Source: a virus
Length of the DNA stretch: 28,643 bases
IMG/VR virus record: IMGVR_UViG_3300035201_000250
Location: 1-28,643 of that record
Direction: 5' to 3' (one strand)
The notes under the pieces: generated by a model
What the model was told of the DNA's origin: nothing
Seen by the model: the letters and a program-made list of their open reading frames with translations, nothing else
Databases searched by the model: none
Made by a program: the position numbers and the translations under genes
Part shown: positions 1 to 28,643 of the stretch, piece after piece
Position numbering within the stretch: position 1 is the first letter of the stretch
Layout of the letters: the number at the start of each line of letters is the position of its first letter

Positions 1-56
1 TCGCGTCACGGTGAAGAACCTGATGTGATCGAGATGGATATATTCCATTCACATTC

Positions 57-84
57 AAAGGACCGCTTCGGCGGTCCTTTTTTT
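57..84 (+). terminator. Intrinsic terminator with UUCG tetraloop
   Basis: A perfect 10-bp stem (57-66 with 71-80) closes on a TTCG loop and runs into a T tract to base 84. This is a strong rho-independent terminator. It separates an upstream gene, of which at most the last few codons are present, from the genes that follow. Two of the three forward frames are open at the left edge, one stopping at 26-28 and one reading through the hairpin, so I cannot say which carries the upstream gene. Confidence 0.93.
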
Positions 85-98
85 ATCTAAATAGATAT

Positions 99-395
99 AT
101 GAAAAACTTTAAAGACTTTATAAAAGAGCATAATAAACAGGATGAGATTCCTAAATGTCCAGAAGGGCAGTATTATGATCGTCTTCAAAAGAAATGTGTT
201 ATAATGCCACCCAAATATGGTGGAAGATATTGGGGTGGATCATATCATAAACACCATGATAATGGAAAAAATGGTAATGGAAATGGCAACGGTAATGGGT
301 CCCATAACGGGAATGGAAATGGTAATGGCAATGGTGGCCATGGTAATGGTGGCAACGGCAACGGTGGTGGTGGCAATGGCGGTGGAGGAGCATAA
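99..395 (+). CDS. Small Gly/Asn-rich protein with CTS-like N terminus (98 aa)
   Basis: Function not recognised. Residues 1-11 read MKNFKDFIKEH, close to the capsid-targeting leader of T4 internal proteins (MKTYQEFIAEA), but the residue after the Glu is His rather than a small one. A short segment (about 20-33) has two Cys in a C-P-x-G-x(9)-C arrangement. From about residue 55 the protein is almost only Gly, Asn and His, encoded by an imperfect minisatellite. A TCTAAATA box (86-93), similar to T4 late promoters, lies only a few bases before the ATG, so a transcript from it would be almost leaderless. The stop overlaps the next ATG by one base (TAATG). Its place among late virion genes suggests a structural or packaged protein, which is inference. 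Confidence 0.7.
   Translation: MKNFKDFIKEHNKQDEIPKCPEGQYYDRLQKKCVIMPPKYGGRYWGGSYHKHHDNGKNGNGNGNGNGSHNGNGNGNGNGGHGNGGNGNGGGGNGGGGA
268..390 (+). repeat. Imperfect GGTAATGGNAAY minisatellite coding for Gly-Asn repeats
   Basis: Bases here are a degenerate tandem array of 6-base units (GGTAAT, GGAAAT, GGCAAC, GGTGGY) that encode alternating Gly and Asn, ending in a Gly-rich tail. Synonymous variation between units is high, so the array is not freshly expanded, but it is still prone to slippage and length change. Confidence 0.8.
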
Positions 396-970
396 TGCCT
401 AGACAAATTGAAAACAGAAATTTTCTATCACCTACTGGGTTTAAATTTACCTTAGTAAGAGCACCTAAAGCAGCTTATTTTTGTAATAAAGCAAATATTC
501 CAGATCTAACTTTAGATACTGCAATCCAACCAACTTACTTAAAAAATATTGACCAACCAGGAGATAAACTTCAGTTTGGAGATTTAACTTTGGAGTTTAT
601 GGTTGATGAAGATTTGTCCAATTATATGGAGATTCAAAATTGGTTAAGGGGATTGGGTTATCCAGAAAAATTAGATCAAATAAAAGAACTTCAAAATACT
701 GGTAATATGTCAATGGATCTTCCAACAAGATCTATGGAAAATATTTTTTCTGATGGAACACTTCAGGTATTATCAAGTTCAATGATTCCCAAATTCCATG
801 TGAATTTTCGTCAGTGTTTTCCATATGCATTGACTACGATGCAATTTGATGCTACAATGACAGATATTGAATATTTTACCGCAGAAGTAAGTTTTAAATA
901 TCTTATTTACGATATAACTGATATTAGTGGTAAGGATTTATTAGTTGATAAAATATATGATCCTTCATGA
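395..970 (+). CDS. Tail-tube-fold protein (T4 gp19/gp54-like)
   Basis: A 191-aa protein that I place in the T4 tail tube superfamily. The N-terminal third reads as the tube beta-barrel: an NxF opening, an 'FTLVRAPKAAYFCNKANIPDL' style strand pair, then the 'I..PGDKLQFGDLTLEFMVDEDL' strand-turn typical of gp19-type subunits, followed by a 'YMEIQNWLRGLGYP' helix. The C-terminal half alternates beta strands and ends at 'TAEVSFKYLIYDI'. Such proteins polymerise into, or initiate, the tail tube on the baseplate. Whether this one is the main tube subunit or a tube-initiator paralogue cannot be settled here. It lies apart from any sheath gene and overlaps uvsY by 4 bases (ATGA), so an accessory tube or baseplate role is more likely. 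Confidence 0.75.
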   Translation: MPRQIENRNFLSPTGFKFTLVRAPKAAYFCNKANIPDLTLDTAIQPTYLKNIDQPGDKLQFGDLTLEFMVDEDLSNYMEIQNWLRGLGYPEKLDQIKELQNTGNMSMDLPTRSMENIFSDGTLQVLSSSMIPKFHVNFRQCFPYALTTMQFDATMTDIEYFTAEVSFKYLIYDITDISGKDLLVDKIYDPS

Positions 971-1404
971 CAATAACTCTTGAAACACTTCAAGAGATGT
1001 GGGAAAGAGATTCAAATATAGACCGAGACAATCTACACGAAGAATCATTGAAGATCCCATCTCTTCATGCAAAATACTTTGAATTATATAATACTATATT
1101 CCTTTTAAGAAAGAAAGCAGAGCAGCAAAGGAAAAATATCCGCCATGAACGGTATGAGTATTTTAGCGGGAAAGCAGACCCTGAAGTTTATGTAGAGAAT
1201 CCTTTTCCAAAGAAGATAAGGGATAAGGATACTATGCAAAAGTATTTGGATGCTGACTCTAAATTATCTAACACTTCTTTAAAGATTGATTACTATGACA
1301 CGATGTTAGTTTATCTGGAAAGTATCCTTAAAGTAATACAAAATAGAACATTTCAAATTAAAAATGCTATTGAATTTATGAGATTTAACTCTGGATTGGG
1401 ATAA
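967..1404 (+). CDS. uvsY: UvsY recombination mediator
   Basis: A 145-aa homologue of T4 UvsY (137 aa). UvsY is a hexameric mediator that loads UvsX recombinase onto gp32-coated single-stranded DNA. The fold is largely helical with basic patches, for example around residues 48-62 (RKKAEQQRKNIRHERYEY), followed by a YF.G..DPEVY...PFPKKI motif and a C-terminal helix pair 'YLESILKVIQNRTFQIKNAIEF', all typical of the family. As in T4, uvsY is close to uvsW. The start overlaps the upstream stop as ATGA, suggesting translational coupling to the tail-tube-like gene. Confidence 0.9.
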   Translation: MTITLETLQEMWERDSNIDRDNLHEESLKIPSLHAKYFELYNTIFLLRKKAEQQRKNIRHERYEYFSGKADPEVYVENPFPKKIRDKDTMQKYLDADSKLSNTSLKIDYYDTMLVYLESILKVIQNRTFQIKNAIEFMRFNSGLG

Positions 1405-1407
1405 ATA
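1400..1407 (+). promoter_or_regulatory. T4-type late promoter (GATAAATA)
   Basis: GATAAATA matches the T4 late promoter consensus TATAAATA at 7 of 8 positions. It overlaps the uvsY stop codon and lies 20 bases before the next ATG. It would be read by host polymerase carrying the gp55 encoded in this window. Confidence 0.55.
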
Positions 1408-1427
1408 AAAGAAAAGTGTTTATATAA

Positions 1428-2447
1428 ATGAAGACTTTTAAAGAGTTTAAATCAATAATAGAAGGTAAGTATAGTGATGAGGATGCTTTTAGAAAAAATT
1501 GGAATCATTTTGTTGTTCATCCCAAGTATGGGAAAACAGTAAAGTCTCATTTGGATGCAGGTAAAACAGATTCTGCTAAAAGAGAAATAGAAAGAGAACT
1601 TCAAAAAGCAAAAACTGATCCTAAACATCCATTAAGTTTTGAAAAAGCGAGGAGAGGGTTTACTAAAGGTAAATCTCCTGCAGATAAAAAATCTTATGAA
1701 GATGAAATGCAAAATGCTCCCGATAGTGTTATTGCTTGGTCTCAAGGAAGAAGAGGAAAAAGTCATCAACAAAGAGGATTACCTGTTCGGGTTACTGGAG
1801 GAGAAAAAGCAGATACTACGGGAGAATGGAGAAGCACCATTAGTAAAAAAGTAGATACAGCAAAAAGAGATATAGAAGGATATGATCCTAAAAATCCCAA
1901 ATATGGAATAGGCGTTAGTTTAAAAATGGGAAAAGGATCTCAAACTATGTCTGGTGGTACTGGAGAGACTTCTGCAACATGGAAAGCAGCTGCAAAAGAA
2001 ACTGAAAAAAATATGAAAAAATCTGGGACATCTTCTTCAGAGATAAGTACTTTTAAAAGTGATACTAATAGAATGGTTAGTAAATTAGCACGTGCTCAAC
2101 AATTGGGAAAAAGCAATCCTAATTTTGCTTCTAGAAGTAATATAAGTGATAGAAGAAGTGCATTAATGCAAAAAATGATGGATAAATATATGTCTAAGTA
2201 TCCCCAAACAGCTAGTCAATTTGATAAAGAAGCAGCGGGTGGAAGACATAAATTTGGCAAAAGTGTTTCTGCAGGGAAAGGTGGTGCTCAAGAAGTGGTA
2301 ACTGGTTCTCATAAAGATAAACTAGCAAATGTTCAAGATATACAACATCGTGGAAGAATGACTCCTAAATCTAAACCTGCATCTAGAGCACCAAAATCAT
2401 CTACAAGAGATGCTGCTGTTACGTTAAGAGTAAAACCAACTCCATAA
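1428..2447 (+). CDS. Basic protein with capsid-targeting leader; candidate packaged/injected protein
   Basis: A 339-aa, Lys/Arg/Ser-rich protein that I do not recognise by name. Residues 1-13 are MKTFKEFKSIIEG. This closely parallels the capsid-targeting leader of T4 internal proteins IPII and IPIII (MKTYQEFIAEA) and contains a gp21-type prohead protease site, (L/I)-x-E before a small residue, here I10-I11-E12 then G13. The centre has an Asp at 148 followed by VSLK (163-166) and a SQ.MSGG segment (171-177), reminiscent of the D...(E/S)xK core of PD-(D/E)xK nucleases. A further conserved-looking block is EAAGGRHKFGKS (268-279). The C-terminal third is low-complexity and very basic. A late-type promoter precedes it. 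No Shine-Dalgarno is visible before the ATG. Packaging inside the capsid and nuclease activity are both inference. Confidence 0.7.
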   Translation: MKTFKEFKSIIEGKYSDEDAFRKNWNHFVVHPKYGKTVKSHLDAGKTDSAKREIERELQKAKTDPKHPLSFEKARRGFTKGKSPADKKSYEDEMQNAPDSVIAWSQGRRGKSHQQRGLPVRVTGGEKADTTGEWRSTISKKVDTAKRDIEGYDPKNPKYGIGVSLKMGKGSQTMSGGTGETSATWKAAAKETEKNMKKSGTSSSEISTFKSDTNRMVSKLARAQQLGKSNPNFASRSNISDRRSALMQKMMDKYMSKYPQTASQFDKEAAGGRHKFGKSVSAGKGGAQEVVTGSHKDKLANVQDIQHRGRMTPKSKPASRAPKSSTRDAAVTLRVKPTP

Positions 2448-2450
2448 ATA
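2443..2450 (+). promoter_or_regulatory. T4-type late promoter (CATAAATA) for uvsW
   Basis: CATAAATA differs from TATAAATA at the first base only. It overlaps the TAA of the preceding gene. Initiation 6-8 bases downstream would leave a leader of about 15 bases before the uvsW TTG. T4 uvsW is known to be expressed late, which fits. Confidence 0.55.
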
Positions 2451-2467
2451 CCCATAGATGTATGGGT
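2450..2467 (+). other. Hairpin directly before the uvsW start
   Basis: ACCCATA (2450-2456) pairs perfectly with TATGGGT (2461-2467) around a 4-base loop. No T tract follows, so it is not an intrinsic terminator. It could form in read-through mRNA and occlude the uvsW start. In mRNA begun at the adjacent late promoter only the right arm would be present. Confidence 0.5.
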
Positions 2468-2471
2468 TCCC

Positions 2472-3959
2472 TTGATTAATACTCATAATGCTGATGTTGT
2501 TATAGGAAAAGCGAATGAAGTATTTTTGCAGATAAAGGCAGAGCCTCATATCTATATGGAACTTTCAGACCATTTCACTTTTGAAGTGGAAGGTGCAAAG
2601 TTTATGCCTCAATACCGTAATAAGTATTGGGATGGAAAGATTCGTTTATTCTCAACATCCAATGGACAAATTTATGTTGGTTTATTAGATAAGATTGTAA
2701 GTTTTTGCAATAGGCACGGATATACCTATTTCTTTGAAGAGAACAAATATTTTGGACAACCATTTGAAGTTAATGATTTAATTTCTTATGAAGGTGTTAA
2801 GCAATATATGACCTCAATTTCTAGACATAAACCTAGAGATTATCAAATTGAGGGAGTATACGATGCATTGCGACATAATAGAAGGCTATTGATATCTCCC
2901 ACTGCATCTGGCAAATCGTTGATGATTTACGCTCTAGTAAGATACTACACAGATAGGCACGAAAAAATATTGTTAGTTGTTCCCACGACATCTCTTGTAG
3001 AGCAGATGTACAAGGATTTTCAGGATTATGGTTGGGATTCTGAGTCATATTGCCACCGCATCTATTCAGGAAAAGAAAAAGAAACTGATCAACCAGTAGT
3101 TATAACAACCTGGCAATCTATCTATAAGTTAGATAGATCATGGTTTGAAAAATTTGGAGTTATAATTGGTGATGAAGCACATCAATTTAAATCTAAATCT
3201 TTAATTCAGATCATGACCAAATTACATACAGCTAAACATAGGTTTGGATTTACTGGAACTTTAGATGGCACACAGACCCATAAATGGGTCTTAGAAGGAC
3301 TGTTTGGCCCATCATATAAGATCGTTAGAACAAAGGAATTGCAAGAGAAAGGTTATCTTTCTAAATTAGATATTACTTGTTTAGTGCTCAAACATCCTCC
3401 ACAAAAGTTTGATGTATATGAAGATGAAATTCAATATCTAATATCGCATGAACAAAGAAATCACTTTATAAGTAAATTGACTTTAGACTTAAAAGGTAAT
3501 ACACTAGTGTTATATAGCCGAGTGGAAACACATGGCGCAATACTTTTTGAAAAGATAAATAGTTTCAAGCGAGGTGACCGAAAGGTATTCTTTATCCATG
3601 GTGGAGTGGATGCAGAAGAAAGAGAAAAAGTAAGAGAAATTACCGAAAAAGAAAACAATGCAGTAATCGTTGCATCTTACGGGACATTCTCAACTGGTAT
3701 AAACATTAAGAATTTGCATAATGTAATATTTGCTTCACCAAGCAAATCTAGAATAAGAAATTTACAATCTATAGGGAGAGTACTAAGAAAAGGGAAAAAT
3801 AAAATTAAAGCGATGCTTTATGATATTGCCGATGATTGTACTCATAACTCCAAAAAGAATTACACACTAAATCATTTTATTGAACGAATTAAGATTTACA
3901 ACTCAGAAAATTTTAATTATGACATAATCACTATACAGTTAAAAAAAGATGGGGATTGA
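2472..3959 (+). CDS. uvsW: UvsW DNA/RNA helicase (TTG start)
   Basis: A 495-aa superfamily 2 helicase close to T4 UvsW (503 aa), which unwinds R-loops and branched recombination intermediates and helps switch from origin- to recombination-dependent replication. The N-terminal domain ('WDGKIRLF', 53-60) precedes motif I ISPTASGKS (141-149), motif II DEAH (234-237), the SAT-like TGTLDG (261-266), and motif VI QSIGRVLRKG (432-441). No in-frame ATG exists before residue 29. The frame opens only at 2448 and the T4 alignment needs the segment before residue 29, so TTG at 2472 is the best start. No Shine-Dalgarno is seen. The frame is the same as the gene upstream, from which one TAA separates it. 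Confidence 0.93.
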   Translation: MINTHNADVVIGKANEVFLQIKAEPHIYMELSDHFTFEVEGAKFMPQYRNKYWDGKIRLFSTSNGQIYVGLLDKIVSFCNRHGYTYFFEENKYFGQPFEVNDLISYEGVKQYMTSISRHKPRDYQIEGVYDALRHNRRLLISPTASGKSLMIYALVRYYTDRHEKILLVVPTTSLVEQMYKDFQDYGWDSESYCHRIYSGKEKETDQPVVITTWQSIYKLDRSWFEKFGVIIGDEAHQFKSKSLIQIMTKLHTAKHRFGFTGTLDGTQTHKWVLEGLFGPSYKIVRTKELQEKGYLSKLDITCLVLKHPPQKFDVYEDEIQYLISHEQRNHFISKLTLDLKGNTLVLYSRVETHGAILFEKINSFKRGDRKVFFIHGGVDAEEREKVREITEKENNAVIVASYGTFSTGINIKNLHNVIFASPSKSRIRNLQSIGRVLRKGKNKIKAMLYDIADDCTHNSKKNYTLNHFIERIKIYNSENFNYDIITIQLKKDGD

Positions 3960-4362
3960 AGACGACTTTTACGGAACAATTAAATTTAAAAATGGTGAAG
4001 AGATATTTGCCAAGGTAGCAGCTTCTGAAGAAGAAGATAGAACTATGCTAGTTGTTACTAATCCTATTATGGTATTTGAAGTTAAAGCAAGAGATGGTAC
4101 TGTAAATGGATATAAGGTAGAACCATGGCTTAAAACAACAACTGAAGATATGTTTATTTTAAATATGAATGATGTATTAACAATAAGTGAATCTTCAGAT
4201 ATACAAATGATTACAATGTATCAATCTTTTGTAAGACAGTCTCCACATACTCCTCCTGATATTAGAAGAAATAAACATTCTAAACTTAATAGAGATATGG
4301 GATATATTTCTTCTGTATCAGATGCTAAGGATATCTTAGAAAAGATTTATAAAAAGAGCTAG
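3949..4362 (+). CDS. Sm-like fold protein, copy 1
   Basis: A 137-aa protein. Residues 8-45 read as an Sm1-type strand set: 'GTIKFKNGEEIFAKV', an acidic turn, then 'LVVTNPIMVFEV'. A 'KVEPWL' segment (56-61) and 'LNMNDVLTISE' (71-81) complete a small barrel. The C-terminal 50 residues are a charged tail. The same G-E-x-(L/I)...NP...EP(W/F)...(I/V)LT order recurs in the two proteins at 21062 and 21372. A crystal structure of an Sm-like protein of putative cyanophage origin has been published, and I assign this family on that basis by pattern only. An RNA-binding role is inference. It overlaps the end of uvsW by 11 bases and is the last gene before the gp55 promoter. Confidence 0.6.
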   Translation: MGIEDDFYGTIKFKNGEEIFAKVAASEEEDRTMLVVTNPIMVFEVKARDGTVNGYKVEPWLKTTTEDMFILNMNDVLTISESSDIQMITMYQSFVRQSPHTPPDIRRNKHSKLNRDMGYISSVSDAKDILEKIYKKS

Positions 4363-4404
4363 CTCCTTTCTATCAAACTCCACAAAGTTATTTTACTCAT
4401 AATA

Positions 4405-4419
4405 CAAGTACTTGTCAAG
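4405..4419 (+). promoter_or_regulatory. Operator-like palindromes over the gp55 -35 box
   Basis: CAAGTACTTG (4405-4414) is a perfect 10-base palindrome, and CTTGTCAAG (4411-4419) is a second, overlapping one. Together they give alternating CAAG/CTTG half-sites that cover the -35 hexamer. A repressor or activator site is plausible. No binding protein is identified. Confidence 0.4.
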
Positions 4420-4440
4420 CATTCTTTAAAATGTTATAAT
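4412..4440 (+). promoter_or_regulatory. Strong sigma70-type promoter for gp55
   Basis: TTGTCA (4412-4417), a 17-base spacer and a perfect TATAAT (4435-4440). The predicted start is near 4447, giving a short leader before the ATG at 4465. It lies in the only long gap in this part of the window (4363-4464), which otherwise holds nothing I recognise. Host RNA polymerase would use it without phage factors, as expected for the transcript that makes the late sigma factor and the gp46/47 nuclease. Confidence 0.8.
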
Positions 4441-4464
4441 ATCTACATAATTAGTTAGAGATAT

Positions 4465-4965
4465 ATGGCAATTCAACCAGGTATGACTAAAAGGAAAAGG
4501 TCGGAACACTATGTTAATAATAAAGAGTTCCTAGCTGCAATTATTGTTCATAGAGATAATGTAGCATTAGCAAAAGCACGTGGTGAACCTAAACCAAGAA
4601 TTTCTAATTATCTTGGATCGTGTTTTTTAAAGATTGCTACTCATTTATCTTTTAAACCAAATTTTGTTAATTATATGTTTAAAGAGGATATGATCTCTGA
4701 CGGCATTGAGAATTGTGTGCAGTATATTCATAATTTTGATCCAGAGAAATCTCAAAATCCTTTTGCTTATTTTACTCAAATCATTCATTATGCTTTTTTG
4801 AGACGCATTCAGAAAGAAAAGAAGCAACTTGAGATTAAAAATAAAATACTTGAAAGGACAGGTTATAGTGAAGTTTTTGATGATAACAATACACTTGACG
4901 GGAGTAATTACTCAGACTATAATCAGATTAAGGATGCTGTACATGCAAAACTTCGCAATCAATGA
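4465..4965 (+). CDS. 55: gp55 late-transcription sigma factor
   Basis: A 166-aa homologue of T4 gp55 (185 aa), the minimal sigma factor that directs host RNA polymerase to TATAAATA promoters. The match is clear over 'HYVNNKEFLAAIIVHRD' (15-31) and the sigma region 2-like core 'MISDGIENCVQYIHNFDPEKSQNPFAYFTQIIHYAFLRRIQKEKKQ'. T4 gp55 ends in a hydrophobic-acidic sliding-clamp-binding peptide (SLDFLYE). Here the protein ends DAVHAKLRNQ with no such motif. It overlaps the gp47 ATG by four bases. Confidence 0.93.
   Translation: MAIQPGMTKRKRSEHYVNNKEFLAAIIVHRDNVALAKARGEPKPRISNYLGSCFLKIATHLSFKPNFVNYMFKEDMISDGIENCVQYIHNFDPEKSQNPFAYFTQIIHYAFLRRIQKEKKQLEIKNKILERTGYSEVFDDNNTLDGSNYSDYNQIKDAVHAKLRNQ
4895..4923 (+). 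promoter_or_regulatory. Sigma70-type promoter inside gp55, before gp47
   Basis: TTGACG (4895-4900), 17-base spacer, TATAAT (4918-4923), about 39 bases before the gp47 ATG. The spacer contains a perfect 12-base palindrome, GAGTAATTACTC (4902-4913). It lies in coding sequence, so chance is possible, but the match is 11 of 12 hexamer bases at the ideal spacing. Confidence 0.6.
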
Positions 4966-6002
4966 AAGTTGCTATTATCACAGATCAGCACTTTGGGTGT
5001 AGGAAGAATTCTAAATTCTTTCATAATTATTTTCTAAAGTTCTATAATGATATATTCTTTCCTACATTACAGAAGGAAGGTATTACGACAATCGTTGATA
5101 TGGGTGATACCTTTGATAGTCGCAAAGGTATTGATTTTTCTGCATTATCATGGGCTAAAGACAATTACTATGATCGTCTCTCAGAGATGGGATGTACTAT
5201 TCATACAATTGTCGGAAACCATACTGCATACTATAAAAATACCAATGATGTAAATGCTGTTGATTTATTGCTTCGTGAGTATGATAATGTAACTGTCTAT
5301 TCTGAAGCAACTGAAATTAAATTAGGAGATCTTAATGTCCTTATGATTCCATGGATCAATAATGACAATGAAGAAAAAACTCTTAAGTTGATTAAGAAAT
5401 CAAAATGTCCTTGTGTAATGGGTCATCTTGAATTAAAAGGATTCAGGATCCATAGAGGATATGTCATGGAGACTGGTACTGAGGTTGGTCATTTTGATAA
5501 ATTTGATAAAGTTTTCTCAGGGCATTATCATACTAGATCTGATAATGGAACAGTTTATTATCTAGGAAATCCTTATGAGATGTTCTGGAATGACTATAAT
5601 GATTCTCGTGGTTTTCATATTTTTGATACAGAGACACTAGAGCATACTCCAATTAATAATCCTTATACGATGTTTAAAATCATCAATTATGAGGATACAA
5701 ACTATCAGACTTTTGATACTAGAGATTGTGAGGATAAGATTGTAAAAGTTGTTGTTCGTCAAAAAACTGATACAAAGAAATTTGAGAAATTTATTGATAA
5801 ACTTTATTCTTCTAATATTGCAGAACTAAAGGTTGTTGAGAATTTTCAAGTTCAATCTAATGAAGATTTTGAAGCATTTGAATCGGAGGATACACTTTCA
5901 ATCCTCAATAGATATATTGAGGAGGCTGAGGTAAATCTTGATAAAACAGTTATTCAAAAGATGATAAATGAGGTATATCAGGAAGCATGTGAAATAGTTT
6001 AG
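4962..6002 (+). CDS. 47: gp47 recombination nuclease subunit (Mre11-like)
   Basis: A 346-aa homologue of T4 gp47 (339 aa), the metallophosphatase-type nuclease of the Mre11/Rad50-like complex that resects DNA ends for recombination and degrades host DNA. The metal-binding motifs are in order: D8-x-H10 (TDQHFG), GD at 48-49 (MGDTFDSRK), GNH at 85-87, GH at 154-155, and GHYH at 187-190. The C-terminal part is the capping and Rad50-binding region. The partner gp46 follows after one small gene. Confidence 0.95.
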   Translation: MKVAIITDQHFGCRKNSKFFHNYFLKFYNDIFFPTLQKEGITTIVDMGDTFDSRKGIDFSALSWAKDNYYDRLSEMGCTIHTIVGNHTAYYKNTNDVNAVDLLLREYDNVTVYSEATEIKLGDLNVLMIPWINNDNEEKTLKLIKKSKCPCVMGHLELKGFRIHRGYVMETGTEVGHFDKFDKVFSGHYHTRSDNGTVYYLGNPYEMFWNDYNDSRGFHIFDTETLEHTPINNPYTMFKIINYEDTNYQTFDTRDCEDKIVKVVVRQKTDTKKFEKFIDKLYSSNIAELKVVENFQVQSNEDFEAFESEDTLSILNRYIEEAEVNLDKTVIQKMINEVYQEACEIV

Positions 6003-6003
6003 T

Positions 6004-6279
6004 ATGTTTATACTTACTGTAGATGGTAAAGAAAATGATGGAGCATATTCTGTAAAGGATGATGACGGAGAGCATATCCTTTTTATTTTTGAAGAGGAAG
6101 ATGATGCTGTAAGATATGCAATGATGTTGGAAGATGATAAAGGATTTCCTGAGATGCATATTATAGAAATTGATGGTGATTTAATGTTAAAGACTTGTGA
6201 AAAACATGGATATCAATATACGGTTATCACCAAAAATGATCTTGTAATACCACCTGATAATCATGATTTTATTTCATAA
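6004..6279 (+). CDS. DUF3110-like cyanobacterial-type protein
   Basis: A 91-aa protein that matches, by pattern, the cyanobacterial DUF3110 family: an N-terminal strand with 'ENDGAYSVKDDDGEHILFIFEEEDDAVRYAMMLE', then a 'PEMHIIEID' strand and a 'CEKHGYQYTVI' segment, ending with PP-D-N near the C terminus. The biochemical function of the family is not known to me. It starts one base after the gp47 stop and overlaps gp46 by 17 bases, so it is locked in the gp47-gp46 operon. It was probably acquired from a cyanobacterial host (inference). Confidence 0.7.
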   Translation: MFILTVDGKENDGAYSVKDDDGEHILFIFEEEDDAVRYAMMLEDDKGFPEMHIIEIDGDLMLKTCEKHGYQYTVITKNDLVIPPDNHDFIS

Positions 6280-7972
6280 AATTCGTTGGAAGAATTTTCT
6301 GAGTACAGGAAATAATTTTACGGAAATTGATTTTGAAACAACTAAAACTACTTTAATTGTAGGTTCTAATGGTGCTGGTAAAAGTACTGTGTTGGATGCA
6401 CTTACTTTTAGTTTGTTTAGTAAACCATTTCGTAAGATTAATAAACCACAACTAGTTAATACTACTAATGAGAAAGATTGTAAGGTAGAAGTAGAGTTTT
6501 CTGTTGGGCAGATTGAATGGAAGATAGTTCGTGGAATAAAACCAAATACATTTGAGATATGGAGAAATGATGTTTTGCTTGACCAATCATCATCTGCAGC
6601 AGATCAGCAGAAATGGTTAGAGCAAAATGTATTGAAGATGAATTATAAATCTTTCACTCAGATTGTGATTTTGGGATCTAGTACATTTGTGCCATTTATG
6701 CAGTTGACTGCTTCTACTAGAAGAGAGGTTATTGAGGATCTTTTGGATATTAAGATTTTTTCTACTATGAATAATCTTATCAAGGAGAAGAGTCGTTGTA
6801 TTAAGGAAGAAGTTAAAACTTTAGAACTTAAGAAAGAATCTCTTAATGATAAAGTAGAGATGCAAAAGAATTTTATTGATGAGATAGAATCGCGTGGTAA
6901 GGAGGATATAGAAGAAAAGAATAATAAGATTGATGAACTAGATCAGTCTGTAGCAAAGTTGATCAAGGATAATGAACATTATGAAGGTGAGGTGGTAGGA
7001 TATGCACAGATGCGATGTCAGAGTGAGGGTGCTACAGAGAGACTTCGTAAGTTGGCTGGATTAAAAGGTAAGATTTCTAACAAAGTATCAACTATTACTA
7101 AGGAACATGAATTTTTCTCACAAAATAAGGTATGTCCTACCTGTACACAAGATATAGAAGAGGAGTTTAGGATAAATAAGAGTAACGACGCTCAATCTAA
7201 AGTAAAGGAGTTGCAGTCTGGTTATAAAGAACTAGAGGAGGCAATTAAAGAGGAAGAAGAGCGAGAGCGTCACTTTACAATTTTATCTAAGGAGATTACT
7301 AAACTAACGCATGACATTTCTAAAAACAATACTAGGATTTCTGGATGTCAACGACAAATCAGAGATCTGGAATCGGAAATTCAGAGACTTACCGATCAAC
7401 TTGCAAACAGAAATACTGAGCATGACAAGTTAGCAACCTTTAAGGATAGTTTAAAAACTACATACAACGATCTCGCTTCTAGAAAGGACACAATAAACTA
7501 TTACGATTTTTCGTATGGTTTGCTTAAAGACGGTGGAGTTAAATCCAAAATCATAAAGAAGTATCTACCGCTGATAAATCAGCAAGTTAACCGTTATCTT
7601 CAGATGATGGACTTCTACATCAACTTCACACTTGATGAGGAATTTAACGAAACCGTTCAGTCCCCTATACATGAAGATTTTTCTTATGCTTCTTTCAGCG
7701 AGGGAGAGAAGATGAGGATAGATTTAGCACTCCTGTTTACTTGGAGGGAAGTTGCTAGGTTTAAAAATTCTGTTAATACAAATTTACTAATCATGGATGA
7801 GGTGTTTGATAGTTCTCTTGATGGTTTTGGAACGGAAGAATTCCTTAAGATTATCCGATATGTCGTAAAAGATGCTAATATATTCGTGATATCGCATAAG
7901 ACTGGTATGGATGACAAGTTTGACAGTGTGATAAAATTTGACAAGACTAAAAATTTCTCACGTATGGTCTAA
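6263..7972 (+). CDS. 46: gp46 recombination nuclease subunit (Rad50-like ATPase)
   Basis: A 569-aa homologue of T4 gp46 (560 aa), the SMC-like ATPase that partners gp47. Walker A is GSNGAGKS (34-41). A long coiled coil follows (about 170-440), broken by the zinc-hook CPTC at 291-294. The ABC signature is FSEGEK (478-483) and Walker B ends D512-E513 in LLIMDE. The terminal block 'FVISHK' is the H-loop region. The start overlaps the DUF3110 gene. The codon style shifts to more C-ending codons around 7350-7700 and then back. Confidence 0.96.
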   Translation: MILFHKIRWKNFLSTGNNFTEIDFETTKTTLIVGSNGAGKSTVLDALTFSLFSKPFRKINKPQLVNTTNEKDCKVEVEFSVGQIEWKIVRGIKPNTFEIWRNDVLLDQSSSAADQQKWLEQNVLKMNYKSFTQIVILGSSTFVPFMQLTASTRREVIEDLLDIKIFSTMNNLIKEKSRCIKEEVKTLELKKESLNDKVEMQKNFIDEIESRGKEDIEEKNNKIDELDQSVAKLIKDNEHYEGEVVGYAQMRCQSEGATERLRKLAGLKGKISNKVSTITKEHEFFSQNKVCPTCTQDIEEEFRINKSNDAQSKVKELQSGYKELEEAIKEEEERERHFTILSKEITKLTHDISKNNTRISGCQRQIRDLESEIQRLTDQLANRNTEHDKLATFKDSLKTTYNDLASRKDTINYYDFSYGLLKDGGVKSKIIKKYLPLINQQVNRYLQMMDFYINFTLDEEFNETVQSPIHEDFSYASFSEGEKMRIDLALLFTWREVARFKNSVNTNLLIMDEVFDSSLDGFGTEEFLKIIRYVVKDANIFVISHKTGMDDKFDSVIKFDKTKNFSRMV

Positions 7973-8172
7973 TGACTACACCAAATTGGCAACATCACTC
8001 CAAGAAGGAGCGCAAGCGAAAACTGAAACCACAGGCACTCCGTAGTGCTAGAGAAAGGCGTAGACACTTGATAAAGAGTCTACTTAAGACCTCCGAGACC
8101 CCTCGGAGGTTTTATAATATATGCATCCCACACAAAAGCAAGTATGGATCCCATCAGTGCCAACAAGCATAA
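7972..8172 (+). CDS. Small highly basic protein (66 aa)
   Basis: Function not recognised. The first 40 residues are rich in Lys and Arg ('KKERKRKLKPQALRSARERRRHLIKSLLK') and would bind nucleic acid or ribosomes non-specifically. The start overlaps the gp46 stop as TAATG. A strong terminator hairpin lies inside the codons for about residues 39-48, and the last 20 or so residues overlap the next gene. The N-terminal half looks like a real coding region; the C-terminal half may be barely translated full-length message. Confidence 0.5.
   Translation: MTTPNWQHHSKKERKRKLKPQALRSARERRRHLIKSLLKTSETPRRFYNICIPHKSKYGSHQCQQA
8086..8113 (+). terminator. Intrinsic terminator after gp46 (inside the small basic ORF)
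   Basis: ACCTCCGAG (8089-8097) pairs perfectly with CTCGGAGGT (8102-8110) around ACCC, and the stem extends by A-T pairs into the TTTT that follows. It closes the gp55-gp47-gp46 transcript. A TATAAT hexamer (8113-8118) starts at the last T of the tract but has no good -35 box. Confidence 0.85.
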
Positions 8173-8407
8173 GACCTATTTGACGGCTGAAGGAGAAGAA
8201 AGAAATTGGACTAGAGATATTTGTATTGCTGCACATACAAGAGGAATTATTGAAGACATGATTCGTGCTTTAGGACGTGGTGAAGATACTCCAGCACAAC
8301 GTATGAAGATTAAACTTGTAGTTTATGAAGCTTTTAAGGGAATATATGGAGTGGACTGTGATGATATTCCAAATTTGTGCGACAGATCCAGATTCGTTAA
8401 GTGGTGA
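8144..8407 (+). CDS. Hypothetical protein (87 aa)
   Basis: I do not recognise this protein. It is mixed in charge, predicted mainly helical ('ICIAAHTRGIIEDMIRALGR', 'QRMKIKLVVYEAFKGIYG'), and ends in DCDDIPNLCDRSRFVKW with two Cys. It is the first complete gene after the terminator and ends just before the metallopeptidase/VWA gene, so it is probably co-transcribed with it. Confidence 0.7.
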   Translation: MDPISANKHKTYLTAEGEERNWTRDICIAAHTRGIIEDMIRALGRGEDTPAQRMKIKLVVYEAFKGIYGVDCDDIPNLCDRSRFVKW

Positions 8408-8412
8408 ATGTA

Positions 8413-10503
8413 ATGCCTGTACAGCACGAAGTTAAATCACAACTTGCAAAACTATTAGCTACTGAAGATTTGGTAGTAGAGCATAAGCATGTTGAGACTG
8501 CACAGTTTAATGTTCATACTCGTGTCTTGATTTTGCCTCTTTGGGACAAAGCAAGTCATGATGTATATGATATGTTGGTTGGGCATGAGGTAGGTCATGC
8601 CCTTTTTACTCCTGATAAATGGGATTGGGAAGATAGGATTCCTGCTCAGTTTGTTAACCTAGTAGAGGATGCGCGAATTGAGAAATTGATGAAGCGCAAA
8701 TACATGGGACTTGCCAAAAGTTTCTATAAAGGATATAGTGAACTACACAGTAAAGATTTCTTTCAGATAGATGGTGAAGATCTTAATAATTTTAATCTTG
8801 CTGATCGGGCTAATCTATTTTTCAAGATTGGTTCGTTCCTTTCTCTGGCTTTTTCGACTACTGAAAAACCGATTATCAATTTGATCCATGATTGCGAAAC
8901 GTTTGAAGACACCCTATACGCAGCAGAAGCGTTATATAATTTCTGCAAGCAGGAGCAAAAAAAAGAAAAACAAGGTAGACAGGATCTTGACGCAAACATT
9001 GAAAGTCCTGGCGATTCTGACTCTATTAGCGATATTGACTTTCAGTCTCCCCTTTCTGACAGTGATAGCACTCCTGATGTGGAAGATAGGAGCGATTCTG
9101 TTGATAGCGATGCTGGGATGGATGATCCTGATCCTGTTGTAGAAACTGCTGAAAGATTGAGTAAGAAATTACAACAACTTGTTACGAATGTTGGTGGAGT
9201 AGAAAATGTTTATGTAGAATTTCCTGAACTTAATCTTGATACTGTTATTGGATCTAATGAAGAGTTTCATAGCATTTGTGAGGAATCCTTCACAAAATCA
9301 CAAGAAACTTGGGACATTGCGCATAAACAGTTTGGTGAAAAGCAAATAGATCTTTTCACAGAACCAGATTTAGAATTTAAGGATTTTAAGAAAAGTGCAC
9401 AAAAAGAAGTTAACTACCTTGTTAAAGAATTTGAATGTCGGAAGGCAGCTGACAATTATAGTCGTTCTGCTATTAGTCGCACTGGGGTCCTCTCTACAGA
9501 GAAGCTTCATAATTATAAATTTGACGAAGACCTTTTTAAGAAGATTAATATTCTTCCTGATGGGAAAAATCACGGATTAGTATTTGTTCTGGATTGGTCT
9601 GGATCTATGGCAGATGTGCTTCAAGATACTTTGAAGCAACTTTATAATTTGCTATGGTTTTGTAAGAAGGTTCATGTTCCTTTTGAGGTTTATGCTTTCT
9701 CAAATCATTGGAATAGTGGTAATGTGACATATCATTATAAGCGTGAGGAAGGAAAGTTTCTGATTGAGAATGATTTTGGGTTGATGAATATTTTCACTCA
9801 TAAGGTGAATGGTAAAACTCTTGATCAACAAATGAAAACTATTTGGAGAGTTGCATATTCATTTAGATATTGTCCTTATTATAAAGTTCCTTATAAAGTT
9901 TGTCTTTCTGGAACACCGCTGAATGAGAGTTTAGTTGCCTTGTATAAACTTCTTCCCAAGTTTCAGAAGGATAATAAACTCCAAAAAGTTCAGTGTGTGA
10001 TTCTTACTGATGGTGAAGCTAATCAACTTCCTTATCATGTGATGGTTCCTACTAGAAATGAATGGGATCGTTTAGGTTGTCGTAGTTGTAAACCAGATAG
10101 AACTCTTATCAGAAATCGTAAGACAGGAAAGACTTATAAGTTTGGATATTATTGGAATCATTTTACAGATGCATGTTTGAGGAATCTTCGTGATACTTAT
10201 CCATCTGTGAATTTTATTGGTATTAGAGTTCTTGCTAATCGTGATGCTAATAGTTTTATTAAACTATATGATCATTCTGAAAAAGTTCAGATGGATTGGA
10301 AAAAGAATAGGAGTTTTGTGATTAAGAATTCTGGATACCATGCTTATTTTGGTATGTCTGCTAATTCACTTGCAAATGATGATACCTTTGAGGTAAAAGA
10401 AGATGCAACCAAAGCTCAGATTAAGAATGCTTTTATCAAGTCTCTTAAGACCAAGAAACTAAATAAGAAGATATTAGGAGAGTTTATTGAATTGATCGTA
10501 TGA
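8413..10503 (+). CDS. cobT: CobT-like metallopeptidase-VWA protein
   Basis: A 696-aa protein in three parts. The N-terminal domain carries a zinc-metallopeptidase signature, H58-E-V-G-H62, with a downstream Glu in 'NLVEDARIEKLM' (about 83-94) that could be the third ligand. A very acidic Ser/Asp-rich linker follows at about 196-246. The C-terminal von Willebrand A domain has a MIDAS motif DWSGS (394-398) and further metal-site elements such as 'LSGTPLNESL' and 'ILTDGE'. The arrangement resembles CobT of aerobic cobaltochelatase, whose partner is CobS, and a CobS-like gene follows. Cyanophage annotations often call this a peptidase or CobT. I use ATG at 8413; a GTG at 8401 is possible but overlaps the previous gene. 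A cobalt-chelation role is doubtful because no large CobN-type subunit is nearby. Confidence 0.85.
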   Translation: MPVQHEVKSQLAKLLATEDLVVEHKHVETAQFNVHTRVLILPLWDKASHDVYDMLVGHEVGHALFTPDKWDWEDRIPAQFVNLVEDARIEKLMKRKYMGLAKSFYKGYSELHSKDFFQIDGEDLNNFNLADRANLFFKIGSFLSLAFSTTEKPIINLIHDCETFEDTLYAAEALYNFCKQEQKKEKQGRQDLDANIESPGDSDSISDIDFQSPLSDSDSTPDVEDRSDSVDSDAGMDDPDPVVETAERLSKKLQQLVTNVGGVENVYVEFPELNLDTVIGSNEEFHSICEESFTKSQETWDIAHKQFGEKQIDLFTEPDLEFKDFKKSAQKEVNYLVKEFECRKAADNYSRSAISRTGVLSTEKLHNYKFDEDLFKKINILPDGKNHGLVFVLDWSGSMADVLQDTLKQLYNLLWFCKKVHVPFEVYAFSNHWNSGNVTYHYKREEGKFLIENDFGLMNIFTHKVNGKTLDQQMKTIWRVAYSFRYCPYYKVPYKVCLSGTPLNESLVALYKLLPKFQKDNKLQKVQCVILTDGEANQLPYHVMVPTRNEWDRLGCRSCKPDRTLIRNRKTGKTYKFGYYWNHFTDACLRNLRDTYPSVNFIGIRVLANRDANSFIKLYDHSEKVQMDWKKNRSFVIKNSGYHAYFGMSANSLANDDTFEVKEDATKAQIKNAFIKSLKTKKLNKKILGEFIELIV

Positions 10504-10512
10504 CACTTAAAG

Positions 10513-10540
10513 AAGTGGTCACATGGGTGATCATTTCTTC
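10513..10540 (+). terminator. Probable terminator between cobT-like and cobS-like genes
   Basis: TGGTCAC (10516-10522) pairs with GTGATCA (10527-10533) with one G-T wobble, and flanking AAG/TTT extends the stem. The tract after it is pyrimidine-rich rather than pure T, so it may be leaky. Confidence 0.5.
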
Positions 10541-10551
10541 CGTTCTTCCTT

Positions 10552-10557
10552 TATAAT
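10552..10557 (+). promoter_or_regulatory. Candidate -10 box before the cobS-like gene
   Basis: A perfect TATAAT lies 23 bases before the ATG at 10581. No TTGACA-like box is seen at 16-18 bases upstream, so use of this site would need an activator or is accidental. The rest of the 77-base gap holds only the hairpin before it. Confidence 0.3.
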
Positions 10558-10580
10558 TAATTCGTTGAGATGATTAAAAA

Positions 10581-11648
10581 ATGACTGATGATCACATTGT
10601 TGACGATCTGAAAAATACATATGGTGTAGAGTTTACTGCTGCTGACGTTAAAGGATATTGTGCATCTCGTGGAATGGCTTATCAGACAGTAACAAAACGC
10701 CTTGAGAAATATAAAGTAGGTCGCGGCAAATGGAATTTAGAAGTAACAACAAAAGTGGTTGAAGATATTGAGCGTTCATTTAATGCTCCTTCTGTTATCC
10801 CATCTGTTCAACAAAACCTTATCCCAGAAAAAGATGATACCTTCGTCAACTTTGGTCCTTTTAATGATCTTAAGGCCATTCTCAAAACCGGTGTGTTCTA
10901 TCCTGCGTTCATTACGGGTCTTTCGGGTAATGGTAAAACGTTCAGTGTTGAACAGGCATGTGCTCAACTAAATAAGGAGTTAATCCGAGTCAATATTACA
11001 ATTGAAACAGACGAAGATGACCTTATTGGTGGCTTTCGCCTTATCGATGGTAACACTGTATGGCATAATGGACCAGTTGTCGAAGCATTGGAAAGGGGAG
11101 CTACACTCCTTCTAGATGAAATCGATCTGGCATCTAATAAGATTCTATGTCTACAACCAGTATTAGAAGGTAAAGGTATTTTCCTTAAGAAGATTGGTAA
11201 GTTTGTGCAACCTGCAAAAGGATTTAATGTAGTTGCAACTGCTAATACAAAAGGTAAAGGTTCTGATGATGGAAGATTTATTGGTACTAATGTTCTTAAT
11301 GAAGCATTCCTTGAAAGATTTCCTGTAACCTTTGAGCAAGAGTATCCAACTCCTTCTATAGAGAAAAAGATTTTAGGAAGAGTTGCTGCTACTTTGGGTA
11401 TTACAGATATTGGTTTTATTAATCATCTTGTAGATTGGGGTGACATTATCCGCAAAACATTTTATGATGGAGGTATTGATGAGATTATTAGCACTCGTCG
11501 TCTTGTTCACATTTTACGTGCTTATTCCATTTTTGGCAGTAAGGTGAAAGCAATTGAGGTATGCATTAATCGTTTTGATGATGAGACCAAGCAGGCATTC
11601 CTTGAGTTGTATGATAAAGTCGATGTTGACTTTCAACTTTCTGAATGA
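10581..11648 (+). CDS. cobS: CobS-like MoxR-type AAA+ ATPase
   Basis: A 355-aa AAA+ ATPase of the CobS/MoxR type. A helical N-terminal domain (1-70) resembles the CobS leader. Walker A is GLSGNGKT (113-120), Walker B LLLDEID (176-182), with a sensor 1 'NVVATANT' segment and the arginine region 'LNEAFLERFPV'. CobS is widespread in T4-like cyanophages, where it has been read as a cobalamin gene. MoxR ATPases generally act as chaperones that work with a VWA-domain partner, and that partner is the gene just upstream. The C-terminal coding end contains the promoter for the next operon. Confidence 0.9.
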   Translation: MTDDHIVDDLKNTYGVEFTAADVKGYCASRGMAYQTVTKRLEKYKVGRGKWNLEVTTKVVEDIERSFNAPSVIPSVQQNLIPEKDDTFVNFGPFNDLKAILKTGVFYPAFITGLSGNGKTFSVEQACAQLNKELIRVNITIETDEDDLIGGFRLIDGNTVWHNGPVVEALERGATLLLDEIDLASNKILCLQPVLEGKGIFLKKIGKFVQPAKGFNVVATANTKGKGSDDGRFIGTNVLNEAFLERFPVTFEQEYPTPSIEKKILGRVAATLGITDIGFINHLVDWGDIIRKTFYDGGIDEIISTRRLVHILRAYSIFGSKVKAIEVCINRFDDETKQAFLELYDKVDVDFQLSE

Positions 11649-11654
11649 TATAAT
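11626..11654 (+). promoter_or_regulatory. Sigma70-type promoter for the DUF3310-gp45-gp44 operon
   Basis: TTGACT (11626-11631), 17-base spacer, TATAAT (11649-11654), formed at the end of the cobS-like gene. An inverted repeat GTTGA-CTT-TCAAC (11625-11637) overlaps the -35 box. The predicted start, near 11661, would lie after the GGAGG at 11655-11659. An mRNA from here would therefore use that ribosome site poorly and might favour the internal ATG at 11729, which has its own AGGAG. Confidence 0.65.
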
Positions 11655-11668
11655 GGAGGAAACAAATT

Positions 11669-12559
11669 GTGGCATGGTGGTTGGCTTATGAAGAACTTTA
11701 TGGTGAAATGGACAAGGAGTATCCTATTATGAGTGATAATGATACAATAGGAATTGGAACTGATGCTATTGGTGCAGCAGATACAGTAGCATTTAATTTT
11801 AATGAAGGTGGAGGAGAGGACGTTGTAATTTTTGGAGGAGATTCCTCAGATACAATTTCCATATATGGTGCACAGGATTTTAATTATGGATCTAAGTCTG
11901 CATTTGGAACTGATACAATAACTTTTAGTTCTTCCACACTTGCAGGTGCTGTTGGATCAGATACTATTAATTTTAAAATTAAGGGTGCTGGTGATTATTT
12001 TTCTGATTTAAATGCTCCTTATCCTTATCCTGCCGATCATCCTAGTCAAGATTTCTGGAAAGAAGACGGATTTAGTCTTACAGGAAATCCTGGTGCTATG
12101 GCATCTGATACTATTAAATTGACTGATGATTCTTATCCTACTCTTGGAGCAGTTGCAGGATCGAGAGTTAAAGGGGGAATGGGTGAGGATCATATTAGTC
12201 TTAATCCATATCCAACAAAACCTTTTACTAAGGTTCCAGAACCTTCTCTTAACAAACCAGGAGTACATAAGTATGAAGAAGATAAAGGTATTAAGGATCT
12301 TAAAGATTATGTGGCCTCAACGTATTCTGGGCATTATACTACCAAAGGATCAAACGTCCAGACACTTGATCTTATCGAATCCGTTGGTGATGCAGAGTCT
12401 TTTTGCCGCTCTAATGCCATTAAGTATTTGAGTAGGTATGATAAGAAGGGACAGGCAAGACGTGATATACTAAAGGCACTGCATTATTGCTTACTTCTTT
12501 ATTACTTTAGTGGCAACACACAAAATGAAATTACGACCCGTGGTTATGAAACTTTCTGA
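11669..12559 (+). CDS. Asp-Thr repeat protein fused to a DUF3310 domain
   Basis: A 296-aa protein in two parts. Residues 213-282 (YVASTYSGHY ... QTLDLIES ... FCRSNAIKYLSRY ... ARRDILKALHYC) match the DUF3310 family, found in many phages and sometimes called nucleotide-kinase-like, for which no activity is firmly known to me. Residues 21-182 are acidic, Gly-rich and carry repeated (S/T)DTI motifs (near 24, 60, 81, 97, 146), a beta-rich repeat of unknown role. The GTG start at 11669 has GGAGG nine bases before it. ATG at 11729 (MSDNDTIGIG) has AGGAG nine bases before it and is a serious alternative. The end overlaps gp45 by 14 bases. Confidence 0.75.
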   Translation: MAWWLAYEELYGEMDKEYPIMSDNDTIGIGTDAIGAADTVAFNFNEGGGEDVVIFGGDSSDTISIYGAQDFNYGSKSAFGTDTITFSSSTLAGAVGSDTINFKIKGAGDYFSDLNAPYPYPADHPSQDFWKEDGFSLTGNPGAMASDTIKLTDDSYPTLGAVAGSRVKGGMGEDHISLNPYPTKPFTKVPEPSLNKPGVHKYEEDKGIKDLKDYVASTYSGHYTTKGSNVQTLDLIESVGDAESFCRSNAIKYLSRYDKKGQARRDILKALHYCLLLYYFSGNTQNEITTRGYETF

Positions 12560-13214
12560 TACAACTTTATCATTATTTAAAAATTTTTCTACTATTAATC
12601 AATCTATACTGATTAAAAAAGGAAATCAAATTCGCACTATTTCAGTAATGAAAAATATTCTTGCTGAGGCAACTATTGGTGAGGATTTTCCTAAAGATTT
12701 TGGCATTTATGATTTAAATCAATTCCTAAATGTCATGTCTTCACTTCATCAAAATCCAGATTTGGATTTTTCTAGAGATGATAGATTGGTTATACATGAA
12801 GGTGATATGGATCAAGAGATCTTTTTTGCATCTCCTGATGTGATTGTTAGTCCTCCAGAGACATCAATTAAATTGCCTTCAGAAGATGTAACTTTTGAGT
12901 TAAATACACAACAACTTACTAATGTTTTGAAAGCATCTTCGATTTATCAAGTCCCAGATCTTTCTGTAGTTGGTGCAAATGGTGTTGTAACACTTGTTGT
13001 TCGTGATAAGAAGAATAGCACCTCTCAAAAGTGTAGGATAGTTGTTGGTGAAACAGAGGAAAACTTTACTCTTAATTTTAAGGTAGAGAACTTTAAGATT
13101 CTTCCAGGATCTTATACTGTAAGTATTTCTGAAAAATTACTTTCTAGGTTTGAATCTAAAAATCTAGATTTGACATATTACATAGCATTAGAACCTGATT
13201 CAACATTTGGTTAA
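12546..13214 (+). CDS. 45: gp45 sliding clamp
   Basis: A 222-aa homologue of T4 gp45 (228 aa), the trimeric clamp that tethers gp43 to DNA and, in T4, activates late transcription. The N terminus MKLS.DTTL.LFKNF.TIN aligns directly with T4 MKLSKDTTALLKNFATIN, which decides ATG 12546 over in-frame ATGs at 12510 and 12525. 'FGIYDLNQFL' and the C-terminal 'YYIALEPDSTFG' are the other family landmarks. It overlaps the DUF3310 gene upstream and is followed by two small genes before gp44. Confidence 0.94.
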   Translation: MKLSDTTLSLFKNFSTINQSILIKKGNQIRTISVMKNILAEATIGEDFPKDFGIYDLNQFLNVMSSLHQNPDLDFSRDDRLVIHEGDMDQEIFFASPDVIVSPPETSIKLPSEDVTFELNTQQLTNVLKASSIYQVPDLSVVGANGVVTLVVRDKKNSTSQKCRIVVGETEENFTLNFKVENFKILPGSYTVSISEKLLSRFESKNLDLTYYIALEPDSTFG

Positions 13215-13408
13215 TGAAAATAACACAACAGATTATTGATGATTTGGAGAAAGCATTGGATATGCGGAAGAAGAATGGAGAAGAGATCTGGAATGATGGT
13301 GATGAAATCACAGTTAATGTTGCTGGGACATTTGCTGCTGATAAATTCATCACTCTCACCAATAGAACTAAGAATCCTGTAATTTCTTCCATACCATCTG
13401 ATGCTTAA
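13214..13408 (+). CDS. Hypothetical protein (64 aa)
   Basis: Not recognised. A helical first half ('QIIDDLEKALDMRKKN') is followed by beta-type sequence ('DEITVNVAGTFAADKFITL'). It starts in a TAATG overlap with gp45 and overlaps the next gene by 8 bases. T4 has no counterpart at this position. Confidence 0.65.
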   Translation: MKITQQIIDDLEKALDMRKKNGEEIWNDGDEITVNVAGTFAADKFITLTNRTKNPVISSIPSDA

Positions 13409-13628
13409 AGTAGAGGGTAAAGAATATGATGATTGGACAGATGCACAAGATGCCGCTGTCCAATTGTTGAAAGATGGTGTAGAATGGGTAGAGATATTTG
13501 AAAGGGCTGAAGATGATGGTCAATGGTATTTGTTACAAGAGTTGAATTTAGAGAGGGGGATTATGCCCGATCCTAATTTTAGCACTTGGACACTTGCACC
13601 TTATTATGTTAGATTAAGGAAACTATGA
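13401..13628 (+). CDS. Hypothetical protein (75 aa)
   Basis: Not recognised. Acidic and Trp-rich (W12, W29, W43, W63), with 'YDDWTDAQDAAVQLLKDGVEWVEIFE' suggesting a helix followed by a strand. It sits between gp45 and gp44 and overlaps gp44 by 4 bases (ATGA), so it is made together with the clamp and loader. A link to them is only positional. Confidence 0.68.
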   Translation: MLKVEGKEYDDWTDAQDAAVQLLKDGVEWVEIFERAEDDGQWYLLQELNLERGIMPDPNFSTWTLAPYYVRLRKL

Positions 13629-14569
13629 ATGATGAATTCCTTTGGGTTGAAAAATATCGACCTAAAAAGATTGAAGATTGTATATTGCCAGAATCTACTA
13701 AGAAAACTTTTCTTGATTTCTTAGAGAAAGGAGAGGTTCCCAATCTTCTACTTGCCGGCCCTGCTGGTTGTGGTAAGACTACAGTTGCAAAAGCACTATG
13801 TAATGAATTAGGAGCAGATTTTTATGTTATCAATGGATCTGATGAAGGCAGATTTCTCGATACTGTCCGTAACAACGCAAAGAATTTTGCTTCAACGTTA
13901 TCTCTTTCCTCAAGTGCGAAACATAAAGTCATTATTATTGATGAGGCTGACAACACCACTCCCGACGTACAACTCTTGCTTAGAGCCTCTATTGAAGAGT
14001 TTAGCAGAAACTGCAGGTTCATATTCACCTGTAATTACAAAAATAAAATCATCGAACCGCTACATAGTCGTTGTGCCGTCATTGAATTTTCTATAAAAGG
14101 AAAGCAGAAAGTAGATCTTGCTGCAGGATTTTTTAAACGATTGTTGGATATTTTAAATAAAGAGAGTATTAATTATGATGAAAAAGTTCTTGTCCAACTT
14201 ATTAATAACCATTTCCCGGATTGGAGACGAGTCCTTAATGAGTGCCAACGTTATTCGTCAGGAGGCGAAATCAATGCGGGCATTCTTGCCCATTTTAGTG
14301 ATGTAAAAGTAAATGACCTTATTAAACACCTCAAAGAAAAGAACTTCACGGAAGTGCGTAAATGGGTTGTTAGTAACCTTGACAACGATCCTGGTACTAT
14401 CCTACGCCGCGTCTACGACGCTCTCTATGACAGTGTGGATCCCCCTAGTATTCCTGCTGCTGTTCTTATCATTGCCAAATACCAGTATCAGATTGCTTTC
14501 GTGGCTGACCAAGAAATTAACCTCTTGGCGGCCCTTACGGAAATAATGGTGGAGTGTGAATTTAAATGA
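13625..14569 (+). CDS. 44: gp44 clamp-loader ATPase
   Basis: A 314-aa homologue of T4 gp44 (319 aa), the AAA+ subunit that with gp62 opens and loads the gp45 clamp. The N-terminal 'LWVEKYRPKKIEDCILP' is the RFC-type signature. Walker A is GPAGCGKT (45-52), Walker B IIIDEAD (103-109), sensor 1 'FTCNYKNKI', and the arginine-finger SRC motif is at 148-150. The stretch from about 13930 to 14070 and again 14380-14530 uses markedly more C-ending codons than neighbouring sequence. In T4 gp62 follows at once; here it is about 4.4 kb away. Confidence 0.96.
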   Translation: MNDEFLWVEKYRPKKIEDCILPESTKKTFLDFLEKGEVPNLLLAGPAGCGKTTVAKALCNELGADFYVINGSDEGRFLDTVRNNAKNFASTLSLSSSAKHKVIIIDEADNTTPDVQLLLRASIEEFSRNCRFIFTCNYKNKIIEPLHSRCAVIEFSIKGKQKVDLAAGFFKRLLDILNKESINYDEKVLVQLINNHFPDWRRVLNECQRYSSGGEINAGILAHFSDVKVNDLIKHLKEKNFTEVRKWVVSNLDNDPGTILRRVYDALYDSVDPPSIPAAVLIIAKYQYQIAFVADQEINLLAALTEIMVECEFK

Positions 14570-14808
14570 TTGACTTTGATTATTTGGAATTAATGCAACT
14601 TAAACTTTGTATGGATATGACAAAGGATAAGATGTTTATGGGTGGAGACATGCGTAGACATGCTTCAATTACTGAAAAGGTTGAAACAGAATTGCGTATG
14701 TTGGATGGAGTTAGTGAAAATTTGGAAGATGAGGAATCACCATTTGATCGTCTTATGCGTTGGAAGAAGGAAAATCAAACTGGCCGTGGGTATCCATGGG
14801 ACGAATGA
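14566..14808 (+). CDS. Hypothetical protein (80 aa)
   Basis: Not recognised. Met-rich, amphipathic N-terminal half ('YLELMQLKLCMDMTKDKMFMGGDMRRHASITEKVETELRML') and acidic C-terminal half. It overlaps gp44 by 4 bases and the next gene by 4 bases, so it is part of the same translated chain. Confidence 0.68.
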   Translation: MIDFDYLELMQLKLCMDMTKDKMFMGGDMRRHASITEKVETELRMLDGVSENLEDEESPFDRLMRWKKENQTGRGYPWDE

Positions 14809-15065
14809 AACCATATCAGAAAAGGGCCATCGAATGGATTGCCTCTCAACTAGATGGGCATTTATTCACACAAGATAGAAAAGATTGGAAAGGTCGAAGA
14901 GTGAGGAGAGTTGGTTTTGCTTATGTACCAGAAGAGTTTAAAAAAGATTGGGAGGGTACAGATGATTGGGCAGAAGAGTTTGAATTTGCTAGACTAGAAT
15001 CAATAGAAAGAGGACAAGGATGGATTAAAGCACAGAAGGATGCTGGGAGTATAAAAGATGTTTAA
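14805..15065 (+). CDS. Hypothetical protein (86 aa)
   Basis: Not recognised. Trp-rich and charged ('QKRAIEWIASQLDGHLFTQDR', 'WEGTDDWAEEFEFARLESIERGQGWIKAQK'). I chose ATG 14805 because it makes an ATGA overlap with the previous stop. ATG 14796 and 14760 are in frame but overlap the upstream gene more deeply. Confidence 0.6.
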   Translation: MKPYQKRAIEWIASQLDGHLFTQDRKDWKGRRVRRVGFAYVPEEFKKDWEGTDDWAEEFEFARLESIERGQGWIKAQKDAGSIKDV

Positions 15066-15195
15066 AAAAAATGAATGGAAATTATTTTTATTTTTAGTAT
15101 TACAGATGCCAGATTATGAAGGAAAGGATGATCTTGTGTGGAGATTACATCAACATCTTAAATCAATGTATCCATTAGATAATTATGAAATTTAA
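15058..15195 (+). CDS. Hypothetical mini-protein (45 aa)
   Basis: A short frame from ATG 15058 to TAA 15193-15195. The N-terminal part 'WKLFLFLVLQMP' is hydrophobic but short for a membrane span; the rest is 'YEGKDDLVWRLHQHLKSMYPLD'. It overlaps the gene before by 8 bases and purS by 11, which fits the tight packing here. No family recognised. Confidence 0.5.
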   Translation: MFKKNEWKLFLFLVLQMPDYEGKDDLVWRLHQHLKSMYPLDNYEI

Positions 15196-15457
15196 GGCAC
15201 TTATTTTTATTCGTTTAAGAGGACAGGTTGATGATTCTCCAGGAAATGCAGTCAGAGATGCTTCGCGTAGACTTTCTGATTTGGATATCAAGAAGTTAAG
15301 ATTGGGTAAGGTGATTGATCTTTATTTTGAGGCACCTGATAGAGAATATGCTACAGAACAGGTGGAACTTCTTAGTGATAGATTATATGCTAATACTGTT
15401 ATAGAAGATTGGAGTTTTCAATTAGAAGAAATAAATAGTTTTCCCAGTAGGATGTAA
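15185..15457 (+). CDS. purS: PurS, FGAM synthase small subunit
   Basis: A 90-aa protein matching PurS (84 aa in Bacillus). PurS bridges the PurL synthetase and PurQ glutaminase in the fourth step of purine synthesis (FGAR to FGAM). The diagnostic elements are the opening strand, '.D..G.AV..A...L' (DSPGNAVRDASRRLSDL), 'LRLGKVIDLYFE' and the ending 'LYANTVIEDWSFQLEE'. No purL or purQ lies in the window, so it may act on the host enzyme. It sits in the gp44-gp62 cargo region. Confidence 0.85.
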   Translation: MKFKALIFIRLRGQVDDSPGNAVRDASRRLSDLDIKKLRLGKVIDLYFEAPDREYATEQVELLSDRLYANTVIEDWSFQLEEINSFPSRM

Positions 15458-15607
15458 ATGAGTAAAGAGTTTTTATGGCCAGAAGATAGGAAGAGATTGG
15501 AAGAGTTGTATGTTGGGTATCATAGTCCATGGAATGAAGCACATGAACAAGCAATATTTAAAAGAGAAATTGATGAAATTTGGAGTCATTATAGGAAGAT
15601 AAAATAA
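15458..15607 (+). CDS. Hypothetical mini-protein (49 aa)
   Basis: A short frame directly after purS with a TAATG overlap into pyrE. Charged and aromatic ('[26 protein letters not shown]'), probably helical. No family recognised. The perfect fit between two real genes supports it. Confidence 0.55.
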
Positions 15608-16209
15608 TGAAAAAAGATTATGAAGGGCCACTATATGCTCCACATCCTGATATAGTTTATGAGAAATCTATAAAGATTAAATTGTTAAAACTTTTAAAGG
15701 AGAAGTCTTATAAGTATGGTGATTATACTCTTACTTCTGGTAGAAAGAGTAAGCATTATGTGAATTGTAAACCTGTAATATTAAGTGGATTGGGACTTAC
15801 TTTAGTAAGTACATTGCTTTTGGAAAAGGTGGAAAAGTATTCTAAAGCAGTGGGAGGACTTACTTTGGGTGCGGATCCTTTAGTGAGTGGAGTTGCTTTA
15901 GTTGCTAGTCAATTAGGTCATTCTCTTGATGCATTAATTATCAGAAAGGAACCAAAGGGACATGGTACTGAAGCATGGATAGAGGGACCTTTACCTCCAG
16001 CAGGATCACGTGTTACTATTTTAGAGGATGTTATTACTACAGGAGGATCATCAATTAAAGCAGCACAAAAACTACGTGATGCTGGATATTGGGTAGATCG
16101 TGTTGTATCTATTGTGGACAGACAAGATGGTACAGAAGCATATGATGCTATGATAGAGGCTAAACTTGAACTGATTAGTTTATTTACTTTGGAGGATCTT
16201 ATAAATTAA
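15607..16209 (+). CDS. pyrE: Orotate phosphoribosyltransferase (PyrE)
   Basis: A 200-aa type I phosphoribosyltransferase. It transfers ribose phosphate from PRPP to orotate to make OMP in pyrimidine synthesis. The PRPP loop is [14 protein letters not shown] (136-149). The flexible catalytic loop '[17 protein letters not shown]' (111-127) carries the Lys and His typical of PyrE, and '[16 protein letters not shown]' (40-55) is the orotate-side signature. Length is normal for the family. Overlaps at both ends place it in the cargo operon. Confidence 0.88.
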
Positions 16210-16382
16210 TGATTGAGAAGTATATTATACTCTCATTACTATATCTTGAATGGATTACACAGAAACTTCTCTGTTTACCTTATCATCTCTATGTAAAATT
16301 TGACCAATGGAATTTTAATAGAAATTTGGAACAGAGAAATATTGAACTTGCTAAACAATCACCGATTCCAAAAAATGACTGA
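16209..16382 (+). CDS. Hypothetical small protein (57 aa)
   Basis: Short frame starting on the pyrE stop (TAATG). The N-terminal 'YIILSLLYLEWITQKLLCLPYHLYV' is hydrophobic and could be a membrane anchor or amphipathic helix; the C-terminal part is polar. No family recognised. Confidence 0.55.
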   Translation: MIEKYIILSLLYLEWITQKLLCLPYHLYVKFDQWNFNRNLEQRNIELAKQSPIPKND

Positions 16383-16626
16383 AAATTTTTATAGAGTAGT
16401 TGCATCTGCTCAAACTCGCGATCCTTATCCAGTCTATAAGTTCTATAGAGAACCTTCAGATTGGCATTGCAATGGGACTGTTAAAGTTTCTTGCAAAGAT
16501 GGTAAGGTTGATGTTAAAATATTTGAAAAGGATTCCATTAACGTCCATACATTATCTGTTTGGTCATCTGATGGACCTGTTACTGCAAAACTTACTGAAC
16601 AAACTTCTCACCCAGATAGACCATGA
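16375..16626 (+). CDS. Hypothetical protein (83 aa)
   Basis: Not recognised. Mostly beta type: 'NGTVKVSCKDGKVDVKIFEKDSINVHTLSVWSSDGPVTAKL'. I chose ATG 16375 because it overlaps the previous stop by 8 bases like its neighbours; an in-frame ATG at 16300 would run deep into the previous gene. It overlaps the next gene by 4 bases. Confidence 0.6.
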   Translation: MTENFYRVVASAQTRDPYPVYKFYREPSDWHCNGTVKVSCKDGKVDVKIFEKDSINVHTLSVWSSDGPVTAKLTEQTSHPDRP

Positions 16627-16847
16627 TTAAAGACAAAAAGAAATTAAGAGCACAAGTTAAATCTAGATGGTATTATACTTTCTGGGGAACTGCTACAGTT
16701 GCGGTAGTTGCTGGCCAGGTTTATGTTGGTTCGGGATATCGTCAAATGTCTAGGAGTTTTAATAGGATTGTTGATTCAGTAGTACTGGAAGTGTATAAAT
16801 TTAAATCTGATCCAGGAATAGAATATCTAGATAATGATTATCTCTGA
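16623..16847 (+). CDS. Small single-pass membrane protein (74 aa)
   Basis: A basic N terminus (KDKKKLRAQVKSR) is followed by one predicted membrane span, 'WYYTFWGTATVAVVAGQVYVG' (16-36), then an outside or lumenal tail. By the positive-inside rule the N terminus faces the cytoplasm. Function unknown. It overlaps the next gene by 14 bases. Confidence 0.65.
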   Translation: MIKDKKKLRAQVKSRWYYTFWGTATVAVVAGQVYVGSGYRQMSRSFNRIVDSVVLEVYKFKSDPGIEYLDNDYL

Positions 16848-17949
16848 AAAAGATGCTGTATGGGCCGCCAATAAATTTATAGAGTATTTTGGGAATTTTG
16901 TATCTATTGAGGATTATCTTCGATATGTAAAGAAAGAAGTTCTTACACAAACAAATCAACTTACTCCTCTTGAGGATGAATTTTTTAATGAGGATATCTC
17001 ACCTGAAGAGATGGAGTTTGATATTAAATTTGTTGGTAATAGATTTCAGAAATCTATACCTCAAGATCATTATGTCAATTTGTTAAAAGCAGTATCATCT
17101 CATAATAATGAAAGTAATATTCCAGGAAGAGAACTTCGTTGGATGATTTATGAGAAGAGGACTCAAAAGGTTGTTGGATTTATTCGTTTTGGATCTCCTA
17201 CTATTAATTCTAAACCTAGAAATATTTGGTTAGGTAAACCACCGAATCTTTCTGTGTTTAATCGTCATGCTGCCATGGGATTTGTTATTGTACCATCGCA
17301 ACCTTTTGGATACAATTATCTTGGTGGCAAACTTTTAGCATTATTGTGTGTATCTCATTTTGCTAGAGAGTCTTTGAATAAAGTATTTGAAAAGGAGATT
17401 GCTCTTTTTGAGACTACCTCACTTTATGGATCTACTACTTCTGCATCACAGTATGATGGTCTTAAACCTTTTATAAGATATAAAGGTTTGACTGAGAGTA
17501 AATTTCTTCCTTTACTTCATGATGAAGCATTTCATGAATTGCATAATACTTTTACTGTGTTAAATAATAACAAACCTTTAACGGATAATAAAGCATCATC
17601 TAAAAAGATGAAGCGACAAAATAAAATGATTTCTATTATTCGTAATTCTTTGCATGACCAGGAAAAACTCTATCAATTTAATAAAGTTGTTGATATGGCA
17701 TTTGGACTTACTCAAAAGAAAAGATTTTATATTTCCGACTATGGTTATCAAAATGTTAGAGAAGTAATTCTTGGTGAGCAAGATAAATTAATTCCAGGTC
17801 AAAATTGGGATAAGTTTCATCTTGATAACATTATTTCTTGGTGGAAACGAAAAGCAACTAAGAGGTATGAAAAACTTAAAAAAGATGGTAGAATACGTAA
17901 TAGGGTTGAATTGTGGACCCAAGATGATAACATTCAGATTATACGATAA
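16834..17949 (+). CDS. GNAT/DUF4338-like protein of unknown function
   Basis: A 371-aa protein. Residues 114-220 resemble a GNAT-like core: 'VVGFIRFGSP', then 'IWLGKPPNLSVFNRHAAMGF', strand 'GFVIVP' leading into 'PFGYNYLGGKLLALL' (149-171, the place of the acyl-CoA loop and helix), then 'IALFETTSLYGS' and 'SQYDGLKPFIRYKGLT' as in the end of GNAT folds. The order also recalls DUF4338, a family that includes DruA of the Druantia defence system, and the Mom-like acyltransferases. The C-terminal 150 residues are basic and may bind nucleic acid. All functional statements are pattern-based inference. It sits in the cargo region and shares its stop with the next start (TAATG). Confidence 0.55.
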   Translation: MIISEKDAVWAANKFIEYFGNFVSIEDYLRYVKKEVLTQTNQLTPLEDEFFNEDISPEEMEFDIKFVGNRFQKSIPQDHYVNLLKAVSSHNNESNIPGRELRWMIYEKRTQKVVGFIRFGSPTINSKPRNIWLGKPPNLSVFNRHAAMGFVIVPSQPFGYNYLGGKLLALLCVSHFARESLNKVFEKEIALFETTSLYGSTTSASQYDGLKPFIRYKGLTESKFLPLLHDEAFHELHNTFTVLNNNKPLTDNKASSKKMKRQNKMISIIRNSLHDQEKLYQFNKVVDMAFGLTQKKRFYISDYGYQNVREVILGEQDKLIPGQNWDKFHLDNIISWWKRKATKRYEKLKKDGRIRNRVELWTQDDNIQIIR

Positions 17950-18125
17950 TGGATCCAGAAGATAATCTTTTTTGGGGAGAACCGACTCCTAGTGATCTTT
18001 GGGATGATATGAATAAACTCAATGCTCTTTACGAAGAACTTGAGTGGGATCATAGAGACTATCTTGAGTTTTCTATTGAGGGAAATCATATTACTATTAG
18101 AAATAAATCTAGAGAGGGTAGATGA
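17949..18125 (+). CDS. Hypothetical acidic small protein (58 aa)
   Basis: Short frame from the TAATG overlap to a TGA immediately before the GTG of the glycosyltransferase. Very acidic N-terminal two thirds with four Trp, then 'FSIEGNHITIRNKSREGR', a beta hairpin with a basic end. No family recognised. Confidence 0.55.
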   Translation: MDPEDNLFWGEPTPSDLWDDMNKLNALYEELEWDHRDYLEFSIEGNHITIRNKSREGR

Positions 18126-19001
18126 GTGGGTGAAAACATAGTTTATTATTCATATAAAATGAGTCCTCATGATCATGTTAATGAGCATGAGATGAAACGT
18201 TTTGAACATAGTATATCTACATTAAGAAAGTTTAATAATGAAATCCCCGTTTACCTTTTTTGCGATAATCCTGATTATATTCGAGAGCATACTGTACTTG
18301 AATCTTTAGTGCATATTAGACTATTTGAGGAGCAGGTTAACCATGGAATGCTTTTCATTTATCGATGGTTTAATTTAAAATATTTTGATGATAAGCGTAA
18401 TATTCTTTATGTAGATTCGGATACTATATTTTATGGGGATGTAGAATATATCTTCACTCATTATAATTATGCAGATGTGTTTGGTAGAGAGGAGTTTGGA
18501 TTCCGCCATGATCCTAATGTGGGTGGTGGAAAGAAGATAAGAGAATCTCTTGATTATGTTGATGAGTGTATTGTTAAGGCTGGTGGTCAACAGATACACA
18601 AATATTGTATGGGAGTAATGTTATTCAATAAGGGTATTCATTTAGAGATTGTAGATAGATTGGGTGAATTGGTTGAGTTGATGTGTAAACTGAGGAATGG
18701 TACTATTCCTTATCCTGTCCCTAATCCCCGTATAGTTGACGAATATGCTATGTGGGTTATATTGAGTAGGATAGGTGTTTATGGTGCTCTCTTCGGTCCT
18801 CAGGACGTTACTCAGGGATATGTAGAGCAAAAGCATCAAGAGTTTTTTAATCCCATTGTGTTGCATTATACTACTAAAGGAGAGCAACAACTTGCTCAAG
18901 ATGAGGAAAGGTTTAATAATCTGCTGAGGGATGTGGATGAATTTAGTGAGCAGATTGATCCTTATAGTGTATTTGATTTCTCTGGAGGAGGTGGACCATG
19001 A
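18126..19001 (+). CDS. Glycosyltransferase, GT-A fold with DxD motif
   Basis: A 291-aa protein that looks like a retaining GT8-type nucleotide-sugar transferase. The metal-binding DxD is in 'NILYVDSDTIFYGD' (92-105, D97 and D99). Upstream 'STLRKFNNEIPVYLFCD' is the first Rossmann strand pair, and 'CMGVMLFNKG' and 'VLHYTTKG' fit the later GT8 blocks. The start is GTG right after the previous TGA, with GAGGG in front. It overlaps gp62 by four bases. The substrate is unknown; lipopolysaccharide or a phage component are both possible. Confidence 0.75.
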   Translation: MGENIVYYSYKMSPHDHVNEHEMKRFEHSISTLRKFNNEIPVYLFCDNPDYIREHTVLESLVHIRLFEEQVNHGMLFIYRWFNLKYFDDKRNILYVDSDTIFYGDVEYIFTHYNYADVFGREEFGFRHDPNVGGGKKIRESLDYVDECIVKAGGQQIHKYCMGVMLFNKGIHLEIVDRLGELVELMCKLRNGTIPYPVPNPRIVDEYAMWVILSRIGVYGALFGPQDVTQGYVEQKHQEFFNPIVLHYTTKGEQQLAQDEERFNNLLRDVDEFSEQIDPYSVFDFSGGGGP

Positions 19002-19372
19002 AGACTGAATTAAAGGATTGGTTAAATTCTATTAATTTTACGAAAGAAGATTTGTCGGAAGATATATCTGATTATGCTCCTTATATTATCAATCGTTGTT
19101 TATCAGGTAATCTTGATTGTATTATGTTTGTCAATGAAATGAATAGGTATCCTAACCTTGACAAAGATATGCAATATAAATTTTATCTAAATACTCTTAG
19201 GAAAAAGAAGAGATTTTCTCCCTGGCTCCGCAAAGATAAAGTCACAGACTTAGATTGTGTCAAACAATACTATGGCTATAGTAATGAAAAAGCATCTCAA
19301 GCTCTGAAAATCTTATCAAAACAACAACTGGAATTTATTAAAAAACGACTTGACACTGGAGGATCGAAATGA
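18998..19372 (+). CDS. 62: gp62 clamp-loader small subunit
   Basis: A 124-aa protein, shorter than T4 gp62 (187 aa), placed just before regA as in T4. 'DYAPYIINRCLSGNLDCIMFVNEMNRYPNLDKDMQYKFYLNTLRKKKRFSPWLRK' aligns with the central gp62 block, in which a conserved R-x-KRY/F-x-x-W segment follows a helix. 'VKQYYGYSNEKASQALKIL' matches the 'LLAKRYQVNTNDAINYKSIL' block. It would join gp44 to load gp45. Overlaps on both sides are four bases. Confidence 0.82.
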   Translation: MKTELKDWLNSINFTKEDLSEDISDYAPYIINRCLSGNLDCIMFVNEMNRYPNLDKDMQYKFYLNTLRKKKRFSPWLRKDKVTDLDCVKQYYGYSNEKASQALKILSKQQLEFIKKRLDTGGSK

Positions 19373-19806
19373 CGACTACTGTTGAACCTGAAGTCAGTTG
19401 GTCGCAAGACCAAATGGTTGAGGTATTACTTAATGAACCTGATGATTTTCTCAAAGTCCGTGAGACTTTAACAAGGATTGGAGTTGCGTCTAGGAAAGAA
19501 AAGAAACTCTATCAATCATGTCATATCTTGCACAAGCAAGGTAGGTATTATATTGTTCATTTTAAGGAGCTATTTGCTCTGGATGGTAAGCATGCTAATC
19601 TCACAGTTAATGATGTACAGCGACGTAATCGTATTGTGCGTCTTTTGGCTGACTGGGGACTTATTTCCGTAGTGAGACCTGATTCAGTTTCTGATATTGC
19701 CCCACTTAATCAAATTAAAGTTTTGGCATATAAGGATAAGAACGATTGGGTATTGGAACAGAAGTATAACATTGGGAAGAAAGGAAAAACTTCGGATGCA
19801 GATTGA
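19369..19806 (+). CDS. regA: RegA translational repressor
   Basis: A 145-aa homologue of T4 RegA (122 aa), which binds the start regions of early mRNAs and represses their translation. The core 'EVLLNEPDDFLKVRETLTRIGVASRKEKKLYQSCHILHKQGRYYIVHFKELFALDG' is nearly colinear with T4, including the conserved 'LYQSCHIL' and 'YYIVHFKE' segments. An N-terminal extension of about 14 residues and a longer C terminus account for the extra length. Its stop lies inside the next gene's start. Confidence 0.95.
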   Translation: MTTTVEPEVSWSQDQMVEVLLNEPDDFLKVRETLTRIGVASRKEKKLYQSCHILHKQGRYYIVHFKELFALDGKHANLTVNDVQRRNRIVRLLADWGLISVVRPDSVSDIAPLNQIKVLAYKDKNDWVLEQKYNIGKKGKTSDAD

Positions 19807-20407
19807 GACTCGTATCGAGAATCTAGATAAAGAAGTTTTTTTTATTTTAAGTACTGCGCGTTGTAGAAGCAGTTGGTTTGCAAATTTATTTACTTATAAG
19901 AATAGTTTTTGTTTTAATGAAGAATTCCGTTATATTAATAATTGGGATGAGTTAGTAGATAGGATTGAACAAAGACCTGAGAAGTATGTAGGATTTGGAG
20001 ATCCAGAGATGTTGCATTACATCAAAGATCTTTATAGATTATTTCCAAAAGCTACTTATGTTCTTTTAGAACGAGATAGAATTGAATCTCAAAATTCTTT
20101 AGCAGCATTATCGAGAGTATCTTTAAATTTGGTTGCTAAAAAATTTGTTAGATGGTATAATGATATTGAAGTATTTAAAAAAATAGTACCCCAATATTCT
20201 ACTATTCATTTTCATGATATGAATAATATGAAAGAAATAAAACGTATTTGGAAATATGTTTTATCTGATGTTTCATTTGATGTGCAGAGGTGGGAAATGT
20301 TAGATGCTTTACTCTTCGCTGGTACAATAGGAAATAAACCTTACGAACCTGATATGCAATCTTGTATGGCAACTTATTTTGATTTTGAAAAGTTGAAGGG
20401 AATTTAA
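19796..20407 (+). CDS. Sulfotransferase-like protein
   Basis: A 203-aa protein with a sulfotransferase-type nucleotide-binding layout. 'VFFILSTARCRSSWFANLF' (14-32) corresponds to the 5'-phosphosulfate loop, and 'TYVLLERDRIESQNSLAAL' (87-105) corresponds to the 3'-phosphate motif with its Arg and Ser. The donor would be PAPS; the acceptor is unknown. I chose ATG 19796, eleven bases before the regA stop ends, because upstream in-frame starts lie deep in regA. With the glycosyltransferase upstream it brackets gp62-regA. Confidence 0.68.
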   Translation: MQIETRIENLDKEVFFILSTARCRSSWFANLFTYKNSFCFNEEFRYINNWDELVDRIEQRPEKYVGFGDPEMLHYIKDLYRLFPKATYVLLERDRIESQNSLAALSRVSLNLVAKKFVRWYNDIEVFKKIVPQYSTIHFHDMNNMKEIKRIWKYVLSDVSFDVQRWEMLDALLFAGTIGNKPYEPDMQSCMATYFDFEKLKGI

Positions 20408-20444
20408 TACGGTAAACCATATATCCTTTTTTTCGGATCTGTGT

Positions 20445-20452
20445 TATAAATA
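20445..20452 (+). promoter_or_regulatory. Perfect T4-type late promoter (TATAAATA) for hsp20
   Basis: TATAAATA matches the T4 late consensus exactly and lies 58 bases before the hsp20 ATG, in a 103-base gap. The rest of the gap is an AT-rich segment followed by a leader ending in AAAGGAG. This places hsp20 under gp55 control amid early genes. Confidence 0.8.
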
Positions 20453-20510
20453 AGTATGGATGCCTTCGGGGTCCACAAAACACAAACTCGCTTTTAAAGG
20501 AGCTACTATC

Positions 20511-20945
20511 ATGGGCACACTAGCCAGGTATCATGCTGCAAATCTTCCTGAATTGTTTGAGAAGATTAATAGAAACAGCATAGGAATAGATGATTATCTC
20601 AATAGATTTTGGGATTCAGTAGAAACATCATCTAATTATCCGCCATATAATTTAGTGCAGGTAAGTAATGTCGAATCGAGATTGGAAATCGCGCTCGCGG
20701 GATTCAAGAAAAAAGAAGTACAAGTCTACACGGAGTTTGGAAAACTATATGTGGAAGGCAAAAAAGAAGAATCAGAAAATATTGGAGAATTTGTCCATAA
20801 AGGATTGGCCCAACGATCCTTTACCAGACAATGGGCGCTCGCCGACGATACAGAGGTACGACAGGTCAGCTTTGACAATGGACTCCTCACGGTGGAATTG
20901 AAAAAGATAGTTCCTGAGCATCATGCTCGTAAGAATTATCTTTAA
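20511..20945 (+). CDS. hsp20: Hsp20 small heat-shock protein
   Basis: A 144-aa alpha-crystallin-type chaperone, common in marine T4-like cyanophages. 'YPPYNLVQVSNVESRLEIALAGFKKKEVQVYTEFGKLYVEGKK' and 'FVHKGLAQRSFTRQWALADDTEVRQVSFDNGLLTVELKKIVPE' are the two halves of the crystallin domain; the G-L-L-T-V-x-L motif near the end is diagnostic. ATG 20511 is chosen for the AGGAG at 20498-20502; an in-frame ATG at 20460 lacks this. It would protect phage or host proteins from aggregation, possibly during assembly. Confidence 0.93.
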   Translation: MGTLARYHAANLPELFEKINRNSIGIDDYLNRFWDSVETSSNYPPYNLVQVSNVESRLEIALAGFKKKEVQVYTEFGKLYVEGKKEESENIGEFVHKGLAQRSFTRQWALADDTEVRQVSFDNGLLTVELKKIVPEHHARKNYL

Positions 20946-20953
20946 GAATAGAG

Positions 20954-21001
20954 ATGGCAAGAGGTCCTCCTTGTTGCCAGAAATGCATTTCTAGATTTTA
21001 A
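20954..21001 (+). CDS. Possible Cys-rich mini-ORF (15 aa)
   Basis: A 15-codon frame, MARGPPCCQKCISRF, between hsp20 and its terminator; the stop touches the first base of the terminator stem. The CC-x-x-C cluster is unusual for random sequence. The purine-rich stretch before it is only a weak ribosome site. It may be chance. Confidence 0.25.
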   Translation: MARGPPCCQKCISRF

Positions 21002-21029
21002 AGAGGAGTCATTGACACTCCTCTTTTTT
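21001..21029 (+). terminator. Intrinsic terminator after hsp20
   Basis: AAGAGGAGT (21001-21009) pairs perfectly with ACTCCTCTT (21017-21025) around a 7-base loop, followed by a T tract. It ends the hsp20 transcript and isolates it from the gp43 operon. Confidence 0.93.
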
Positions 21030-21040
21030 AATGGTAAACT
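21012..21040 (+). promoter_or_regulatory. Possible promoter overlapping the hsp20 terminator
   Basis: A perfect TTGACA (21012-21017) lies in the terminator loop. Seventeen bases later is TAAACT (21035-21040), a 4-of-6 match to TATAAT. It could start transcription of the Sm-like and gp43 genes just before ATG 21062. The weak -10 makes this uncertain. Confidence 0.35.
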
Positions 21041-21061
21041 ATAAAGAGGTATGGATAAGTA

Positions 21062-21427
21062 ATGAGTATAAAACTATTGGTATTAAAATCTGGAGAAGAT
21101 CTTATTGCTGATGTTCAAGAGATGGTTGTTAATGAAAAGGTTGTGGGATATTTTCTTACTAGACCTTGCACTATTAGAATGAGGGATCATCAAGAAGTTG
21201 TTGATGAAGAAGTAACTGAAGAGAAACAAAAATCTCAATTCCAAGTTAAGTTTTATCCTTGGATTCCGCTTGCAAAAGATCCTATTATTCCATTAACTAC
21301 TGAGTGGGTTGTTACAATGGTGGAACCAGTAGATAACCTAACTAAGATGTTCAAAGATCAAGTACTTAAATATGGAAAAGACAATCAAAGTAGTAGCACT
21401 GACCAATCATCAGTATCTGATAAGTGA
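21062..21427 (+). CDS. Sm-like fold protein, copy 2
   Basis: A 121-aa protein: 'KLLVLKSGEDLIADV' (4-18), 'GYFLTRPCTIRM' (29-40), an acidic linker, 'FYPWIPLAKDPIIPLTTEWVVTMVEP' (64-89), then a helix 'NLTKMFKDQVLKY' and a Ser-rich tail. The strand order and the G-E-x-L motif match the proteins at 3949 and 21372. Oligomeric Sm-like RNA binding is inferred. It overlaps the next gene by 56 bases, the deepest overlap in the window. Confidence 0.65.
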   Translation: MSIKLLVLKSGEDLIADVQEMVVNEKVVGYFLTRPCTIRMRDHQEVVDEEVTEEKQKSQFQVKFYPWIPLAKDPIIPLTTEWVVTMVEPVDNLTKMFKDQVLKYGKDNQSSSTDQSSVSDK

Positions 21428-21644
21428 AATTGAGGAAGTAGGTTCTGCAGATATTGGAGAACCTGATTGTAAATTAATTAATCCATTTGTTATTAGTACT
21501 GAGACTGGACACACCGTTTTAGAACCCTTTTTAACAAGTGTCACAAGGGATACCACATTTATGATGGGATCTGATAAGATACTTACGTTGGCAGACCCCA
21601 CGCCCACTTTACTTGAAAAATATCTGGACCTTACTAAAGAATGA
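21372..21644 (+). CDS. Sm-like fold protein, copy 3
   Basis: A 90-aa protein: 'IKVVALTNHQYLISEI' (5-20), 'DCKLINPFVIST' (32-43), 'LEPFLTSVTRDTTFMMGSDKILTLADPTPTLLEKYLDL' (50-87). The order of strands and the NP, EPF and ILT landmarks repeat those of the 3949 protein, and the pair with the gene just upstream suggests a tandem duplication. The G of the G-E-x-L motif is missing here. It overlaps gp43 by four bases, so it is translated with the polymerase. Confidence 0.65.
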   Translation: MEKTIKVVALTNHQYLISEIEEVGSADIGEPDCKLINPFVISTETGHTVLEPFLTSVTRDTTFMMGSDKILTLADPTPTLLEKYLDLTKE

Positions 21645-24130
21645 GATTTTACACCAATGTTCAATTGATCGGAAACCAATTTCTGGTCAGAGGTGTTGAT
21701 AATGGCAAAAGATATGAACATAGAGATGAATTCTTCCCTACTTTATTTGTTAAATCTAAAGGAAAGACTAAATATAAAACGTTGTCGGGAGAATCAGTTG
21801 AATCTATTAACCCAGGAACGGTACGGGATTGTAGAGAGTTCTATAAGAAATATGAAGATGTTGAGGGATTTGAGATATACGGGAATGACCGGTATATTTA
21901 CCAATACATATCGGAGAAATACCCTCAGGATGAGGTCAAGTTTGACATCAGCAAAATTAAACTTATTACTCTGGATATTGAAGTTGCGTCTGAGCAAGGG
22001 TTCCCTGATGTTGAATCGTGCTCGGAAGAGATACTTGCTATCACTATCCAGGACTATACAACGAAGCAGATCATTACTTGGGGAGTTAAACCCTTTACGC
22101 ACAATCGTAAGGATTTAACATATCATTATTGTTCAACGGAACATGAGTTATTAACAAGTTTTATTAATTATTGGATGGTTGATGTTCCCGATGTGATTAC
22201 TGGATGGAACATTCAATTATATGATATTCCTTATATCTGTAAGAGACTTGATAGAGTCCTTGGTGAAAAATTAATGAAGAGGATGTCACCATGGGGATTG
22301 GTGAGTGAAAGTGAAGTTCATATTATGGGGCGTAAAAATACCACATTTGATGTTGGTGGTGTGACTCAGTTAGATTATCTTGACCTTTATCGCAAGTTTA
22401 CTTATAAAGCACAAGAATCTTATAGGTTGGATTATATTGCTAGTGTTGAATTGGGTCAAAAGAAATTAGATCACTCTGAGTTTGAAACCTTTAAGGATTT
22501 CTATAATAAGGGATGGCAGAAGTTTATCGAATATAATATTGTTGACGTTGAACTTGTTGACCGATTGGAAGACAAGATGAAATTGATTGAACTTGCATTA
22601 ACTATGGCATATGATGCGAAGGTGAATTACAATGATGTATTTTATCAAGTTCGTATGTGGGATACTATTATTTACAATTATCTCAAGAAGAGGAATATTG
22701 TAATACCACCAAAGAATAAAACAGCAAAAGGAGAAAAGTATGCAGGTGCCTATGTCAAAGAGCCAATTCCAGGAAAGTATGATTGGGTTGTTAGTTTTGA
22801 CCTTAACTCTCTCTACCCTCATCTTATCATGCAGTATAATATCTCCCCAGAAACACTCTGGGAGACTAGACATCCCAGCGCGAGCGTTGAAAGGTTTTTA
22901 AATCAAGAGGTTGCAATTGACCCTCAATATGCAACTTGTGCTAATGGTGCACAATATAGAAAGGATGTGCGTGGATTTCTTCCTGAATTGATGGATAAGA
23001 TGTATGGAGATCGTGTGGTCTTCAAAAAGAAAATGATTCAGGCTAAGAAGGACTATGAAAAGACTCCTAGTAAAGCATTGGAGAAAGAGATTGCCAGGTG
23101 CAATAACATTCAAATGGCGAAAAAGATATCTCTTAATAGTGCTTATGGTGCTATCGGTAATCAGTACTTTCGGTACTACAAGTTGGCAAATGCAGAGGCA
23201 ATTACCCTTTCAGGACAAGTCTCCATTCGATGGATTGAGAATAAGATGAATGCTCATCTTAATAAGATATTAAAAACTGAGGAGGTTGATTATGTTATTG
23301 CTTCAGATACTGATTCCATTTATCTTAATTTGGGTCCTTTGGTTGAAGCTGTATACGCGGGGAGAGAGAAAACTAATGAGAGCGTTGTCACTTTCCTTAA
23401 TAAGGTGTGTGAAACTCAATTTGAACCTTTTATTGAAAGTTCTTACGAAGAATTGGCCAGGTATGTCAATGCCTACGACCAAAAAATGTTCATGAAAAGA
23501 GAGAACATTGCCGACCGTGGTATATGGACTGCCAAGAAAAGATACATTTTAAATGTGTGGGATAGTGAAGGAGTTAGGTATGAAGAACCTAAGTTAAAGA
23601 TGATGGGCATTGAGGCAGTTAAATCCTCAACACCTGCACCATGTCGTCAGATGATTAAGGACGCACTTAAGTTGATGATGAGTGGTACAGAAGATGATGT
23701 GATTAACTATATTGATAAGTGCCGTAAAGATTTTAATTCTCTTCCTCCAGAGGATATTGCATTTCCACGTTCAGTATCTGATGTGGTGAAATATAGATCT
23801 AATTCTACTATTTATTCTAAAGGAACACCAATCCATGTGAGAGGTGCACTTTTATTCAACCATCTAATAAAGAAGAATAAATTGACCAATAAATATTCTT
23901 TGATCCAGAATGGTGAGAAGATTAAATTTTGCTATCTGATGAAACCAAATACCATTCAAGAGAATGTTATATCGTTCATTCAAGATTTTCCAAAGGAATT
24001 AAATCTTGACAAATATCTTGATTATGATTTACAATTTGAAAAATCTTTCTTAGAACCGCTTAAGATCATTCTTGATTCCATCGGATGGGAAGTTGAGAAA
24101 ACAAATACACTAGAATCATTTTTTGTATGA
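21641..24130 (+). CDS. 43: gp43 DNA polymerase (family B)
   Basis: An 829-aa replicative polymerase (T4 gp43 is 898 aa). The 3'-5' exonuclease has Exo I D112-x-E114 (LDIEVASE) and 'DVITGWNIQLYDIPYI' as Exo II. The polymerase motifs are A with D387 (SFDLNSLYPHL), B 'KKISLNSAYGAIGN' from about 494, and C D556-T-D558-S. The C terminus ends TNTLESFFV, which fits a clamp-binding peptide (PIP-like x-x-L-x-x-F-F), comparable with the T4/RB69 tail. The start overlaps the third Sm-like gene as ATGA. The shorter length probably reflects reduced loops. Confidence 0.97.
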   Translation: MRFYTNVQLIGNQFLVRGVDNGKRYEHRDEFFPTLFVKSKGKTKYKTLSGESVESINPGTVRDCREFYKKYEDVEGFEIYGNDRYIYQYISEKYPQDEVKFDISKIKLITLDIEVASEQGFPDVESCSEEILAITIQDYTTKQIITWGVKPFTHNRKDLTYHYCSTEHELLTSFINYWMVDVPDVITGWNIQLYDIPYICKRLDRVLGEKLMKRMSPWGLVSESEVHIMGRKNTTFDVGGVTQLDYLDLYRKFTYKAQESYRLDYIASVELGQKKLDHSEFETFKDFYNKGWQKFIEYNIVDVELVDRLEDKMKLIELALTMAYDAKVNYNDVFYQVRMWDTIIYNYLKKRNIVIPPKNKTAKGEKYAGAYVKEPIPGKYDWVVSFDLNSLYPHLIMQYNISPETLWETRHPSASVERFLNQEVAIDPQYATCANGAQYRKDVRGFLPELMDKMYGDRVVFKKKMIQAKKDYEKTPSKALEKEIARCNNIQMAKKISLNSAYGAIGNQYFRYYKLANAEAITLSGQVSIRWIENKMNAHLNKILKTEEVDYVIASDTDSIYLNLGPLVEAVYAGREKTNESVVTFLNKVCETQFEPFIESSYEELARYVNAYDQKMFMKRENIADRGIWTAKKRYILNVWDSEGVRYEEPKLKMMGIEAVKSSTPAPCRQMIKDALKLMMSGTEDDVINYIDKCRKDFNSLPPEDIAFPRSVSDVVKYRSNSTIYSKGTPIHVRGALLFNHLIKKNKLTNKYSLIQNGEKIKFCYLMKPNTIQENVISFIQDFPKELNLDKYLDYDLQFEKSFLEPLKIILDSIGWEVEKTNTLESFFV

Positions 24131-24321
24131 AAGATCAGAACACAATTCTTGATAATGAATCACAAGACCAGAAATGGAATCGTGGATTGGATCTCTACAT
24201 AGAGTCGGTACATAAACCAGACCATGCTCTTCGTGGATGTGCTCATAATCAGAAATGTTACAATGAGCTTATGGCAGTTCGTGAGAATGTGTTAGACTAT
24301 TTAAAAACTTTGAGAAAATAA
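24127..24321 (+). CDS. Hypothetical protein (64 aa)
   Basis: Not recognised. Polar N terminus, then 'LYIESVHKPDHALRGCAHNQKCYNELMAVRENVLDYLKTL', helical with a C-x(6)-C spacing. It overlaps gp43 by four bases and the next gene by one. Confidence 0.65.
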   Translation: MKDQNTILDNESQDQKWNRGLDLYIESVHKPDHALRGCAHNQKCYNELMAVRENVLDYLKTLRK

Positions 24322-24503
24322 TGGATCTTCCTCTTGATGATAATGAATTGAGTACAGTGATTACTCAACTATGGAAATCACGTGCTGAGAAGCAGTGTGG
24401 TGATGTGTATGAAAAACTTAAATTAGTTAAGGAAGTACGTGATCAAAATCCAGATGGATCTTATAAAAAAATACTTCGTGAACAATACGGGATGGTTATA
24501 TGA
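24321..24503 (+). CDS. Hypothetical protein (60 aa)
   Basis: Not recognised. A charged helical protein ('VITQLWKSRAEKQCGDVYEKLKLVKEVRDQ') with an acidic N terminus. One-base overlap upstream (TAATG) and four-base overlap downstream. Confidence 0.62.
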   Translation: MDLPLDDNELSTVITQLWKSRAEKQCGDVYEKLKLVKEVRDQNPDGSYKKILREQYGMVI

Positions 24504-24958
24504 TTTTTAAAAAAGTAAGTCTTGTCACTGGTGGATTTGATCCTATTCACAGTGGACACTTGAGATATTTTGAGAGGGCTAAAGATTTCTCTGATTATCT
24601 TATTGTAGGATTGAATGGTGATCCATGGTTGAAACGTAAGAAAGGTCAGTACTTCCAATGCTGGACTGAGAGAGCAGATATTATTCGTCATTTGGATATG
24701 GTAGATGCTGTTATATCATGGGATGATGCTGATGACTCTGCTTTAGGTGCTATTGCCAAATGTTTAGAAATTTCAGAGAAGGTTATTTTCTGTAATGGTG
24801 GTGATAGAAATAAAACTAATATACCAGAAGCAATGGGGTATGGTGATGATCCTAGAGTAGAATTTAGATATGGTATTGGGGGAGAGGATAAATTGAATAG
24901 TAGTTCATGGATCCTACATAATTATTTCAATCGTCAACGTAAAATTTTAGGTATTTGA
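24500..24958 (+). CDS. Cytidylyltransferase-fold nucleotidyltransferase
   Basis: A 152-aa protein of the HIGH-type nucleotidyltransferase superfamily, like the C-terminal domain of RfaE/HldE or TagD. 'LVTGGFDPIHSGHLRYFERAK' (8-28) contains the H17-x-x-H20 motif, and 'DYLIVGLNGDPWLKRKKG' (32-49) follows as expected. The 'EDKLNSSSWIL' segment takes the place of the ISST-type motif. It would join CTP or ATP to a phosphorylated sugar or alcohol; the substrate is unknown. It lies between gp43 and uvsX. Confidence 0.8.
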   Translation: MIFKKVSLVTGGFDPIHSGHLRYFERAKDFSDYLIVGLNGDPWLKRKKGQYFQCWTERADIIRHLDMVDAVISWDDADDSALGAIAKCLEISEKVIFCNGGDRNKTNIPEAMGYGDDPRVEFRYGIGGEDKLNSSSWILHNYFNRQRKILGI

Positions 24959-24959
24959 G

Positions 24960-25964
24960 ATGGATTTTTTAAAAGACATAGTAAAAGAAATAGGTGATGA
25001 CTTTACAAAACTGGCGTCAGAAATTGATGAAGTCGAACAATACGTTGACACGGGCAGTTATATTTTTAATGGATTGTGTAGCGGTTCCATATATGGGGGT
25101 GTCTCTAGTAATAAGATTACTGCCATTGCTGGAGAGTCTAGTACTGGCAAAACTTTCTTCTCTCTCGCCGTGGTTAAGAACTTCCTTGATACTAACCCCT
25201 CCGCTTATGTACTCTATTTTGACACTGAGAATAGTATTACTAGGGCACTTTTAGAGAGTCGTAATATTGATATGGATCGCTTTGTTGTGGTCAATGTCGT
25301 AACTATTGAGGAGTTTAGACAGAAGGCACTTAAGGCAGTTGATAAATATCTTCAAATGCCTATAGAGGATCGCAGACCATGTATGTTTGTGTTAGACTCT
25401 CTTGGTATGCTTTCCACTGAAAAAGAAATTACGGATGCTCTGAACGATAAACAAGTCCGTGATATGACCAAATCTCAATTGGTCAAAGGTGCGTTCAGAA
25501 TGTTAACCCTCAAACTTGGTCAAGCGAATGTCCCACTCATTGTCACAAATCACACATATGATGTCATCGGAGCTTATGTACCAACTAAAGAGATGGGAGG
25601 AGGTTCGGGACTCAAGTACGCAGCAAGTACAATCATTTATCTCAGCAAGAAGAAAGAAAAGGATGGAAAAGAAGTCATTGGAAATATTATCAAAGCTAAG
25701 ACTCACAAATCTCGTTTAAGTAAGGAGAACAAACAAGTTGAGATACGTCTCTATTATGATGATCGTGGTCTTGACCGTTATTATGGTTTATTGGAACTGG
25801 GTGAGATTGGGGGACTTTGGAAAAACGTTGCCGGAAGATACGAAATCAACGGAAAAAAAATATATGCCAAGCAGATACTCGCTGAACCCGACACTTATTT
25901 CACTCCAGAAGTGATGCAAGCTCTTGATGAGATTGCACAGAAAGAGTTCAGTTATGGCGGATAA
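24960..25964 (+). CDS. uvsX: UvsX recombinase (RecA-like)
   Basis: A 334-aa homologue of T4 UvsX (391 aa), the strand-exchange protein for recombination-dependent replication. Walker A is GESSTGKT (58-65), Walker B lies in 'CMFVLDSLGML', and 'LIVTNHTYDVIGAYVPTKEMGGGSGLKYAAS' covers the DNA-binding loops. The C terminus is shorter than in T4. Its mediator UvsY is at the left end of the window. The end overlaps the following gene by 11 bases. Confidence 0.95.
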   Translation: MDFLKDIVKEIGDDFTKLASEIDEVEQYVDTGSYIFNGLCSGSIYGGVSSNKITAIAGESSTGKTFFSLAVVKNFLDTNPSAYVLYFDTENSITRALLESRNIDMDRFVVVNVVTIEEFRQKALKAVDKYLQMPIEDRRPCMFVLDSLGMLSTEKEITDALNDKQVRDMTKSQLVKGAFRMLTLKLGQANVPLIVTNHTYDVIGAYVPTKEMGGGSGLKYAASTIIYLSKKKEKDGKEVIGNIIKAKTHKSRLSKENKQVEIRLYYDDRGLDRYYGLLELGEIGGLWKNVAGRYEINGKKIYAKQILAEPDTYFTPEVMQALDEIAQKEFSYGG

Positions 25965-26523
25965 TATTAAAGTTATTAAGTCTGGTATAGATGTCAGTAA
26001 AGTATTAGATCAATTAGAGGAGTATTCTGATGATTGGTTTATTCAGAGGAAAGGTGCTGAAAGTTTAGTTGATCGTGGTTATGATGATATAGATGTTGGT
26101 AATCTTCAACTTATAGTTGGAGCAGTACTTAAAAAAGAAGATTTTGTGGGAGATTCTGAATTATGTAAACCAACTGAGGCATATGAACGACATACAGAGG
26201 TTATAAAACTTGTAACTAGAGAATTTCCTGGAAAAGTTATTCATCGATGTGGATTTCTTTCTCTTCCTATTGATGGATATGTTGGCGCTCATATTGATGA
26301 AGGTTCATATTACTTGACAAGAGATCGATATCATATTTCAATAGCTGGTAGATACCAGTATTTTGTTGGCAATGAAACTTTAATAGTTCAACCTGGCACT
26401 CTTTTTTGGTTTAATAATAAACTGCCACATGGAGCAGTTAATCTGGATGATGAAACAAGAATTACTTTTGTTTTTGATATCTCCCATTTTCCTGATAATC
26501 CGCAACATAATATAAATGGATAA
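25954..26523 (+). CDS. 2-oxoglutarate/Fe(II) oxygenase-like protein
   Basis: A 189-aa protein resembling aspartyl/asparaginyl beta-hydroxylases. The iron facial triad can be read as H113-x-D115 (GAHIDEG) and H159 (LPHGA), with R169 (DDETRITFVFD) as the likely 2-oxoglutarate ligand. The strands between ('YHISIAGRYQYFVGNETLIVQPGTLFWFNN') form the double-stranded beta helix. ATG 25954 is chosen because an in-frame ATG at 25924 lies deeper in uvsX. Substrate unknown. The end overlaps gp41 by eight bases. Confidence 0.78.
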   Translation: MADNIKVIKSGIDVSKVLDQLEEYSDDWFIQRKGAESLVDRGYDDIDVGNLQLIVGAVLKKEDFVGDSELCKPTEAYERHTEVIKLVTREFPGKVIHRCGFLSLPIDGYVGAHIDEGSYYLTRDRYHISIAGRYQYFVGNETLIVQPGTLFWFNNKLPHGAVNLDDETRITFVFDISHFPDNPQHNING

Positions 26524-27892
26524 AATTGAAATTCTAATTCTTAAGAATTTAATTTATAATGAAGAATATCTTCGTAAAGTAATTCCTTTTCTTAAGTCGC
26601 AATATTTTGAAGATGCTTCTCAGAAGGTTATTTTTGAGGAGATATCTAGTTTTGTTCAGGAATATAACAAGGTAGCAACGAAAGAAATATTATCTATTGA
26701 AATAGAGAAGAGGTCTGATATTAATGAAGAGAGTTTTAAACATATTACTGACTTAATTTTTTCACTGGATGAAGAGGCTGTTGAGTTTAATTGGTTAGTT
26801 GATACAACAGAGACATGGTGTAGAGATCGTGCTATATACTTAGCACTGATGGATTCTATTTACATTGCAGATGGAAAGGATGAAAATAAAGGAAGAGATG
26901 CAATTCCTAGTATTTTATCAGATGCTTTGGCAGTATCTTTTGATACGCATATTGGACATGATTATTTAAATGATTATGAGGAGCGTTATGAATCATACCA
27001 CAGGAAGGAAGACAAGATTCCATTTGATCTCGAATACTTCAACAAAATTACGAAAGGAGGTTTACCGAATAAAACTCTCAACATTGCTTTGGCTGGCACA
27101 GGAGTTGGAAAATCTTTATTCATGTGTCATGTGGCTAGCGGTGTCCTCCTCCAGGGAAAGAACGTCCTCTACATCACTCTCGAAATGGCAGAAGAGAAGA
27201 TTGCGGAGAGGATCGATGCTAATCTACTTAATGTCAACATTCAAGACATAACAGACCTTCCTAAACCTATGTTTGAAAGCAAGGTAACTAATATTGCTAA
27301 GAAGACACAGGGTACATTAATCATTAAGGAATATCCAACAGCATCAGCACATAGTGGACATTTCAAAGCATTACTTCAAGAGTTAGCATTAAAGAAATCA
27401 TTCAAACCAGATATAATATTCATAGATTACTTAAACATATGTGCATCTAGTAGATATCGTGGCAACTCAACAGTCAATTCTTACTCGTATATTAAATCGA
27501 TTGCAGAAGAACTTCGTGGTCTTGCGGTTGAGGCAAACTTACCGATTGTCTCTGCTACTCAAACTACTCGCTCTGGTTTTGCTAGTAGTGATGTTGATCT
27601 CACTGACACATCTGAATCCTTTGGCCTTCCTGCTACTGCTGATTTAATGTTTGCTCTTATTAGTGGAGAGGAACTAGAAGGATTAAATCAGATAATGGTT
27701 AAGCAGTTGAAGAATAGGTACAATGATCCTACGATTTCTAAGAGGTTTGTTGTGGGAATTGATAGAGCAAAGATGAGATTGTATGATTGTGAACAAAGTG
27801 CTCAGGATGATATAGTTGACAATGGGAGAGAGGAAGAGTATAATCATGAGGAGAAAAAACCCAAAAAATCTTTTGACGGATTTAAGTTTTAA
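26516..27892 (+). CDS. 41: gp41 replicative helicase
   Basis: A 458-aa DnaB-family helicase (T4 gp41 is 475 aa) that moves on the lagging strand and works with primase gp61. An N-terminal helical domain (1-150) is followed by the RecA-like core: Walker A GTGVGKS (194-200), 'NVLYITLEMAEEKIAERI' as H1a, Walker B in 'PDIIFIDYLNIC', and 'PIVSATQTTRSGF' as H3. The C terminus is acidic then basic (EEEYNHEEKKPKKSFDGFKF). It is the last gene before a late-type promoter. Confidence 0.95.
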   Translation: MDKIEILILKNLIYNEEYLRKVIPFLKSQYFEDASQKVIFEEISSFVQEYNKVATKEILSIEIEKRSDINEESFKHITDLIFSLDEEAVEFNWLVDTTETWCRDRAIYLALMDSIYIADGKDENKGRDAIPSILSDALAVSFDTHIGHDYLNDYEERYESYHRKEDKIPFDLEYFNKITKGGLPNKTLNIALAGTGVGKSLFMCHVASGVLLQGKNVLYITLEMAEEKIAERIDANLLNVNIQDITDLPKPMFESKVTNIAKKTQGTLIIKEYPTASAHSGHFKALLQELALKKSFKPDIIFIDYLNICASSRYRGNSTVNSYSYIKSIAEELRGLAVEANLPIVSATQTTRSGFASSDVDLTDTSESFGLPATADLMFALISGEELEGLNQIMVKQLKNRYNDPTISKRFVVGIDRAKMRLYDCEQSAQDDIVDNGREEEYNHEEKKPKKSFDGFKF

Positions 27893-27897
27893 TACCT

Positions 27898-27905
27898 GAT
27901 AAATA
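27898..27905 (+). promoter_or_regulatory. T4-type late promoter (GATAAATA)
   Basis: A 7-of-8 match to TATAAATA in the 35-base gap after gp41, 22 bases before the GTG of the structural gene. It marks the change from replication to virion genes. Confidence 0.65.
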
Positions 27906-27927
27906 GTAAAAACCAAACTTTGATAAA

Positions 27928-28643
27928 GTGCCTTTAGAGAATCCCTCAGATTTTTTTAAGTTTAAAGAGAATGATATTCTTGAAAAAGAATTTACTCTGA
28001 AGAAATTGGAAGAGGAAGAGAAATTAAAGAATAAAAAGTGTTTTTCGCCAAAAGAATTTTTTGATGAGTGTGAAGAGGAAGTATCTGAAATAGTCGAAGA
28101 AGTAGATGAAGAAGTAGATGAAATAGTTGAAGAGAATGTTCCTTTTATAGAAGTTAAATCTTATGATAATGAGATAAAAGAACTTTATGAAAAGATTAAT
28201 TCTGTCTCTAGGAATATTCCTACTATTAAAAATTTAATTGATCTTAAAACAGAATCCAAAGTAGAATCTAAGTCTTATGATGAGAAAATTGAAGGTTTAA
28301 ATATTGAGCTTAAAGATCTTTTTTATAAGATTTCCTCATTAAAAATACCTGATCAAGAAAAGTATCTAGGAGGAGTTAATGCTTTATCTAAAGAGAATGA
28401 AAAACTCTCAATAAAGATTGAAGGTTTAACGCATAATATTAAAATACTTGAAGATAAGCAAACTCTTAATGAAGGTCTTTTAAATATTCCTCCTGATGTA
28501 AAGAATTCAGATCCTCTTACTCCTTTAGATCAAAAGTTTATAACTCTTGAGAAGTTTGAAGAGCATTATAAGTTATTCCTTAATAGAGTTCAGACTCAAC
28601 TTGCAACTCTTGGTGGAGGTGGTTCAATAGAGTTACAATATCT
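27928..28643 (+). CDS. Virion structural protein, N-terminal part (runs off window)
   Basis: An open frame of 238 complete codons from GTG 27928 to the window edge, with no stop. It starts MPLENPSDFFKFKEND and is acidic and coiled-coil in character, with an 'EEVSEIVEEVDEEVDEIVEENV' heptad-like run and repeated 'Y..KI..L..EL..L..KIS.L' helices. The last part, 'QTQLATLGGGGSIELQY', is a Gly-rich hinge into a beta segment that I associate with large tail or neck proteins of marine T4-like cyanophages. No Shine-Dalgarno is visible before GTG; no ATG fits better. Identity beyond structural protein is uncertain. Confidence 0.72.
   Translation, partial: MPLENPSDFFKFKENDILEKEFTLKKLEEEEKLKNKKCFSPKEFFDECEEEVSEIVEEVDEEVDEIVEENVPFIEVKSYDNEIKELYEKINSVSRNIPTIKNLIDLKTESKVESKSYDEKIEGLNIELKDLFYKISSLKIPDQEKYLGGVNALSKENEKLSIKIEGLTHNIKILEDKQTLNEGLLNIPPDVKNSDPLTPLDQKFITLEKFEEHYKLFLNRVQTQLATLGGGGSIELQY

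Follow-up and report, generated by a model that had tools for sequence, protein, structure and literature searches.

The product of ORF 1428-2447 (plus strand, 339 residues) is probably a PD-(D/E)XK-like nuclease that is packaged in the phage head, trimmed by a gp21-type protease and injected into the host; packaging, cleavage, injection, activity and target are all features that we infer. In the proposed mechanism, the phage is a marine one of the T4-like, Kyanoviridae type, and the product would sit inside its head. Residues 1-12 would serve as a capsid-targeting sequence (CTS), by which the protein, made late, would enter the prohead core during assembly, and a gp21-type prohead protease would then cut after I10-I11-E12. 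The basic mature protein (residues 13-339) would remain among the packaged DNA until it is injected upon infection. For this mature part, the prediction is a nuclease of PD-(D/E)XK type that structurally resembles HinP1I and MspI and carries the variant motif D148-x15-S164-x-K166; the injected nuclease would most likely cut DNA early in infection, either the host chromosome or competing DNA.

The window, that is, the whole stretch of DNA analysed here (28,643 bases; IMG/VR record IMGVR_UViG_3300035201_000250, positions 1 to 28,643), has marine cyanophages and single-cell virus contigs as its closest named relatives. Its gene order is T4-like: a tail-tube-like protein, uvsY (967-1404), ORF 1428-2447, uvsW (2472-3959) and the late sigma factor are followed by genes for recombination endonuclease subunits, clamp loader, polymerase and helicase. 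No head genes lie within the window. A DUF3310 protein encoded at 11669-12559 is extended at its N terminus, outside the DUF3310 match, by a long stretch that is acidic and repeat-like (DTIGIGTDAIGAADTVAF...). The product of ORF 1428-2447 matches no family in Pfam or PHROGs. It is indeed as basic as the first-pass annotation had described, with 70 Lys/Arg versus 37 Asp/Glu and a pI of 10.1. The same annotation had proposed a late-type promoter for the gene; a T4 late-promoter-like octamer is present upstream (Table 1), but across the entire window 8-mers of this sort show no enrichment, and the octamer is therefore weak support.

Table 1. Coordinates of the features of the window discussed in the text (a slash marks a predicted cut)
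Feature	Position	Strand	Basis or remark
TCTAAATA octamer	86-93		just 5' of the ATG of ORF 99-395
Second leader-bearing ORF, MKNFKDFIKE/HNKQ...	99-395 (leader 99-128)	+	pattern scan
GATAAATA, T4 late-promoter-like octamer	1400-1407	+	consensus match only; 20 nt 5' of the ATG
Putative capsid-targeting leader, residues 1-12 (MKTFKEFKSIIE), then G13	1428-1463	+	sequence layout, homologues
Codons of leader residues F4; F7; I10; E12	1437-1439; 1446-1448; 1455-1457; 1461-1463	+	
Predicted mature protein, residues 13-339 (GKYSDEDAF...)	1464-2444	+	HinP1I/MspI-like endonuclease fold, predicted
Predicted catalytic strands, D148 (1869-1871) and S164-L165-K166 (1917-1925)	1869-1925	+	invariant in 42 of 42 rows

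The ORF begins with the 13 residues MKTFKEFKSIIEG (window 1428-1466), which had been likened to the leaders of T4 IPII and IPIII (MKTYQEFIAE/A in the fetched T4 sequences, with the cut marks on T4 leaders placed by the L/I-x-E rule). The T4-style layout is real, but the nearest T4 leader is that of IPI (MKTFKEFTSTTTPVSTITE, then A), with which residues 1-7, MKTFKEF, are identical. In T4, residues 4 and 7 of the CTS are the chief determinants of targeting, residues 8 and 10 those of processing, and the cut made by gp21 follows L/I-x-E (PMC9026906). The window leader has aromatic residues, F4 and F7, at the T4 targeting positions, and I10-I11-E12 forms an L/I-x-E-type site. This site is two residues off the position found in IPII and IPIII; that of IPI, T-I-T-E19 in the fetched sequence, indicates that the protease site can sit further along a leader. 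Overall, the window protein shares with T4 IPI, IPII and IPIII the MK-T-aromatic-x-E-F start, the L/I-x-E site and an upstream late-promoter-like octamer.

The likeness to T4 leaders is more than chance. One might object that the motif is short, that MK-x-aromatic starts easily arise in Lys/Phe-rich, AT-rich genomes, and that three internal methionines match the leader-plus-site pattern (aromatics at residues 4 and 7, then [LIVF]-x-E) as well. However, eight phage stretches with about 1,500 internal methionines between them yield these 3 (0.2%), versus 2 of the 40 ORF starts in the window; in P-RSM6 the pattern occurs at 2 of 187. Given also the seven-residue identity with T4 IPI and the conservation of the Glu in every homologue that reaches this region (see below), coincidence is a very remote explanation and already disfavoured.

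A close family consists of a homologue in cyanophage P-RSM6 (CPXG_00038, 46% identity) and proteins from three contigs (L005-L007); in L006 the gene likewise sits between uvsY and uvsW. Through a distant relative in contig L004, further members were traced in Pelagibacter phage HTVC008M, Methylophilales phage Melnitz and Microcystis phage Mel-JY01. In viral contigs, 302 related stretches were picked up by a profile scan, and no cellular relatives were found in the genome contigs searched with the patterns used. The leaders of the relatives are very unlike one another (MQGFKTFLSE/AKVKAEDYEA, MGVMMKGFKDFIDEPVDLQE/QRLKAEDYEA and MSLRKYVRQLKPVQENYIAPEVKIQSLLSE/SLKAEDYEA, for example), and leader length in the family runs from about 9 to 50 residues. 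The family alignment has 42 rows, 41 of which extend to the columns of the leader/core boundary, and in all 41 the sequence [L/I/F]-x-E lies directly N-terminal of the conserved core: column 71 (E12) is E and column 69 (I10) is L, I or F throughout. The first-pass annotation had placed a gp21-type I-x-E site before Gly and suggested a search for the leader in homologues; the putative site, I10-I11-E12/G13, is conserved among them.

Measured another way, [LI]-x-E falls no more than 4 residues from the core in 36 of 37 distinct leaders, the mean for shuffled leaders being 2.5; this score was reached in 0 of 20,000 leader shuffles, a figure that ignores the kinship of the sequences and, because the alignment rows are related, is not a probability. 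On a tree of the core, leader type switches several times while the site is retained throughout, which is the pattern expected of a cleavage site under selection. The disordered-predicted leader also stops where both AlphaFold models turn ordered. As a point against the proposal, some relatives (L021, L043, L057, L064 and L069) carry a non-aromatic class of leader, MSLRKYVRQLKP...LLSE; this may be another type of capsid address with the same terminal protease site.

Some family members, namely SSM1_188 of S-SM1 and one in Mel-JY01, are leaderless, and so not all relatives are packaged by this route. Along with the location of the gene between uvsY and uvsW, in L006 too, these members could be taken to mean that the leader has some general role at the N terminus of the family, for instance in capping a helix or in docking to the tail or baseplate, and that the protein is a late or recombination nuclease acting inside the infected cell. 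This interpretation is improbable. In P-RSM6 and the SAR11/methylophage relatives the gene is placed elsewhere, beside cytidylyltransferase-like and DUF6267 genes; the leader varies freely apart from the protease site and is predicted to be disordered; and leaders of this type occur on unrelated proteins, one of which has been detected in virions.

The occurrence of the leader on other proteins argues for a capsid-targeting role. The two pattern genes of P-RSM6, the homologue of ORF 1428-2447 and a cytidylyltransferase-like gene, lie in one cluster. In the window, the search of other genes that had also been suggested turned up, besides ORF 1428-2447, ORF 99-395 (MKNFKDFIKE/H), whose body contains a Cys pair, a CPxGxYYD...KKC motif and an Asn/Gly-rich repeat tail. 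The body of ORF 99-395 is retained with a changed leader in contigs L181-L187, and a similar body in P-TIM68 follows a different leader protein, to which it is fused. A near-identical leader, MKNFKDFITE, heads a protein (L188 3001-3087, L189 1039-1125) whose remainder is unrelated to ORF 99-395, which again points to a leader that can move as a module.

The cytidylyltransferase-like proteins of cyanophages begin MK[KNS]F(S/N)AFL-x-E/A. One of them, SSM1_190 of S-SM1 (cluster T4-GC190), begins MKKFSAFLNE/A, the same leader layout as in the window protein, and its gene is near members of the window-protein family in P-RSM6, S-SM1, HTVC008M and Melnitz. T4-GC190 was found in purified S-SM1 virions by mass spectrometry (Sullivan et al. 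2010; PMC3037559); it is an unrelated enzyme, and the detection concerns T4-GC190, not the window protein. Virion proteomics was found neither for this phage nor for any other in which a leader-bearing form of the window protein is known.

Leaders are also seen on DUF6267 proteins, which have a KxDG ligase-like motif and adjoin the family genes (L004 2791-4017, L061 8906-10123 and L075 9074-10291). In SAR11-type phages these include leaders such as MNFTDFITE/Q; the DUF6267 proteins of P-RSM6 and S-SM1 have no leader. Very short DUF6267 leaders (MLLVE/DK) were left out of the evidence because the E may be part of the core. P-TIM68 encodes a 171-aa protein (L002 14620-15135) with the N terminus MKTYKEFIQDIQE, very near the T4 IPII/IPIII leader.

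Cleavage at the proposed site presupposes a suitable protease, and gp21 is encoded in phages related to the window virus. The T4 gp23 cleavage site, L-T-E65/A66, aligns with L-M-E/A in the major capsid protein of P-TIM68 and with L-N-E/A in that of P-RSM6. This retention of L-x-E/A argues that the site preference of the protease is probably the same as that of T4 gp21. The cleavable capsid-targeting leader of the first-pass annotation is thus supported by four independent lines: site conservation, predicted disorder, the same type of leader on unrelated proteins, and the gp23 L-x-E/A alignment.

What that annotation missed is the resemblance of the mature protein to MspI/HinP1I-type endonucleases, in predicted fold and likely function. 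AlphaFold2 models were obtained for the window protein (mean pLDDT 70; residues 1-14 below 50) and for a homologue that is 25% identical (mean pLDDT 80; residues 1-11 below 50, core mostly above 90). With VIA-align, the window model was matched best by MspI (Z 9.8) and HinP1I (Z 8.2 and 7.3), with other chains at about 6 and the Dna2, Cas4-like, AdnAB and EcoRV nucleases lower down the list. The homologue model gave HinP1I at Z 10.6 and MspI at Z 9.8, the next unrelated chain scoring 4.4. About 200 residues aligned to HinP1I/MspI in both models, so that the shared predicted fold extends over this length at Z 8-10.6. A plain Foldseek search of the PDB with the homologue model yielded weak E-values and no restriction enzyme among the best 50 by E-value, and the fold claim accordingly rests on VIA-align re-scoring of both models. 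PDB profile searches gave no useful match to the protein, and hhalign of the 42-sequence profile against HinP1I gave a probability of 1.4, meaning no sequence homology. The claim is therefore one of likeness in fold and likely function, not of membership.

D148, S164 and K166 are invariant in the alignment and would fit a variant PD-(D/E)XK site, in which S164 stands in place of the usual D/E/Q/N. HinP1I has the same K-x-D ... x-x-K arrangement, with K-S-D62 ... Q-V-K83 in the checked sequence; its active-site residues we take to be D62, Q81 and K83. The window protein differs from HinP1I and MspI in having S for Q/N and an N-terminal leader, and in that sequence homology is undetectable. It differs from T4 IPI and IPII in its restriction-endonuclease-like predicted fold and in a mature part that is far larger; we know of no T4 internal protein that is a nuclease. 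The T4 internal proteins are packaged proteins, whereas for the window protein we infer packaging. A link to a partner cytosine methyltransferase (one in Melnitz is annotated as HhaI-like) was dropped, as a motif scan gave only two viral contig loci, and none was seen in the window.

The likeliest role for such a protein would be an early attack on host or competing DNA, judging by analogy. In T4, EcoRI endonuclease and staphylococcal nuclease have been fused to IPIII or its CTS, indicating that the route can carry nucleases (PMC9026906, PMC3012670). Chloroviruses such as PBCV-1 likewise encode restriction-type nucleases that are carried in the particle, and these have been proposed to break down the DNA of the host in a matter of minutes (PMC7019647). 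The chlorovirus case is an analogy only: these viruses belong to another realm, enter cells differently and have no CTS/prohead-protease route.

The main rival is a protective role, in which the protein would be packaged and cleaved as proposed, but the restriction-enzyme-like fold would guard the injected genome, as T4 IPI* does, instead of cutting host DNA; it might block or titrate host restriction, or handle DNA ends. The protein is very basic, a Ser replaces the usual acidic residue of the motif, and IPI, whose leader is the nearest, is injected and inhibits the GmrSD endonuclease (PMC3012670). Nevertheless, none of the 42 rows departs from D148, S164, K166 and a number of other polar residues, a pattern more in keeping with catalysis than with a decoy. 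Protection is unlikely, though less so than a general N-terminal role of the leader.

To our knowledge, detailed accounts of injected head proteins are confined to a few enterobacterial and giant phages. A broader proposal, tentative and somewhat short of probable, is that abundant T4-like phages infecting marine cyanobacteria, SAR11 and methylotrophs hold in the head, and inject, a kit of enzymes with swappable, self-removing leaders, among them a restriction-endonuclease-like nuclease directed at host DNA. Injected enzymes are frequent in myoviruses, as argued in a survey of effectors packaged by phages (PMC9503650), and what is new here is thereby limited to payload, marine phages and leader rule. 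In viral contigs the payload, which resembles a restriction-type nuclease, has about 300 relatives, and the leader-plus-site rule allows the proteins that marine T4-like phages probably deliver at entry to be listed from sequence only. Early host takeover in SAR11 and cyanobacteria thereby becomes directly testable in isolates, for example P-RSM6, HTVC008M and Melnitz. If the proposal is true, the nuclease of the injected kit would be a bacteriophage counterpart of the packaged restriction enzymes of chloroviruses, acting from the first minutes.
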